A stretch of DNA of 64,000 nucleotides from Saccharopolyspora galaxeae (GTDB lineage Bacteria; Actinomycetota; Actinomycetes; Mycobacteriales; Pseudonocardiaceae). The stretch is taken from the NCBI RefSeq assembly GCF_016526145.1, contig NZ_JADDUE010000004.1, positions 434,001 through 498,000 of the forward strand. The letters run 5' to 3'. Positions 1 through 64,000 of the stretch are shown here, piece by piece. Position numbers and translations under genes: made by a program. The number at the start of each line of letters is the position of its first letter. The stretch's first letter is position 1. A model generated the notes under the pieces. It did not search any database, was not told where the DNA came from, and saw nothing but the letters and a program-made list of their open reading frames with translations.

Positions 1-1138
1 GCTGGGCCAGCCGCAACCCCATGTGCGCCATGTTGAACATGCCCGGGTTGTCCTCGGCGCCCAGCGCGAGCACGCGATCCGTCGGCACACCGGGCAGCAG
101 CGCTTGCGAAGAACCGTCGCCGAAGTAGTGCCGCACCAGGTCCACCGGGAAGCGATCGATGCCCGCCGGTACCGGCGTGTGCATGGTGAACACGGTGCCC
201 GCGCGCACCGCCGCGACCGCCTCGTCGAAGTCCAGCTCGCCGGTCAGCTCGCGAACCCGCTCCAGCCCGAGGAAACCGGCGTGGCCCTCGTTGGTGTGGA
301 ACACCTCCGGCTGGGCGTGCCCGGTGAGCTCGCAGTACGCGCGCACCGCCCGCACACCGCCCACGCCGGCCAGGATCTCCTGCCGGATGCGGTGGTCCGA
401 GTCGCCGCCGTAGAGCCGGTCGGTGGTGCCGCGCAGATCGTCGTCGTTCTCCGGAAGGTCGGTGTCCAGCAGCAGCAGCGGAACCCTGCCGACCTGCACC
501 TTCCAGATCCGCGCCCGCAGCAGCCGCCCGCCCGGCATCGCCACCTGCACGGTGATCGGCGCGCCGGACGGTTCGGTCAGCGTCTCCAGCGGCAGCGCGC
601 GCGGGTCCTGCACCGGGTAGTGCTCCAGCTGCCAGCCCTGCTCGGACAGCGCCTGGCGGAAGTAGCCGGAGCGGTACAGCAGCCCCACGCCGATCAGCGG
701 AACGCCCAGGTCGGAGCCGGATTTCAGGTGGTCCCCCGCGAGCACGCCGAGGCCGCCGGAGTAGTTCGGCAGCGCCTCGCTGACCCCGAACTCCATCGAG
801 AAGTACGCCACCGCCGAAGGCAGCACCGCCCCCTCGGACTGCCGCTGCTGGTACCAGCGCGGAACCGTGAGGTAGTGCCGCAGGTCGTCGTCCACGGCGC
901 GGGTGCGGGCCAGGAAGTCCTCGTCCTGGGCGAGCTCGCGCAGCCGCTGCGCCGGGACCTCCTCCAGCAGCCGCAGCGGGTCACCGCCCACCCGCGACCA
1001 GACCTCCGGGTCCACCGCAGCGAACAGGTCCTGGGTGGGCGGGTGCCAGGTCCAGCGCAGGTTCGTCGCCAGGGTGCCCAGCGCCGCCAGCGGTTCCGGC
1101 AGGTGCGCTCGAACGGTGAATCGGTGGACGGCTCTCAC
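1..1138 (-). CDS. glgP: alpha-glucan (glycogen) phosphorylase, N-terminal part, cut by window edge
   Basis: The first 379 codons are present; the C-terminus, with the PLP lysine, lies beyond base 1. The frame reads VRAVHRFTVRAHLPEPLAAL, then LATNLRWTWHP, AYFSMEFGVSEALPNYSGGL, LAGDHLKSGSDLGVPL and FHTNEGHAGFLGLERVREL. These match the DUF3417-type alpha-glucan phosphorylases, which release glucose-1-phosphate from glycogen or maltodextrin in the cytoplasm. The GTG at 1136-1138 is chosen because it opens the conserved N-terminus; no good Shine-Dalgarno is visible. The divergent neighbour is a lipoprotein peptidase, so no sugar operon can be inferred from this side. Confidence 0.9.
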   Translation of the reverse strand, partial: MRAVHRFTVRAHLPEPLAALGTLATNLRWTWHPPTQDLFAAVDPEVWSRVGGDPLRLLEEVPAQRLRELAQDEDFLARTRAVDDDLRHYLTVPRWYQQRQSEGAVLPSAVAYFSMEFGVSEALPNYSGGLGVLAGDHLKSGSDLGVPLIGVGLLYRSGYFRQALSEQGWQLEHYPVQDPRALPLETLTEPSGAPITVQVAMPGGRLLRARIWKVQVGRVPLLLLDTDLPENDDDLRGTTDRLYGGDSDHRIRQEILAGVGGVRAVRAYCELTGHAQPEVFHTNEGHAGFLGLERVRELTGELDFDEAVAAVRAGTVFTMHTPVPAGIDRFPVDLVRHYFGDGSSQALLPGVPTDRVLALGAEDNPGMFNMAHMGLRLAQ

Positions 1139-1223
1139 GGCGGGCGAGGATATCGCCCGCCGTTCGACAGCGTGTTCCGAAGCCGCAACGAGATGATCAA
1201 CTCGATGATGCGAAGCTGAGGCG

Positions 1224-2492
1224 GTGCGCGCACCACGGTTGCTGGTCCTTGCCGTCGCCCTGCTGGCGCTCGTGCTCGCAGGGTGCGCACCCGCGCGCGC
1301 ACCGCGACCGGACGCGGGCCCGCCGCGGGTGGATCCCGCGTTCGTGCACGGCACCGACGGCGGATCGATCGACCGGCTCGCCGCGAGCGTGGTCACCGAC
1401 GTGCAGGCGTACTGGTCGGCGACCTTCCCCGAGCTGTTCGGCAAGCCCTGGCACGACCTCGACGGCGGCTTCTACTCGGCCGACACCTCGGCCGCGGACA
1501 GCCGCCCGCCGCCGTGCTCCGGCACGGTGCAGAGCTTGGAGGGCAACGCGTACTACTGCGGTTCGGTCGACGCCATCGCTTGGGACCGCGGCGCGCTGCT
1601 GCCGGTGCTGCGGGAGCACTACGGGGACGCGGCGGTCGCGGTCGTGCTCGCGCACGAGCTCGGGCACGCGGTGCAGCAGCGCGCGGGCATGGACGTCGGC
1701 AGCAGCCGTGATCCGATGCGCACCGAAGCCGGAGCCGACTGCTACGCGGGGGCGTTCATGCGCTCGGCCGCCGATGGGCACGCGCCGCATCTGCGGTTCA
1801 CCGATCAGCAGCGGGACCAGGCGTTGCACGCGCTGATCGTGTTCCGGGATCCGGTCGGTGCCGGTTCGGGGGATGCGCACGGCAGCTCGTTCGACCGGAT
1901 CACCGCTTTCCAGGACGGCTACCAGCGCGGTCCCGGCCAGTGCGGGCAGGTTCCCGCGGACAGCGACCGGCTGACCAACGGACGTGCCGACGACGGCAAC
2001 CAGCGGTTCGACGATGTTCTCGCCCGGCGCCCCGGCGCGGAGTTCTTCGACGAGCTGGTCGCGGAGCCGGGCCCGGCCGCCCCGCCGATCCGGCCCGCCG
2101 AGGGTTCGGGCTGCGCTGCCGCGCCGGTGAGCTACTGCGCGGGCGGGCCTGCTGTCGTGTTCGACCGCGCCGGACTCAGCGCGCTGCACGACGACATCGG
2201 GGATCAGGCGACCGCGACGCTGCTGGCTTCGCGGCAGGCGATCGCCGCGCTGGGCGCGCTCGGCCGGCCCACCACCGGGCCCGATGCCGGGCGCGCGGCC
2301 AGTTGCCTCACCGGCGCGTACACCGCTCGGACACCGGACCTGTCGGCGGGTGACCTCGACGAAGCCGTGGAGACGTTGCTGGTCTCCGACGCCGTGTCCC
2401 GCGACGCGCAGGGCGGCCAGGCGCTCACCGGCGCGGACCGGGTCGACGCCTTCCGCACCGGCCTCACCGGCGGCCCCTCCGCCTGCCGCTGA
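1224..2492 (+). CDS. lipoprotein, putative neutral zinc metallopeptidase
   Basis: This 422-residue protein begins with a lipoprotein signal peptide (hydrophobic stretch ending LALVLAGC), so it should be anchored outside the cell. Around residues 142-152 it has AHELGHAVQQ, the HExxH zinc site, followed by a possible third ligand region at EAGADCYAG, the pattern of YpfJ-like predicted neutral zinc metallopeptidases. Several cysteines suggest disulfides. The GTG at 1224 follows an AGCTGAGG Shine-Dalgarno-like stretch. The substrate is unknown. It is a single-gene unit divergent from glgP. Confidence 0.75.
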   Translation: MRAPRLLVLAVALLALVLAGCAPARAPRPDAGPPRVDPAFVHGTDGGSIDRLAASVVTDVQAYWSATFPELFGKPWHDLDGGFYSADTSAADSRPPPCSGTVQSLEGNAYYCGSVDAIAWDRGALLPVLREHYGDAAVAVVLAHELGHAVQQRAGMDVGSSRDPMRTEAGADCYAGAFMRSAADGHAPHLRFTDQQRDQALHALIVFRDPVGAGSGDAHGSSFDRITAFQDGYQRGPGQCGQVPADSDRLTNGRADDGNQRFDDVLARRPGAEFFDELVAEPGPAAPPIRPAEGSGCAAAPVSYCAGGPAVVFDRAGLSALHDDIGDQATATLLASRQAIAALGALGRPTTGPDAGRAASCLTGAYTARTPDLSAGDLDEAVETLLVSDAVSRDAQGGQALTGADRVDAFRTGLTGGPSACR

Positions 2493-2568
2493 TCCGCCTG
2501 ACCGCTGATCCGCTTGCCGCTCACTCGCCTGCCGCTGACCTGCTCACCGGTTTGCGAGCAGCTTTTCC

Positions 2569-2619
2569 GAGCGAACGGCCTGTTCGCCCAACCTATTCGG
2601 ACCAACGGTCCGTTCGCTC
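2569..2619 (+). repeat. 51-bp near-palindromic intergenic repeat, copy A
   Basis: It starts GAGCGAACGG and ends CCGTTCGCTC, a perfect 10-bp outer inverted repeat around a degenerate inner palindrome. It lies 77 bases after the peptidase stop codon. Three further copies of exactly 51 bp lie at 5498, 7764 and 22882. A more degenerate half-copy may start at 2689. Confidence 0.8.
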
Positions 2620-2760
2620 GAAGTCGATCGCGCGCACGCGGACCGCGCCGACACGCCGACGCACCACCCTGACCGGGCAGCTCGAACCGGGTGAACGATC
2701 TGCTCGCCCGACAAGACCGGACTCGGGGTGACCAGATGGCGGGACCGGCAACGGCGGATG

Positions 2761-2790
2761 TTGGTCCCGCCGAGGGCGTCGTGCCAGGAT
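2761..2790 (+). promoter_or_regulatory. candidate promoter for the cysteine dioxygenase leader transcript
   Basis: TTGGTC (2761-2766) and CAGGAT (2785-2790) are spaced 18 bp apart. The hexamer CAGGAT ends 7 bases before the GTG of the leader ORF at 2798, so the transcript could begin on that GTG (leaderless leader peptide). The -10 departs from TANNNT, so support is moderate. Confidence 0.35.
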
Positions 2791-2797
2791 CGCGGCC

Positions 2798-2869
2798 GTG
2801 CCGGATTCGTTCCTGACCCGCGACCGCGTGGTCGACCTGTTCCTGGTCGTCACGTCGGCCTGTCACTGA
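2798..2869 (+). CDS. putative cysteine-ending leader peptide (uORF)
   Basis: A 23-codon ORF starts with GTG, runs through LTRDRVVDLFLVVTSACH and stops at TGA 2867-2869. It resembles from memory the short actinomycete leader peptides with an LTRR..(V/I)DL....SA.C pattern, found upstream of sulfur-metabolism genes. A single Cys codon sits two codons before the stop. It lies 171 bases before cysteine dioxygenase and 7 bases after a -10-like hexamer. Ribosome stalling or release at the Cys codon could report cysteine supply. Function is inferred; no peptide evidence exists here. Confidence 0.55.
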   Translation: MPDSFLTRDRVVDLFLVVTSACH

Positions 2870-3005
2870 CGCGCCAGTCCCCGCGACCTACCGGGTCGAC
2901 GGCGCGGCACCGCGAACCTTCCGCCACGAGCCCGCCCGCGCACGCTCGCCGCCCAGCTCCACGAGCACCGGACCGAAGCAGCCGGGCGCGCCCGCGCACG
3001 TCGAT

Positions 3006-3036
3006 CCGTTCCGAGCACCTGCGAACGAACGGAACG
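3006..3036 (+). promoter_or_regulatory. possible SD-sequestering hairpin before cysteine dioxygenase
   Basis: CGTTCC (3007-3012) can pair with GGAACG (3031-3036), and CCGTTC (3006-3011) with GAACGG (3027-3032). The only Shine-Dalgarno-like sequence for the ATG at 3041 (GGAA) lies in the downstream arm. The stems are short (6 bp), so this is a suggestion only. Confidence 0.25.
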
Positions 3037-3040
3037 AAGC

Positions 3041-3631
3041 ATGTCCGCACCAACGCACATCTCCCAGTACACCCCGACCGAAGAGATCCCCGAACTCGGC
3101 GCGTACGAACTGCACCCGGGCATCGACTCGCCGCTGCTGCGCGATTCGATCCGGCCGGACCACGACCTGTGGACGCCGCGCGAGCTGCGCGACCTCACCC
3201 ACCTGGTGATCACCGAACTGACCGGCTCGCTGCTGGACATCGTCCGGATCGACGAGCGGGAGCGCTGGTGGGCGCGGCTCGGCCTGACCGCGGGCGTCGA
3301 GCTGTGGCTGCTGTCCTGGGCTCCCGGGCAGGGCACCGAACCGCACGACCACGGCGGCGCGTCCGGCTCGTTCGCGGTGCTGTTCGGCGAGGTCCGGGAG
3401 GACTACCGCTACCCGGCCGGGCCGGTGCGCACCAGGAGCCACGAGCTGGGCGACTCCATCGGCTTCGGCGCGGGCCGGGCTCACCAGGTGCGCAACACCA
3501 GCACGGTGAACTCGGCGAGCGTGCACGCCTACTCGCCGCCGCTGCTGTCGGTGCGGCACTACACCGACCTGGCCGATGTGCCCGACGAGACCCCGGCGCC
3601 CGCCGGGCCGATCCGGAGGGAGCTCGGATGA
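3041..3631 (+). CDS. cysteine dioxygenase
   Basis: This 196-residue protein is of the bacterial cysteine dioxygenase (cupin) type, oxidising L-cysteine with O2 to cysteine sulfinate. Iron ligands are visible in EPHDHGGASG (two His) and in the later VHAYSPPL segment (third His); GRAHQVRN lies between them. The ATG at 3041 has only a weak GGAACGAAGC Shine-Dalgarno that may be occluded. The downstream rhodanese gene overlaps its stop by 4 bases, so the two are co-translated. A cysteine-ending leader peptide precedes it, pointing to control by cysteine. Divergent or upstream sulfur genes are absent. Confidence 0.9.
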   Translation: MSAPTHISQYTPTEEIPELGAYELHPGIDSPLLRDSIRPDHDLWTPRELRDLTHLVITELTGSLLDIVRIDERERWWARLGLTAGVELWLLSWAPGQGTEPHDHGGASGSFAVLFGEVREDYRYPAGPVRTRSHELGDSIGFGAGRAHQVRNTSTVNSASVHAYSPPLLSVRHYTDLADVPDETPAPAGPIRRELG

Positions 3632-4062
3632 GCGAGGTACCCGTGCAACGCACCCCGGACCCCGGTCCGTACGGCATCGACCACCTGCTGACCGACGCGC
3701 GCAGCGAACTGGACCGCGTCGGCCCGCAGCAGGCCGCCGAGCTGCAACGGCGCGGCGCGCTGCTGATCGACATCCGGCCGCAGTCGAACCGGCTGGCCGA
3801 AGGCGAGATCCCGGGTGCGCTGACCGTCGAACGGATCGTGCTGGAGTGGCGGCTGGACCCCTCCAGCCCGCACCGGCTCGACGGGCTGCGCACCGACCAG
3901 CCGGTGGTCCTGGTGTGCAACGAGGGCTACGCCTCCAGCCTCGCCGCGGCGCAGGCCCGCGAGCTCGGGCTGGGCCGGGCCACCGACCTGGTCGGCGGTT
4001 TCCGCGCCTGGGCGGGCGCCGGGCTGCCCGTCGTCGAAGGCGGTAGCGCCCCGGTGGGCTGA
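3628..4062 (+). CDS. rhodanese-like domain protein
   Basis: This 144-residue single-domain rhodanese has the active-site loop VLVCNEGYASSLAA with the catalytic Cys, and the rhodanese motifs LIDIRPQSNR near the N-terminus and GGFRAWAGAGLPV at the end. Family members move sulfane sulfur through a Cys persulfide. The ATG at 3628 overlaps the cysteine dioxygenase TGA (ATGA) and follows GGAGGGAG, a strong coupled start. The pairing suggests handling of sulfur released during cysteine breakdown. An intrinsic terminator follows. Confidence 0.9.
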   Translation: MSEVPVQRTPDPGPYGIDHLLTDARSELDRVGPQQAAELQRRGALLIDIRPQSNRLAEGEIPGALTVERIVLEWRLDPSSPHRLDGLRTDQPVVLVCNEGYASSLAAAQARELGLGRATDLVGGFRAWAGAGLPVVEGGSAPVG

Positions 4063-4080
4063 CGTACGACCGCTAGATCG

Positions 4081-4118
4081 CAGGGCGCTCTCCGGGACGG
4101 GGAGCGCCCTGCTCGTTT
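4081..4118 (+). terminator. intrinsic terminator of the CDO-rhodanese operon
   Basis: CAGGGCGCTC (4081-4090) pairs with GAGCGCCCTG (4102-4111), a perfect 10-bp stem, followed by CTCGTTTTC. It lies 18 bases after the rhodanese stop. Confidence 0.85.
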
Positions 4119-4206
4119 TCCGGGCAGATATGGGGTTCGTCCGGAGGGAGCGATCCGCCGGTCCCGCGATGATCAGATCTACGCACATCCCTTCAGGAGG
4201 AACCGC

Positions 4207-4530
4207 ATGACCGCTTCGCCCCGCAAATCCCCCGTGACGATGTTCGCGGACCAGCGCACCGTCGTCACCGTCACCGGGAGCCTCGACGCCACGACCGCGC
4301 CTGACCTGGAACGCCTCGTCGCCGACAACCGCGCGCCGAACCAGGTGGTGGTGCTGGAGCTGTCGGGCATCGAGCAGCTCACCGCGGACGGAGTCGCCGC
4401 GCTCGTCCGGATCCGCGAACGGCTCGAAGCACCGTTGGACGAACCTCGGCTGGTGCTCAACGAGATCGGCACGGCCGCGCTGGCCGAGGCAGGCGAGGCC
4501 GATCGGTTCACGCACGTCCAACACACGTAG
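4207..4530 (+). CDS. STAS-domain protein, anti-sigma factor antagonist-like
   Basis: The 107-residue protein has the STAS fold pattern: VVTVTGSLDATTAPDLERLV, then VVVLELSGIEQLTADGVAALVRI. Classical antagonists (SpoIIAA/RsbV) carry a phosphorylatable Ser in a DSSG-like turn; here the turn reads TADG, so the usual phosphoserine is absent and regulation may be different or lost. AGGAGG at 4196-4201 sits 5 bases before the ATG. It is monocistronic by position, between a terminator and an ABC ATPase gene, and no anti-sigma partner is adjacent. Confidence 0.75.
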   Translation: MTASPRKSPVTMFADQRTVVTVTGSLDATTAPDLERLVADNRAPNQVVVLELSGIEQLTADGVAALVRIRERLEAPLDEPRLVLNEIGTAALAEAGEADRFTHVQHT

Positions 4531-4696
4531 CCGCCGCTGAGCCCGGCCGGTGACCGGCTCCCGCGCGCCGCCGCGCACCGCACGGCCCCGCCGCGAGCAC
4601 GCAGCGCCGAACCGGAAGAATGTTCACCCGGAGGGGACCGCCGGGCGGTCCGAACGGCGCTGGAGCGTAGCGGCCGGCGAACGGCTGGAGGTGGAC

Positions 4697-5485
4697 GTGG
4701 ACGACCTGGTCATCCGGATGGACGGCGTCGGGGTCCGACGGGGCGGCACCGCGCTGGTGTCCGACGTGGACTGGTCGGTGGAGCTCGACGAGCGGTGGGT
4801 CGTGCTCGGCCCCAACGGCGCGGGCAAGACCACGCTGCTCAAGCTCGCGGGCGCCGAGGGCCATCCGTCGCAGGGCACCGTGGACGTGCTCGGCGAACGG
4901 CTGGGCCGCACCAACGTTTTCGAGCTGCGCCCGCGCATCGGCCTGTGCTCGGCGGCGCTGGCCGGCCGGATGCCCGGCGACGAGCAGGTGCGCGACGTCG
5001 TGGTCAGCGCCGGCTACTCGGTCGTGGGCCGCTGGCGCGAGGAGTACGACGCGATGGACACCGAGCGGGCGGCGGAACTGCTGGACCTGCTCGGCGTCGC
5101 GCACCTGGCCGAGCGCAGCTTCGGCACGCTCTCCGAGGGCGAGCGCAAGCGCGTGCTGATCTCCCGCGCCCTGATGACCGATCCGGAGCTGCTGCTGCTG
5201 GACGAGCCCGCCGCCGGCCTCGACCTCGGCGGGCGGGAGGACCTGGTCGGGCGGCTGTCCGCGCTCGCGATGGATCCGGACGCCCCAGCATCGGTGCTGG
5301 TCACCCACCACGTCGAGGAGATCCCGCCGGGCTTCACGCACGGCCTGATGATCCGCGACGGCGCGGTGGTCGCCCAGGGGCTGCTGGAAGACGTGCTCAC
5401 CGAGGACAACCTGTCCAAGACCTTCGACCAGGACTTGGAGCTGCAGCGCAGCGGCGACCGCTACTTCGCCCGCAGGCGCGCCTGA
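4697..5485 (+). CDS. ABC transporter ATP-binding protein
   Basis: The 262-residue ATPase shows Walker A GPNGAGKTTLL, signature LSEGERKRV, Walker B LLLLDEPAAGLDLGG and switch His in VLVTHHVEEI. It resembles YlmA/ModF-like soluble ATPases, with no permease next door, so a transport role is unproven. The frame is open upstream to 4550, but GTG 4697 is preferred because GGAGG at 4687-4691 lies 5 bases before it; GTG 4691 is the alternative. Repeat copy B follows 13 bases after the stop. Confidence 0.85.
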   Translation: MDDLVIRMDGVGVRRGGTALVSDVDWSVELDERWVVLGPNGAGKTTLLKLAGAEGHPSQGTVDVLGERLGRTNVFELRPRIGLCSAALAGRMPGDEQVRDVVVSAGYSVVGRWREEYDAMDTERAAELLDLLGVAHLAERSFGTLSEGERKRVLISRALMTDPELLLLDEPAAGLDLGGREDLVGRLSALAMDPDAPASVLVTHHVEEIPPGFTHGLMIRDGAVVAQGLLEDVLTEDNLSKTFDQDLELQRSGDRYFARRRA

Positions 5486-5497
5486 GCGCTTCTCGCC

Positions 5498-5548
5498 GAG
5501 TGAACGGGCTCTTCACCCAACCCAGTGGGCCCAGCGGTCCGTTCGCGA
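5498..5548 (+). repeat. 51-bp near-palindromic intergenic repeat, copy B
   Basis: It starts GAGTGAACGG, contains CCCAACCCAGTGGG and TCCGTTCGC near its end. It aligns base for base with the copies at 2569, 7764 and 22882. It lies 13 bases after the ABC ATPase stop, so it may act in 3'-end formation. Confidence 0.8.
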
Positions 5549-5643
5549 CGGCCGGGCGGCCGATTGAGATCGATGACACTGACGCTGTCGTGGTCAGCGG
5601 GATAGCCTCCCCGCGAGCAGCAGTTCGACGAGGAGGTTGCGGC

Positions 5644-6426
5644 GTGGGCGAATTCGTCCGGTTCGAAGCAGCAGGCGCGATCGGCACCATCCGGCTGGAC
5701 CGGCCGCCGATGAACGCGCTGAACCAGCAGATCGAGACCGAACTCAAGGAAGCCGCGGCCGAGGCCACCGAGCGCTCCGATGTCCGCGCCGTGATCGTGC
5801 ACGGTGGCGAGAAGGTCTTCGCCGCCGGTGCCGACATCAAGGAGATGGCCGAGAAGTCCTACGCGGACATGGCCACCAAGGAGCAGCACGGCCTGTCCGC
5901 GGCGATGAGCGCGATCGGGGCCATCCCGAAACCGACGGTCGCCGCGATCACCGGCTACGCCCTCGGCGGCGGCCTGGAGCTGGCGCTGAGCTGCGACCGC
6001 CGGGTCCTCGGCGACAACGCCAAGGTCGGGCAGCCGGAGATCCAGCTCGGCGTGATCCCCGGCGCGGGCGGCACCCAGCGGCTGGCCCGGCTGATCGGGC
6101 CGAGCAAGGCCAAGGACCTCATCTACACCGGCCGGTTCGTCCGCTCCGACGAGGCGCTGCGGATCGGCCTGGTCGACGAGGTGGTGCCCGCCGACGACGT
6201 GTACCCGGCCGCGCAGCGCTGGGTGGAGCAGTTCGCGAACGGTCCGGCGCGTGCGCTGGCCGCGGCCAAGACGGCCGTCGACCGCGGGCTCGAGGTGGAC
6301 CTGGAGACCGGGCTGCAGCTGGAGACCCAGGTGTTCACCGCGTTGTTCGCCACCGAGGACCAGAAGACCGGGATGCGTTCGTTCGTGGAGAACGGGCCGG
6401 GCAAGGCCGAGTTCACCGGCCGGTGA
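5644..6426 (+). CDS. enoyl-CoA hydratase/isomerase family protein
   Basis: The 260-residue crotonase-fold protein should hydrate enoyl-CoA in beta-oxidation. Visible motifs are the oxyanion-hole region FAAGADIKEM, GYALGGGLELALSCD, and PEIQLGVIPGAGGTQRL with the catalytic Glu region, then the C-terminal FVENGPGKAEFTGR. The length is typical. GTG 5644 is preceded by GAGGAGG at 5630-5636 with 7-base spacing, so it outranks any upstream start in the open frame. Neighbours do not form a fatty-acid operon. Confidence 0.9.
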   Translation: MGEFVRFEAAGAIGTIRLDRPPMNALNQQIETELKEAAAEATERSDVRAVIVHGGEKVFAAGADIKEMAEKSYADMATKEQHGLSAAMSAIGAIPKPTVAAITGYALGGGLELALSCDRRVLGDNAKVGQPEIQLGVIPGAGGTQRLARLIGPSKAKDLIYTGRFVRSDEALRIGLVDEVVPADDVYPAAQRWVEQFANGPARALAAAKTAVDRGLEVDLETGLQLETQVFTALFATEDQKTGMRSFVENGPGKAEFTGR

Positions 6427-6558
6427 CCGGAAGTGGCGGGCCGGGGTCGCCCGGCCCGCCCGAGTACGTCCACGATGCCGCGGCCTTCGGGTAGCCGTCG
6501 GCGGAGTTCGGTCACGAAGAAGGCTCACCACGGCCGGAACGCGGGTCGGAATCGGCTG

Positions 6559-6620
6559 TGCCCTTCGCAATAGCAGCTGCGCCCTTCGCAACAGCAGGTC
6601 GCGCACTTCGCGAATGGCGG
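6559..6620. repeat. short degenerate tandem repeat, about 21-bp period
   Basis: CCCTTCGCAA followed by AGCAG occurs at 6561 and again at 6582; a third, weaker copy (CACTTCGCGAA) starts near 6604. The array lies in the 263-base gap upstream of the methyltransferase gene at 6690; nothing else is evident in that gap. Confidence 0.55.
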
Positions 6621-6689
6621 CTCGGGCCGCGCAAGCAGCACCATGGCTCGAGCCACCCATCGCCGCGGCCGCCGCGGGAGGACGCACAC

Positions 6690-7673
6690 GTGAGCACCGA
6701 AGCCCCGCGCGATCCGACGCCGCACCCGCACGCCACCGCCGGAGAGGTACGAGCGGCGGGCGCCGACCCGAAACTCGCCAACGTGCTCTACCACGACTGG
6801 GAAGCACGCACCTACGACGAGAAGTGGTCGATCTCCTACGACCGGCGCTGCGTGGACTACGCGGTCGGCCGGTTCCGCGCGGCCACCGGCGGCACCGGCG
6901 CGCACCGGCACGCGCTGGAACTGGGCTGCGGCACCGGCTTCTTCCTGCTGAACCTGATGCAGGGCGGCATCGCCGAACGCGGCTCGGTCACCGATCTGTC
7001 CCCCGGCATGGTCGAGGTCGCGCTGCGCAACGCGGCCTCGCTCGGGCTGAGCGTGGACGGCCGGGTCTGCGACGCCGAGCGGATCCCGTACGGCGACGAG
7101 GGCTTCGACCTCGTGGTCGGGCACGCCGTGCTGCACCACGTCCCGGACGTGCCCGCGGCGATGCGCGAAGTGCTGCGAGTGCTCAAACCCGGCGGCCGGT
7201 TCGTGTTCGCGGGCGACCCGACGCGCATCGGAGATTTCTACGCGCGTCGGCTGGGGCGGCTGACGTGGTGGCTGACCGCGAACGCCACCGAGCTGGCGCC
7301 GTCTTGGCGCCGCCCGCGGCCGGAGCCGGACGAGTCGTCCCGGGCCGCGGCTTTGGAGGCGGTCGTGGACGTGCACACGTTCGTGCCGTCCGAGCTGGAG
7401 CGGATGGCGCTCGGCGCGGGCGCGGCGGACGTGCGGGCCACGACCGAGGAGCTGTCGGCCGCGGTGTTCGGCTGGCCGGTGCGCACCTTCGAAGCCGCCG
7501 TGGCCGCGGACAAGCTCGGCCGGGCTTGGAGCATGTTCGCCTACCGCGCCTGGCAGCAGCTGTCCTGGGTGGACGCGAACCTGCTGGCGAAGCTGCTGCC
7601 GCGCGACCTGTTCTACAACGTGCTGATCACCGGCAGGAAACCGGATTCCACCGCCGCCTTCGAGCCCGGTTGA
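6690..7673 (+). CDS. class I SAM-dependent methyltransferase
   Basis: The 327-residue enzyme has motif I ALELGCGTGFFLLNLMQGG, the acidic motif SVTDLSPGMVE, CDAERIPYGDEGFDLVVGHAVLHH and LRVLKPGGRFVFAGDP, all typical of small-molecule methyltransferases. The C-terminal third is a longer helical region (AYRAWQQLSWVD, LLPRDLFYNVLITGRKP). The substrate cannot be told. GTG 6690 follows GGGAGGA at the right spacing; the frame is open further upstream but without a better start. Repeat copy C follows. Confidence 0.85.
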   Translation: MSTEAPRDPTPHPHATAGEVRAAGADPKLANVLYHDWEARTYDEKWSISYDRRCVDYAVGRFRAATGGTGAHRHALELGCGTGFFLLNLMQGGIAERGSVTDLSPGMVEVALRNAASLGLSVDGRVCDAERIPYGDEGFDLVVGHAVLHHVPDVPAAMREVLRVLKPGGRFVFAGDPTRIGDFYARRLGRLTWWLTANATELAPSWRRPRPEPDESSRAAALEAVVDVHTFVPSELERMALGAGAADVRATTEELSAAVFGWPVRTFEAAVAADKLGRAWSMFAYRAWQQLSWVDANLLAKLLPRDLFYNVLITGRKPDSTAAFEPG

Positions 7674-7675
7674 CG

Positions 7676-7715
7676 GACTCCTTCGCTCGACCCCGGACGA
7701 ACGCCCCTTTCGCTC
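7676..7715 (+). repeat. degenerate partial copy of the 51-bp repeat
   Basis: The end reads CGAACGCCCCTTTCGCTC, like the right arm of the 51-bp element, just after the methyltransferase stop. Similarity of the left part is poor, so it may be a decayed copy. Confidence 0.3.
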
Positions 7716-7763
7716 CGCGACGACACGTCCCGCGCGGGCGTGTCGGCTACCCCGGCACGTTCC

Positions 7764-7814
7764 GAGTGAAAGTCGCCTTCGCCCAATCTATTGGGGCGAG
7801 CGGTCCGTTCACTC
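7764..7814 (+). repeat. 51-bp near-palindromic intergenic repeat, copy C
   Basis: It starts GAGTGAAAG and ends CCGTTCACTC. The centre CGCCCAATCTATTGGGGCG is itself a near-perfect hairpin. It lies in the 316-base gap (7674-7989) between two methyltransferase genes; the rest of the gap shows only the degenerate partial copy. Confidence 0.8.
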
Positions 7815-7989
7815 CAGAGGCCGTGCGCCTGCTCGGGTAGTGCCCGCGCGTGTCGGCCTCGCAGGTGCCTCACGAGCGAGCGGGGCAGTTGGCTTGTTCC
7901 AGCGGGACGAACCTCATCGCGGGCGCGGGTGCGGAACACGGGCCGGTTAGAGTGCTGCGGGTCCGGACGCGAGCGGTGGAGGAATCCGG

Positions 7990-9159
7990 TTGGGCTACGC
8001 CTTCGACCTCGACGACGTGGCCTTCCTGCGTTCCGAGGCCGGCCGGGACGCGTTGGCCGCGTTGGCCGACCGGCCGCTGAGCAGCGCCTCCCGGCTCACC
8101 GACGTCACCGCAGCGCGCGATCTCGCGGGCGCGCGCTTCGCCTCCGCCGCCTTGGAAACCGCGGTGCTCCGGCGCCGCGCCGAGTCCAAATTGGACAATG
8201 CGCGCGAGTGGCTGTTCACCGCCGACGCACTGCAGCAGGCAACCACCGCGACCGTGGCCCGGCACCGCGCGCGGCGGCTCACCGGCCGGGACGTGCACGA
8301 CGTGACCTGCTCGATCGGCGCGGACCTGCGGGAGATCGCGGCCGTCGCCGATCGCTGCATCGGCTCCGATCTGGACGAAGTGCGGCTCGCGATGGCCCGG
8401 CACAACCTCGGACCTGGCGTCGCGCTGGCGCGAGCCGACGCGTTGCGCCCGGTCAGCACCGGTACCGCGATCGTCGCCGATCCCGCGCGCCGCGACGACG
8501 CCGGGCGGCGGCGGTGGAACCCGGCCGACCTGGTGCCACCGCTGGACGAGCTGCTGGAGGTGCACGCGGGCCGGGACGTGGTCGTGAAGTGCGCGCCGGG
8601 GCTGGACTTCGACGCGATCCCCGGCGGCGCCGAAATCGAGATCGTCTCGCTGGCCGGCCAGGTGCGGGAAGCCGCGGTGTGGCTCGGCGGCCTCGCCGAT
8701 CCGGAAGTTCGCCGCCGCGCAACGGTGCTGCGCGCGGACGGTGGACGCGACGAACTCACCGACGACGAGTCGGACGAGTGCCCGGTCCTCGACGCCGGCG
8801 AATGGATCGTCGACCCGGACGGCGCGGTCGTGCGGGCCGGACTGGTGCGGCAGTACGCCGCGCGGCACGGGCTGGCCCAGCTCGACCCGCGCATCGCCTA
8901 CCTCACCGGTGACCGGCCGCCGCCGGGAGTGCGCGCGTTCCGGGTGCTCGACCACGGCCGCTACAGCGAAAAGACCCTGCGCAGCCTGCTGCGCAGGCAC
9001 GACGTCGGCCGGCTGGAGATCATGGCGCGCGGCGTCGACATCGACCCGGACGCGTTGCGCCGCAAGCTGAAACCGCGCGGCGCGGCGGAAGCGACCGTCG
9101 TGCTCACCCGGATCGGCAGCACGCCGTTCGCGTACCTGTGCCGGGCCGAGCGGACCTGA
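7990..9159 (+). CDS. SAM-dependent methyltransferase with THUMP-like domain
   Basis: The 389-residue protein resembles the actinobacterial class I methyltransferases with a C-terminal THUMP-like domain, probably acting on RNA (inferred). Visible are VHDVTCSIGADLREIA (SAM-binding loop variant), IGSDLDEVRLAMARHN, TAIVADPARRDDAGRR (a DPAR in place of a DPPY motif), and the C-terminal KLKPRGAAEATVVLTRIG. TTG 7990 follows GGAGGAATCCGG, a good Shine-Dalgarno and spacing. It converges on the hydrolase gene with only 13 bases between stops. Confidence 0.8.
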   Translation: MGYAFDLDDVAFLRSEAGRDALAALADRPLSSASRLTDVTAARDLAGARFASAALETAVLRRRAESKLDNAREWLFTADALQQATTATVARHRARRLTGRDVHDVTCSIGADLREIAAVADRCIGSDLDEVRLAMARHNLGPGVALARADALRPVSTGTAIVADPARRDDAGRRRWNPADLVPPLDELLEVHAGRDVVVKCAPGLDFDAIPGGAEIEIVSLAGQVREAAVWLGGLADPEVRRRATVLRADGGRDELTDDESDECPVLDAGEWIVDPDGAVVRAGLVRQYAARHGLAQLDPRIAYLTGDRPPPGVRAFRVLDHGRYSEKTLRSLLRRHDVGRLEIMARGVDIDPDALRRKLKPRGAAEATVVLTRIGSTPFAYLCRAERT

Positions 9160-9172
9160 CCCGGGCGCCGGA

Positions 9173-9922
9173 TCACTGCTCGACGATCGTCACCTGGCGC
9201 GTCTCCGAAGGGCCGTCCCAGGTGCGCGGCAGCGGCGTGCCGACCTCGGGGGCCACGACGCCGACGATCGCGTCCAGCGCGGACTCCGCCTTGCCCACCC
9301 ACAGGTGCTTGGTGTCCGGGAAGCCGGTTACCTGCGCCTGCGGGATCGCGGCGAACCGCCGCCGGGCCTCCTCCGGGCGCAGGTAGTCGTCGAACTCCGG
9401 CACCAGCGCGTGCACCGGCTTGCCCGACTCGCCCCAGGACCGCAGATCGTCCTCGCTGCTCCAGCGCAGCGGCGGGGAGATCAGGATGGCGCCCTGGACC
9501 AGCGGGTCCAGGCCGTGCACCAGGGTCAGGTCGGTGCCGAAGGACCAGCCGAGCAGCCACACGTTCGGCAGGTCGTGGAACTCCGCGTACTCCAGCGCCG
9601 CGGCGACGTCGTAGCGCTCGGAGTTCCCGCCGTCGAAGCTGCCCTCGCTGCGGCCCGCCTCGCTGACCGTGCCGCGGGTGTTGAACCGCAGCACCGCCAG
9701 GTCCGCCAGCGCGGGCAGCCGGAACGCAGCCTTGCGGTAGATGTGCGAATCCATCATGCCGCCGTGCGTGGGCAGCGGGTGCAGGCACACCAGAGTGGCG
9801 CGCGGTGTCGCGTTCTCCGGCACCGAGAGTTCACCGATGAGCCCGAGCCCGTCGGCGGTGTGCAAGGTGATCTGCTCCCGCCGGGCGGGCAGCGCGGTGT
9901 TGGCGCGGATCTCGGTGCTCAT
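9173..9922 (-). CDS. alpha/beta hydrolase
   Basis: The 249-residue protein is like the actinobacterial KANL/dienelactone-type alpha/beta hydrolases: LVCLHPLPTHGGMMDS (oxyanion region), nucleophile elbow LLGWSFGTDLTLVHG with Ser, EFDDYLRP holding the acid, and GFPDTKHLWVGK with the catalytic His. The ATG at 9922 opens MSTEIRANT and has AGGAT upstream; the open frame continues to 9955 without a better site. The substrate is unknown; the role may be esterase or hydrolase of small metabolites. Confidence 0.8.
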   Translation of the reverse strand: MSTEIRANTALPARREQITLHTADGLGLIGELSVPENATPRATLVCLHPLPTHGGMMDSHIYRKAAFRLPALADLAVLRFNTRGTVSEAGRSEGSFDGGNSERYDVAAALEYAEFHDLPNVWLLGWSFGTDLTLVHGLDPLVQGAILISPPLRWSSEDDLRSWGESGKPVHALVPEFDDYLRPEEARRRFAAIPQAQVTGFPDTKHLWVGKAESALDAIVGVVAPEVGTPLPRTWDGPSETRQVTIVEQ

Positions 9923-10042
9923 CGCCACGATCCTCGCACGGCGATGCGGCCGCAAAGCTGTGAGATGCGGCGGGTTCGGTTCAACGCACCCGCTCGGACC
10001 CGACCGCGACCACCCGGGCAGGACGGCCCTTGCGAGAGGCGA

Positions 10043-10357
10043 TCAGGACCAGCGGCGGGTGGGGCCGCGACGGCGTCTGGCCTGCCAGCAGCCGTTGTGC
10101 CAGTGCCGCCGGTCCTCGACGTCGCCGAAATCGTCGGCGGGCCAGGCCACCACGTGCCCCACACCCGGCCGGACCTCGTGGTCGCAGCCCGGGCAGCGGT
10201 AGGTCTTGGTCGCCTGCGCCGCGGGCACGGTGCGCACGTTCCACTCGCCGTCCGGATCACGCTCCACCCGCGACCAGCCGAAACCGGAACCGAGCGGACG
10301 ATTCCCGGACTGCGGCGGGCCACCGGAGGGGCGTTGCGGACGGTTGCGGCGCGGCAC
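10043..10357 (-). CDS. small conserved actinobacterial protein with zinc-ribbon-like motif
   Basis: The 104-residue basic protein begins MPRRNRPQRP and carries YRCPGCDHEVRPGVGHVVAWP followed by HWHNGCWQ, a likely zinc site of two CxxC/His elements. Homologues are annotated in actinomycetes as hypothetical or, doubtfully, ATP/GTP-binding proteins. GTG 10357 is chosen because TACCGT ends 7 bases upstream, the leaderless arrangement seen repeatedly here; GTG 10378 is an alternative. Function unknown; RNA or DNA binding is possible given the charge. Confidence 0.7.
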   Translation of the reverse strand: MPRRNRPQRPSGGPPQSGNRPLGSGFGWSRVERDPDGEWNVRTVPAAQATKTYRCPGCDHEVRPGVGHVVAWPADDFGDVEDRRHWHNGCWQARRRRGPTRRWS

Positions 10358-10426
10358 GCCCAACACGGTAACCGGCACGGCGCCGGGCTCCGAGAGTCCT
10401 TCGGGCGCGTCCCGCAGTGCGGGTGA

Positions 10427-11413
10427 TCACGTCCGCGGCAGCTGCGGCCAAGCCCGCTCGGCCAGTCCGCGGGCGAAGTCGCAGGCATCGATGCCGTCGC
10501 CGTCCGGGAACGCCACGACGAGCATCGCGACCTCGACCTGGCCGCGGTCGTCGCCGAACGGCACGTGCCCGGTCTCGGCCGAGCACAGCGGCACCCGAGG
10601 ATCACCACCGACGACGCTGGTCACGGTGCGGCGCCCGGCGATCTGCTCCTCGGTCGCCGAGCCGTGCAGCACCGCGGGAGGGTCACCGGCGGTGTGCACC
10701 AGCTGCACCCGCGGCGACGCCGCATCGGCCTGGCCCCATTGGCACTGGTGCGCGGCGGGCCGCCCGCTCGGGGTGGCCCGCTCCAGGCCGGGCACCTGGC
10801 GAACGTCCGCCGTGTCCAGCACCGAACACGGGTCCACCAGCGCCAGCGAGTTCGGCGGGTAATCGCGGTGCTCGACGCGGTGCTGATCGATCGCCGCGAC
10901 CGCGGTCCGCGTGCCGGCATCGGCGAGCCCGCACAGCCGGCCGCCCGGCTTGCCGTCCAGCAGGTCGGCGCTGACGCGCATGGCCGTGCGGTCCGGGAAG
11001 ACGATCTGCCGCGCGCAGTGGCTCGGCAACGGAGCGTCCTGCACGACGTCGAACGAGCCGTTGCGCGTGACCGGATCGCCCTGCTGCTGCTCGGCCGGTG
11101 CGAGCTCACCGACCTTGAGCTGGGCGAGGCCGCCCTCGGGCAACCGCACCCGCAGCAGGCAGTAATCGAGCGAAACGGTGCCCGCGTTCTCCGCCCGGCC
11201 GAACTCGCCATGCCCGGACTCGTTCAGCGCCGCGGGATCGGCCAGCGAGCACGCGTCGATCGTGCGCGGATCACCCAGGACCGACTCGGCGGTCGTCGGG
11301 CCGGGCGGAGCCGCCTGCGCGGGCTTGCCCGGCGGTCCGCCGGTGCAGCCGGCGACCAGCAGCACCGCAGCCAGCAGAACCAGGACGCCAAGGAAGCGCG
11401 GTCGCGGCGGCAT
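10427..11413 (-). CDS. secreted lipoprotein, DUF3558-like
   Basis: The 328-residue protein has a lipoprotein signal (LAAVLLVAGC) and then two halves that look alike: IDACSLADPAALNESGHGEF with DYCLLRVRLP, and VDPCSVLDTADVRQVPGLER with HQCQWGQ. The C(S/A)L(L/D) start and a later Cys are typical of the DUF3558 type of actinobacterial lipoproteins, here duplicated. TAGGGT ends 6 bases before the ATG, so translation may be leaderless. The role is unknown; many such proteins act at the envelope. Confidence 0.7.
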   Translation of the reverse strand: MPPRPRFLGVLVLLAAVLLVAGCTGGPPGKPAQAAPPGPTTAESVLGDPRTIDACSLADPAALNESGHGEFGRAENAGTVSLDYCLLRVRLPEGGLAQLKVGELAPAEQQQGDPVTRNGSFDVVQDAPLPSHCARQIVFPDRTAMRVSADLLDGKPGGRLCGLADAGTRTAVAAIDQHRVEHRDYPPNSLALVDPCSVLDTADVRQVPGLERATPSGRPAAHQCQWGQADAASPRVQLVHTAGDPPAVLHGSATEEQIAGRRTVTSVVGGDPRVPLCSAETGHVPFGDDRGQVEVAMLVVAFPDGDGIDACDFARGLAERAWPQLPRT

Positions 11414-11484
11414 TTCGCAACCCTAACGCTCGATCACCGGCCGCAGCACCGGTCGCAACGCCCGCGTTGCGCGGACGGTGCGGC

Positions 11485-12159
11485 TCACTCGTCGAAGTTG
11501 CGCGCGGCGAGGTCGCGGACCTGCTGGATCGCCTGTTGCGCGTCCGCGCCGTCGGCGAGCAACGTGATCCGGTCGCCCTTGCGGGCACCCAGCCCCATCA
11601 GACCGAGCACGCTGGCACCGTCGGCCTCGTTGTCGCCCAGCCGGACCCGCACGCTGGCCCGCAACCCGGCGAGGCTGCGCGCGAGCAACGCCGCGGGCCG
11701 CGCGTGCAGACCCACCTCGTTCTCCAGCACGAGCTCGTCGCGGACCTCCTCGGCCGCCTCGGTCGGTGCGCCCTCCTCCGCCGCACCGACCCCGGCGGCG
11801 GACGCGGCGCGCGCCACGGCGTCCAGGTCCTTGCCGCTCTGCGCCGCGACCGCGGCGGCGACCGCACCTTCGACCAGCGGTGCGTCCGCGACCACCGCGG
11901 TGGACGGGTCGCCGAGCGACTCGACGGCGAGCTCCGCGGTCATCTGCGCACTGCCGAGGTCGTAGAGCAGCACCACGCCGGAGCCCGAGCCGGCATCCGA
12001 CATCGCCGCCGACACGGCCTCGTAGTCGGTGCCGACACCGCCGCCGGGCAGCCCGCCCGCCGGCCGCACCTGCACATCCGGAGCCATTTGCGCGGCGAGC
12101 TCGACCACTCCGGCGGCGAGCTGCTCGCTGTGCGAAACGATGACCAGACCGACGCTCAT
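11485..12159 (-). CDS. dhaM: dihydroxyacetone kinase phosphotransfer subunit DhaM (EIIA-HPr fusion)
   Basis: The 224-residue protein joins a mannose-type EIIA domain (residues 1-125, phospho-acceptor His10 in GLVIVSHSEQLA) to an HPr domain (residues about 140-224, His152 in VGLHARPAALLAR, with a Ser in GASVLGLMGLG). It passes PEP-derived phosphate to ADP bound on DhaL. The enzyme I domain found at the C-terminus of the E. coli protein is absent, so a separate EI must supply phosphate. The start overlaps the dhaL stop by 4 bases. Confidence 0.93.
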   Translation of the reverse strand: MSVGLVIVSHSEQLAAGVVELAAQMAPDVQVRPAGGLPGGGVGTDYEAVSAAMSDAGSGSGVVLLYDLGSAQMTAELAVESLGDPSTAVVADAPLVEGAVAAAVAAQSGKDLDAVARAASAAGVGAAEEGAPTEAAEEVRDELVLENEVGLHARPAALLARSLAGLRASVRVRLGDNEADGASVLGLMGLGARKGDRITLLADGADAQQAIQQVRDLAARNFDE

Positions 12160-12788
12160 CGCACCGACCTCTCTGCGAACGCGGACAACAACAGCGCGGT
12201 CGAGCGCGCGCCCGGGTCGACGTGACCGGCGCTGCGCTCCCCGAGGTAAGAGGCGCGGCCCTTGCGCGCGACCAACGGCTCGGTGGACTCGGCGCCGTTG
12301 CGCGCTGCTTCAGCGGCCGCGGCCAGCACCTGGCCTGCCGATGCGCCATCGTCGGCCGCCGCCTTCGCCGCGTCCGCCGCTGGCGAGAGCGCGTCGATCA
12401 TGGTCTTGTCCCCGACTTCGGCCTTGCCGCGGGCGACCACGCCGTCGAGCCCTGCCTTCAGGATCGCTGCGACCGCCGGACCGTCCAGCTCGTCCCCCTC
12501 CCCCGCGGCGGAAGCCGCGCGCAGGAACGCGGTGCCGTACAGCGGCCCGGAGGCACCGCCGACCGTGGAGATCAGCGTGCTGGCGACCAGCTTCAACGCC
12601 GAACCGGGCGTCTCCGGTGCCGAGGTGTCCAATTTCGCGGCGACCGCGCGGAAACCGCGGTCCATGTTCTCCCCGTGGTCGGCATCGCCGATGACCCGGT
12701 CCATCTCGACCAGTTCGTCGCGGTACGCGGCGACGATCTCCGCGCCCGCGTGCACCGCGGCGACCACGTCCTGTGCCGTACAGCCCAT
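12156..12788 (-). CDS. dhaL: dihydroxyacetone kinase ADP-binding subunit DhaL
   Basis: The 210-residue all-alpha subunit keeps tightly bound ADP, which DhaM rephosphorylates, and transfers phosphate to dihydroxyacetone on DhaK. The Mg-ADP motif is DRVIGDADHGENMDRGF, followed by TVGGASGPLYGTAFLRAA and GDKTMIDALSPA. ATG 12788 is preferred over the TTG just before it. A 114-base gap separates it from dhaK, wider than usual for this operon, with no obvious signal in it. Confidence 0.93.
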   Translation of the reverse strand: MGCTAQDVVAAVHAGAEIVAAYRDELVEMDRVIGDADHGENMDRGFRAVAAKLDTSAPETPGSALKLVASTLISTVGGASGPLYGTAFLRAASAAGEGDELDGPAVAAILKAGLDGVVARGKAEVGDKTMIDALSPAADAAKAAADDGASAGQVLAAAAEAARNGAESTEPLVARKGRASYLGERSAGHVDPGARSTALLLSAFAERSVR

Positions 12789-12902
12789 CAAGGTTCACCC
12801 GTCGTGTTTGCTTGTCCTGTGCGCGGCGATGCCGCGCGGTGCGCCGCGCAGCCCGGCGCCACCCGGTCACGAGCCGCGACCGTCCTCGTTCCCGCCCGGT
12901 GC

Positions 12903-13898
12903 TCACCAGTTCAAGGCGGCGGTCCGCACCGGCGCATCCCACAGCTCGGTCAGCTCGTCGTCCAGTTTCAACAAGGTCAGGCTCATGCCCTGCATCTCCA
13001 GGCTCGTGGTGTACGGGCCGACCAGCCGCCTGCGCACGCGGATACCCCGTTCGGCCAGCAGCCGCTCGGCCACGCCGTGCGCGAGGTACAGCTCCATCAG
13101 CGGGGTAGCGCCCATCGAATTGGTGTACAGCAGCACCTCGTCGCCGTCGGCGAAGGGCAGGTCGGCGAGCACCGGTTCGAGGAGCCGGGCGACGAGGTCG
13201 TCGGCGGTCCCCATCGGCAGCCGCTGCCTGCCCGGTTCGCCGTGGATGCCGATGCCGATCTCGACCTCGTCGTCGCTGAGGCTGAAGCTCGGCTCGCCCG
13301 CGTGCGGCACCGTCGGCGCGGTCAGTGCCACGCCCATCGAACGCACCTGTCCGACGGTGCGCCGCGCGATCGCCTCGCAGTGCTGCAAGCTGTCCCCGCG
13401 CTCGGCCGCCGCTCCGACGAGCTTCTCCACCAGGACGGTGCCGCCGACACCGCGCCTGCCCGCGGTGTGCGTGGAGTCCTGCACCGCCACGTCGTCATCG
13501 ACGATGACCGCGCGCACGTCGCCGCCTTCCAGCCCGGCCAGCTCCGCGGCCGTCTCGAAGTTCAGCACGTCCCCGGTGTAGTTCTTCACCAGCAGCAACG
13601 ACCCCGCCCCGGCGTCGGTGGCGGTGATCGCGGCCTGCACCGCGTCCGGAGTCGGCGAGGTGAACACCGCGCCCGGCACGGCCGCGGACAGCATGCCGCT
13701 GCCGACGAAACCGGCGTGCAGCGGCTCGTGCCCGGAGCCGCCACCGGAGATCACCGCGACCTTGCCCGGCGCCGGATCCTCGGCACGCAGCACCAGCGCC
13801 GGGTCGGTGCGCACCCGGAGCAGCTCCGGGTGCGCGACGGCCATGCCGTGCAGCGCATCGGCGACCACCGTCGCCGGCTCGTTGATGATCTTCTTCAC
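12903..13898 (-). CDS. dhaK: dihydroxyacetone kinase substrate-binding subunit DhaK
   Basis: The 331-residue subunit binds dihydroxyacetone as a hemiaminal to His219 in EIGIGIHGEPG; ISGGGSGHEPLHAGFVG and LLVKNYTGDVLNF are further family motifs. It is the first gene of dhaK-dhaL-dhaM, a PTS-dependent route that yields dihydroxyacetone phosphate. GTG 13898 follows GGGAGGCGAACG; the frame is open to 13970 but that extension is Arg-rich and unlike the family. No DhaR or DhaS regulator is adjacent, and 246 bases without a gene lie upstream. Confidence 0.93.
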   Translation of the reverse strand: MKKIINEPATVVADALHGMAVAHPELLRVRTDPALVLRAEDPAPGKVAVISGGGSGHEPLHAGFVGSGMLSAAVPGAVFTSPTPDAVQAAITATDAGAGSLLLVKNYTGDVLNFETAAELAGLEGGDVRAVIVDDDVAVQDSTHTAGRRGVGGTVLVEKLVGAAAERGDSLQHCEAIARRTVGQVRSMGVALTAPTVPHAGEPSFSLSDDEVEIGIGIHGEPGRQRLPMGTADDLVARLLEPVLADLPFADGDEVLLYTNSMGATPLMELYLAHGVAERLLAERGIRVRRRLVGPYTTSLEMQGMSLTLLKLDDELTELWDAPVRTAALNW

Positions 13899-14144
13899 CG
13901 TTCGCCTCCCGGTCCACGTCTTCGCGGCTGTTCCCGCTGCGCCCGCCGACTTCCGCCGCCGATCCCGCACCCCGTCGATTCTCCGCCGCCGTGTCCGCCC
14001 GCTCGAAAGGTGCCCGCGAGGCCGTCTTCATCGCATCCGCGCCGCCGGGCGCACGAGGCGCGGCGATGATCGCCGGGCGGGGAACTTACCCAGCCCGGCG
14101 CGGCCCGTCGATCGACCGCGCCGCGCCGGCGCCCTGCGGCGCGG

Positions 14145-15665
14145 TCAACGCCCGCGGGTGGCGCGGATGAGCTGCACGACGTGCCGCACGGTGCGGGAGC
14201 CGCGGCTGAAGCTCATCGGGTTCAGCGGAATCTTGAACCGGGTGCGGGTCACCGACTGCGGCCGCGCGAACTCGCGCAGCCCGTCCTCGCCGTGGATGCG
14301 GCCGAACCCGGAGTCCCCGACGCCGCCGAAGGGCAGCCCCGGCACCGCGGCGAACGAGATCACCGAGTTGATCGCGACCATTCCGGAGCGCAACCGCCGC
14401 GCCAGCTCGGCCCCCCGCGCCCGCGAGAACACGGTGGCGCCGAGCCCGTAGCGGCTGTCGTTGGCCCGCTGCACGCCTTCGTCCGCGTCGCGCACACGCT
14501 CCACGACGACGGTCGGGCCGAAGGTCTCCTCGGCGTGCGCGGCGGATTCGGCGGGCACGTCGACCAGCACCACCGGCTCGACGAACGGCGGCCGCACCGA
14601 GTCACCGCCGCCGACCAGCGCCCGCCCACCGGCGGCCAGCGCGCCGTCGATGTGCCCGCGGATCACTTCCACCTGCGAGGACATCGTGATCGGCCCCATG
14701 TCCGCGCTCGGTTCACCACCGGGGCGCAGCTTCTTCGCCCGCGCCGTTAGCAGGTCGGTGAAGCGGTCGGCCACCGCCTCGGCCACGAACACCCGCTCCA
14801 CGCCGATGCAGGTCTGGCCCGCGTTGGACATCGCGCCCCACAGCGCGGCATCGGCCGCGGCGCGCAGGTCGGCGTCGGTGTCCACGATCAAGGCGTCCTT
14901 GCCGCCGCACTCCACCAGCACCGGCGTGAGGGTTTGCGCGCAGCTCGCCATCACCTTCTTGCCGGTCTCGGTGGAACCGGTGAAGGCGACCTTGCCGACG
15001 CCGGCCGAACACAGCGCCGCGCCGGTCTCGCCGAAGCCGGTGATCAGCGAGAAGACCGGGTGTTCCGGGACCACTTCCGCGAAGCTGTCCACCAGCCACC
15101 GCCCGACGCCCGGGGTGAGCTCGCTGGGCTTGAACACGACCGAATTGCCCGCCGCGAGCGCGTAGGCGATCGAGCCCATCGGGGTGAAGGCCGGGTAGTT
15201 CCACGGCCCGATCACGCCGACCACGCCGTACGGCTGGTATTCGACGGTGCAGGCCTGGTTCGCCATCAGCACTCCGGGCGAGACCTTGCGCTTGCCGAGC
15301 ACCTTCTCGGCCTTGTTCGCCGCCCAGTGCAGGTGGTCGATGACCAGCACCAGTTCCAGCCTGGCGTCGTCGAGCGGTTTGCCGGTCTCCGCGCAGATCA
15401 CCCCGGCGAGCTCGTCGAGCCTGCGCACCAGCTGCACCCGCCACCGGTCGAGCCGCTTCTTGCGTTCGGCGAAGCCCAGCTCGGCCCACCAGCGCCCGGC
15501 GGCGCGGGCGGCCTCGACGATCTCGCCGACCTCGGCGGCGTCGTGCACCGGGTGCCGCCCGACGACCTCATCGGTGCGGGGATCGAGCGAGTCGAACATC
15601 GGCCGCTGCTGCTCGGCGATGTCGTCGACCGGCGCATCGGCGCCGCCACGGGCGGTCCGGGTCAT
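14145..15665 (-). CDS. NAD(P)-dependent aldehyde dehydrogenase, succinate-semialdehyde type
   Basis: The 506-residue enzyme has the full ALDH set: GPWNYPAFTPMGSIAYALAA, KPSELTPGVG, FTGSTETGKKV, catalytic Glu in LVECGGKDALIV, catalytic Cys in NAGQTCIGVERV, and EETFGPTVVVERV. The C-terminus continues through FARPQSVTRTRFKIPL to a basic tail, as in the mycobacterial GabD2 group (succinate-semialdehyde oxidation), though substrate cannot be fixed by sequence alone. ATG 15665 follows GGAGG. It is separated from dhaK by 246 bases, so it is likely its own unit. Confidence 0.85.
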   Translation of the reverse strand: MTRTARGGADAPVDDIAEQQRPMFDSLDPRTDEVVGRHPVHDAAEVGEIVEAARAAGRWWAELGFAERKKRLDRWRVQLVRRLDELAGVICAETGKPLDDARLELVLVIDHLHWAANKAEKVLGKRKVSPGVLMANQACTVEYQPYGVVGVIGPWNYPAFTPMGSIAYALAAGNSVVFKPSELTPGVGRWLVDSFAEVVPEHPVFSLITGFGETGAALCSAGVGKVAFTGSTETGKKVMASCAQTLTPVLVECGGKDALIVDTDADLRAAADAALWGAMSNAGQTCIGVERVFVAEAVADRFTDLLTARAKKLRPGGEPSADMGPITMSSQVEVIRGHIDGALAAGGRALVGGGDSVRPPFVEPVVLVDVPAESAAHAEETFGPTVVVERVRDADEGVQRANDSRYGLGATVFSRARGAELARRLRSGMVAINSVISFAAVPGLPFGGVGDSGFGRIHGEDGLREFARPQSVTRTRFKIPLNPMSFSRGSRTVRHVVQLIRATRGR

Positions 15666-15749
15666 GAGCTGCCTCCAACCGTCTCAATGGTCGTTGCGAT
15701 TCGGCAGCCTACGGAATCTTGCGCGCCCGTGGCAGGCTCCAGCGGCACT

Positions 15750-15802
15750 CCGTGCCTCGGGGGGCGCCTTGGGGTGCCTCGGGGGCGCCTTGGGGTGCCT
15801 CG
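15750..15802. repeat. short tandem repeat, 21-22-bp period
   Basis: GTGCCTCGGGG is followed by GGCGCCTTGGG twice and a third GTGCCTCGGG, at 15750, 15772 and 15793. It lies in the 160-base gap between the symporter partner gene and the aldehyde dehydrogenase gene. Possible strand-slippage locus. Confidence 0.6.
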
Positions 15803-15825
15803 GGCGGTGCTGCGACCGCCTCCCG

Positions 15826-16101
15826 TCAGCCGTCTTCGCCGGAGTCCGGAGCGGACTCGGTGGCATCCACGACGATCGGCCGCCACCGCACCCACAGGGC
15901 GAACAGCGCGGCGAACACCAGCATCCCGACGCCGCTGTAGAGGTTGATGTTCATCCCGGCGGATTTCGCCGTCTCCTCGGGCCCGCCCGTCGCGCCGAGC
16001 ACCGTGAGCACGATGCCGTACAGGAAGAACAGCGCGGCGATGATCAACCGGATGTCGAAGGCGCCCGCGGTGTGCTTGCGCTGAGGTGTCTCAGTGGCCA
16101 T
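15826..16101 (-). CDS. small two-TM membrane protein next to the symporter
   Basis: The 91-residue protein has two predicted membrane helices (IRLIIAALFFLYGIVLTVLG and LYSGVGMLVFAALFALWV) joined by a short polar loop, with an acidic C-terminus. It starts 12 bases after the symporter stop, with GGAGGGAACCC before the ATG, so it is co-transcribed with it. Small partner proteins are common next to sodium:solute symporters. A role in symporter assembly or function is inferred. Confidence 0.75.
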   Translation of the reverse strand: MATETPQRKHTAGAFDIRLIIAALFFLYGIVLTVLGATGGPEETAKSAGMNINLYSGVGMLVFAALFALWVRWRPIVVDATESAPDSGEDG

Positions 16102-16113
16102 GGGTTCCCTCCG

Positions 16114-17796
16114 TCAGCCGAAGATGATGTTGAGCGCGATCGTGATCACCAGGACGATCCCGGCCATCAGGCCCGGCCTGCGGAACCAGCCCGCGTCCTC
16201 GCCCGAGGTGGACGCCTGCAACGTCGCCCGTGGTGTCAGCGAGTAGACCAGCCCGGTCAGTTCCGCCTCCGGTTTCGGCCGGGTCACCAGGCTCACCAGG
16301 ACGCTGACCACGATGTCCACCACGAACGCCGTACCGGCACCGACGAAGCTCGCGCCCTGACCCGGCAGGTGCAGCACCTCCGTCTCAGCGAGCCCGAACA
16401 CCGTCACCGCCGAGATGGTGCCCAGCACCAACCCGAGCCAGCCCGCCGTCGGGGTCATCCGCTTCCAGAACATGCCGAGGATGAACGTGGCGAACAGCGG
16501 TGCGTTGAAGAACGAGAACAGCTGCTGGAGGTAGTCCATCAGGTTCTCGTAGCCGGCGGCGATGAACGCGGTGCCGATCGCCACGACGGTCGCGCCGACG
16601 GTGACCCAGCGGCCCATCTGCAGGTAGTACTGGTCCGGCTTGTCCTTGACGACGTACGCCTGCCAGATGTCGTAGGTGAACACCGTGTTGAACGAACTCA
16701 GGTTCGCGGCCATGCCCGCCATGAACGAGGCCAGCAGCCCGGCCAGCGCGACGCCCAGGATGCCGTTGGGCAGCAGGTCCCGCATCAGCAGCAGGAGCGC
16801 ATCGTTGTAGTCGACCCCGCCCTGCCCGGTGGCCTTGAAGGCGACCATGTCCTGCACCGCCACCCCGGCGATCATGCCGGGGATGATGACGATGAACGGG
16901 ATCAGCAGCTTGGGGAAGGCACCGATGATCGGCGTGCGCTGGGCCGCGGACATGCTCTTGGAGGCCATCGCGCGCTGCACCTCGACGAAGTTCGTCGTCC
17001 AGTAGCCGAAGGCGAGCACGAACCCGAGACCGAACACGACGCCCAGCGCGCTCAGGAAGCTGTTGGTGAACCCGGTCAGCTCGGTGGCCGGCCACGCCGA
17101 GAGCTGTTCCGGCCCGCCGGGACTGGCGCCGACCCGGTCCATCAGGCCCTGCCAGCCGCCGACCTTGCGCAGCCCGACCAGTGTCAGCGGCAGCAGCGCC
17201 GCGACGATCACGAAGAACTGCAGCACCTCGTTGTAGATCGCCGCGGACAGCCCGCCGAGCGCGGTGTAGGTGAGCACGATCACGGCGGCCACCAGCACCG
17301 ACGCCCACAGCGGCCAACCGAGCAGCACGTTGACGATGCTGGCCAGCAGGTACAGGTTCAGCCCCGCGATGAGCACCTGGGCGACCGCGAAGCTGATGCC
17401 GTTGACCAGGTGGGCGGGCTTGCCGAAGCGGCGCAGCATGAATTCGGGAACGCTGCGGACCTTGGAGCCGTAGTAGAACGGCATCATCACGATGCCGAGG
17501 AACAGCATCGCCGGTACCGCGCCGACCCAGAAGTAGTGCATCGTCGGCATGCCGTACTCGGCGCCGTTGGCGGACATGCCGATGACCTCGACCGCCCCGA
17601 GGTTGGCCGCGACGAACGCCAGGCCGGTGACCCACGCGGGCAGCGCGCGGCCGGACAGGAAGAAGTCCAGGCTCGTGGACACCGAGCGGCGCGCGAGGTA
17701 ACCGATGCCGAGCACGAACGCGAAGTACACCGCGAGCAGCACGTAGTCGACCGCGCCGGCGTCGAGCCGCAACTGATCCTGGGCTAGCACGCTCAC
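16114..17796 (-). CDS. sodium:solute symporter (SSS family)
   Basis: The 560-residue protein has about 13-14 hydrophobic segments and SSS motifs: SLDFFLSGRALPAWVTGLAF, then AANLGAVEVIGMSANGAEYG near the sodium site, and FGYWTTNFVEVQRAMASKS, which resembles the SGLT-like sugar group. It should import a sugar or related solute with Na+. GTG 17796 is preferred to GTG 17835 because GGAGGTGGGG lies just upstream. The substrate is not determined. The aldehyde dehydrogenase further downstream may or may not be functionally linked. Confidence 0.85.
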   Translation of the reverse strand: MSVLAQDQLRLDAGAVDYVLLAVYFAFVLGIGYLARRSVSTSLDFFLSGRALPAWVTGLAFVAANLGAVEVIGMSANGAEYGMPTMHYFWVGAVPAMLFLGIVMMPFYYGSKVRSVPEFMLRRFGKPAHLVNGISFAVAQVLIAGLNLYLLASIVNVLLGWPLWASVLVAAVIVLTYTALGGLSAAIYNEVLQFFVIVAALLPLTLVGLRKVGGWQGLMDRVGASPGGPEQLSAWPATELTGFTNSFLSALGVVFGLGFVLAFGYWTTNFVEVQRAMASKSMSAAQRTPIIGAFPKLLIPFIVIIPGMIAGVAVQDMVAFKATGQGGVDYNDALLLLMRDLLPNGILGVALAGLLASFMAGMAANLSSFNTVFTYDIWQAYVVKDKPDQYYLQMGRWVTVGATVVAIGTAFIAAGYENLMDYLQQLFSFFNAPLFATFILGMFWKRMTPTAGWLGLVLGTISAVTVFGLAETEVLHLPGQGASFVGAGTAFVVDIVVSVLVSLVTRPKPEAELTGLVYSLTPRATLQASTSGEDAGWFRRPGLMAGIVLVITIALNIIFG

Positions 17797-18337
17797 GGCA
17801 ACCCCACCTCCAGACCCAACAAATTCCAACGCCAATCACCACCCGATCGGTGGCAGACGGACAGTACCGCACAGTGGAACCGCTCACACCGGTCCGATAC
17901 CAATTCGTTGAACGTCGCCCGACCGGACGGCGAACACTCCGCCGAACAGCGGAAACAGCGACGGTCAGTCAGCCCCGCGGCGGCGTCTGCGACACGCAGC
18001 CGCCGTTCCGGAGCGCGTTGGCCCGCAGCGGCCGGGCAGGACCACCACACAGGAGAAAACGAAAATCAACCGGGACGGCCAGGACTCCGCGCGCGAGCCA
18101 TCGGCCAGCCTCCGGCACACCGCGAACGGCGAGGTGAACAACGCCCAGCCGGAGCGGCGCGGACGAACGGCACGGGTAGGTCGTCGAGCGCCGCACCCGA
18201 GCACGACGGGGCGAAGGCTCGAAGCTGAGCAGGCGATGATCCGGCGAGCTTGGCGGGCGGAAACCCCGCGGCCGAGCAGTGCGGAGCCGGGCGGTGCAGG
18301 GCCGGGGAGGGCGAAGCCGGGAACCCAGAGCCCAGGC

Positions 18338-18367
18338 CCCCAGGAACCGGGGCCCCAGGAACCGGGG
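18338..18367. repeat. exact 15-bp tandem duplication
   Basis: CCCCAGGAACCGGGG occurs twice head to tail (18338-18352 and 18353-18367). Each unit is a CCCC/GGGG inverted repeat, so two small hairpins could form in tandem. Confidence 0.7.
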
Positions 18368-18404
18368 AGCGGGAAAGCATCGAAGACGTGATCATGCCTT
18401 CCAG

Positions 18405-18422
18405 TCTTGCCCGCCCGGGCAA
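18405..18422. repeat. perfect short palindrome with extended flanks
   Basis: CTTGCCCG-CC-CGGGCAAG is a perfect 8-bp stem, flanked further out by GTGAT and ATCAC. It lies about 56 bases downstream of the nucS stop, but has no T-run on the nucS side, so it is not a classical terminator. Confidence 0.5.
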
Positions 18423-18478
18423 GAAAATCATCACTCAGCCGAGCGAACTTCTGTTCGAAAACTCCGCACGGTGGCGGT

Positions 18479-19138
18479 TCAGAACAGCCGGAACTCGTCC
18501 GGCTCGATCCCGCGCAACTGGTCGTAGTCCAGTGTCACGCAACGGATTCCGCGGTCCGCGGCCAGCGTCCGCGCCTGCGGCTTGATCTGCTGCGCCGCGA
18601 ACACCCCGCTGACCGGCGCCAGCAGCGGATCCCGGTTGAGCAGTTCGAGGTAGCGGGTCAGCTGCTCGACCCCGTCGATCTCCCCGCGCCGCTTGATCTC
18701 CACCGCCACGCTGGTGCCGTCGGCATCCCGGCACATCAGGTCCACCGGCCCGATCGCGGTCGGGTATTCGCGGCGCACCAGCGACCAGCCGTCGCCGAGC
18801 GTGCCGACGTGCTCGGCCAGCAGCTCCTGCAGGTGCGCCTCCACGCCGTCCTTGACCAGGCCGGGTTCCGGGCCGAGCTCGTGCCTGCTGTCGTGCAGCA
18901 CCTCTTCGAGGGTGACGACCAGCTTCTCCCCCGCCTTGTTCTGCACCGTCCACAGCCCCGGGTCCTCGATCAGCCAGCACGGCGGGCTCATCCAGTTCAG
19001 CGGCTTGTAGGCGCGGTCGTCGGAGTGCACCGAGACCGAACCGTCGGCCTTGACCAGCAGCAACCGCTGGGCCATGGGCAGATGCGCGGTGAGCCTGCCG
19101 ACGTAGTCGACCTTGCAGCGAGCGATGACGAGACGCAC
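18479..19138 (-). CDS. nucS: endonuclease NucS (mismatch-specific)
   Basis: The 219-residue protein matches NucS/EndoMS: N-terminal [19 protein letters not shown], then [12 protein letters not shown], and the RecB-like nuclease core [20 protein letters not shown] with the D-(x)n-E-x-K catalytic residues. In actinobacteria it cuts both strands at mismatches and replaces MutS/MutL repair. GTG 19138 opens the conserved N-terminus; TACCCT ends 7 bases upstream, so the mRNA is probably leaderless. It is divergent from the permease gene. The further-open frame to 19252 is repetitive (PATPDP) and not family-like. Confidence 0.93.
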
Positions 19139-19280
19139 TCGGCACAGGGTACGGGCGCTGATCGGGAAGTCGAGAAGCCGCCTCGGCGTGGCTGGATCCG
19201 GCGTCGCTGGGGCCGGCATCGCCGGATCCGGCGTCGACTCCCGGTGGATCACCAGCGATGAGCGGCTACCGTGCCTGCTC
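19139..19280. promoter_or_regulatory. divergent promoter region nucS / amino acid permease
   Basis: TACCCT (minus strand, near 19146-19151) lies 7 bases from the nucS GTG, and TACCGT (19267-19272) lies 8 bases before the permease GTG. Between them is a repetitive stretch in which GGATCCGGCGTCG recurs (near 19194 and 19225). Confidence 0.45.
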
Positions 19281-20681
19281 GTGTCCTACGTCCAGTTGTT
19301 CACCCGCGTAAAGCCCGCCGAGCGGATCGCCGACGACGGCTCGCACACGCCGCTCAAGCGCAGCCTGGGCCTGATCCCGCTGATGGCGCTGTCGGTGGGC
19401 GCCACCCTGGGCACCGGGATCTTCGTGGTGCTGGCGGAGGCGGCGCCCGCGGCAGGCCCGGCCGTGGTCGTCTCGTTCGTCCTGGCCGGGCTCGCCGCGC
19501 TGTGCTCGGCGCTGTCGTACGCGGAGCTCGCGGGCAGCGTGCCGGTCTCCGGTTCCGCCTACTCCTACGCGTACGCGACGCTGGGTGAACTGGTCGCGTG
19601 GATCTGCGGCTGGTGCCTGCTGCTGGAGTACGGCGTCTCGGTGGCCGCGGTGGCCGTGGGCTGGGGCGGCTACCTCAACGAGTTCTTGCGCGGCACGGTC
19701 GGCGTGACCATTCCGGATGCGCTCTCGGCGCCACCGGGCGAGGGCGGCGTGGTGAACGTCCCGGCCATGGTCGTGGTGCTGCTGGCCACGGCGGTGCTGA
19801 TGCTGGGCGTTCGGGAGAGCGCGGCGGTCACCACGTTCACCACGCTGCTGAAGATCGCCGTGCTGGTGTTCTTCGTGTGCGTGGCGCTGACCGCGTTCCG
19901 CTCGGAGAACATGACGCCGTTCGCGCCGATGGGCGTCGCCGGTGTCTCGGCCGGAGCCTCGGCGGTGTTCTTCTCGTTCATCGGCTTCGACGCCGCGTCC
20001 ACCGCGGGCGAGGAGGCGCGCAATCCGAAGCGGGACCTGCCGCGGGCGATCATGCTGTCGCTGGCGGTGGTCACCGCGATCTACGTGCTCGTCGCGTTCG
20101 CGGCGGTCGGCGCGGTCGGCACGGACGTGCTCGGCTCTTCGGAGGCTTCGCTGGCCACCGCGTTGCAGCTGGTCACCGGCCAGGGCTGGGCGTCGGTGCT
20201 GCTCGCGTTCGGCGCGGTGCTGGCGATCGCCACGGTGGTGCTGACGGTGCTGTACGGGCAGACCCGCATCCTGGTCTCGATGTCCCGCGACGGACTGATG
20301 CCTGCGCGGTTGTCGAAGGTGAACGCGCGATCGGTGCCCGCGTTCAACACCTTGCTGGTGGGCGCGCTGGTCGCGCTGCTGTCCGGGCTGGTGCCGCTCA
20401 ACGAACTCGCCGACGCCACCAGCATCGGCACGCTGGTCGCGTTCGGCATCGTCAACGTGGGCGTGGTGGTGCTGCGCTACCGCAGGCCAGAGCTGGAGCG
20501 AACGTTCCGGACTCCGCTGATGCCGTGGCTGCCGATGGCGGGCGTGGCCTTGTGCTGCTACCTGATCCTCGGCCTGTACGGCGTGACCTGGGTGGTGTTC
20601 GGGTTCTGGACCCTCGCCGGGCTGGTGCTGTACCTGAGCTACGGCATCCGCCGCTCGAAGCTGAACCGCGTGCAACGCTGA
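19281..20681 (+). CDS. APC-family amino acid permease
   Basis: The 466-residue protein has about 12 membrane helices and the APC-type cationic amino acid transporter N-terminus: [20 protein letters not shown] then [20 protein letters not shown], with helix 6 [20 protein letters not shown]. It is close to the YfnA/CAT group, importing an amino acid by proton symport; the substrate is open. GTG 19281 is chosen for its -10-like TACCGT at leaderless spacing and because the upstream frame is a low-complexity repeat. The Nudix gene follows after 26 bases. Confidence 0.85.
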
Positions 20682-20707
20682 GCCCCGGGCGCGGGAACAT
20701 TGCCACC

Positions 20708-21235
20708 ATGCACAGGACGAGCACCCGCGAGGTGTACGCCAACCCCTGGATGACCGTGCGCGAGGACGGCGTCCGGCGCCCCGACGGTTCGGACGGGATC
20801 TACGGCGTCGTGGACAAACCGGACTACGCGCTGGTGATCCCGCTGGACGGCGACCGGCTGCACCTGGTCGAGCAGTTCCGCTACCCGCTCGGCCTGCGGC
20901 GCTGGGAGTTCCCGCAGGGCACCGCGCCGGACCGGGCCGAGGTCGACGGGCCGGAGCTGGCCGCGCGGGAGCTGCGCGAGGAGACCGGCCTGCGCGCCGA
21001 GCGGCTCACCGACCTCGGATCGCTCGATGTGGCGCCGGGTCTGTCCAGCCAGCGCGGGCGGGTTTTCCTGGCCACCGGGCTCACCCCGGGAGAGCACGAA
21101 CGTGAGGCCGAGGAGCAGGACATGCGCGCGGGCCGGTTCGGGCGCGCGGAGTTCGAGCGGATGATCCGCGGCGGAGAGATCACCGACGCGCAAACGATCG
21201 CGGCCTATCAACTACTGCGATTGCACGAAGGCTGA
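20708..21235 (+). CDS. Nudix hydrolase, ADP-sugar pyrophosphatase-like
   Basis: The 175-residue protein has the Nudix core RELREETGL preceded by FPQGTAPDRAEVDGPELAA, with one residue more than the canonical spacing between the first Gly/Glu part and the REUXEE part. LHLVEQFRYPLG and LDVAPGLSSQRGRVFLATGL fit ADP-ribose pyrophosphatase-like members. It hydrolyses nucleoside diphosphate derivatives (exact substrate unknown). The ATG at 20708 has no clear Shine-Dalgarno. It may be co-transcribed with the permease. Confidence 0.85.
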   Translation: MHRTSTREVYANPWMTVREDGVRRPDGSDGIYGVVDKPDYALVIPLDGDRLHLVEQFRYPLGLRRWEFPQGTAPDRAEVDGPELAARELREETGLRAERLTDLGSLDVAPGLSSQRGRVFLATGLTPGEHEREAEEQDMRAGRFGRAEFERMIRGGEITDAQTIAAYQLLRLHEG

Positions 21236-21365
21236 GCCCCAAAACGAACCCGCCGGTCGGAAACGGGCCGTTGATTCCACGAGAATGCCGGATCCGGTTG
21301 GCAAAAGTTGATCAGTGCGCGACGATGCGGCGGACGGCAGCCATGATCAGCGAGGTGTCATCCCG

Positions 21366-22208
21366 GTGCACAGCAGGCCGAGCTGGAGTCCCGTCCGTGC
21401 GGACCTGAGCAAGCCCAGCGCGGCCCGCGTCTACGACTACCTGCTCGGCGGTTCGTCGAACTTCGCGATCGACCGCGATTTCGCGCACCGCGCGTTGGAG
21501 ATCTTCCCGGGGGCACGCGAATACGCGCGGCTGAACCGGTTGTTCCTGCAACGCGTGGTGCGCTACTACGTCGCCCGCGGAATCCGCCAATTCCTGGACA
21601 TCGGTTCCGGAATCCCGACAGTCGGCGCCGTGCACGAGGTCGCCCAGCGGCTCGCCCCGGAATCGAAGGTCGTCTACGTGGACAACGAAGCGGTCGCGAT
21701 CGCGCACAGCCAGCTGATGCTGCAGGGCAACGAGCGCGCCGCGATCGTGCAGGCCGACATGCGCGACCCCGAGCAGCTGTTCCGGATCCCGGAGCTGTCC
21801 GGAACGCTCGACGCCGCCGAACCGATCGGCGTGCTGATGCTCGCGATGCTGCACTTCGTACCGGACGAGCAACATCCCGCGGAACTGATCGCGCGCTACC
21901 GGGACCTGCTCGCGCCCGGCAGCTACCTGGCGCTCTCCCACGGCACCGACGAGGACCTTCCGGAGGTCACCGAACTCGGCGAGCTCTACCGCGACACCTC
22001 CACCCCGGCCACGTTGCGCGGCAGGCGGCAGCTCACCGAGATGATGTCCGGGTTCGAGCTGCTCTCGCCGGGCGTCGTGTTCGCCCCGGAATGGCGCCCG
22101 GAATCCGCGGAGGACGTCGGACCGGATCCGCAGCGTTCGGTCTGCTACGCCGCCGTGGGCCGGAAACCGGGAGTGAGCGATCTCGCAACCGAAGCCGGGG
22201 ATGGTTGA
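21366..22208 (+). CDS. actinobacterial SAM-dependent methyltransferase (DUF574 type)
   Basis: The 280-residue protein belongs to the S-adenosyl methyltransferase family formerly DUF574, common in actinomycetes: SKPSAARVYDYLLGGSSNFA and IDRDFAHRALEIFP, then FLDIGSGIPTVGAVHEVAQ for SAM binding and VVYVDNEAVAIAHSQ. The substrate is unknown. The GTG at 21366 has GAGG about 12 bases upstream; a GTG at 21315 is an in-frame alternative without Shine-Dalgarno. It ends 13 bases before the LysE gene. Confidence 0.8.
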   Translation: MHSRPSWSPVRADLSKPSAARVYDYLLGGSSNFAIDRDFAHRALEIFPGAREYARLNRLFLQRVVRYYVARGIRQFLDIGSGIPTVGAVHEVAQRLAPESKVVYVDNEAVAIAHSQLMLQGNERAAIVQADMRDPEQLFRIPELSGTLDAAEPIGVLMLAMLHFVPDEQHPAELIARYRDLLAPGSYLALSHGTDEDLPEVTELGELYRDTSTPATLRGRRQLTEMMSGFELLSPGVVFAPEWRPESAEDVGPDPQRSVCYAAVGRKPGVSDLATEAGDG

Positions 22209-22221
22209 TTAGGCTTCCGTC

Positions 22222-22860
22222 GTGCCCGCTCAACTCCTGCCGTTCCTGCTGGTCGTCGTCGTGGTGACGCTGATCCCGGGGCCGGACACCGCACTTGGCC
22301 TGCGCAACAGCCTGCGTGCCGGGACGACCGGCATGTGGTGGACCGGCCTGGGGTGCTGCGCCGGACTGCTGGTGCACGCGGTGATCTCGGTGCTGGGCCT
22401 GTCGGCGCTGCTGGCGGCCTCGGCGACCGCTTACCTGGCGGTCAAGGTCGCCGGTGCCGCCTACCTGGTCTGGCTGGGCGCGAGCACCTTGTGGAAGAGC
22501 TGGCGGGACCGGCACCGGGCCGTGGAACCGGTCGCCGAAACCACCGGTGGCGAACCGCTGACCCGGCTCGCGGCGTTCCGCCAGGGGCTGGTGAGCAACG
22601 TGCTCAACCCCAAGATCATCGTGCTGTTCCTGACGCTGCTGCCGCAGTTCATCTCGCCAGGAGAGCCGCGCGCGTGGACCTCGCTGGCGCTGACGCTGGC
22701 GTTCGTCGCGGTCGCGGTCGTCTACTGGCGGCTGGCTTCGTGGCTGGTCGGCGGCCTGCGGCAGCTGCTGACGCGGAAGCGCGTGCAGCTCGCCCTGGAG
22801 CGCGTGATGGGCGCCGTGATGGTCGGGTTCGGCCTGCGGATGGTGTTCGCCAGCGACTGA
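22222..22860 (+). CDS. LysE/RhtB family amino acid exporter
   Basis: The 212-residue protein with six hydrophobic segments shows the LysE family pattern: LIPGPDTALGLRNSLRAG, the long first loop, YLVWLGASTLWKSW and GLVSNVLNPKIIVLFLTLLP. It should export an amino acid or derivative. TAGGCT (22210-22215) ends 6 bases before the GTG, so translation may be leaderless. Repeat copy D follows 22 bases after the stop, between it and the convergent murA. Confidence 0.88.
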   Translation: MPAQLLPFLLVVVVVTLIPGPDTALGLRNSLRAGTTGMWWTGLGCCAGLLVHAVISVLGLSALLAASATAYLAVKVAGAAYLVWLGASTLWKSWRDRHRAVEPVAETTGGEPLTRLAAFRQGLVSNVLNPKIIVLFLTLLPQFISPGEPRAWTSLALTLAFVAVAVVYWRLASWLVGGLRQLLTRKRVQLALERVMGAVMVGFGLRMVFASD

Positions 22861-22881
22861 GTTCGCGACTGGCAGGCTCCC

Positions 22882-22932
22882 GGGCGAACGGTCCGTTCGA
22901 CCAATCCAGTGCGACGAACAGGTCGTTCACTC
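22882..22932 (+). repeat. 51-bp near-palindromic intergenic repeat, copy D
   Basis: It starts GGGCGAACGG and ends CGTTCACTC, and aligns over all 51 positions with the copies at 2569, 5498 and 7764; being nearly palindromic it also aligns in reverse. It lies between the convergent LysE and murA genes, where a bidirectional terminator would be expected. Confidence 0.75.
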
Positions 22933-22964
22933 GGCTCGAGCACCGTTGCGCGAGCAGGCGGCGC

Positions 22965-24221
22965 TCAGTCGGTGACGCGCTCGATGTGCGCGCCAAGACC
23001 GCGCAGGTTCTCCACGAAGTTCGGGTAACCGCGGTCGATGTGGAACACGTCCCAGACCTCGGTGGTTCCGTCCGCGCACAACCCGGCCAGCACCAGGCCC
23101 ACGCCGGCGCGGATGTCCGAGGCCCAGACCGGCGCGCTGGAGAGCCGGTCCAGCCCGCGCACCACCGCGTGGTGCCCGTCCGTGCGCGCATCGGCACCCA
23201 TCCGCACCAGCTCCTCGATGAACCGGAACCGGGACTCGAACAAGTTCTCGGTGATCATCGAGGTGCCGTCGGCGACGGCGGACAACGCCAGCGCCATCGG
23301 CTGCAGGTCGGTGGCGAACCCCGGGTACGGCAGCGTCACGTAGTCCACCGCCAGCGGGCGCTGGTCGGCCACCACGCGGAACTCCTCGTCCCCGGTGGTG
23401 ATCTCCGCGCCCGCGCTGCGCAGCTTCTCCAGCACCAGGTTCACGTGCTGCGGGTCCACTCCGCGCACGGTGATGTCCCCGCGCGTGGCCACCGCGGCGA
23501 ACGCCCAGGTCGCGCCGACGATGCGGTCACCGATCACGCGGTGCTCGACCGCCTTCAGCGAGGAGACGCCGTGCACGGTCAACGTCGAGGTTCCCGCGCC
23601 TTCGATCTTGGCGCCCATCTGCTGCAGCATCACGCACAGGTCGACGATCTCCGGCTCGCGCGCCGCGTTGTCGATCATGGTGGTGCCTTCGGCCAGCACC
23701 GACGCCATCAGGATGTTCTCGGTGGCGCCCACGCTCGGGAAGTCCAGCCAGATCTGCGCGCCGTGCAGGTTCTCGGCCTCGGCCACCACCGCGCCGTGCT
23801 CGATGTGGCTGGACGCGCCCAGCAGCCGCAGTCCGTTCTGGTGCATGTCCAGCGGGCGCGAGCCGATCGCGTCGCCGCCGGGCAGGGTCACCACCGCGCG
23901 GCGGCACCGCGCCACCAACGGCCCGAGCACGCACACCGAGGCGCGCAGCTTGCCCATCGACGGCGAGATCGCCTCGTGGCTGATCTCGGCGGGGGTGGTG
24001 ATGTGCGCGCTGCTGCCGTCCACGACCACTTCGCAGCCCAGGCTGCGCAGCACGTCCCCCATCAACGGGACGTCCAGGATCTCCGGGCAGTTGGTGATCG
24101 TCGTGGTGCCCTCGGCCAGCAGCGCGGCCGCCATCAGCTTCAGCACGCTGTTCTTCGCGCCGACCACGTCGACCGCGCCGGTCAGCCGCGCCCCGCCGTG
24201 CACGCGGAAGTGCTCACTCAC
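22965..24221 (-). CDS. murA: UDP-N-acetylglucosamine 1-carboxyvinyltransferase MurA, Asp-type active site
   Basis: The 418-residue enzyme adds enolpyruvate to UDP-GlcNAc, the first committed peptidoglycan step, in the cytoplasm. [36 protein letters not shown] and [19 protein letters not shown] are family motifs. The loop that usually reads PGGC reads [14 protein letters not shown]: residue 117 is Asp where most bacteria have the fosfomycin-reactive Cys. GTG 24221 is chosen; TAACCT ends 7 bases upstream (leaderless). It is divergent from the PduO gene, as in mycobacteria. Confidence 0.95.
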
Positions 24222-24313
24222 GAGCAGCAGGTTACGGCCCGGCGGCGGCTCCGCGGGGGGCGGGTGCGCCAAGCCGGTGCCGAGCCGGGCGGCGACTGCC
24301 TAGGCTGTGCCGC
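24222..24313. promoter_or_regulatory. divergent promoters murA / PduO adenosyltransferase
   Basis: TAACCT (minus strand, near 24229-24234) and TAGGCT (24301-24306) each end 7 bases before the start codon of the gene they face. No consensus -35 is obvious. No cobalamin riboswitch fits in this 92-base gap. Confidence 0.45.
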
Positions 24314-24886
24314 ATGGCTGTGCACCTGACGAAGATCTACACGCGGACCGGCGACGCGGGCACCACCCGGCTCTCGGACAACTCGGAAGTGCGCAAAACC
24401 GACCCGCGGCTGATCGCCTACGCCGACGTGGACGAGACGAACTCGGTGCTCGGCGTGGCGCTGGCCACCGCCACGTTCGGCGACGACGTCGCCGACGTGC
24501 TGCGGTCGGTGCAGAACGACCTGTTCGACGTGGGCGCGGACCTGTCCACCCCGGTCGCCGAGAATCCGCAATTCCCGCCGCTGCGCGTCACCCAGCCCTA
24601 CATCGACCGGCTGGAAGGCTGGTGCGACGAGTACAACGCGAAGCTGCCCAAGCTGAACTCGTTCATCCTGCCCGGCGGAACCCCGGGCGGTGCGCTGCTG
24701 CACCAGGCGCGGTGCGTCGCGCGGCGCGCGGAACGAGCCGCCTGGGAGTTGCTCGAGCAGGACGGCGAGCGCACCGCGGAACTCCCGGCGAAGTACCTCA
24801 ACCGGCTCTCCGACCTGCTGTTCATCCTGGCGCGGGTGGCGAACCCGGATGGCGACGTGCTCTGGCGCCCCGCCGGCAACGCCTGA
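24314..24886 (+). CDS. cob(I)yrinic acid a,c-diamide adenosyltransferase, PduO type
   Basis: The 190-residue enzyme transfers the adenosyl group from ATP to cob(I)alamin. It begins MAVHLTKIYTRTGDAGTTRL with the ATP-binding TGDAGTT, continues with ADVDETNSVLGVAL and RRAERAAW, and ends KYLNRLSDLLFILARVAN. Length and motifs are normal. Adenosylcobalamin would serve, for example, methylmalonyl-CoA mutase; an epimerase of that pathway is encoded at 46569, but no mutase is in the window. The start is probably leaderless. Confidence 0.93.
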   Translation: MAVHLTKIYTRTGDAGTTRLSDNSEVRKTDPRLIAYADVDETNSVLGVALATATFGDDVADVLRSVQNDLFDVGADLSTPVAENPQFPPLRVTQPYIDRLEGWCDEYNAKLPKLNSFILPGGTPGGALLHQARCVARRAERAAWELLEQDGERTAELPAKYLNRLSDLLFILARVANPDGDVLWRPAGNA

Positions 24887-24899
24887 GCCGCCGAACCGT

Positions 24900-25358
24900 T
24901 CAGAGCGTCTTGGTGAAAAACAGCGCCGACGGGTCGTCGCCGTAATGCCCGTACGGCGGAATCGGGACGTAACCGGCGGAGCGGTACAACGCGATGGCCT
25001 CCGGCTGGTGCACGCCCGTCTCCAGCAGGATTCGGACGTGCCCGGCCGCGGCGGCACGCTTTTCCAGCTCGGCGAGCATCAGCCGGGACAGCCCGTGCCC
25101 GCGCGCGTCCGGCGGCACGTACATCCGCTTCAGCTCCGCACCCCGCAGGCCGTCGGCGTCGACCGTCCGCCACGCCCCCGATGCCACCGCCCGGCCCTCG
25201 CGGTACCCGACCAGGAAAGCGCCGTTCGGCGCCTGGAACTGCGCGGCCTCGACGACGTCGCCGTCCGGCCCGCCGTACCGGACCACGTACTCCTGCTGGA
25301 GTTCGGCGACCAGCCGTTGCGCGTCCGGGTGCCCGTAGCCCACTTCCTCGATCCGCAC
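24900..25358 (-). CDS. GNAT family N-acetyltransferase
   Basis: The 152-residue GNAT protein has the acetyl-CoA loop VPPDARGHGLSRLMLAELEK (R/Q-x-x-G-x-G/A variant) after AELKRMYV, and the C-terminal ALYRSAGYVPIPPYGHY. GTG 25358 is chosen because TAAGCT ends 7 bases upstream and the domain starts there; the frame stays open far upstream into the neighbouring gene. It is similar to the next GNAT (25379), likely an old duplication. The substrate is unknown. Confidence 0.85.
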   Translation of the reverse strand: MRIEEVGYGHPDAQRLVAELQQEYVVRYGGPDGDVVEAAQFQAPNGAFLVGYREGRAVASGAWRTVDADGLRGAELKRMYVPPDARGHGLSRLMLAELEKRAAAAGHVRILLETGVHQPEAIALYRSAGYVPIPPYGHYGDDPSALFFTKTL

Positions 25359-25378
25359 CCCGACGAGCTTACGTGCGG

Positions 25379-25867
25379 TCAATCGAGGGCTTTCTCGAAC
25401 CAGTGGCGGGCGTATTCGTTGTCGTTGTAGGCGGGGATCTCCGCGTAGCCCGCCGAGCTGTACAGCCCCCTGGCTTCGTTCAGCTCCGCAGCGGTGTCCA
25501 ACCGGACGGTGCGGCAACCGAGATCGCGGGCGCGCTGCTCCAGCTCCCGCAGCAACCGCCGGCCCGCGCCCAACCCCCGCAAGGCCGGGGAGATCCACAT
25601 CCGGCGGATCTCCGCGATGCCGTGCTCGGCACGCACCGCGCCGCACCCGCTCACCCGTCCATCGCCGTCGCGGACCAGCAGGAAGCAACCGCGCGGCGGA
25701 TCGAAGTCACCGGGCGCGGGCGGTGCGGCCTTGCCCGGATCGAAACCGCCCGGGAACCGTTCGCGCAGCTCGTCGACGTAGCACTGCAATGCCACCGCGG
25801 CGTCCGCGCCGTCGATCGGCTCCGGGGTGATGGACAACGCTCGCTGCTCAGTTGATGCGTCCTGCAC
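25379..25867 (-). CDS. GNAT family N-acetyltransferase
   Basis: The 162-residue protein has EIRRMWISPALRGLGAGRRL with the acetyl-CoA loop and GLYSSAGYAEIPAYNDNEYA at the end, closely parallel to the downstream GNAT. The last residues read ARHWFEKALD. GTG 25867 is the only reasonable start. The two GNAT genes are 20 bases apart on the same strand; the second has its own leaderless promoter signature. The substrate is unknown. Confidence 0.85.
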   Translation of the reverse strand: MQDASTEQRALSITPEPIDGADAAVALQCYVDELRERFPGGFDPGKAAPPAPGDFDPPRGCFLLVRDGDGRVSGCGAVRAEHGIAEIRRMWISPALRGLGAGRRLLRELEQRARDLGCRTVRLDTAAELNEARGLYSSAGYAEIPAYNDNEYARHWFEKALD

Positions 25868-25929
25868 GCGGCCCAGTCTCGCCCGGCGGCGGACTCCAGC
25901 GCCAGCAACTTTGCGGCGGTCCAGGCCAC

Positions 25930-25960
25930 GAAAAACGCGCCCCGGTTCACCGAGGCGCGT
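25930..25960 (-). terminator. intrinsic terminator after the atp-DUF2550 operon
   Basis: Read on the minus strand, ACGCGCC-TCGG-TGAA-CCG-GGGCGCGT forms a strong hairpin followed directly by TTTTT. It lies about 19 bases after the DUF2550 stop codon. Confidence 0.85.
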
Positions 25961-25978
25961 CGCGAACGCGGTACCTGT

Positions 25979-26434
25979 TCAGGAAGCCCAGGGCACCGAA
26001 TGGCCGGGCGGTGCGGACTCCAGCCAGGACAGGAATCCGGTGAGCGCGTCGGCACCCATCGCCACCTCGAGCTCCAGCCCGTTCTGCCGCGTCAGGTGCA
26101 GCACCGTCGACGCCTGCGGCAACGTGTAGGACTCGGCCAGCGACGGCTCCCGCCGCGCGGTGATCTCCACGTCCCCGCGGTTGATCATCCAGTTCGGACC
26201 GGAGCGCAGGCTCAGCACCCGGTACCAGGTGAACTCCTCACCGCGGTACTGGGCGACGCCGAGGTGCCAACCGCGGGCTCCTTCACCGGTGCGCGTGCGC
26301 AGCGCCACGTCGATCCCGCCCGCGCGCAGCTGGAGGATCCGCCGCCGCGCGATGAACAACGCGCTCAGGCCGACCACCAGCAGGAGCAGTACCAGCCCTG
26401 CACCGGCCAGAGACCACACGCCCGCGGAGCCCAT
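25979..26434 (-). CDS. DUF2550 membrane-anchored protein
   Basis: The 151-residue protein has one N-terminal membrane helix (LAGAGLVLLLLVVGLSALFI) and a conserved soluble domain with GPNWMINRGDVEITARREPS and ESYTLPQASTVLHLTRQNG. This matches the DUF2550 family, encoded right after atpC in mycobacteria (Rv1312, from memory). Function is unknown. The ATG lies 13 bases after the atpC stop, and a strong terminator follows, so it is the last gene of the operon. Confidence 0.85.
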   Translation of the reverse strand: MGSAGVWSLAGAGLVLLLLVVGLSALFIARRRILQLRAGGIDVALRTRTGEGARGWHLGVAQYRGEEFTWYRVLSLRSGPNWMINRGDVEITARREPSLAESYTLPQASTVLHLTRQNGLELEVAMGADALTGFLSWLESAPPGHSVPWAS

Positions 26435-26447
26435 CTGCAGCGGCCCG

Positions 26448-26813
26448 TCAGGCGGAGTGCCCCGCCGCGCGCAGTCGGCTCAGCGCCCTGGTCTTGGCCT
26501 CTTCGTCGTCGCCCTTGGCCTCTTCGCGGGCACGCGCGACGTCGACCTCCTGGGCCAGTTCCGCGGACTCCGCCAGCACACTCACCCCGTCGGCGGTCAC
26601 GGACAGGAACCCGCCCTGCACCGCTGCGGTCACCGTGTCCTGGTCGGACGTCGTGATCTTGACGACGCCGCCCTCCACCAGCTGGCCGAGCATCGGCTCG
26701 TGGTTCGGCAGGATGCCGATCTCACCCTCGGTCGTCTGGGCCACCACCGCGGTCGCTTCACCGGACCACAGGCGGCGCTCCACGGCGACCAGTTGGACGG
26801 ACATGTTGGCCAC
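26448..26813 (-). CDS. atpC: F0F1 ATP synthase epsilon subunit
   Basis: The 121-residue subunit of the F1 central stalk has [33 protein letters not shown] and [17 protein letters not shown]. The C-terminal part is short (about 35 residues with [17 protein letters not shown]), as in other actinobacteria. GTG 26813 follows AAGGAGA; an ATG four codons in (at 26804) lacks a better site. It is separated from atpD by an unusual 295-base gap, which may hold its own promoter. Confidence 0.93.
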
Positions 26814-27108
26814 GCGCGTCTCCTTCGTCAGGTGTACCGCCCGCAGTCTAGCGGGCGGCGGACGGGTGTTCTCCGAAGGGCCGAACAGGGGCGGTCCGCG
26901 GTGCGGGCCGCCACCGGGCGAGCACACCCGGTCGATCGCGAACGACTTCCGGTTTGTTTCACCAGCGCGCGAACCGGGGCAGCACGGCCTCGCGGCCCGA
27001 TCGCCGAAGCACTCCGGCGTCAGCAAAAGGTCGGGATCCGACGAGGACCCCGACCCGCTGCCGCCGGAAGATCCCCGCCGCCGACCGCGGTCGCGGCGGG
27101 GACCGGAC
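26814..27108. other. 295-base atpD-atpC intergenic region with two strong hairpins
   Basis: There is no convincing gene. A hairpin at 27073-27101 (CCCCGCCG arms around GACCGCGGTC) lies 7 bases after the atpD stop; a second at 26837-26858 (CCGCCCGC-6-GCGGGCGG) lies 23 bases before atpC. On the minus strand the loop of the second reads TAGACT, a possible -10. Confidence 0.6.
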
Positions 27109-29461
<2,353 letters not shown>

Positions 29462-29472
29462 GAGCTACCCGG

Positions 29473-31116
29473 TCACTTCTTCGGGGCGGGCTTGTTGACC
29501 TGGACGGTTTCCTGGCCCACCGCGTTCGCGTCCATCGCGTCGGCCTCGGCCTCCGCGGTGACCGCGGAACCGTCGGCGGCGGTGAACTGCTTCTTGAACT
29601 CCTCGACCGCGTCCACGACGATCTGCTGGCCGTCGTCGGAGAACTTCTTGGACTCCACGATGTCCTTGAGCACCGACTCGTGGGTGCGGCGCAGGTAGGC
29701 GAGGAACTCGTTCTCGAAGCGCTGCACGTCGGCCACCGGCACCGTGTCCACGTGGCCCTGGGTGCCGAGGAACAGCGAGACGACCTCTTCCTCGACCGGC
29801 ATCGGCTCGCCCTGGCCCTGCTTGAGGATCTCCATCAGGCGGGCACCGCGGTCGAGCTGCGCCTTGGACGCCGCGTCGAGGTCGGAGGCGAACGCGGAGA
29901 ACGCCTCCAGCTCGCGGAACTGCGCCAGGTCGATCTTCAGCGAGCCGGTGACGTTCTTCATCGCCTTGATCTGCGCGGAACCGCCGACGCGGGACACCGA
30001 GATGCCGACGTCGATCGCGGGGCGCTGACCGGAGTTGAACAGGTCCGACTGCAGGAAGCACTGGCCGTCGGTGATGGAGATGACGTTGGTCGGAATGTAG
30101 GCCGACACGTCGTTGGCCTTGGTCTCGATGATCGGCAGCCCGGTCATCGAACCGCCGCCCATGTCGCTGGAGAGCTTCGCGCAGCGCTCCAGCAGCCGGG
30201 AGTGCAGGTAGAACACGTCGCCCGGGTACGCCTCGCGGCCCGGCGGGCGGCGCAGCAGCAGCGAGATCGCGCGGTAGGCCTCGGCCTGCTTGGTGAGGTC
30301 GTCGAACACGATCAGGACGTGCTTGCCCTGGTACATCCAGTGCTGGCCGAGCGCGGAGCCCGCGTAGGGCGCCAGCCACTTCAGACCCGGCGAGTCCGAG
30401 GCCGGGGCGGCGACGACGGTCGTGTAGGCCGAGGCGCCCGACTCGTCCAGCTGCCGCTTCACGCCGGCGATCGTGGAGCCCTTCTGGCCGATCGCGACGT
30501 AGATGCAGTGCACCTGCTTCTCGGGGTCGCCGCTTTCCCAGTTGCTCTTCTGGTTGATGATCGTGTCGATCGCGACCGTGGTCTTGCCGGTCTTGCGGTC
30601 GCCGATCAGCAGCTGCCGCTGGCCGCGGCCGATCGGGGTCATCGAGTCGATCGCCTTGATGCCGGTCTGCATCGGCTCGCGCACTTCCTGGCGCTGGACC
30701 ACCGAGGCGGCCTGCAGCTCCAGCTGGCGCTGGGCGTCCGGCTTGACCTCGCCGAGCCCGTCGATCGGGTCGCCCAGCGGGTTCACCACGCGGCCGAGGA
30801 AGCCGTCGCCGACCGGGATGGACAGCACCTTGCCGGTGCGCCGGACCTCCTGGCCCTCCTCGATGCTCTCCGACTCACCGAGGATCACCGCGCCGATCTC
30901 CTGGGCTTCCAGGTTCATCGCGACGCCGTAGATGCCGCCGGGGAACTCCAGCAGCTCCTCGGTCATGACCGAAGGCAGGCCCTCGACATGGGCGATGCCG
31001 TCACCGGTATCGGTGACGACCCCGACCTCCTCGCGGCTGACCTCCGGGGAGTAGCTGGAGACGTACTTCTCGATCGCACTGCGGATCTCGTCCGACGAGA
31101 TCGTCAGCTCCGCCAT
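29473..31116 (-). CDS. atpA: F0F1 ATP synthase alpha subunit with C-terminal extension
   Basis: The 547-residue subunit has Walker [33 protein letters not shown] and the N-terminal [19 protein letters not shown]. Beyond the core it has about 35 residues rich in Ala/Glu ([19 protein letters not shown]...), placed like the mycobacterial alpha C-terminal extension that suppresses ATP hydrolysis. Its ATG lies 62 bases after the atpH stop, so some spacing exists within the operon. Confidence 0.97.
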
Positions 31117-31178
31117 GTCTCGTTCCTGCTCTCGGTTCGTTCTCTGGGAGGAAGTTCTTCGCCGGCTGCGCCTCGCCG

Positions 31179-32009
31179 CTAGTCGGCCAGGTCGCGCCGA
31201 AGGGACTGCAAGCGGCCCGCGATGGTGCCGTCGATGACCTCGTCACCGATCCGGATCAGCAGGCCGCCGACCACGTCCGGATCCACTTCCAGGTGGACCG
31301 CGATGGGCCGCGAGTAGATCCGCTGCAAGGTGGCTGCGAGCCGCTGCTGCTGCTCGTCGGACAGCGCCACGGCCGACCGCACGTGCGCCACCGACCGCTC
31401 CCGGCGCTTGGCCGAGAGTTCCGCGAGCTCTTCCAGGCCCTCGCTGATCCGTCCGCCCCGCGGGTGTTCCACGAGCTGGCGCACCAGCGTCTGGGTGACC
31501 GGCTCGACCTTGCCGCCGAGCAGGTCGTCGACCACGACCGCCTTGCCTTCCGGGGAACCGGCCGGGTCGGCCAGCAGCCGTTCCAGCGGCAGGTCCGCAC
31601 CGATGATCCGGCCCAGCCGGAACAGCTCGTCCTCGACGGCGTCCAGCCGACCGGCCCGCTCGGCCTGCACCAGCAGCGCCACCCGCGCCAGCCGTTCCAG
31701 GCCGCGGACCAGGTCCTTGGCGCTGGACCACCGGGCGCGGACGGCCTCGGTGACGACCGGCAGCGACCGCTGGCCGAGCTTGCCCGCCAGCAGGTCCTTG
31801 ACCAGGTCTTCTCTGGTCCCGGGCGAGGTCGAGGCGTCGGCCAGCGCGCGGCGCAGGGTCGACTCGCGACCCAGCAACGCGGCCACGCCGAACAGCTCAT
31901 CGGCCAGACCGGTGATCTCCGCGGCCCCGGCCCCGTCGGTGGCCTGCAACAGCTGCAGCTCGGTGGCTGCCAGCGCGTCGCGGCTCGCGGCGTTCACGAG
32001 GGTGCTCAA
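31179..32009 (-). CDS. atpH: F0F1 ATP synthase delta subunit
   Basis: The 276-residue delta subunit of the peripheral stalk is long, like other actinobacterial versions, and carries the family C-terminal [19 protein letters not shown] plus SLRRDL. It is not fused to a b-type segment, unlike mycobacterial b-delta. The start is uncertain: TTG 32009 gives [14 protein letters not shown]-like homology but its Shine-Dalgarno spacing is poor; GTG 31997 is an alternative. A 70-base gap separates it from atpF. Confidence 0.92.
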
Positions 32010-32079
32010 CTCTCCAGGGCCTTTCGCTCTCGGGGCACTTCCGGTGACCACATCATGTGCGTGCTCCTCGCACCCCTGC

Positions 32080-32643
32080 CTACCTGCCGGACGGTGCCGA
32101 ACCGGACGGTGCGGAGGTGGACTCCAGCTCGTCGAGGAACCGGTCCACGGTGCCGCGCTGCCGGGTTTCGTCCTCCAGGGACTCCCCGACGATACGTCCC
32201 GCCAGGTCGACCGCCTGCCGTCCGAGGTCGGAACGCAGCTCCGCGATGATCTGCGAACGCTGCGCGGCGAGCTGGTTCTGGCCCTGCGTGACGATCCGCT
32301 CGGACTCCGTCTGCGCCTGAGCCCGCATCTCCTCGACGATCTGCTGGCCCTCGGCCCGCGCGTCGTCCCGGATCCGGGCCGCCTCGGCACGAGCCTCGGC
32401 GAGCTGCGACTTGTACTGCTCCAACGTCCGCTGAGCCTCCGCCTGCGCCTGCTCGGCGCGGGCGATGCCGCCTTCGATCCGCTCGCTGCGTTCCGCGTAG
32501 ACCTTCTCGAAGCGCGGAACGGCGTACTTCCAGAGCACGAACAGCAGGATCAGGAAGGCGATCAGCCCGACGACGATCTCGGTCGGAGCAGGGAGGACCG
32601 GGTTGTGGCCGCCCGCGGCCAGCAACGTCTGCGTCTTCACCAT
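32080..32643 (-). CDS. atpF: F0F1 ATP synthase b subunit
   Basis: The 187-residue subunit has one membrane helix ([20 protein letters not shown]) and a long charged helix ([38 protein letters not shown]) that makes the peripheral stalk dimer. The last 15 residues are Ser/Pro/Gly-rich. The ATG at 32643 has GGAGA upstream, 30 bases after atpE. Confidence 0.95.
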
Positions 32644-32673
32644 GACGTCTCCCTACGCTTCAGTGCCGGATTG

Positions 32674-32931
32674 TCACGCGTTGGAGGCGATGAAGTAGAT
32701 GACCAGGCCGATCAGGGCGAGCACCTCGACCAGCACGAACGAGATCCACGCGATGCCCTGCAGCTGACCCTGGGCCTCCGGCTGGCGGGCGGTGCCGTTG
32801 ATGACCGCGGCCCAGATCAGGCCGACGCCGACGCCGGGGCCGATGGCGCCCAGGCCGTAGCCGATGGCGGCGAGACCGGGGTTCATGTTCGTCGCGGCTT
32901 CGGCGGCCTGCGCAAGAACGATGTTGCTCAC
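32674..32931 (-). CDS. atpE: F0F1 ATP synthase c subunit
   Basis: The 85-residue ring subunit has two membrane helices with the conserved loop [10 protein letters not shown]. The proton-carrying carboxylate is Glu69 in [18 protein letters not shown], equivalent to the mycobacterial residue contacted by diarylquinolines (from memory). GTG 32931 is preferred over GTG 32937 because AAAGG sits 8 bases before it. Confidence 0.95.
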
Positions 32932-32991
32932 TTTCACTACCTTTCAACTCGGTCCGCGCTCATGCGCGGATCGGAGGTCTTGGTCTTGCTC

Positions 32992-33771
32992 TCAGTGCTC
33001 CTGGGCGAGCGCGCTGCCGATGAAGTTGGCGGTCAGCAACGCGAAGATGTACGCCTGCAGCACTTGGATCAGGGCTTCGACGAACGTCAAGGCAATGGCG
33101 AAGGCGAAGGCGACGATCGAGACCGGCTTGAACGCCGCACCCGCCTCAACGAGCAGGTACTCCCCGCCCAGGGCGAACACCATCAGGATCAGGTGCCCGG
33201 CGAACATCGCGGCGAACACCCGGATGGCCAGCGCGACCGGCTGGGCGATGAACTTCTGGAAGAACTCGATCGGTGCGAGCAGCACGTAGATCGGCTTGGG
33301 CACGCCCGGGGGGAACATGACGTGCTTGAAGTAGCCGAGGAACCCGTGCCTGGCGAAACCGACCGTGTGGATGACCACGTACGCCACCAGGAACAGCGCC
33401 ACCGGGAAGCCGATGCGCGACATGGTGGGGAACTGGATGAGCGGGATGATCCCGAAGATGTTGTTCACCAGCACGAACGTGAACAGCGCGAAGATCAGCG
33501 GTACGAACCGGCGGAACTCCTTGGCGCCGATCTGGTCCCGCGCGATGTTGTTCCGGCTGAACTCGTAGAGGAACTCGGCGACGAACTGGCCTTTGCCCGG
33601 CACCAGCTTCAGGTTGCGGGTGGCAACCAGGAAGTAGACGCCGATGATCAGTACGGAGAGTACGATCAGGATCATCGGCTTGGTGACGCCGCCGAAGATC
33701 GGCGGGAGGTCGAAAGCTTCCGCGCCCGGCGGTTGAAACTTTCCGCCTTGGGCCAGCACCAGCGCGCCCAA
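32992..33771 (-). CDS. atpB: F0F1 ATP synthase a subunit
   Basis: The 259-residue membrane subunit forms the proton half-channels with the c ring. The essential Arg lies in PVALAIRVFAAMFAGHLIL; other helices are KPMILIVLSVLIIGVYFLV and QVLQAYIFALLTANFIG. The start is TTG 33771, with AAGGAG 5 bases upstream. It is the first atp gene of the F1Fo set and is preceded by a 229-base region with a promoter candidate and inverted repeats. Confidence 0.95.
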   Translation of the reverse strand: MGALVLAQGGKFQPPGAEAFDLPPIFGGVTKPMILIVLSVLIIGVYFLVATRNLKLVPGKGQFVAEFLYEFSRNNIARDQIGAKEFRRFVPLIFALFTFVLVNNIFGIIPLIQFPTMSRIGFPVALFLVAYVVIHTVGFARHGFLGYFKHVMFPPGVPKPIYVLLAPIEFFQKFIAQPVALAIRVFAAMFAGHLILMVFALGGEYLLVEAGAAFKPVSIVAFAFAIALTFVEALIQVLQAYIFALLTANFIGSALAQEH

Positions 33772-34000
33772 CAGGGCTCCTTCCGGTTCTCCCGCGGTTC
33801 ACACCGTCGGGCGAATCGTCATGATTTGCACTTAACGTACCTGATACGCGATCTGACACCTAAGTCGACCCCGTCACACGCGACATGTGCACGATCGGTG
33901 TCAGGTGATCACCCTCCGCACCAGGGCGACCAGGTCGAACCGGACGATACCAGCGGGTAACCCCATCTCCGGCACTACCCGCGAAGCACCGCTGAGACCG
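33772..34000 (-). promoter_or_regulatory. atp operon control region: promoter and inverted repeats
   Basis: On the minus strand TTAGGT (33863-33858) and TACGTT (33839-33834) are 18 bases apart, a plausible promoter about 63 bases before atpB. CTGACACC at 33853-33860 is repeated inverted as GGTGTCAG at 33897-33904, so one arm covers part of the -35. A perfect palindrome GGTGATCACC sits at 33904-33913. The pattern suggests an operator; no regulator is identified. Confidence 0.45.
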
Positions 34001-34462
34001 TCATTGACCAGGAACGACGACCGGGATCTTGGTTTTCCGGAACGCGACGACCTCGGAAGCGGCCCACACGATGATCGTGGCCAGCATGGTGAACGCCAGC
34101 GCGTAGGAGTGCAGGCCCTCGACTCCGCCGAGCAACGTCATCACGACCAGCAGCACCAGCATCTTCCCCATGTAGCCGCCGAGCGCGGCGACCATGACGA
34201 ACATCGGGTGCAGCCCGCCGGTCCAGCGCATCAGGCCGATCGTGAGCAGCGACGACCCGAACGCCACCACTCCGCCGACCAGCGCGCCGAACACACCCGG
34301 CAGCCCTGCCAGCAAGCCGGAGACCAGGATCCCGAGCAGCACGACCACCACGCCCGGCCACACCGCGGTCCGCAGCATGGCGTCGGCCAGCTTGCGCACC
34401 GTCGCGGCGTGCGGGTTGCCCGCATCGGCGCCGTCGGCGCGCTGGTCGGTCGTCTCGCTCAT
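34001..34462 (-). CDS. atpI: AtpI-like membrane protein (ATP synthase protein I)
   Basis: The 153-residue protein has four predicted helices (VWPGVVVVLLGILVSGLLAG, ALVGGVVAFGSSLLTIGLM, MLVLLVVMTLL, YALAFTMLATIIVWAASEVV). It fits the AtpI position before atpB, in which proteins of this kind aid c-ring assembly or Mg uptake (family knowledge, sequence weakly conserved). The ATG overlaps the wecA stop by a single base (ATGA), so the pair is translationally coupled. Confidence 0.8.
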   Translation of the reverse strand: MSETTDQRADGADAGNPHAATVRKLADAMLRTAVWPGVVVVLLGILVSGLLAGLPGVFGALVGGVVAFGSSLLTIGLMRWTGGLHPMFVMVAALGGYMGKMLVLLVVMTLLGGVEGLHSYALAFTMLATIIVWAASEVVAFRKTKIPVVVPGQ

Positions 34463-35637
34463 CAGGCCCCTCGATCGGATCGCCACCGTTCGGCCATTCT
34501 CGGGATTGCGGAAATGATAGCGGCCGACAACACGCCCAATCCGACCACCCATGCCACGACCGCGGCGCTGAACAGCGTCAACGACACCGCGCCGAAGGCC
34601 AGCACCGCCGCCCACAGGTAGATGAGCAGCACCGCCCGGCGCTGCGAGTGCCCGATCTCCAGCAGCCGGTGGTGCAGGTGCATCTTGTCCGCGTGGAACG
34701 GGCTCTTGCCCGCGCGGGTGCGCCGCACCACCGCCATGATCAGGTCGAGCAGCGGCACGAACAGCACGGCGGCCAGCACCAGCAGCGGGGACAGCAGCGC
34801 GAGCGCGTCCTTGCCGCCGAAACCGGCGTAATCGGCCTTGCCGGAGGCCGAAGTGCTCGCCGTCGCCAGCATCAGCCCGATCAGCATCGATCCGGAGTCG
34901 CCCATGAAGATCCGCGCGGGCTGGAAGTTGAACGGCAGGAACCCCATGCACGCCCCGGCGATCGAGGCGGCGATCAGCGCGGGCGGGTAGGCGGTGACGT
35001 CGCCGCCGTGCTGCTGCAGCAGGCTCAGGCAGAACGCGCAGGTCGCGCTCGCGGCGATCAGGCCGATCCCGGAGGCCAGGCCGTCCAGGCCGTCCACGAA
35101 GTTCATCGCGTTGATCATCGTGACGACCAGCAGCACCGTGAGCAGCTGCCCCTGGTTGCTGTTGAGCACCATCAGCTGCCCGATGTGCCCCTCGGTGCCG
35201 CCCCACGGCACCCAGAAGCCGAACCACTGCACGCCGAACAGCACCAGGATCCCGGCCGCGGTGACCTGCCCGGCCAGCTTGGTCAGCGAGTCCAGCTCGA
35301 AGCGGTCGTCCAGCGCGCCGACCAGCACGATGACCCCGCCCGCCAGCAGCGCGGCGACCGCGTCCTTGGAGAAGTCGAAACCGCGTGAGAGCGCGGGCAG
35401 GTTGCTGGCCAGGAACATCGCGGCCAGCACTCCGCCGAACATCGCGACCCCGCCCATCCGCGGGATCGGCGTCAGGTGCACGTCCCGCTTGCGCGGGTAG
35501 GCGACCGCCCCCACGCGGATCGCCAGCAGCCGCACCAAGCCGGTCAGCAGGAAGGTCACCGCCGCCGCGGTGAGCAGCACCAACAGGTACTCCCGCGCGG
35601 GCAGGCCGGCAGGAGCCCAGAGCGTCGAATTGTCCAT
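34462..35637 (-). CDS. wecA: undecaprenyl-phosphate N-acetylglucosaminyl 1-phosphate transferase (WecA/Rfe type)
   Basis: The 391-residue polytopic enzyme belongs to the MraY/WecA family: DVHLTPIPRMGGVAMFGG, INAMNFVDGLDGLASG, the FMGDSGSMLIGLM metal-site motif, and HADKMHLHHRLLEIGHSQRR near the end, typical of WecA. It likely makes the decaprenyl-P-P-GlcNAc linker start for arabinogalactan (inferred from mycobacterial Rv1302). The ATG lacks a clear Shine-Dalgarno. There are 232 bases without a gene between it and tsaC. Confidence 0.93.
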   Translation of the reverse strand: MDNSTLWAPAGLPAREYLLVLLTAAAVTFLLTGLVRLLAIRVGAVAYPRKRDVHLTPIPRMGGVAMFGGVLAAMFLASNLPALSRGFDFSKDAVAALLAGGVIVLVGALDDRFELDSLTKLAGQVTAAGILVLFGVQWFGFWVPWGGTEGHIGQLMVLNSNQGQLLTVLLVVTMINAMNFVDGLDGLASGIGLIAASATCAFCLSLLQQHGGDVTAYPPALIAASIAGACMGFLPFNFQPARIFMGDSGSMLIGLMLATASTSASGKADYAGFGGKDALALLSPLLVLAAVLFVPLLDLIMAVVRRTRAGKSPFHADKMHLHHRLLEIGHSQRRAVLLIYLWAAVLAFGAVSLTLFSAAVVAWVVGLGVLSAAIISAIPRMAERWRSDRGA

Positions 35638-35869
35638 GGCGGTGCTACCCGCGCGGGCCGGCGGCCCGGTCGGTCTTCAGCCCCCGGAACGGCGTGTTCA
35701 AGCTCGGCGCTCCTCATCGCGTGGCACGTTGCGCATCCAGCACCAACGCTATCGGCACTCGGACGCGCCGCGAGCACCGGTCCGGATCAGCGAAGATCGA
35801 TCCACTTCGGACGCGAGGAACCGGCGCGGGGGCCTTTCGCCCGCATGGCACTGGATCCGCGCACCGGGC

Positions 35870-36520
35870 TCACTGCGCGGGTTCGACCTCCACGCCCAGC
35901 ACCTCGGCGAGCTGGTCGCGGCTGATCTCCCCCTCCCGCAGCACCCGCGGCTGCGACTGGGTGAGGTCGACGATCGTGGAGGCGACCGGCTCGCCGGACG
36001 GGCCGCCGTCGAGGTAGACGTCCACCGACTCGCCCAGCTGGTCCCGCGCTTCCTGGGCGGTGGCCGCGGGCGGCTGGCCGCTGCGGTTCGCGCTGGACAC
36101 CGCCATCGGGCCGACCTCGCGCAGCAGGTCCAGCGCCACCGGGTGCAGCGGCATCCGCAGGTTCACCGTTCCCCGCGTGTTGCCCAGGTCCCAGGCCAGC
36201 GACGGGGCCTGCGGCAGCACCAGGGACAGCCCGCCGGGCCAGAACGCCTCGATCAGCGCGCGAGCCTGCCGGGACACCGACATGACCAGGCCGTCCACGG
36301 TGTTCCAGGAGCCGACCAGGACCGGCACCGGCATGTCGCGGCCGCGTCCCTTCGCGGTCAGCAGCGAGCCGACGGCTTCGGTGTCGAACGCGTCGGCGCC
36401 GATGCCGTAAACGGTGTCGGTGGGCAGGACGACGAGTCCGCCTGCTCGCACCGCGTTCGCGGCGGCGGTCAGGCCGGCCTCCCGGCCGTCCGGGCGGTTG
36501 CAGTCATGCACGGTGCTCAC
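35870..36520 (-). CDS. tsaC: L-threonylcarbamoyladenylate synthase (Sua5/YrdC/TsaC)
   Basis: The 216-residue enzyme makes threonylcarbamoyl-AMP for t6A37 of ANN-decoding tRNAs. The YrdC core is seen in AGGLVVLPTDTVYGIGADAF, KGRGRDMPVPVLVGS, WPGGLSLVLP and PMAVSSANRSGQPPA. GTG 36520 starts the conserved part and has AGGAT upstream; the longer open frame to 36703 is not family-like. It lies upstream of wecA as in mycobacteria. Confidence 0.93.
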   Translation of the reverse strand: MSTVHDCNRPDGREAGLTAAANAVRAGGLVVLPTDTVYGIGADAFDTEAVGSLLTAKGRGRDMPVPVLVGSWNTVDGLVMSVSRQARALIEAFWPGGLSLVLPQAPSLAWDLGNTRGTVNLRMPLHPVALDLLREVGPMAVSSANRSGQPPAATAQEARDQLGESVDVYLDGGPSGEPVASTIVDLTQSQPRVLREGEISRDQLAEVLGVEVEPAQ

Positions 36521-36803
36521 CCGGTCGATCCTGGCACGCCCGCCGCGCCGGGCTGCGGGCGGTGCCACGCCGATGCGCTGCGGGCATATCCTGCCGAGTA
36601 ACACCCGCGCGGCGATGCAAGATCGAAAGGATGCGCTCGCCATCGGCGCGGGGCGCCGCAGGCACCGCTCGCGGCCCGGCACCGCCGTCGCCGAGAACCG
36701 CACCGCAACGCGACCGTGCCGCGGAACGTCTCAGGCGAGTGAACGTCCGATTCGCGCATCCGGGTCCGCCCGCCGCAGCAAGCCAGCAGTCGAGGAGTGA
36801 GAG

Positions 36804-37667
36804 ATGACCGCCCCGCCGCAGGGTGTCGAGGTCGACCACGTGGAGTTCCCCGCAGGCAAGATCCGCTACTACCGGGCGGGCTCCGCGGGACCGGCGATCG
36901 TGCTGCTGCACGGCGCCGGACTGGACAACGCGATGCTGAGCTGGCGGCACGCGATCCCGGTGCTGGCCGCCGACCACCGCGTCTACGTTCCCGACCTGCC
37001 CGGCCAGGGCGGCAGTCAGCCGTGGCACGGCCGGGCGAACCAGCGCACATTCGAAGAGGTGCTGCGCTGGCTGCTGGACGCGTGGAACGTGCGGGACACG
37101 ATGCTGGTGGGGTTGTCCATGGGCGGCAGCATCGCCACCGGTTTCACGCTGCGGCATCCGCGCCGGGTGCGCGGGATGGTCCTGGTCAGCTCCGGCGGGC
37201 TGGTGCCCAAGCTGCAGAACCACGCGCTGAAGTACCTCGCCACGCGCGTGCGGTTCCTGGACCGCGGGACCAAGAACCTGCTGGCCACCAGGCGCGCAAC
37301 GGTGCGCCGGGTGCTGGCCAAGCAGCTGTTCGCCGACCAACCGCAGGACATGGAGAGCATCGTCGACGAGGTCATCGCCGAAGCGCGCCAGCGGGGCTCG
37401 CTGTTCTCCGACTGGCAGCGGGACTCGGTGGCCCGCCGATCCATGCGGGTGAACCACCTGCCGCACCTGGACCAGATCGGCTGTCCGGTGATGCTGGTGC
37501 ACGGCGAGCGGGACCGGTCGGTGCCGTTGTCGTCCTCGCAGACGGCGGCCGCAGGCATCGCGGACGCGCAACTGCGGGTGGTCCAAGGGGCGGGGCACTG
37601 GCCGAACCGCGAGCGGCCGAACGAGTTCAACGCGCTGCTCCGCGAGTTCGTGAACGCGCGCGGCTGA
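36804..37667 (+). CDS. alpha/beta hydrolase fold protein
   Basis: The 287-residue hydrolase shows IVLLHGAGLDNAMLSW (oxyanion), nucleophile elbow LVGLSMGGSIATG with Ser, acid in VHGERDRSVPLSSS, and catalytic His in VVQGAGHWPNRERP. It is an esterase/hydrolase of unknown substrate, similar to MhpC/lactonase-like enzymes. The ATG at 36804 follows GGAGTGAG. It is divergent from tsaC with a 283-base gap that shows no other gene; a half-copy of the 51-bp repeat (GAGTGAACGTCC) may start at 36738. Confidence 0.85.
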   Translation: MTAPPQGVEVDHVEFPAGKIRYYRAGSAGPAIVLLHGAGLDNAMLSWRHAIPVLAADHRVYVPDLPGQGGSQPWHGRANQRTFEEVLRWLLDAWNVRDTMLVGLSMGGSIATGFTLRHPRRVRGMVLVSSGGLVPKLQNHALKYLATRVRFLDRGTKNLLATRRATVRRVLAKQLFADQPQDMESIVDEVIAEARQRGSLFSDWQRDSVARRSMRVNHLPHLDQIGCPVMLVHGERDRSVPLSSSQTAAAGIADAQLRVVQGAGHWPNRERPNEFNALLREFVNARG

Positions 37668-37902
37668 CGGCCGGTGCCGCGGTTCGGCACCGGACCGCAC
37701 GACCGGCGAAGAGCCGGAGCCCGAAGCAGTGTGAGCGCGCACACGCTGCACACTCGTAGCAAGTGGGGCCTGGTCCGGACTGCTCGTCGAAGGCGGCACC
37801 AACTCGGGGAACTGCTCGCAGCCGTGACGGCGGCGCCGAGTCGGCTCACCCGGCTCCCAGCACGGATCGGACGGCGCCTCCGGGCGCGAAAGGCGGTGGC
37901 AG

Positions 37903-38259
37903 GTGCGCACCTACGGAAGCTGGTTCCGCTTCGTCGCGGTCGCCGAGGCGTTCTCCTGGGCGGGCCTGCTGATCGCGATGCTGTTCAAGTACGGCTTCGG
38001 GTTGCCCGAGGGCGTGACGGTCCTCGGCTGGGTGCACGGCCTGGTGTTCACCGCTTACGTGGTGACTTGCCTGGTCGTGTTCAGCCCGCTGCGCTGGCCG
38101 TTCCGCACGCTGGTGCTCGGCCTGATCGCTTCCGTGCCGCCGCTGGCGTCGGTCGCGTTCGAGCGCTGGATGCATCGCCGCGGCCTGCTGACCACGCGCG
38201 AGTCGACGGAGCCGACCTTCTGGGGCCACGTCGGTCACGTGCTGCGAACCCTCAACTGA
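37903..38259 (+). CDS. DUF3817 membrane protein
   Basis: The 118-residue protein with three hydrophobic segments fits DUF3817: FRFVAVAEAFSWAGLLIAM, GWVHGLVFTAYVVTCLVVF and LVLGLIASVPPLASVAFE, with FERWMHRRGLL at the end. Function unknown. GTG 37903 follows GGTGGCAG. The preceding 235-base gap has no convincing gene. Confidence 0.8.
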   Translation: MRTYGSWFRFVAVAEAFSWAGLLIAMLFKYGFGLPEGVTVLGWVHGLVFTAYVVTCLVVFSPLRWPFRTLVLGLIASVPPLASVAFERWMHRRGLLTTRESTEPTFWGHVGHVLRTLN

Positions 38260-38330
38260 GCCGCGGGCGCTGCAACACCGCGGCCCCAGAGCCTCTGTTG
38301 AACTTGGCGGTCCGGGTTGCCGTTGTCTTG

Positions 38331-38349
38331 TCAGCGGCGAAGCCGCTGA
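38331..38349. terminator. hairpin between convergent DUF3817 and marR-like genes
   Basis: TCAGCGGC (38331-38338) pairs perfectly with GCCGCTGA (38342-38349) around a GAA loop. It lies between two convergent stop codons, so it may end both transcripts, though there is no long T-run. Confidence 0.5.
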
Positions 38350-38382
38350 GCAGTGACTCCCAACAAGATCGAACCCAGTTGC

Positions 38383-38883
38383 TCAGAAGTCCCCTGCAGC
38401 GTGCCGGACCTTGCCGAGGAGCTCGGTGAGCTGCTGGGTCTGCCGCTCGGTCACCCCGACCATCCCGAATTCGACCTCGTTGACCGACTCGGTGGCGCGC
38501 TTCATCAAGTCCCGGCCGTCGTCGGTGATCTCGACCAGCGTGGTGCGGCGGTCGGTGGGGTGCGGCACCCGGCGCACCAGCTTGTCGTGCTCCAGGCGGT
38601 CGACGATGTTGGTGACGCTGGTCGGGTGCAGCTGCAGCCGGTCCCCCATCACCCGCATCGGCAGGCTGCCGCGCCGCGAGAAGGTCAGCAGGACCAGTGC
38701 TTCGTAGCGGGCGAAGGTCAGGTTGTGCGGCCGCAGCGCGTTGTCGACCGCGGATTGCAGGATCTGCTGGACCCGCATCACGCTGGTCACCGCGGCCATC
38801 GTCGTGGACGGGCCGACCCGCTCCGACCAGAGCTCGGCCGCACGTGCGATGGGGTCGAAGGGCAGCGGACCACGGGCGCTCAT
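38383..38883 (-). CDS. MarR family transcriptional regulator
   Basis: The 166-residue regulator has the winged helix-turn-helix region LPMRVMGDRLQLHPTSVTN and the wing VRRVPHPTDRRTTLVEIT, typical of MarR. It probably acts as a dimer and binds its own or a neighbouring promoter. The ATG at 38883 follows TAGCGT by 7 bases, so the mRNA is probably leaderless. It is divergent from the thiamine-binding gene (130-base gap), which may be a target. Confidence 0.88.
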   Translation of the reverse strand: MSARGPLPFDPIARAAELWSERVGPSTTMAAVTSVMRVQQILQSAVDNALRPHNLTFARYEALVLLTFSRRGSLPMRVMGDRLQLHPTSVTNIVDRLEHDKLVRRVPHPTDRRTTLVEITDDGRDLMKRATESVNEVEFGMVGVTERQTQQLTELLGKVRHAAGDF

Positions 38884-39012
38884 GTCGCCGACGCTAGCAG
38901 CGGGCCGGATGCGTCCCGGGAACTCCTTCGAGGTTGCCGCGACCGGCGAGCGCACCGGCCCGGGTTCCGCGCATGATCGCGGCGGAAGGTTTCCGCGAGG
39001 GTTGGAGGACGA

Positions 39013-39315
39013 ATGCTGGTGGCGTTCAGCGTGGCACCGACCGGTGCAGGCGACGACGACAGCGTCAGCGAAGCGGTCGCGGCGGCGGTGCGCGTGGTGC
39101 GCCAGTCCGGCCTGCCGCACGAGACGACCTCGATGTTCACCACCGTCGAAGGCGAGTGGGACGAGGTGATGGACGTGGTCAAGCGGGCGACGGAGGCGGT
39201 TTCGTCCCGCTCGCCGCGCACCAGCCTGGTCGTCAAGGCCGACATCCGGCCCGGGCACACCGGGCAGTTGCAGCAGAAGGTCCGGCGGGTCGAGGAGCAT
39301 CTCGGCGAAGGCTGA
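39013..39315 (+). CDS. thiamine-binding protein, MTH1187/YkoF type
   Basis: The 100-residue protein begins [15 protein letters not shown] and shows [20 protein letters not shown], the MTH1187/YkoF fold that binds thiamine or hydroxymethylpyrimidine. TTGGAGGACGA precedes the ATG. There is no thiamine riboswitch or thi gene nearby, so its role is inferred from family only. It is divergent from the MarR gene. Confidence 0.85.
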
Positions 39316-39321
39316 CCGGGC

Positions 39322-39355
39322 CCGGCCGGGGACTCCCGGTGGAGCCCCCGGCCGG
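39322..39355. terminator. strong bidirectional hairpin between convergent genes
   Basis: CCGGCCGGGG (39322-39331) pairs with CCCCGGCCGG (39346-39355), with a nested CTCC-CGGT-GGAG stem. It lies between the convergent thiamine-binding and chaplin-like genes. No U-tract. Confidence 0.7.
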
Positions 39356-39370
39356 ACGCGCCGATCGAGC

Positions 39371-39628
39371 TCAGCCCTCGGCCGAGGGGTGGTCGGTCAG
39401 CGGAGCGTTGACGCAGTGGCTCGGCTGCGGCGAGAGGACCGGGACGACGGCACCGAGCACGGTGGCGTTGGTCCCGCACGCCTGGATCGGGGCCGCGCTC
39501 ACGTTGTTGCCGTTGCCCAGGTTGACGCCTTCGTTGCCGGCGCTGTCGGCGAACGCGGTCGCGCCGAGGGAGACCATGCCGAAGGCGGCGAGGCCGGCGG
39601 CGCCGGCGACGCGGGTTGCAATGCGCAC
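39371..39628 (-). CDS. small secreted chaplin-like protein
   Basis: The 85-residue protein has a signal peptide ([20 protein letters not shown], cut after TAFA or similar) and a short mature part: [20 protein letters not shown], then [15 protein letters not shown], two Cys (in QACGTN and SHCVN). The GNNV...P...CGN...VLG...C.N layout recalls the chaplins that coat aerial hyphae and spores, although it lacks the LPXTG and the typical spacing is altered. GTG 39628 has GAGAGG 8 bases upstream. The role in the surface film is inferred. Confidence 0.65.
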
Positions 39629-39929
39629 TTTCTGTACCTCTCAGTCGAACTTCTTGGCAGCGGGCCGGCCGCTTGCCGGCCCCTGTCAGCGAGCCCGCGC
39701 CGGAACAAGATCCCGCGCGGCTCGGTGGCACCTTCGGCGACCACTCCCGAAAAACCTGAGAGACACACGCATACCGTCATACGAACGAGTGGTTGCATCC
39801 AGTCGTTCGAGGGACAAAAGTCGCGAGCGCGGACGCCGCGCCGCGTACACCGCCGCAACACGGACCGTCGCCGCCGGGAAACACCTGCCCACGCACCGTG
39901 CGCGTGGCGCTCCGTGTCAGGATGGGGAT
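39629..39929. other. 301-base divergent gap, chaplin-like / thioredoxin
   Basis: No gene is seen. Its centre (39750-39830) has lower GC, as expected for promoters of two divergent genes, but no confident -35/-10 pair could be chosen. Confidence 0.4.
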
Positions 39930-40904
39930 GTGACGAGGCCAGATCCACGCCAGAACTCAGGAATGTCCGCCGCGATGGCAGGCGCAGTCGACCTGTCCTC
40001 GCTCAAGAACAAGGCGGAGAACGCCCAGTCGTCGGCTGCAGGCGGCTCGGCTCCCGGCGGTTCCGCAGCAGCGCAGGGCGGCGCGGCCACGACGGTCATC
40101 GACGTCACCGAAGCCAACTTCCAGTCCGAGGTCGTCGACCGCTCGATGCAGGTGCCCGTGGTCGTCGACCTCTGGGCGGACTGGTGCGGCCCCTGCAAGC
40201 AGCTGTCCCCGGTGCTGGAGAAGCTCGCCGCCGAAGGCGGCGGCAGCTGGGTGCTGGCCAAGGTCGATGTGGACAACAACCCGCGGATCGCGCAGCTGTT
40301 CCAGGTGCAGTCGATCCCCATGGTGATCGCGATCGCCGGCGGCCAGCCGGTCGAAGCGTTCCAAGGTGCGCAGCCCGAACCCCAGCTGCGGCAATGGATC
40401 GACGCGCTGCTCGACGCGCTGCGGGAGCGGTTGCCCGGCATCGCGGCGGCCGAGCAGGGCGGCGGCGACGACGAGGAACCCGCCGAAGAGCCCGAGGACC
40501 CGCGCTTCACCGCGGCCGAGCAGGCGCTGGAAGCGGGCGACTTCGCCGCGGCCGAAACCGCGTACCAGCAGATCCTGGACGCCGAACCGGACAACGAGCA
40601 GGCCAAGGCCGCGCTCGCCCAGGTGCGCTTCAGCGCCCGCGCGGAGAACGCCGACCCGGCCTCGATCGAACGCGCCGACAACGCGCCGGACGACATCGAC
40701 GCCCAGCTCGCCGCTGCCGATGCGGAACTGGCCGCGCAGCGGGTCGAGGAGGCGTTCGACCGGCTGGTGCGCACCGTCAAGCGCACCTCCGGCGACGAGC
40801 GCAACCGGGTGCGGGAGTACCTGGTCGGCATGTTCGAGCTGTTCCCCGAGGGCGACGAGCGGGTCGCGAAGGGCCGCCGCGCGCTGGCAGGCGCGCTGTT
40901 CTGA
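39930..40904 (+). CDS. thioredoxin-TPR protein (CnoX-like)
   Basis: The 324-residue protein has a basic/low-complexity N-terminus ([20 protein letters not shown]), a thioredoxin domain with an intact WCGPCK active site ([20 protein letters not shown]), an acidic linker ([15 protein letters not shown]), and a TPR-like C-terminus ([20 protein letters not shown]). It corresponds to mycobacterial Rv1324, whose active site is degenerate (from memory), and to E. coli CnoX in layout. GTG 39930 is chosen to keep the conserved TRP N-terminus; ATG 39963 is the alternative. Confidence 0.88.
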
Positions 40905-40976
40905 TCCGGCGCGGCGATCCGGTCCGCCCGGCTCGTCGCGCCACAACGGCGGTCCGCGGATATCTACGCTGGGGGC

Positions 40977-41177
40977 ATGGCTTCCTACGGTGAACTCTTC
41001 CCGGGCCGCAAGCTCAAGCACGAAGGCGACGGCGGCTCGCCGGGACGCGAGCACGATCCCGGCGGTCCGCTGGATCTGGAGCGCGGCGTCGTCTTCCTCT
41101 CCCCGCCGAAGCAGCAGGCCGCGCCCGAGCAAACAGCGTCCGAGTCCGAACCGGAAGATTCCGAGCGGCAGGGCTGA
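40977..41177 (+). CDS. small conserved hypothetical protein
   Basis: The 66-residue protein starts MASYGELFPGRKLKHEG, has PLDLERGVVFLSPPKQQ, and ends in a Glu/Ser-rich tail. It looks like a short conserved actinobacterial protein but its role is unknown. TACGCT ends 6 bases before the ATG, consistent with a leaderless mRNA. Confidence 0.6.
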   Translation: MASYGELFPGRKLKHEGDGGSPGREHDPGGPLDLERGVVFLSPPKQQAAPEQTASESEPEDSERQG

Positions 41178-41294
41178 CGGCCCGCCCCGGCGAGCGCGAA
41201 ACCGCCCACGCGCCCGGTACGCTCAGCTACCGTGCCCACGCGGGAAAGCCGGACGCGCGGCGGGGGTCGCCGCGCGGACTCAGGAAGGGACGCG

Positions 41295-41741
41295 GTGCCG
41301 AACCACCTGCACGACTCGACTCCGCCGGACGACGCGAGCACGGTCCCGGCGCTGGACCGCGCCGAAGCCGCCGAGGTGGGCACCGCCCTGATCGGCCACC
41401 TCGACCCGGAACGCACCGACCGCTTCGACCTGCCCGCCAACGCCGACGGCAACAACGCCGAGGCGATCGGCGAGGAATGGAACCGGATCAGCGCGCGGCT
41501 CACCGAGCTCTTCCTCGCGGGCGTGCCCGGCGAGGATCCGCGGGTGCAGCAGGTCGCGGGCGAGCACTACCGCTGGATCTGCCGGTTCTGGGCTCCGGAC
41601 CGCGACTCCTACCTGCGGTTGGCCGCGATGTACGTGAGCCAGCCGAAGTTCCGCAAGCGCATCGAGCGCAAGAAACCGGCCGGGCTGGCCGCGTACCTGC
41701 GCGACGCCATGACCGCCTACGCGCACTCCCGACTGCGCTGA
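41295..41741 (+). CDS. TipAS antibiotic-recognition domain protein without DNA-binding domain
   Basis: The 148-residue protein is the ligand-binding half of TipA: GEEWNRISARLTELFLAG, VAGEHYRWICRFWAPDRDSY and LAAYLRDAMTAYAHSRLR. In TipA this domain binds thiopeptides through a Cys-dependent link; no Cys fits that role with confidence here except ICRFW. No MerR helix-turn-helix precedes it. GTG 41295 follows AGGAAGGG; a second candidate GTG (41232) lies 8 bases after TACGCT and would be leaderless. It may sequester or sense peptides; function unknown. Confidence 0.75.
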   Translation: MPNHLHDSTPPDDASTVPALDRAEAAEVGTALIGHLDPERTDRFDLPANADGNNAEAIGEEWNRISARLTELFLAGVPGEDPRVQQVAGEHYRWICRFWAPDRDSYLRLAAMYVSQPKFRKRIERKKPAGLAAYLRDAMTAYAHSRLR

Positions 41742-41802
41742 ACACGCCCCGCCGCGGGTGCGGTCGTGGTGCTTGTCGGTGCCTTCTCGTTCAATGAACC
41801 CC

Positions 41803-43125
41803 ATGCCGAGATGGGTGCTGCACATGGACATGGACGCGTTCTTCGCGTCCGTCGAGCAGCTCGCCCGCCCCACCGTCGCCGGCCGCGCGGTGCTGGTCGG
41901 CGGGCTCGGCCCGCGCGGCACCGTCGCGGGCGCCAGCTACCAGGCCCGCGAGTACGGGGCCCGTTCGGCGATGCCGATGGCCGAGGCGCGGCGGCGCTGC
42001 CCGGTCGCGGTGGTGCTGCCGCCGCGCGGGCGGGTGTACCAGGCGGTGAGCCGCCGGGTGTTCGAGATCGTGCGGGAGCTCTCCGACGTGGTGGGGCAGG
42101 TCTCGATCGACGAGGCGTTCCTGGAACCCGCGGAGCTGGCGGGCGCCTCGGTCGAGCACGTCGAGCAGTACGCGGCGGACCTGCGCGCGCGGGTGCTGCG
42201 GGAGGTCGGAGTGGCCGCCTCGGTGGGAGCGGGCTCCGGCAAGCAGCTCGCCAAGATCTCGTCCGGGCTGGCGAAGCCGGACGGGGCGCTGGTGGTCCCA
42301 CCCGAGCAGGAGGTCGAGCTGCTCACTGGGCTGCCGGTGCGCAAGTTGTGGGGCGTCGGACCGGTCACCGAGTCGAAGCTGCACCGCATCGGCGTTTACA
42401 GCATCGGTGAGCTCGCGGCGATGCAGCCCGGCGACGTCACTTCGCTGCTCGGGCAGGCGCACGGCGCCGAACTGCACCGCCTGGCGCACGGCATCGACGA
42501 CCACCCGGTGGCCGAACGCGCCGAGGCCAAGCAGGTCAGCGCGGAGACCACGTTCGACGTGGACATCACCGAACCGGCGCGGCTGGCCGCCGAGGTGGCG
42601 GGCATGGCCGAATCGGCGCACCGCAGGCTGGTGTCGTCCGGGCGGGCGGCGCGGACGGTGACGCTGAAGGTGCGCGACGCGGACTTCACCACGATCAGCC
42701 GGGCGGAGACGTTCGCGTCCGCGACCTCGGACCTGGCCTCGTTCAGCGCGGCCGCGCGGCGGCTCACCGCGGTGGCCGTACCGCCGGGCACGCCGGTGCG
42801 GCTGGTCGGGATCTCCTATTCGGGCCTGGCGACCTCGGAGCAGGAGGCGCTGTTCGACTCCCCGGCCGACGAGCCCGCGGACGTCCCGAGCGCCGAGCCC
42901 GCCGAGCATCCGGCCGAGTCCGAGCCGCTGTTCCAGCGCCCGTGGCGAGCGGGCGACGACGTGTTCCACCCGGAGCACGGGCACGGCTGGGTGCAGGGCG
43001 CCGGGCTCGGCCGGGTCACGGTCCGGTTCGAGACCGCGCGCACCGGCCGCGGGCGGGCGCGCACGTTCGGTGCCGAAGACCCGGCGCTGAAACCGGCCGA
43101 CCCGCTCGACAGCCTCGGCTGGTGA
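41803..43125 (+). CDS. dinB: DNA polymerase IV with C-terminal clamp motif and extra domain
   Basis: The 440-residue Y-family polymerase copies damaged templates. Catalytic carboxylates lie in MDMDAFFASVEQ and SIDEAF (residues 101-106); GVGPVTESKLHRIGV is the helix-hairpin-helix. Residues 347-351 (QEALF) look like a beta-clamp motif. Then come an acidic Pro/Glu linker and residues about 384-440 (VFHPEHGHGWVQGAGLGRVT), a possible SH3/Tudor-like domain. The start is either ATG 41803 or 41794; neither has a good Shine-Dalgarno. Confidence 0.92.
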   Translation: MPRWVLHMDMDAFFASVEQLARPTVAGRAVLVGGLGPRGTVAGASYQAREYGARSAMPMAEARRRCPVAVVLPPRGRVYQAVSRRVFEIVRELSDVVGQVSIDEAFLEPAELAGASVEHVEQYAADLRARVLREVGVAASVGAGSGKQLAKISSGLAKPDGALVVPPEQEVELLTGLPVRKLWGVGPVTESKLHRIGVYSIGELAAMQPGDVTSLLGQAHGAELHRLAHGIDDHPVAERAEAKQVSAETTFDVDITEPARLAAEVAGMAESAHRRLVSSGRAARTVTLKVRDADFTTISRAETFASATSDLASFSAAARRLTAVAVPPGTPVRLVGISYSGLATSEQEALFDSPADEPADVPSAEPAEHPAESEPLFQRPWRAGDDVFHPEHGHGWVQGAGLGRVTVRFETARTGRGRARTFGAEDPALKPADPLDSLGW

Positions 43126-43159
43126 ACCGCTGCGGCTCGCCGCGGGACCGCCCCGGGAC

Positions 43160-43942
43160 TCAGCGCCGGACCGAGTCGTTGTTCGTCGGCATGGGCGGCA
43201 GGTGCCTGCGGTAATGGCCGATCCACTTGCGCGGTGCCGAGGTCTGCACCGCCTGCTCCACCGCGCGGGGCACGCGGCTGAACGGCGGGAGGTGGAACCG
43301 GTAGCGCACGCCCGGGGTGTCCGCGACGGACGGCGGTTCCTCGACGAGCCAGCGCTCGAGCTCCGGGTGCCGGGAGCTGAATCCGGCGTCGGCCGGGTAG
43401 AACTCCAGCGCTACCCGCCGCTCCGGGTGCACCGGCCGGTTCTGCTCGATCCACGGCAGCCGGCCGATGCCGATGGCGGAGATCTCCTTCCACGGCACGC
43501 CGAACACCTCACCGCGGGTGCGCGCGTAGAAGCCGCTGCGGTCCACCAGGAAGCCGCGGCTGTTGAGCATCCCGCTCGCGGAGAACGCGAACCACAGGAA
43601 CACGACCCCGAACACCAGCTGCCAGATCCACATGCCGACCGTGTTGCCGCGGTTGACCAGGGTCGCCGCGCACAGCACGGTGAGGAACCCGCTCACCCCG
43701 CCGCCGAGCAGCAGCATCCGGAAGGTGCCCGCGGAAACGTCGACGTCCCGGGCCTCCGGGCCGAGCCCGATCGGCGCGGCCGGCTCCTGCGGTCGTTCGT
43801 CCCGGCCGTAGACGCGCGTCCCCGGGCCACCCTGGACGTTGCCTTGGTTCAGGGTGGTCTTCTCGGTGGTCCTGCCCGGCACGGTCGCCCATTCCCGTTC
43901 CGCCCGGTCCGCGCGCTGCCATCCGCCAGGTAGCCATTTCAT
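43160..43942 (-). CDS. conserved membrane protein, PH-like
   Basis: The 260-residue protein has an N-terminal cytoplasmic segment of about 80 residues, two membrane helices (RMLLLGGGVSGFLTVLCAAT and MWIWQLVFGVVFLWFAFSAS), and a soluble part with LVDRSGFYARTRGEVFGVPW and EISAIGIGRLPW, resembling PH-like domains that follow a helix pair. TACCCT ends 7 bases before the ATG at 43942 (leaderless). Function unknown. It converges on dinB. Confidence 0.7.
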   Translation of the reverse strand: MKWLPGGWQRADRAEREWATVPGRTTEKTTLNQGNVQGGPGTRVYGRDERPQEPAAPIGLGPEARDVDVSAGTFRMLLLGGGVSGFLTVLCAATLVNRGNTVGMWIWQLVFGVVFLWFAFSASGMLNSRGFLVDRSGFYARTRGEVFGVPWKEISAIGIGRLPWIEQNRPVHPERRVALEFYPADAGFSSRHPELERWLVEEPPSVADTPGVRYRFHLPPFSRVPRAVEQAVQTSAPRKWIGHYRRHLPPMPTNNDSVRR

Positions 43943-44041
43943 GCCCGCCAGGGTAGCGGCGCGCACTCCGGGCGATCGGCCTCGGTGACCCGGAACCCGG
44001 GTGGCATCAGGGTGATTTCCGGGTTTCCCCGTGCGTCGAGG

Positions 44042-45223
44042 TCAGGCCGCACGCAGCAGCAGCGCGTCGCCCTGGCCGCCACCGCCGCACAGCGCCGCCG
44101 CGCCCTGCCCGCCGCCGCGGCGCCGCAGCTCGAGCGCGAGGTGCAGCGCCAGCCGGGCGCCGGACATGCCGATGGGGTGGCCGAGCGCGATGGCACCGCC
44201 GTTGACGTTCACCGCGTCCTCGCTGAGCCCGAGCGCCTGCGCGGAGACCAGCCCGACCGCGGCGAACGCTTCGTTGATCTCGACGAGGTCCAGCTCGGCG
44301 GTGCGCTGCCCGCCCTTGGCCAGCGCGGCCTTGATCGCGTTCGACGGCTGCTCGTGCAGGCTCGCGTCCGGCCCGGCGACGACGCCGTGCGCGCCGATCT
44401 CGGCCAACCAGTGCAGTCCGAGCTCGTCGGCCTTCGCCTTGCTCATCACCACGACCGCGGCGGCGCCGTCGGAGATCTGCGAGGCCGAGCCCGCGGTGAT
44501 CGTCCCGTCCGGTGCGAACGCCGGGCGCAGTTTGCCGAGGCCGTCCGCGGTGGTGTCGGCCCGGATGCCTTCGTCGCTGTCGACCACGACCGGGTCGCCC
44601 TTGCGCTGCGGCACGCTGACCGGCGCGATCTCCTCGGCGAACACGCCCCGCTCGGCCGCGGCTCCGGCGCGCTGGTGCGAGCGGGCGGCGAACTCGTCCT
44701 GCGCGCGGCGGGTCAGGCCGTGCCGGGAGTTGTACTTCTCGGTCGAGGCACCCATCGCCATCTGGTCGAACGCGCAGGTCAGGCCGTCGAAGGACATGTG
44801 GTCGACGAGCTGGCCGTCACCGAACTTGATGCCTTCGCGGGAGCTGGTCAGCAGGTGCGGGGCCTGCGTCATGGACTCCTGCCCGCCCGCGACGACCACG
44901 TCGAACTCGCCCGCCCTGATCAGCTGGTCGGCCAGGGCGATCGAGTCCAGCCCGGACAGGCAGACCTTGTTGACGGTCAGCGCGGGAACGTCCATCGGGA
45001 TGCCGGCGCCGACCGCGGCCTGCCGGGCCGGGATCTGGCCGGCTCCGGCGGTCAGCACCTGGCCCATGATCGTGTACTGCACCTGCTCCGGCGGCACGCC
45101 CGCGCGTTCCAACGCGGCCCTGATCGCCACCGCGCCGAGCTGGGCGCCGCTGAAGTCCTTCAACGAGCCGAGCAACCGCCCCATCGGGGTGCGTGCTCCA
45201 GCAACGATCACAGACGAGCCCAC
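44042..45223 (-). CDS. acetyl-CoA acetyltransferase (thiolase)
   Basis: The 393-residue thiolase has the acyl-Cys motif [49 protein letters not shown] with the His, and a final [12 protein letters not shown] with the second Cys. This is the biosynthetic/degradative acetoacetyl-CoA type. It corresponds to FadA4 (Rv1323) by position with mce in mycobacteria. GTG 45223 follows GGGAGGCGGCA; the frame is open to 45352 but without family sequence. Confidence 0.93.
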
Positions 45224-45391
45224 TGCCGCCTCCCGGTTCGTTCGACTCCGGTCCATTCGACCACCGACGCCATCATGCCCCTGCCGCGGCTGGCCGGACC
45301 ATACCCGGCGTGGCACGCGGTGCCAGCCGGTCCGCGGGGTGCGCTCGGGCACATGCGGGAGGGAAGCGGCGGCGCTCCCCTCCCCTGCCGA

Positions 45392-46417
45392 TCAGCAGTT
45401 GCCGCGGCCTGCCGTGGTGTCGCACAGCGCGGACTCCGCGGACCAGGACAGCTCGCTGCGCGCGTCGGTCCCCAGTTTCCGGGAGGCCGATACGTCGGTG
45501 TCCGCTCCCGAATCACCCTGCAGCCAGTACCGGACCTCGTACTCGCCGCCCCCGCTGGAGTAGGTGAACGCGTAGAACGGCGCGGGCACCGGCGCCGGCC
45601 CGAAATCCGGCGACAGCCAGGCATCTTCGCCTTCCGCAGCATGCGGATCGATGTAGAGGCAGTCGTAGGTGGCGCCCTCGAAGGTGCACTTGCGCGGTTC
45701 ACCGCCGCCGTAGCGGCCGACCGAATCGACCTTCGTGACGCCGTTGGTGGCGAGCCGTTGGTAGATGTCCTCGCACGCGCCTTCGTCGCAGGCGTGCCAA
45801 GCCGACCACGCGGCCGCACGGGATTCCGCAGCGGAAGCACCATCCGCGGCCGAGTCGCAGTACCGACCCACGACGTGCGCGGCGGCCGTCTTCGCCGCCG
45901 ACCGCGAATCCACTGCGGTGGCAGCGGTTTCCTGCGCCCCCAGACCTGCCGAGTCGAGCTGCCAGATGCCGACACCGGGGTTGAAGAACAGACCTTCGGC
46001 GCGCTGCTGCGGATCGGCCAGCGCCGTCTGGTCGTCGTAGCGGGACAACGTCATCGGGGCGGGTGCGGCCCCGGAACCCGCGACCTCCGGCCAGGTCGGG
46101 GCCAGCGTGAGGTTGGTGGCATCGGCCGCGCTCAGCCCGCAATCCTCGGCTGCGGCGGCATCCGCGGCGGCCGACTCGGCCGCGGAGTAGGGCTCGGCGC
46201 CGAATCGCAACGGCCCCGCGGGCAGCCACGCGCGCTCGTGCTTGAGCCGCAGCTCATCGGGATTCGGCCCGCCACCGCCGGAAACCACCGGCCCGCCACC
46301 GGCGGCGAACGCGCTCGCCGGAGCCGACAGCACCGCGACCGCGCCCAGCACGGCGAACGCGCGCGGCCAGCGTCTGCGACGACCGGGTTCGCGCTGCAGA
46401 AGTCTGAAATCGACCAT
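45392..46417 (-). CDS. secreted protein of unknown function, Ala-rich
   Basis: The 341-residue protein has a basic N-terminus and a signal peptide (RAFAVLGAVAVLSAPASAFA), then ELRLKHERAWLPAGPLRFGA, FFNPGVGIWQLDSAGLGAQE, and HACDEGACEDIYQRLATNGV, CTFEGATYDCLYIDPH, with Cys pairs that likely form disulfides, ending DTTAGRGNC. The GVGIWQLDSAG segment recalls the substrate-cleft motif of lysozyme-like lytic enzymes, but this is weak. ATG 46417 has AAAGGTGG upstream; ORF is open further upstream without signal. Function unknown. Confidence 0.7.
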   Translation of the reverse strand: MVDFRLLQREPGRRRRWPRAFAVLGAVAVLSAPASAFAAGGGPVVSGGGGPNPDELRLKHERAWLPAGPLRFGAEPYSAAESAAADAAAAEDCGLSAADATNLTLAPTWPEVAGSGAAPAPMTLSRYDDQTALADPQQRAEGLFFNPGVGIWQLDSAGLGAQETAATAVDSRSAAKTAAAHVVGRYCDSAADGASAAESRAAAWSAWHACDEGACEDIYQRLATNGVTKVDSVGRYGGGEPRKCTFEGATYDCLYIDPHAAEGEDAWLSPDFGPAPVPAPFYAFTYSSGGGEYEVRYWLQGDSGADTDVSASRKLGTDARSELSWSAESALCDTTAGRGNC

Positions 46418-46568
46418 GAGCCACCTTTCGACGTGAAGCGGCAACATGCTCACGTCGGCCCAGTCAGTCGAACTCCGCCGTCCGGAGCAATCCGAGCCGG
46501 GTGCCATCACTTTTTCTGCCATCTTTCGCACACTTCCGGCGGATTCATCGCGCGTTAGGCTGCCCGCC

Positions 46569-47009
46569 ATGCACGGCGAACTGCACGACTTGCTCACCGC
46601 GATCGACCACGTCGGAATCGCGGTCACCGACCTCGACGCGGCGATCGAATTCCAGCGCAGCACCTTCGGGCTGGAAGTGACCCACACCGAGCAGAACGAG
46701 GACCAAGGGGTCCGGGAGGCGATGCTCGCCGCTCCCGGCGACACCGCCGGCGCCACCCGGATCCAGCTGCTGGCGCCGTTGCGGGCGGACTCGGCGATCG
46801 GGAAGTTCCTGGACCGCAACGGTCCCGGACTGCAACAGCTCGCATACCGGGTGACCGATGTGGACGCGGCCTGCGCGGCACTGCGTGCCAGCGGGTTGCG
46901 GTTGCTCTACGACGCTCCGCGGCGGGGCACCGAGGACAGCCGGATCAACTTCGTGCACCCGAAGGACGCGGGGGGCGTCCTGGTCGAACTGGTGGAACCG
47001 GCGGCCTGA
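46569..47009 (+). CDS. mce: methylmalonyl-CoA epimerase
   Basis: The 146-residue VOC-fold protein shows IDHVGIAVTDLDAAIEFQRS and FGLEVTHTE at the N-half, then GPGLQQLAYRVTDVDAACA and INFVHPKDAGGVLVELVEP, with metal-binding His/Glu residues. It interconverts (2R)- and (2S)-methylmalonyl-CoA in propionate metabolism. TAGGCT ends 7 bases before the ATG (leaderless). It is divergent from the secreted-protein gene; methylmalonyl-CoA mutase is not in the window. Confidence 0.88.
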   Translation: MHGELHDLLTAIDHVGIAVTDLDAAIEFQRSTFGLEVTHTEQNEDQGVREAMLAAPGDTAGATRIQLLAPLRADSAIGKFLDRNGPGLQQLAYRVTDVDAACAALRASGLRLLYDAPRRGTEDSRINFVHPKDAGGVLVELVEPAA

Positions 47010-47037
47010 CGGCTGCGGCGGCGACGGCTCCGGTCAC

Positions 47038-47115
47038 GGCCCGGTCGGGAAGGCCCGGTCGGAAGGCCCGGTCGGAAGGCGCCGTCGGAAGGCGCCGTCG
47101 GGAAGGCATGGTCGG
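47038..47115. repeat. six-copy tandem repeat, 13-14-bp unit
   Basis: The unit is GGCCCGGTCGGAA with variants (GGCGCCGTCGGAA, GGCATGGTCGG); units start at 47038, 47052, 47065, 47078, 47091 and 47105. The array fills most of the 121-base gap between the convergent mce and TetR genes. Likely a slippage-prone locus useful for strain typing. Confidence 0.8.
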
Positions 47116-47130
47116 CGCTTCACCTCGGCG

Positions 47131-47805
47131 TCACGGTGCGGGCCGCTCCAGCGCCCGCGCGATGAAGCAGATCTCGCGGTCCAGCTCGTCCTCGTCCCCG
47201 TGCCGGGCCACGGCGTGCCGGTGGCTGACCACCCTGGCCAGCAGCAGCGCGGCGGTGTCGACGTCCTCGGCACCGCCACCCGCCGCAGACCCGTCCGACG
47301 CGGCAGGCGCCAGCGCGGCCGAGATGACTTCGCGGATCTGGCGCACCACGACGTCGAACCGCTCCTGCAACGCCCGCCGGACCGCGGCGTGCGTGTCCGC
47401 TTCGCGCCAGAGCAAGTGGCTCAGCAGCACCGACGACTCGAACCGCCGGTCCAGTTCGGACACCAGCCGGTACAGGCTGCCGGTGACGTCGCCTGCCAGC
47501 ACGATCCGCGCGGGGTCCAGCTCCTCGTCCGGCAGTCGCTCCACCAGCGCGACGAGCAGGTCCTGCTTGCGGCGGAAGTAGTAGTGGATCAGTCCTTTCG
47601 GGACCTGGGCGCGCTCGGCGATCCGCGAGGTCGGGGTGGCGTCGAACCCGGACTCGGCGAACAACTCCCCCGCCGCGGACAGGATCCGCTCACGTGCCGG
47701 ACAACGGCACGCACCGTCGGCGACCGCAGCCTCGGCGTGCGGTTCCGCCGCCGGGCCGCAACCGCACGCCGACGACTGCTCCGGCGCTCCGAGTGCCCAT
47801 GCCAC
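47131..47805 (-). CDS. TetR family regulator with Cys/His-rich N-terminus
   Basis: The 224-residue regulator has a TetR helix-turn-helix (RERILSAAGELFAESGFDAT then SRIAERAQVPKGLIHYYF) and a variable ligand domain. Before it lie about 36 extra residues with two CxC motifs and a His (C14, C16, H23, C33, C35), which could bind a metal or sense redox. GTG 47805 follows GGAGGACGCG, which supports the long start. The target and ligand are unknown; it is divergent from nothing but precedes the SPW gene on the same strand, downstream of it. Confidence 0.82.
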   Translation of the reverse strand: MAWALGAPEQSSACGCGPAAEPHAEAAVADGACRCPARERILSAAGELFAESGFDATPTSRIAERAQVPKGLIHYYFRRKQDLLVALVERLPDEELDPARIVLAGDVTGSLYRLVSELDRRFESSVLLSHLLWREADTHAAVRRALQERFDVVVRQIREVISAALAPAASDGSAAGGGAEDVDTAALLLARVVSHRHAVARHGDEDELDREICFIARALERPAP

Positions 47806-47899
47806 CGCGTCCTCCAGCGTCGATCAGCCGGTCGATCACCTCCGTGCAACGTACCGGCGGTGCCGGAACCGGCCGGAACGCGACCGCCGGACGCGCCCG

Positions 47900-48283
47900 C
47901 TATCGCGGGGCCGCCGCTGCACTGCCGTGCGCGGCGCCGGCCTCCGGCAGGGCGGCGGCGCCCACCGCCACGGCCAGCACCCCGACCACCCAGCAGGTCC
48001 AAGCGGCACCCGCGAGACCGGCGAACCCGAGCACCCAGGGCGACAGGAACAGCAGCACGCCCAGCACCATGTGCGCGTATTCGCTGGTCATCGAGCCCGG
48101 CATCACCAACGACCACACGGCGCCGAGCACCAGCAGCACGCCCAGCACGAGCATCGCCGAGACCGCGCCGCCGCTGGTGCGGGTCCACAAGGTGGCCAGC
48201 AGCAAGTACACGCCCAGCAGCAGCGCCACCCAGTCCTGCCAACGATTCCACGGCCGGACCTGCGCGTTCGCCTTGGTCGCCAC
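47900..48283 (-). CDS. SPW-repeat membrane protein
   Basis: The 127-residue protein has four hydrophobic segments: WQDWVALLLGVYLLLATLWT, MLVLGVLLVLGAVWSLVMPG, MVLGVLLFLSPWVLGFAGLA and WVVGVLAVAVGAAALPEAGA. The WQDW and SPWVLGF motifs mark the SPW repeat family, of unknown function. GTG 48283 follows GGAGG with 8-base spacing. It lies upstream of the TetR gene by about 94 bases, and might be its partner. Confidence 0.78.
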   Translation of the reverse strand: MATKANAQVRPWNRWQDWVALLLGVYLLLATLWTRTSGGAVSAMLVLGVLLVLGAVWSLVMPGSMTSEYAHMVLGVLLFLSPWVLGFAGLAGAAWTCWVVGVLAVAVGAAALPEAGAAHGSAAAAPR

Positions 48284-48466
48284 GTCGCTCACCTCCACCG
48301 CCCGGATGCGCCTGTCGAAGGTCGGGGCACACCGCCGGCGGCGTCCAGGGTCCTTCGGCTCGGTCCAGCCCGGCTTTACCCGGTCCGGTGAGCGACCCCG
48401 CGGAAACTCCCCCGTTCCCGCCCACACCTCCCACAACGCGGGTGCCTTCCAGGTAGCGTGGTCGTC

Positions 48467-50218
48467 ATGGGCCTCGCCGACGACCGTGATCTACTCCCGC
48501 TGGGTTCGGGATTCGACCTCGTTCGCAAGAACGGATACGACCGCGCTCAGGTCGACGAGCATCTGGAACGGGTCGACGCCGATCTGCGCATCCTCACCTC
48601 GGACCGCGACGCGGCCGTCGCCCAGGCCCGGGATGTGTCCAAGCAGCTCGAATCCGCGCGCTCGGAGATCGAGAACCTGCGCGGCCAGGTCGAACGGCTG
48701 TCCAAGCCGCCGACGACGCTGGAAGGGCTCAGCGAGCGGTTGCAGCGGATGCTCAAGCTCGCCCAGGACGAGGCGGGCGACATCCGCAGCCGCGCCGAGA
48801 AGGACGCCGCCGAGACCCGCAGCCGCTCCGAGTCCGAGGCGGGCGCGCTGCGCACCCGCTACGAGAAGCTGATCGCCGAGGTCGACGAGCGGCGCACCGA
48901 GATGGAGACCGAGCACCGCTCGGTGCTGGACAAGGCAAAGGCCGAGGCCGAGCGGATCACCACCGAGGCCGAGCAGAACCGCGTCCGCGCCGACGAGGAG
49001 TCCGAGGCCCGCCGGACGCAGGTCGAGGAGGACTTCGAGATCGCGATGGCGGCTCGGCGCACCGAGTCGATGAAGACCCTCGCCGAGCAGGAGGCCACCA
49101 GCAAAGCCGACGCGCAGCGCCGCGTCCGCGAGGCCACCGAGGAGGCCAACCGCAGGCTCCGCGAAGGCACCAACGAGGCGCACCGCCGGGTCCGCGAGGC
49201 CACCGACGAAGCCAACCGGCTCAACACCGAATCCACCCAGGCGGCCGAGAAGCTGGAGCGGGAGAGCACCGAGGCAGCCGAACGCCGCGAGCGCGAGAGC
49301 ACCGAGGCCGCCGAGAAGCGCGAACGCGAGAGCGTCGAAGCCGCGCAGCAGCGCGAGCAGGAAAGCGTCGAGGCCGCGCAGCGCCGCGAGCGGGAAAGCA
49401 CCCAGGAAGCGGAGCGCCTGGTCGCCGAGGCCACCGAGAAGGCCAACCGGATGATCCAGGAGTGCACCGACGAGGCGACGCGCCTGGTCGACGACGGCAC
49501 CCGGGAGAGCGAGCGGCTGGTCCGGGAATCCCGCGCGGACGCCGAGCGCAGGCTGGTGGCCACCACCGAGGAGGCCCAGCGCCGGCTGACCAAGGCCGAT
49601 GACCAGGTGCACTCGCTGACCGAGCTGCGGGACACGGTGGCGGCGAAGCTGCGCGACGCCGCGGAACTGCTCGGGCAGACGACGCCGCTGCTGGAGCGGC
49701 TGGACCAGGAGGACTCCGAGGAGGCCGCGCTGCGCGAGGCCGCCGCGGAAGCCCGCGAGCAGGCGCGCAAGGGCGCCGCGGAGGCCGTGGCGGCGGATCG
49801 GCCGCAGGACGCCGCGGCGTCCGTGGACGGTCCTGCGGCGTCCGCGGACGGTCCTACCGAGAAGATCCGGCGGCGGGACTTGCCGGGCGCCTCCGGCTCG
49901 AACGGGAGCGGCCCGGGGAACCAGAGCGGCTCGGTGAATCAGAGCGGCTCGAAGACCGGTGCGGCCGCAACTGCGGCAGCGGGACCGGTCCGGTCCGGGC
50001 AGTCGGCGACCGCGACGCCCGTCGCCTCGGCGTCCGGAACCGCGGCGAGCCCGGCCGGTTCGACCGCGGGTCAGCAGGCGGCCCAGCAGGCGACGGAGTC
50101 CGCGCAGGCCGAGGCCAAGCCGAACCCGCACGACCAGCCGACCCGCCGGATCCAGCTGCCCGTCCCGGGCCAGGCCCAGCAGCCCGGCGCGCCGAGCCGC
50201 ACCGACAAGTCCCGCTGA
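48467..50218 (+). CDS. DivIVA/Scy-like coiled-coil protein with hendecad repeats
   Basis: The 583-residue protein begins with a DivIVA-like N-terminus (DLVRKNGYDRAQVDEHLERV), then a very long coiled coil. Residues about 218-330 consist of 11-residue repeats such as ESTEAAEKRER, ESVEAAQQREQ and RRVREATEEAN. The C-terminal 140 residues are Ala/Gly/Ser-rich and probably disordered. Such proteins build polar or cytoskeletal scaffolds in actinomycetes. TAGCGT ends 7 bases before the ATG at 48467. It is a single gene. Polar growth role is inferred. Confidence 0.85.
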   Translation: MGLADDRDLLPLGSGFDLVRKNGYDRAQVDEHLERVDADLRILTSDRDAAVAQARDVSKQLESARSEIENLRGQVERLSKPPTTLEGLSERLQRMLKLAQDEAGDIRSRAEKDAAETRSRSESEAGALRTRYEKLIAEVDERRTEMETEHRSVLDKAKAEAERITTEAEQNRVRADEESEARRTQVEEDFEIAMAARRTESMKTLAEQEATSKADAQRRVREATEEANRRLREGTNEAHRRVREATDEANRLNTESTQAAEKLERESTEAAERRERESTEAAEKRERESVEAAQQREQESVEAAQRRERESTQEAERLVAEATEKANRMIQECTDEATRLVDDGTRESERLVRESRADAERRLVATTEEAQRRLTKADDQVHSLTELRDTVAAKLRDAAELLGQTTPLLERLDQEDSEEAALREAAAEAREQARKGAAEAVAADRPQDAAASVDGPAASADGPTEKIRRRDLPGASGSNGSGPGNQSGSVNQSGSKTGAAATAAAGPVRSGQSATATPVASASGTAASPAGSTAGQQAAQQATESAQAEAKPNPHDQPTRRIQLPVPGQAQQPGAPSRTDKSR

Positions 50219-50340
50219 GCCGCCTCGGGAAACGGCTGCGCAGCGCCGCCACCCGAGGCGCCTGATCGAACTCTCCGAGCGGACACGCGCGCCCGGACCG
50301 CTCGCTCAGGCGAAAGATCTCCGGGCTGCGAAGCCCGACC

Positions 50341-51216
50341 TCACAGCTGAGGTTCCGCGCGGTACGCGGTGGCGAACCGCGGACGCCCGGCCAGGTCCGT
50401 GTGATCCTCCACCTCGCACAGGACCCTCCTGGCCTTCAACAACGCGGGCACCGATCCGCCGTGGGTGTCGTCGTGCTCGATCGCCATGCCGCCGCCGTGC
50501 CGCAGCAGCCGCGCGCCGCAAGCGATCACCTGCCGGACCACGTCCAGCCCGTCGCGGCCGCCGAACACGGCCTCGTGCGGATCGTGCTCGCGCACTTCCG
50601 GCGGCACCGGCGTGCCCTCCGGCACGTACGGCGGGTTGCACAGCACCAGGTCGACCAGGCCTTCCAGGTCCATCAGCAACGTCGGGTCGTGCACATCGCC
50701 CGCGTGCAGCCGGGTCGGCGTGTCGCCCGCGGCGGCCTGCTGGTCGATGTTGTGCCTCGCCCAGGTCAGCGCGTTCGTGTCCAGCTCGACCGCGTGCACC
50801 GTCGCGTCGGGGCGCGCGTTGGCCACGGCCAGCGCGAGCGCGCCGGTGCCGGTGCACAGGTCGACGACGGTGGGATGCTCGATCCCTTCGAGCGTGGCCA
50901 GTCCCCAGGCGAGCAGCAGCTCGGTCTCCGGGCGCGGGACGAACACGCCTGGACCGACGCTGAGCGTCACGTTGCCGAGGGTCGCGGTGCCCACGAGGTG
51001 CTGCAACGGCACCCGCTCGGCCCGCTGCCGCACCAGCGCGTGCAGCGCTTCCACCACGGGCGGATCCACCAGCGGCACCATCATCAACTTGGTCCGCTCC
51101 ACCCCTAGCAGGTGGGCGGCCAGCAGTTCGGCGTCGGTGCGCGGGCTCGGCACGCCTGCCGCGGACAACATGCGTGCCGCTTCGAGGATGGCCAGGCGCA
51201 GTGGCTGTCGAGTCAC
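50341..51216 (-). CDS. prmC: peptide chain release factor N5-glutamine methyltransferase
   Basis: The 291-residue enzyme methylates the GGQ glutamine of release factors. It has the N-terminal helical domain, VDLCTGTGALALAVANARP for SAM and the substrate motif NPPYVPEG. GTG 51216 is preceded by TAAGCT 6 bases away, so it may have its own leaderless transcript although it follows prfA by about 70 bases. Its substrate gene prfA is next to it. Confidence 0.95.
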   Translation of the reverse strand: MTRQPLRLAILEAARMLSAAGVPSPRTDAELLAAHLLGVERTKLMMVPLVDPPVVEALHALVRQRAERVPLQHLVGTATLGNVTLSVGPGVFVPRPETELLLAWGLATLEGIEHPTVVDLCTGTGALALAVANARPDATVHAVELDTNALTWARHNIDQQAAAGDTPTRLHAGDVHDPTLLMDLEGLVDLVLCNPPYVPEGTPVPPEVREHDPHEAVFGGRDGLDVVRQVIACGARLLRHGGGMAIEHDDTHGGSVPALLKARRVLCEVEDHTDLAGRPRFATAYRAEPQL

Positions 51217-51286
51217 GGGGCAAGCTTAGAGCGCGTGATCTCCGGACCCGCTCAGGCGAGGCCCGAAAACGCCGGAACGGCTGCGC

Positions 51287-52357
51287 TCACCCGGTCGAGG
51301 CGAGGCGTTCCTCCCGGTCGGCGGTGATCAACGCGCCCAGCACGCCGTCCAGGTCGCCGTCGAGCACGTGCTCGAGGTTGTACGCCTTGTAATTGACCCG
51401 GTGATCGGAGATCCGGTTCTCCGGGAAGTTGTAGGTGCGCACCCGCTCGGAGCGGTCCACGGTGCGCACCTGGCTGCGACGGGTCTCGGCCGCTTCGCGC
51501 TCGGCCTCCTCGTCGGCCATCGCCTGCAGCCGCGCACGCAGCACGTGGATCGCGCGCAGCTTGTTCTGCAGCTGGGACTTCTCGTTCTGGCAGGAGACGA
51601 CGACCCCGGTGGGCAGGTGCGTGATCCGCACCGCCGAGTCGGTCGTGTTCACGCTCTGCCCGCCGGGGCCCGAGGACCGGTAGACGTCGATGCGCAGGTC
51701 CTTCTCGTCCACCTCGACCTCGACGTCCTCGGTCTCGGGATAGACCAGCACCCCGGCCGCCGAAGTGTGCACCCGGCCCTGGGACTCCGTGACCGGCACC
51801 CGCTGCACCCGGTGCACGCCGCCCTCGAACTTCAGCTTCGACCACACGCCGTCCGGGCCCGGATCGGCCTTCTCCTTCACCGAGACCGTGACGTCCTTGT
51901 AGCCGCCGAGTTCGGATTCGGTGGAGCCCAGCACCTCGGCGCGCCAGCCCTGGCGCTCGGCGAAGCGCAGGTACATCCGCAGCAGATCGCCCGCGAACAA
52001 CGCGGATTCCTCGCCGCCCTCACCGGATTTGATCTCCAGCAGCACGTCCGAGGAGTCGCGCTGGTCGCGCGGCAGCAGCAGCTCGGTGAGCCTGGCCTCC
52101 AGCGCGGGCAGCGAGTCGGCGAGCGATTCGGCCTCCGCGGCGAACGCCGGGTCCTCGTCGGCGAGTTCGCGGGCCGTGGCCAGGTCGGAACGCACCCGGT
52201 GCCATTCCCCGGCGGCCTTGGCCACCGGGGTGAGTTCGGCGTAGCGGCGCCCCAGTTTGCGCGCGTTGGCCTGGTCGGCGTGCACGTCCGGTTCGGCGAG
52301 CCGCCGTTCCAGCTCCGCATGCTCGGCGAGCAGCTCTTCGAGCTTCGAAGTCTCCAC
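51287..52357 (-). CDS. prfA: peptide chain release factor 1
   Basis: The 356-residue factor reads UAA and UAG stops. The stop-recognition region is [20 protein letters not shown] (P-V-T), and the catalytic GGQ lies in [20 protein letters not shown]. Length and layout are normal. The start ATG 52357 follows AAGGTTGCCG, a modest Shine-Dalgarno. A strong hairpin lies between it and rpmE. Confidence 0.96.
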
Positions 52358-52396
52358 GGCAACCTTCTTCTCGACCGGTACAGGTGCGGCACGACA

Positions 52397-52434
52397 ACGG
52401 CGCCCGCCCCGCGCGTCGCGGGAGCGGGCGCCGT
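52397..52434 (-). terminator. strong hairpin between rpmE and prfA
   Basis: On the minus strand ACGGCGCCCGC pairs with GCGGGCGCCGT, with a further CCCGCG/CGCGGG stem inside and one bulged T. It starts about 9 bases after the rpmE stop. There is only a short T-containing tail (TGTCGTG), so termination may be partial. Confidence 0.65.
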
Positions 52435-52442
52435 CGGCTCAG

Positions 52443-52673
52443 CTACTTCTTGGTGCGAGCGCCCTGCGGGCGGCGGCCGTAGCGGGCCTCGAAGCGGGCC
52501 ACGCGGCCGCCGGTGTCCAGGATCTTCTGCTTGCCCGTGTAGAACGGGTGGCAGTTCGAGCAGACCTCGACGGTGATGTTGCCGCTGGCCTGGGTGCTGC
52601 GAGTGGTGAAGGTGTTCCCGCAACCACAGGTCACCTCGGTGGTGACGTATCCGGGGTGGATGTCCGACTTCAA
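52443..52673 (-). CDS. rpmE: 50S ribosomal protein L31, zinc-binding (C+) form
   Basis: The 76-residue protein begins [20 protein letters not shown] and has [16 protein letters not shown], with the CxxC-type zinc ligands (C16, C18, C37, C40 region), so it is the zinc-containing form. The C-terminal tail is basic. TTG 52673 follows AGGAGG with 7-base spacing. It is separated from rho, its usual mycobacterial neighbour. Confidence 0.95.
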
Positions 52674-52905
52674 CGCTTGTCCTCCTGTTCGTGGCTCCGG
52701 GTCCCCGCGCCGGGTGCGCCGCGAGGTGAACCGGTGCCTTTTCCGATCCGGCATTCTGCCAGATCGAGGGCGCTGACCTGCAACGCAGGGGCACCGCGGG
52801 GTATTCCGGCAGGCAGCCGCCCGGCGCGGTGCACCGACCGCCCGGCGCGCCTCGCGGACCGCCCGGCGCACGGCGGCCCGCGAGGTCCTGCGAACCGGGA
52901 CGTTC

Positions 52906-53307
52906 GTGTACACACTTTCCGGCGTGCAGCAGTGCTCCCTCTTCGGCGAACTCGGGATCCGGTCGTGGCTGGCCTTGCCGCCGCTGTTCCTGTGCGGAAC
53001 CGCCGGCGTGGCCGCGGCGCTGGACCGGATGCTGGCCGAGAGCACTTCCACGGCGCTGTCGGTTCCGCTGATGTTCGGGTGCGCCGCCGGGCTCGCGGTT
53101 CTCAGCGGTGGCCAAGTGCGGTGGTCGCGACGGTGGCAGCGGCGCGTGCTGCGGTTCGGCTACCCGGTGGTGCTGCTGGCGTGCGCGGTCAGCACCGATC
53201 AGGTCCTGGTTCCGCTGCTGCCGATGCTGGTCGTCGGCGCGGCGACGCTGTTCGTCCTGGCCGCGCTGCTGGCGCGCCGGCCCGGAACGCGTTGCGGGCA
53301 GAACTGA
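52906..53307 (+). CDS. putative membrane protein, unrecognised
   Basis: The 133-residue frame has four hydrophobic stretches: [59 protein letters not shown] and [18 protein letters not shown]. Its codon use fits the surrounding genes. GTG 52906 has no clear Shine-Dalgarno. It converges on the DUF305 gene with 1 base between stops. I do not recognise a family; it may be real or a hydrophobic-looking open frame. Confidence 0.5.
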
Positions 53308-53308
53308 C

Positions 53309-53992
53309 TCAACCCGGCGGCAGCGGGGCCGCGCCGCGCGCGGCGAGCATGGCGCGCATGAGTTCGCTTTCGGTCGCCTGCGAGCCGAGCATGTTGCTCG
53401 CCAACCCGCGCACCGGAGCCAGCGCGGCGTGCTCGGCGCCGTAGCGGGCCATCGGCGCGCCGCCCTCGTGGTGGCGCAGCATCAGCCGCAGGAACTCGGT
53501 GTCGAAAGCGGGCCCGCGCAGCGTCCGCAACCGCGCGAGCTCCGCGCTGTCGGCCATGCCGGGCATCCCCGCCCCGGCCGCCATGCCGCCGTGCTGGTGC
53601 TCGCCCCCGCGCTGGTGCTCGCCACCGTGCATCCACTGCATCGGCGGACCGCTCGCCTGCGGTGGCTGCCCCCACAAGTTCAGCCACCCCTGCATCCGGC
53701 CGATCTGGTCGCGCTGGTTGGTCTCGATGTCGAACGCGAGCCCGCGGACCTCGGCGTCGCCGCCGCGTTCCCGCGCGAGCGTGGCCATGGTGACCGCCTG
53801 CTGGTGATGCATCGACATGTCCTGCGCAAAGCCGACGTCGACCGCGCCGGGCGCGGGCTCCGATGGTCGTGCCGGCCCGGCGATCAGCAGTCCTGCGGCG
53901 GCACCGAGCAGCAGCAGAGCCGTCGCCACCCCGGCCGCGATGACTACCCGTGCCATCAGCGGCCACCGCGAGTTCCACGCCGCGCCGGTCAA
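53309..53992 (-). CDS. DUF305 family secreted/membrane-anchored protein
   Basis: The 227-residue protein has an N-terminal membrane segment (VVIAAGVATALLLLGAAAGL) and DUF305 motifs FAQDMSMHHQQAVTMA and LRLMLRHHEGGAPMARYGA, rich in His and Met, which suggests metal (perhaps copper) handling outside the cell. A middle stretch repeats GGEHQHGG. TTG 53992 overlaps the upstream TGA, so it is coupled to the DUF3105 gene. Metal binding is inferred. Confidence 0.82.
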   Translation of the reverse strand: MTGAAWNSRWPLMARVVIAAGVATALLLLGAAAGLLIAGPARPSEPAPGAVDVGFAQDMSMHHQQAVTMATLARERGGDAEVRGLAFDIETNQRDQIGRMQGWLNLWGQPPQASGPPMQWMHGGEHQRGGEHQHGGMAAGAGMPGMADSAELARLRTLRGPAFDTEFLRLMLRHHEGGAPMARYGAEHAALAPVRGLASNMLGSQATESELMRAMLAARGAAPLPPG

Positions 53993-54792
53993 CGGCCCCC
54001 GCCCATGTCACCGGCACCGCTCTGCGCGCCCGCACCGCTCATCGGCACGGCGTCCGGCGGCGGCGCAGCGGGGTCGAACGGCGGCGGGTTCTGCGTGTCG
54101 AACCCGCCCGGGATCGCCTGGCAGGAGCCGCCGACCTCCGGGTACACGCCGTTCGGGTTCTGCCGCAGCGCGGTGATGAACTGGTCGATCCGCGGATCGT
54201 CCGGCGCGTCGAGCTTGAGCTGGTGTCCCCACGACTGCAACGAGATCGGCGAATCCAACCCCGGGTACGGCGAAAGCATCGTGTAGGGGCGGTTCTGCAC
54301 CCTCCGGGCCAGCTGCTGCACGCCGTCCGCGCCGACCTTCTCCGGGGCGTAGGCGATCCACACGGCACCGTGCTCCAGCGAATGGACCATGTTCTCGGTG
54401 CGTACCGCCTGCGGGTAGACCACGCCGGTGCAGTCGGCCCAGACGTTGTCGTGCGGGCCGCCGAACGGCGGCGCCTTGTCGTAGGCCACCCGCTGCTGAG
54501 CCGTCACGTGCTGCATACCGGGATAGTCGGCGGTTTCGACACCGGGGATCTTTTTCGACGGGTCGGGATTCTGCGGCGAGGGCTTGAACGGCGCCGCAGC
54601 AGCGTCCGCTTCGGCCTGCGCGCTCTCCGAGGCCGTGTTCTCGCGGTGCTCCATGTACACGAATCCGAAGATGAGGGCCGCCACCAGAACGACGACGCCG
54701 ACCCCGGCGATCGTGAGCCACGGGACGGATCGCTGCTGCGCAACGGAACTGCGCGCGTTGCGCATCGCCTTGTTCTTCTTGCCGCTGGTCAT
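53989..54792 (-). CDS. DUF3105 membrane-anchored protein
   Basis: The 267-residue protein has an N-terminal helix (VPWLTIAGVGVVVLVAALIF) and an extracytoplasmic DUF3105 domain: PPFGGPHDNVWADCTGVVYP, RTENMVHSLEHGAVWIAYAP and GSCQAIPGGF, with conserved His/Cys. DUF3105-DUF305 pairs are common in actinomycetes. ATG 54792 is preferred to GTG 54810 because GAGG lies just before it. The genes overlap by 4 bases. Function unknown; a shared envelope metal role is inferred. Confidence 0.82.
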   Translation of the reverse strand: MTSGKKNKAMRNARSSVAQQRSVPWLTIAGVGVVVLVAALIFGFVYMEHRENTASESAQAEADAAAAPFKPSPQNPDPSKKIPGVETADYPGMQHVTAQQRVAYDKAPPFGGPHDNVWADCTGVVYPQAVRTENMVHSLEHGAVWIAYAPEKVGADGVQQLARRVQNRPYTMLSPYPGLDSPISLQSWGHQLKLDAPDDPRIDQFITALRQNPNGVYPEVGGSCQAIPGGFDTQNPPPFDPAAPPPDAVPMSGAGAQSGAGDMGGGR

Positions 54793-55014
54793 CTCGTCCT
54801 CGTCCTCCACCCGCCGTCGCCGGGACGGCTCGCCAGTTTAGGGACGCCGCGATCAACAGGGGAGAATTTCGAACACGGCGGGTAATAACGGTCTCACAAC
54901 GCGGTGACCAGCCGGTTCCGGCGGAACGCGGCGCGGCGAACGGAGCAACGCGCTCGCCCGGCACCGCCCACCCAGGCAAAACGACTCGGAAGACCGGCAC
55001 TTAAACTGCATCAG

Positions 55015-56676
55015 GTGACTCCCGCCGTTCTCGCTGACCTGGTCCGCAGTGCCGCCGTCGACGTGCTCACCGCCCGCGGCCTGGACATATCCGTGCTGCC
55101 CGACGCGGTGACCGTGGAACGCCCGCGCAACCCCGAGCACGGCGACTACGCGACGAACATCGCCATGCAGGTGGCCAAGAAGGCCGGCGTGCCGCCGCGG
55201 GACCTCGCCGGCTGGCTGGCCGAGGAGCTGACCGGGCGGGAAGGCATCGCCGAGGTCGACGTGGCCGGACCGGGCTTCCTGAACCTGCGGCTCGCCGCCG
55301 ACGCGCAGGCCGGGATCGTCCGCGAGGTGCTGTCCGCGGCCGCGGACTTCGGCAGCGGCGACCGCTACCGGGACCTGCGGGTGAACCTGGAGTTCGTATC
55401 GGCGAACCCGACCGGCCCGATGCACCTGGGCGGCGCGCGCTGGGCCGCGGTCGGTGACGCGCTCGGGCGCACCCTGTCCGCGCAGGGCGCCGAGGTGACT
55501 CGCGAGTACTACTTCAACGACGCGGGCGCGCAGATCGACCGCTTCGTGCGCTCGCTGATCGCCGCGGCGCAGGGCGAGCCCGTTCCGGAGGACGGCTACG
55601 GCGGCGACTACATCGGCGAGATCGCCAAGCAGGTTCGCGCCGAGCAGCCGGACGTGCTGGAACAGCCCGCGGACGAGCGCCACGAGACGTTCCGCCGGAT
55701 CGGCGTGGGCCTGATGTTCGACGAGGTCAAGCGCAGCCTGCACGAGTTCGGCACCGACTTCGACGTGTTCTTCCACGAGGACTCGCTGCACAGCTCCGGC
55801 GCGGTGGCGCGCTCCGTGGAGCAGCTCAAGGAGTCCGGGCACCTGTACTTCGCCGACGGCGCCTGGTGGCTGCGCTCCACCGAGTTCGGCGACGACAAGG
55901 ACCGGGTGCTGATCAAGAGCGACGGCGCCGCCGCCTACATCGCGGGCGACGTCGCCTACCTGCGCGACAAGCGCTCCCGCGGGTTCGACCTGTGCATCTA
56001 CATGCTGGGCGCGGACCACCACGGCTACATCTCCCGGCTCAAGGCCGCGGCCGCCGCGTTCGACGACGATCCGGACTCGGTCGAGGTGCTGATCGGGCAG
56101 CTGGTGAACCTGGTGCGCGACGGCGAACCGGTCCGCATGAGCAAGCGCGCGGGCACCGTCGTGACCATGGAGGACCTGGTCGACGCGGTGGGCGTGGACG
56201 CGGCCCGGTACTCGCTGATCCGCTCGTCGGTGGACTCCGCGGTGGACATCGACCTGGACCTGATCAGCAAGCGCAGCAACGAGAACCCCGTCTACTACGT
56301 GCAGTACGCGCACGCCCGGCTCTCGTCGTTGCAGCGCAACGCCGAGTCGCTGGGCATCGAGCGGGGTCCGGTCGAGCAGGCGGATCTGGCGCTGCTGACC
56401 CACGAGCGGGAAGGCGACCTGATCCGCACGCTGGGCGAGTTCCCGCGGGTGGTGCTCTCCGCGGCGCAGCTGCGCGAGCCGCACCGCATCGCGCGGTACC
56501 TGGAGGACGTGGCCAGCGCCTACCACAAGTTCTACGACGCCTGCCGCGTGCTGCAGCCGGGCGACGACCAGGCGAGCCCGCTGACGGTGGCCCGCCTGCA
56601 GCTGTGCGAGGCGGCCCGCCAGGTGATCGCCAACGGCCTCGCGCTGCTCGGGGTCACCGCGCCCGAACAAATGTGA
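55015..56676 (+). CDS. argS: arginyl-tRNA synthetase
   Basis: The 553-residue class I enzyme charges tRNA-Arg. It has the Add1 N-terminal domain, [18 protein letters not shown] holding the HIGH-type motif (HLGG), [16 protein letters not shown] for the KMSKS position, and a DALR anticodon domain. TAAACT (55002-55007) ends 7 bases before GTG 55015, so the mRNA is leaderless. Two hairpins lie in the 79 bases before lysA. Confidence 0.97.
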
Positions 56677-56686
56677 ATTGCCGACA

Positions 56687-56727
56687 CCGCCCGCGATCGG
56701 GCGGTCCGGATGCGGGCACCCGCATCC
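56687..56727 (+). other. tandem hairpins between argS and lysA
   Basis: CCGCCCG-CGAT-CGGGCGG (56687-56704) is a perfect 7-bp stem. A second stem, GGATGCGG (708-715) with CCGCATCC (720-727), follows at once. They sit 10 bases after the argS stop and 29 bases before lysA, possibly as a weak terminator or RNA stabiliser; no T-run. Confidence 0.55.
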
Positions 56728-56755
56728 ACCCGAGTTCTCATAAGGAGCCGCGATC

Positions 56756-58174
56756 ATGCGCGCCCATCCCGCCGGGCCTCGGCACGCCGAAGTCCTGCTG
56801 CCGGGCAGCACCGCCGGGCCGCCCCCGGCCGCCGAAGCCGAACTCGACGAACTGCACCACCTGGTGTGGCCGCGCAACGCGCAGCGCGGCGACGACGGTG
56901 CGGTGCGCTTCGCCGGGACCGACGTCCGCGAGCTGGCCCGCGAGCACGGCACTCCGGTGTTCGTGCTGGACGAGGCCGACTTCCGGTCCCGCTGCGCGGA
57001 GTACGCGGCGGCCTTCGGCGACCCCGCTTCGGTGCACTACGCCTCGAAGGCGTTCCTGTGCACCGAGGTCGCGCGCTGGGTCGCCCAGGAGGGCCTGAGC
57101 CTGGACGTGTGCAGCGGCGGCGAGCTGCGCGTCGCGCTGCGCGCCGACTTCCCGCCGGAGCGGATCACCTTCCACGGCAACAACAAGTCCACCGCGGAGC
57201 TGACCGCGGCGGTGCAGGCCGGCGTCGGCTCGATCGTGCTGGACTCGTTCCACGAGATCGCGCGGCTGGAGCACATCGCCCACGAGCACGGCGTGCTGCA
57301 ACCGGTGATGGTGCGGGTGACGGTCGGCGTCGAGGCGCACACCCACGAGTTCATCGCGACCGCGCACGAGGACCAGAAGTTCGGCTTCTCGCTGGCTTCC
57401 GGCGACGCCGCGGAAGCGGCCCGGCGAACCGTCAAGTCGCGCTCGTTGCAGCTGGTGGGCCTGCACAGCCACATCGGCTCGCAGATCTTCGACGACGACG
57501 GGTTCGGCCTGTCCGCGCACCGGGTGGTGGCGCTGCTGGCGGACCTGCGCGCCGAGCACGGCGCCGAGGTGATGGACAGCGTGCACACCGTCGACCTCGG
57601 CGGCGGCCTGGGCATCGCCTACACCTCGGAGGACGATCCGCTGCCGGTGCCGGAGCTGGCGTCCCGGCTGCACGAGATCGTGCGCAAGGAGTGCGAGTCC
57701 GCCGGGTTCGAGCCGCCGCGGGTGGCGGTCGAGCCGGGCCGGGCGATCGCCGGGCCGGGCACGGTCACCGTCTACGAAGTGGGAACGGTCAAGGACGTCG
57801 AGCTCGACGGCGGGGTCTCGCGGCGCTACGTCAGCGTGGACGGCGGGATGAGCGACAACATCCGGACCTCGCTCTACGACGCGATCTACGACTGCAGGCT
57901 GGTCTCCCGCGCCGCCGAAGCGCCGCCCACGCTGTCCCGCATCGTGGGCAAGCATTGTGAGTCCGGTGACGTAGTGGTGCGAGACTGCTGGCTGCCGGAG
58001 GACATTGCTCCGGGCGACCTGCTCGCGGTCGCCGCTACCGGTGCCTATTGCTACGTGATGGCGAGCAACTACAACCGGCTGCCCAAGCCGCCCGTGGTGG
58101 CGGTGCGGGACGGGCGGCCGAGGTTGCTGCTGCGCGGGGAGACCGAGGACGACCTGCTCCGGCTGGAGGTGTGA
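56756..58174 (+). CDS. lysA: diaminopimelate decarboxylase
   Basis: The 472-residue PLP enzyme makes L-lysine from meso-diaminopimelate. The PLP lysine lies in [40 protein letters not shown] and [10 protein letters not shown] bind the cofactor, and [17 protein letters not shown] and [14 protein letters not shown] form the dimer active site. AAGGAG sits 8 bases before the ATG. It is upstream of hom with a stop-start spacing of zero. Confidence 0.96.
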
Positions 58175-59479
58175 GTGATCGAGGACCGTGCACCGATCCG
58201 CGTCGCGCTGCTGGGCTGCGGCACGGTCGGAACCGAGGTGCTGCGGCTGCTGCAGGACCGGCCGGTCGAGTTCGCGGCCCGCGTCGGAGCTCCGGTGCAG
58301 GTGACCGGCGTCGCGGTGCGGCGCCCGCACAAGCACCCGGCGGTGCCCGAGCAGCTGCTGACCACGGACGCGACCGCGCTGGTCGACGGTGACGTCGACG
58401 TGGTGGTGGAGCTCATCGGCGGGATCGAACCGGCCCGTTCGCTGCTGCTGCGCGCGCTGCGGGCCGGCAAGTCCGTGGTGACCGGCAACAAGGCGCTGCT
58501 GGCGGAGTACGGCTCGGAGCTGTACGAGGCCGCCGACGAGGCCGGGGTGGACATCTACTTCGAGGCCGCCGTCGCCGGGGCGATCCCGCTGCTGCGCCCG
58601 CTGCGCGAGTCGCTGGCCGGGGACCGCATCCACCGCGTGATGGGCATCGTCAACGGCACCACGAACTACATCCTCTCCGCGATGGACTCCACCGGGGCGG
58701 GCTATTCGGAGACCCTGGACGAGGCGGGCAGGCTGGGCTACGCCGAGGCGGATCCGACCGCGGACGTGGACGGCTTCGACGCGGCGGCGAAGGCCGCGAT
58801 CCTTGCCTCGCTGGCGTTCCACACCCGCGTGACCGCCAACGACGTGCACCGGGAGGGGATCTCCGCGGTCACTCCCGGCGACATCTCCGCGGCCAAGGAG
58901 CTGGACCGCACGGTCAAGCTGCTGTCGATCTGCGAGCGGGTCGTCGACGCCGACGGCACCGAGGCCGTTTCGGCCCGGGTGCACCCGGCGATGCTGCCGC
59001 GCAACCATCCGCTGGCGAGCGTGGGCGGCGCCTTCAACGCGGTGTTCGTGGAGGCCGAGGCCGCCGGGAACCTGATGTTCTACGGCCAGGGCGCCGGCGG
59101 CGGCCCGACCGCCAGCGCGGTGCTCGGCGACCTGGTCGCGGTGGCCCGGAACCTGGTGGTCTCGGGCCGGGGGCCGCGGGAGTCGGCGCACGCGAAGCTG
59201 GCGGTGCAGCCGATGGGCTCGACGCCGACGCGCTACCACATCAGCCTGGACGTGGCGGACAAACCGGGTGTGCTCTCGCAGGTCGCGGCCACCTTCAACG
59301 ACAACGATGTGAGCATTTCGGTGGTGCGCCAGGCGGGCCGCGGCGAAGAGGCCAGCCTGGTCGTGGTCACCCACACCGCGACCGACGCCGCACTCAAGTC
59401 CACTGTGGACAAGATTGCGGAGCTGCCCGCGGTGCGCGAGGTCGTCAGCGTGATGCGCGTGGAAGGTGAATCGTCGTGA
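58175..59479 (+). CDS. hom: homoserine dehydrogenase
   Basis: The 434-residue enzyme reduces aspartate semialdehyde to homoserine. NAD(P) is bound by [32 protein letters not shown] and [36 protein letters not shown] are active-site motifs. The C-terminal ACT-like domain (residues about 350-434, from [20 protein letters not shown]) is the likely threonine feedback site. GTG 58175 follows the lysA TGA directly with GGAGG in the lysA end. It overlaps thrC by 4 bases. Confidence 0.96.
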
Positions 59480-60564
59480 CCCCGAACATCCCTGGCGCGC
59501 CCGCGCGCGCGACCGGCTGGCCCGGCCTCATCGAGGCGTACCGGGATCGCGTCGACGTGCCCGAGGGCGCCCCGGCGGTGACCCTGCAGGAGGGCGGGAC
59601 ACCGCTGGTTCCCGCACCGCACCTCTCCGCGCTCACCGGCTGCGAAGTGCACCTCAAGGTCGAGGGCGCGAACCCGACCGGCTCGTTCAAGGACCGCGGG
59701 ATGACCGTGGCCATGACGCACGCGCTCGCCGCCGGGAGCAAGGCAGTCATCTGCGCATCCACCGGCAACACCTCGGCATCGGCCGCGGCCTACGCCGCGC
59801 GCGCCGGGCTCACCTCCGCGGTGCTGGTGCCGCAGGGCAAGATCGCGATGGGCAAGCTCGCGCAGGCCGTGCTGCACGGCGCGAAGATCCTGCAGGTGCA
59901 GGGCAATTTCGACGACTGCCTGGAACTGGCCCGCAAGACCGCGGCCGAGCACCCGGTGACGCTGGTCAACTCGGTGAACCGGCTGCGCATCGAGGGGCAG
60001 AAGACCGCGGCGTTCGAGATCTGCGACGTGCTCGGCGCGGCACCGGACGTGCACTGCCTGCCGGTGGGCAACGCGGGCAACATCACCGCTTACTGGAAGG
60101 GCTACGCGGAGTACGCCGCGGACGGCCTGATCCCGGTCACGCCGCGGATGTTCGGCTTCCAGGCGGCCGGTTCGGCGCCGCTGGTGCGCGGCGAGCCGGT
60201 GACCGAACCGGAGACGATCGCCACCGCGATCCGCATCGGCAGCCCCGCGTCCTGGGAGGGCGCGCAGACCGCGAAGACCGCATCGGACGGATTGTTCGCC
60301 GCGGTCAGCGACGACGACATCCTGCACGCGTACCGGCTGCTGGCCTCCCGCGAGGGCGTGTTCGTCGAACCCGCGTCGGCCTCCAGCGTGGCCGGGCTGC
60401 TGGCCACCGCCGAGGACGGCAGGCTGCCCGCGGGTTCCAAGGTCGTGTGCACGGTGACCGGTCACGGGCTCAAGGACCCCGACACCGCGCTGGCGGGCAT
60501 GGTCGAGGTCGAGCCGCTGCCGGTGGATCCGAGCGCCGTGGCCACCGCGCTGGAGCTGGCGTGA
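59476..60564 (+). CDS. threonine synthase thrC: threonine synthase
   Basis: The 362-residue PLP enzyme converts O-phosphohomoserine to threonine. The PLP lysine is in [35 protein letters not shown] and [17 protein letters not shown] bind PLP phosphate and substrate. The start GTG 59476 overlaps the hom TGA (GTGA), and the stop overlaps thrB likewise, so hom-thrC-thrB is a coupled threonine operon. Confidence 0.96.
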
Positions 60565-61517
60565 GCGGGCCTGCCGCTCCCCCACCCGCTGGCCCCCCAT
60601 CCGCCGGTGCGGCCGTGCGGGTCACGGTTCCGGCTTCCAGCGCCAACCTCGGCCCCGGTTTCGACGCGCTCGGCATCGCCCTGGCGCTGTACGACGCGGT
60701 GCACGTCGAAGTCGTGGACGGCCCGGACGGCACCGCCGAGGTCTCGGCCGAGGGCGAAGGCGCGGCGGCGATCCCCACCGACCACGAACACCTCGTGGTC
60801 CGAGTGCTGCACCGGACCTGGGCCGAACTCGGCCTGCCCCGGCGCGCGGTGCGGCTGCGGTGCCGCAACAGCATCCCGCATTCCCGCGGTCTCGGGTCCT
60901 CGGCCGCCGCGATCGTCGCGGGCGTGGCCGCGGCCTACGAACTCGCCGGTTTCGCGTTGCGGGACAACAAGAACCTGGATCAGGCGCTGCACCTGGCCGC
61001 CGCCGAGGAAGGCCACGCCGACAACGTCGCGGCGAGCCTGCTCGGTGGCGTGGTGATCGCCTGGCAGGACGGCGACCGGTTCCGGGCCGCGAGCCTGCCC
61101 GCGCACGCCGACCTGCACCCGGTGGCATTCGTGCCCGCCGGTGAATCCGCCACGCACACCACGCGGGGGCTGCTTCCCGCGCAGGTCCCGCACGCCGACG
61201 CCGCCTTCAACGCAGGACGCGCGGCGCTGGCCGTGCACGCGCTGACCACCGACCCGTCGCTGCTGCCCGCGGCCACCGAGGACCGGCTGCACCAGGACTA
61301 CCGGGAACCCGCGTGGCCCGCCACGATCGAGCTGGTGCGGCGGTTGCGGGCCGCCGGGGTGGCGGCCGCGGTCTCCGGAGCCGGGCCGACCGTGCTGGCC
61401 TTGCCACCGCGCGGCGAACTGCCGAATTCCGCGCACAGCACGGGTTTCACCGCACTGCACCTGCCGGTGGACCGCTGCGGCGTTCGGGTGGTGTCCGGGC
61501 GGTCGCAGATCGAATAG
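60561..61517 (+). CDS. thrB: homoserine kinase
   Basis: The 318-residue GHMP kinase phosphorylates homoserine. Motif 1 is [19 protein letters not shown], the ATP loop [17 protein letters not shown], and motif 3 [15 protein letters not shown]. It lies between thrC and rho and overlaps the thrC stop by 4 bases. Its 16-residue N-terminal Ala/Pro-rich extension is not seen in most kinases, so an internal GTG (at about 60615) could also be used. Confidence 0.95.
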
Positions 61518-61786
61518 CCGACCGGCCGGACCATTCCTCCGAGCGCGGTGGTACAAAGGAAGTGTCAGCCGGACGAAGTCCGGTGGCTGGTGTTCCGGTG
61601 CTGTACGTGCGTGATACGGCTCCGGTTCGCTCGGTGGCACCGCGCAGTGCTCGCTGCAAGGCCGATCGGGTTCTTGTACGGCACTCTCGGAGCGGCGCCG
61701 ATTCGATCGAATTCCGTGGCTGTTGCAGCACGGCGGACGCCGAACACCATGATCGACAGAGGGTGTGGCCGCGACCGGTGAGGTTG

Positions 61787-61815
61787 TTGCACCTCGATGG
61801 CGGGGCGTCTACCCT
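61787..61815 (+). promoter_or_regulatory. candidate rho promoter
   Basis: TTGCAC and TACCCT with 17-base spacing, the best -35/-10 match noticed in the window. Transcription would start near 61822. Confidence 0.55.
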
Positions 61816-62027
61816 CAAGGTCAATCAGTCACCGCGCGCAGAGCGCCGGTGCCGCATCCGGGGCATCGTTTCCCGGGGCACATCTCTCGCTAGTGAATTG
61901 ACTCCACCCGGCGCGGGTGAAGGTCAGGATCGGCGGGTACTCGGCCGCGGTGGCAGAGGCAGGAGTTGTCAACTCAATGGGGTTCGCGCGAGGCGGCGGC
62001 CCCCGCTCCGGTGGATTCGTACCGGGA

Positions 62028-62046
62028 ACTCGGCGAACCGCCGAGT
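62028..62046 (+). other. hairpin in the rho leader
   Basis: ACTCGGCG (62028-62035) pairs perfectly with CGCCGAGT (62039-62046) around AAC. It lies about 206 bases after the candidate transcription start and 446 bases before rho. Possible attenuator element. Confidence 0.4.
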
Positions 62047-62492
62047 CGGGGGCAGCGGGCACGCCCGCGGCGATCGACGCCGGATCGGCGTGTACCCCGG
62101 TGCCACTGTCTGCGGTCCTGCACGGCGACACTTCGGGCCGGACCGGAAATCACAGCGCTCCCCGTGAACGACAACACCTGAGTGAGGCGGCAGCAGGGCG
62201 TGCACCGGCAAGTGTGGATCGGAGTGGATGCGTCGCACGTGGACCGTGGTTCCAGCACGCAGGCGCGTGACGACCGCAACCGCGCAACGACATCGGACGA
62301 ACGCCAGGGCTGGGCTCCTCTTACCGCCCAATGCCGCTGGTTCCGGCTAATCGCCGACGCCGATCGAGCCGCGCGTGCGTGTTGAACTCGACCGGCATCG
62401 GGCCGGTAGCGCAAAAGGCCGTCCGCGAGCATGAGCGGGCGGGCAATCCGCTGGGCCGCGTAGGAGGCGCGGTCCGGTCAGGAAGGACATTC

Positions 62493-64000
62493 GTGAGCAA
62501 CACCGAACTGTTGAGCAGCGACGCGGCCAACGGCGTCCCCGCGGCCGGCGGGCAGGACTCCGCCCAGTCCTCGGGCACCGACAGCAACGGCACCCCGCGC
62601 CGTCGCGGAGGGCTGTCCGGCATGCTCCTCCCCGAGCTGCGCCAACTCGCGGGGGAACTGGGGATCGACACCGGCGGACTGCGCAAGGGTGACCTGATCG
62701 CCGCCATCAAGGAGCGGCAGGGCGGCGGTGCGCCGCAGCGTTCCCGCGGCGCGGGCAACAAGCAGTCCACCGCGACGCAGGAGGACACCGGCAAGAGCGC
62801 GCCGGAGTCCGGCAAGGCCGCGCAGGACGGCGCCTCCGGCGGCGGCAAGGCGCACCAGCCCGCGCTCGACGAGACCGACTCTTCGCCGAAGCAGCGCGAC
62901 ACGACCGCCGAGCAGAACACCAACGGTGCTCCGACTCGCGGGCGTCCGCGGCGGCAGAACTCCGACCAGGGCGGCGAGGAAGAGCCCCGCCGCGGTGGCG
63001 GCAACAACCGGCGGCGCCGCTCTTCCGGGCGCGGCGGCGGGAACCAGGACCAGGGCGACGACCGCGGCGACCGCCAGGACAACAACCGCGGCGGCCAGGA
63101 CCGCAACGACCGCCAGGGTTCCCGGCAGCAGGACAAGCAGGACGGCGGCAACCGCCAGCAGGACAACCGCCAGCAGGACGACGACGATGACGGCGGCCGC
63201 AGGCGCGGACGCCGGTTCCGGGACCGCCGCCGCAACCGCGGCCGCGGCGAAGGCGGCGGCGAGCCGGAGGTCCGCGAGGACGACGTGCTGCTGCCGGTGG
63301 CCGGCATCCTGGACGTGCTGGAGAACTACGCGTTCGTGCGCACTTCCGGCTACCTCGCCGGGCCGAACGACGTGTACGTGTCGCTGTCGCTGGTCCGCAA
63401 GTACGGGCTGCGCCGCGGTGACGCGATCAAGGGCGTCATCCGGCAGCCGCGGGAGGGCGAGCAGCAGCGGCAGAAGTTCAACCCGCTGGTGCGGGTGGAC
63501 GCGATCAACGGCTTGGAGCCGGACGCCGCCAAGGGCCGCTCCGAGTTCCACAAGCTGACCCCGCTGTACCCGAACGAGCGGCTGCGGCTGGAGACCGAGC
63601 CGCAGAACCTCACCGGCCGGATCATCGACCTCGTCATGCCGGTCGGCAAGGGCCAGCGCGCGCTGATCGTCTCCCCGCCGAAGGCGGGCAAGACGATGAT
63701 CCTGCAGGCGATCGCGAACGCGATCACCACGAACAACCCGGAATGCCACCTCATGGTGGTGCTCGCCGACGAGCGCCCCGAAGAGGTCACCGACATGCAG
63801 CGCTCGGTCAAGGGCGAGGTCATCGCTTCGACCTTCGACCGGCCGCCGGCAGACCACACCACGGTCGCCGAGCTGTCCATCGAGCGCGCCAAGCGGCTGG
63901 TGGAGATGGGCCACGACGTGGTCGTGCTGCTGGACTCGATCACCCGCCTCGGCCGGGCCTACAACCTGGCCGCCCCGGCATCCGGGCGCATCCTGTCCGG
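62493..64000 (+). CDS. rho: transcription termination factor Rho, N-terminal part, cut by window edge
   Basis: The first 502 residues are present. Rho_N motif residues about 43-76 (LLPELRQLAGELGIDTGG); then about 180 disordered residues rich in Arg, Gly, Asp, Gln and Asn, the actinobacterial insertion; the primary RNA-binding domain (DVLLPVAGILDVLENYAFVR, YVSLSLVRKYGLRRGDAI); Walker A SPPKAGKTMIL at about residue 393; and Walker B VVVLLDSITRLGRAYN. It is a hexameric RNA helicase. GTG 62493 follows AGGAAGGA. The C-terminus lies beyond base 64000. Confidence 0.96.
   Translation, partial: MSNTELLSSDAANGVPAAGGQDSAQSSGTDSNGTPRRRGGLSGMLLPELRQLAGELGIDTGGLRKGDLIAAIKERQGGGAPQRSRGAGNKQSTATQEDTGKSAPESGKAAQDGASGGGKAHQPALDETDSSPKQRDTTAEQNTNGAPTRGRPRRQNSDQGGEEEPRRGGGNNRRRRSSGRGGGNQDQGDDRGDRQDNNRGGQDRNDRQGSRQQDKQDGGNRQQDNRQQDDDDDGGRRRGRRFRDRRRNRGRGEGGGEPEVREDDVLLPVAGILDVLENYAFVRTSGYLAGPNDVYVSLSLVRKYGLRRGDAIKGVIRQPREGEQQRQKFNPLVRVDAINGLEPDAAKGRSEFHKLTPLYPNERLRLETEPQNLTGRIIDLVMPVGKGQRALIVSPPKAGKTMILQAIANAITTNNPECHLMVVLADERPEEVTDMQRSVKGEVIASTFDRPPADHTTVAELSIERAKRLVEMGHDVVVLLDSITRLGRAYNLAAPASGRILS

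Follow-up and report, generated by a model that had tools for sequence, protein, structure and literature searches.

A short reading frame with a single cysteine codon lies ahead of a cysteine dioxygenase (CDO)-rhodanese operon in the window, the whole 64,000-nucleotide stretch analysed here (C29:434001-498000 of a 6.40 Mb genome), raising the question of whether this upstream frame (uORF) is a gene at all and, if so, what it might sense and how it might act on the operon behind it. The answer turns on the following features.

2785..2790, + strand: -10-like hexamer CAGGAT, exactly 7 nt before the uORF start, a leaderless architecture
2798..2869, + strand: leader peptide uORF, MPDSFLTRDRVVDLFLVVTSACH-stop, 23 codons from GTG 2798 to TGA 2867-2869
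2834..2836, + strand: Asp codon of the VDL motif, the anchor (D), with the putative sensor Cys at D+9 codons
2861..2863, + strand: Cys codon UGU, putative sensor, conserved in relatives; sole Cys codon of the uORF (penultimate position), next base C
2870..3040, + strand: leader RNA from uORF to CDO, C-rich and G-poor (C 0.45, G 0.30)
3007..3036, + strand: local hairpin, CGTTCCG (3007-3013) with CGGAACG (3030-3036), over the CDO Shine-Dalgarno (SD; GGAACG, 3031-3036), in the MFE fold
3041..3631, + strand: cysteine dioxygenase-family thiol dioxygenase, CDO1 (Pfam CDO_I, E 8.8e-14, over cut-off)
3628..4062, + strand: rhodanese (Pfam Rhodanese, E 5e-13), overlapping the CDO stop (ATGA)
4080..4112, + strand: intrinsic-terminator-like hairpin with tail TCGTTTTCCG

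The frame with its hexamer spacing and near-terminal Cys codon, the two-gene operon and the terminator at its end had all been described in a first-pass annotation, and each is borne out. Because CAGGAT stands 7 nt ahead of GTG 2798, the uORF is probably leaderless, with transcription and translation both expected to begin at that codon; a sigma-70-type promoter scan of 2500-4300 gave no match, and an Rfam search of 2400-4300 returned none up to E 1. CDO1 carries both marks of a type I cysteine dioxygenase, the three-His iron site and the family profile, with H102, H104, H148 and Y164 invariant in 17 aligned homologues and 8qfl, 'Cysteine dioxygenase', as its nearest solved chain (E 1.5e-11). 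Its membership in the dioxygenase family is clear, with cysteine as a putative substrate. A rhodanese homologue lies 3' of CDO1 in 29 of 30 loci.

A short ORF containing DL..C precedes CDO1 at 26 of 30 loci (relatives and own genome), and a D-[LF]-x7-C frame is present at 27; the motif is absent from L028, L031 and L032, and in L025 it is present but the frame stays open for 177 nt after the D. A second set, the best 80 of 532 named loci, which shares some genomes with the first, has the leader in 60 loci, lacks it in 19 and includes one incomplete locus; the closest relatives beyond the leader-bearing group, namely S. shandongensis (L217) and the majority of Nocardia loci, are without the motif in this set. 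The first-pass annotation had proposed aligning the peptide and its flanks among relatives, and across seven close loci the peptide is indeed the better kept, with mean pairwise identity of 0.89 in the uORF against 0.59 upstream and 0.45-0.62 downstream. Among uORF codons 2-23 in these close loci, eight are invariant, six show synonymous changes only and eight change amino acid, a split in which selection at the peptide level is visible, though not strict at each position. The Asp is invariant in alignment A1, as it is in 126 of 126 rows of the wider collection, there by construction of the motif.

As a hold-out test for the window uORF, we searched 1201 six-frame window segments with a profile of 19 CDO leaders, all from outside the close group; the window uORF scored E 9.6e-7 and the next segment 0.31, in a test that is not fully blind since the 19 leaders were chosen by a loose DL..C pattern. 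A profile of 17 own-genome paralogs did not pick the window uORF out (no significant match), and neither NCBIfam nor Pfam gives a match to the window peptide at E<=1. The hexamer recurs as well: [CT]ANNNT stands 6-7 nt before an in-frame ATG or GTG in 55 of the 60 named leaders (best 80 of 532), where shuffles expect 5.5. By these comparisons of sequence, the window uORF is a real conserved mini-gene.

It is also one of many. The CDO-leader profile and NCBIfam NF042934 searches combined yield 17 other leaders in the same genome, counted after dropping L042 (E 0.38, start codon not found) and matches at E>1. For 13 of these the first downstream gene is sulfur-linked by best match, seven of them over curated cut-offs (SsuE, TauE, an OAH/OAS sulfhydrylase, SfnG, two SsuA-family proteins and a second CDO, CDO2) and six below cut-off (DmoA-like, taurine dioxygenase-like, SsuE-like and SsuC-like proteins, a sulfurtransferase behind a DUF4395 gene and a sulfite/nitrite reductase-family protein). 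The other four precede an MFS transporter, an LLM oxidoreductase (MsnO8), an SDF symporter and a protein matchless in Pfam and NCBIfam; this last, behind leader L090, probably has an over-extended frame start and is a candidate sulfur gene. The leader of CDO2 (L093, G000:C29:353194-353229, - strand) reads MTVSWGHIDLRRVASALCPLR; relatives repeatedly carry a nearly identical RGHIDLRRVASALCP.R peptide, and in them 14 of 20 CDO2 upstream regions hold a leader of the same type.

NF042934 gives six own-genome matches over its cut-off, with the window peptide absent from the list at E<=10. Across 60 genomes sampled from the class, 45 carry matches at E<=1e-4, and none of 14 control genomes does; relaxing the threshold to the loose E<=10 applied to the own genome brings matches in 10 of the 14 controls, none over cut-off. 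The resulting class-wide set comprises 89 matches, the last ten listed having been left out; 82 fit [VI]D[LF] plus a Cys nine codons on by pattern, and six more, read separately, all have UGU. The D-to-Cys spacing is nine codons in all 17 other own leaders and in 27 CDO1 orthologues, a distance that was part of the search pattern and that every leader examined fits except L183 (G114), where a stop, apparently TGA, replaces the conserved Cys codon.

Which cysteine codon stands at this position is nearly fixed. TGT occupies it in 17 of the 18 leaders of the own genome, for which the binomial P is about 1.5e-20 at the window background (7 TGT of 121), and likewise in 88 of 89 class-wide matches (the remaining one being L183), all 26 other CDO1 orthologues that have the motif, 14 of 14 CDO2 leaders (from 20 upstream regions) and 60 of 60 named leaders (best 80 of 532, in genomes partly shared with the CDO1 loci above); the sequences are related, so these counts are not independent events. 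The one own-genome TGC belongs to L085, the leader ahead of the sulfite/nitrite reductase-family gene. Elsewhere the preference is the reverse: TGC outnumbers TGT 114 to 7 in 44 window ORFs, 274 to 48 in genes of the class-wide loci, 65 to 18 at other Cys codons within the class-wide leader peptides themselves and 28 to 5 at those within the named leaders (best 80 of 532). Other conserved residues vary synonymously, Ser between AGC and TCN, Val among GTC, GTG, GTT and GTA, and Asp between GAC and GAT. The following base is constrained too, with G after TGT in 2 of 126 leaders and 0 of 60 named leaders (best 80 of 532), against 6532 of 14795 codons (44 percent) in genes. Since the searches were run at the protein level, they carry no bias toward TGT. 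Ribosome-mediated attenuators in general have a regulatory codon under selection, and the near-fixation of UGU (own leaders, 17 of 18; class-wide, 88 of 89) shows such selection on the Cys codon here. UGU is read by wobble, and the base 3' of a codon affects decoding strength. What appears new here, at the level of sequence, is the fixed UGU at the conserved Cys position with G rarely next; neither such a rule nor a CDO leader is reported in the accessible text of the literature covered, which includes PMC8079986, PMC4633059, PMC9094748, PMC1262725, PMC13236596, PMC9031893, PMC9386245, PMC8632094 and PMC13091356 and lies largely outside subscription papers.

We therefore read the leaderless peptide as a putative sensor of charged tRNA-Cys, through the single UGU decoded nine codons past the Asp of VDL. 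When Cys-tRNA is scarce the ribosome would pause at UGU, and when cysteine is plentiful it would run to the stop two codons on; a pause would raise output from the CDO-rhodanese operon, translation being the most likely level, with uORF Leu/Val codons that pair with the CDO SD being held apart by paused (or queued) ribosomes. We consider this whole account, from leaderless uORF to SD release and operon induction, likely. It builds on what comparison of sequences brought out: a conserved frame, the D-to-Cys spacing, UGU rather than UGC, 17 further leaders and covariation between uORF and SD, described below. Judged from sequence, its well-supported part is the sensor, namely the Cys codon of a leaderless uORF that is translated; the stalling itself we infer. 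A bolder version, which we put forward tentatively, holds that single-Cys actinomycete leaders carry a dedicated, invariant UGU sensor, read by wobble in the weakest context for a Cys codon, with any base but G next, and set nine codons past VDL so that peptide and slow codon act jointly, and that this one sensor may serve a whole sulfur-scavenging set in which CDO-rhodanese, induced by cysteine shortage, would release sulfur from thiols rather than dispose of cysteine.

A related possibility, on which we place a little less weight than on this bolder version, is that the peptide is an arrest peptide and not a pure hungry-codon attenuator, in which VDL..V.S, lying at a constant depth within the tunnel, would help arrest the ribosome at UGU. 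The constancy of the D-to-Cys spacing and the retention of motif residues (Ser, Val, Asp) through synonymous codons would suit it; however, that spacing belonged to the search pattern, and needs at the RNA level, namely SD pairing of the Leu codons, could partly explain the conservation.

How would a pause reach the operon? The favoured step, SD release, involves two further features of the uORF.

2838..2843, + strand: candidate anti-SD TGTTCC (Leu-Phe-Leu codons), pairing with GGAACG of the CDO SD; weak, 6 bp with one G-U
2806..2813, + strand: alternative anti-SD TTCGTTCC near the uORF start, 8 bp with GGAACGAA in the centroid fold; not conserved in the genus

In relatives, covariation links the SD to the segment equivalent to 2838..2843 (D+3..D+18). 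Among 23 CDO1 orthologues, permutation gives p 0.006 for D+3..D+15 and 0.014 for D+0..D+18, with three other segments at 0.058 to 0.90; in 49 named pairs (best 80 of 532), D+3..D+18 reaches p 0.002 and D+9..D+27 p 0.013, while six of nine segments are not significant. In the named set (best 80 of 532), GAGGAG accompanies Leu CTC in 9 of 14 cases and CAGGAG accompanies Leu CTG in all 6 (Fisher p 0.014). The longest uORF-SD helices, in L019 and L248, reach 11 bp. For the own 18 leaders, SD covariation is absent at D+3..D+15 (p 0.84) and present at D+27..D+45 (p 0.004, eight segments), and in 25 class leaders the SD-pairing segment falls at or after the Cys codon (p 0.002). The pairing there often involves a TCCTGAC at the uORF stop, as in L128, L169 and L137 among the class-wide leaders, where it complements the next gene's SD, GTCAGGAG. 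With a larger set of 63 class leaders, six of the eight segments reach significance, which suggests effects of lineage or composition and weakens the test, whose permutations ignore relatedness. On balance, the covariation between Leu codons and SD favours SD sequestration. The hairpin over the SD that the first-pass annotation had pointed out is present, but alone it is not the switch, given the support in relatives for pairing with the Leu codons.

Modelled folding gives a mixed picture for SD release. When ViennaRNA folding was masked for 60 leaders, a ribosome on UGU raised SD accessibility from 0.167 to 0.231 (p 0.013), an effect not above that of a downstream control block (p 0.38) and below that of the control block D-27..D+6 (p 0.005). 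In the window's own leader, accessibility went from 0.04 to 0.00 with one ribosome and to 0.25 with a queued ribosome, so that release by a single stalled ribosome is not supported by the model here; nor does this leader's fold show telling extra stability against shuffles (z -1.42). Downstream of the uORF, GGGTCGAC (2893-2900) stays the same across the five same-genus leaders while the sequence around it varies, and it is able to base-pair with the codons of VDL. That pairing was considered as a candidate and rejected, as it shows no covariation in three leader sets (z -0.6 to -0.9).

For the output step, Rho-dependent attenuation stays a serious alternative, since the window leader is unusually C-rich and G-poor, even if we think it rather unlikely. 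Ribosome-free C-rich RNA after the uORF would load Rho, which would end transcription, and a ribosome paused at UGU, by the stop, would shield the loading site. Among 27 upstream gaps in the window, where C-minus-G averages -0.02 (sd 0.06), the RNA after the uORF stands highest at +0.14; of 52 named loci (best 80 of 532) that have 60 nt or more of such RNA, 51 contain more C than G in it; we found neither an intrinsic terminator nor a T tract between uORF and CDO; and Rho has been proposed for mycobacterial cys leaders in the accessible text of Seliverstov 2005 (PMC1262725). Yet C richness by itself is no proof of a rut site, and Rho leaves the uORF-SD covariation unexplained.

In which direction would the switch work? 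The first-pass annotation had argued for a cysteine-responsive attenuator from the premise that the operon destroys cysteine. The attenuator remains the best reading of a conserved Cys-ending leader before CDO-rhodanese; the premise is not supported in that form, since the other own-genome leaders mostly precede sulfur acquisition genes, which points to induction at cysteine shortage, the opposite of disposal. A classical disposal logic, in which the leader switches the operon on at cysteine excess, is accordingly improbable: CDO by its name (Pfam CDO_I) consumes cysteine, but the same leader type stands here ahead of acquisition genes (SsuA, SsuE, SfnG, OAH/OAS sulfhydrylase), and published mycobacterial relatives, known through papers that cite the original work (PMC9031893, PMC13091356), respond to low cysteine. 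From this gene set and these relatives we infer a switch that is on at low cysteine, and the window leader is probably one of a set that activate sulfur genes under cysteine shortage. A cysteine dioxygenase on at low cysteine would be odd if cysteine were its substrate; with that substrate putative, low-cysteine induction fits sulfur scavenging, in which the dioxygenase may take part, better than it fits the removal of surplus cysteine. The remaining explanation, a chance ORF (which the first-pass annotation had kept as an alternative) or a translated but non-regulatory small peptide, has the lack of an NCBIfam match in its favour and is very improbable, the conservation (including the hold-out profile match, with its incomplete blinding), the leaderless promoter spacing and the UGU bias all being contrary.

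If the low-cysteine account is right, one kind of mini-gene would coordinate about 18 operons of a Saccharopolyspora-like genome via a single codon, without a protein regulator, and a 'cysteine dioxygenase' could belong to sulfur scavenging. Near-invariant UGU in genomes that prefer UGC offers a sharp rule for finding such leaders and raises a basic question, why one synonymous codon should be kept at one position.

The first-pass annotation had likened the peptide to an actinomycete leader-peptide pattern, and the kind exists: NCBIfam NF042934 (cis_reg_atten, 'putative leader peptide', actinomycetes), NF042933 (leader_Ms5788A) and NF042936 (leader_Ms4527A) describe peptides that, like the CDO leaders, are short with VDL..V.S..C near the end. 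The window peptide itself reaches none of these models and fails the curated cut-off of NF042934, 27 bits (absent at E<=1). Of eight CDO leaders scanned, one matches NF042933 at 5.8e-5 and NF042934 at 1.5e-4 and another NF042936 at 0.072, none reaching a curated cut-off. The window peptide does fit [VI]D[LF] with a Cys nine codons later near the stop, which is our reading of NF042934 members and not the curators' definition; unlike that family, it has R-D-R-V before VDL and Leu at D+3, where the family mostly has Arg.

Among systems described in the literature, as far as the accessible texts go, uORFC-8-2 before cysS in Rhodobacterales (PMC8632094) is likewise a uORF with Cys codons linked to attenuation, but its Cys codons are tandem, UGC dominates and an intrinsic terminator is present. 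Leader peptides before cys operons of Mycobacterium and P. acnes and before B. longum cbs (Seliverstov 2005, PMC1262725) share with the window Cys codons near the stop and the lack of a terminator, Rho being suggested there, and differ in their runs of Cys codons and biosynthetic genes. The mycobacterial polycysteine leaderless attenuators (Canestrari 2020, as relayed by PMC9031893, PMC13091356, PMC13236596 and PMC9094748) are leaderless uORFs before sulfur or cysteine genes, for which attenuation at the level of translation has been proposed. The window uORF resembles them in being leaderless by sequence, as its relatives appear to be, and in its Cys codon near the end; where they carry a run of Cys codons, it has one, a fixed UGU, placed before a dioxygenase-rhodanese operon.
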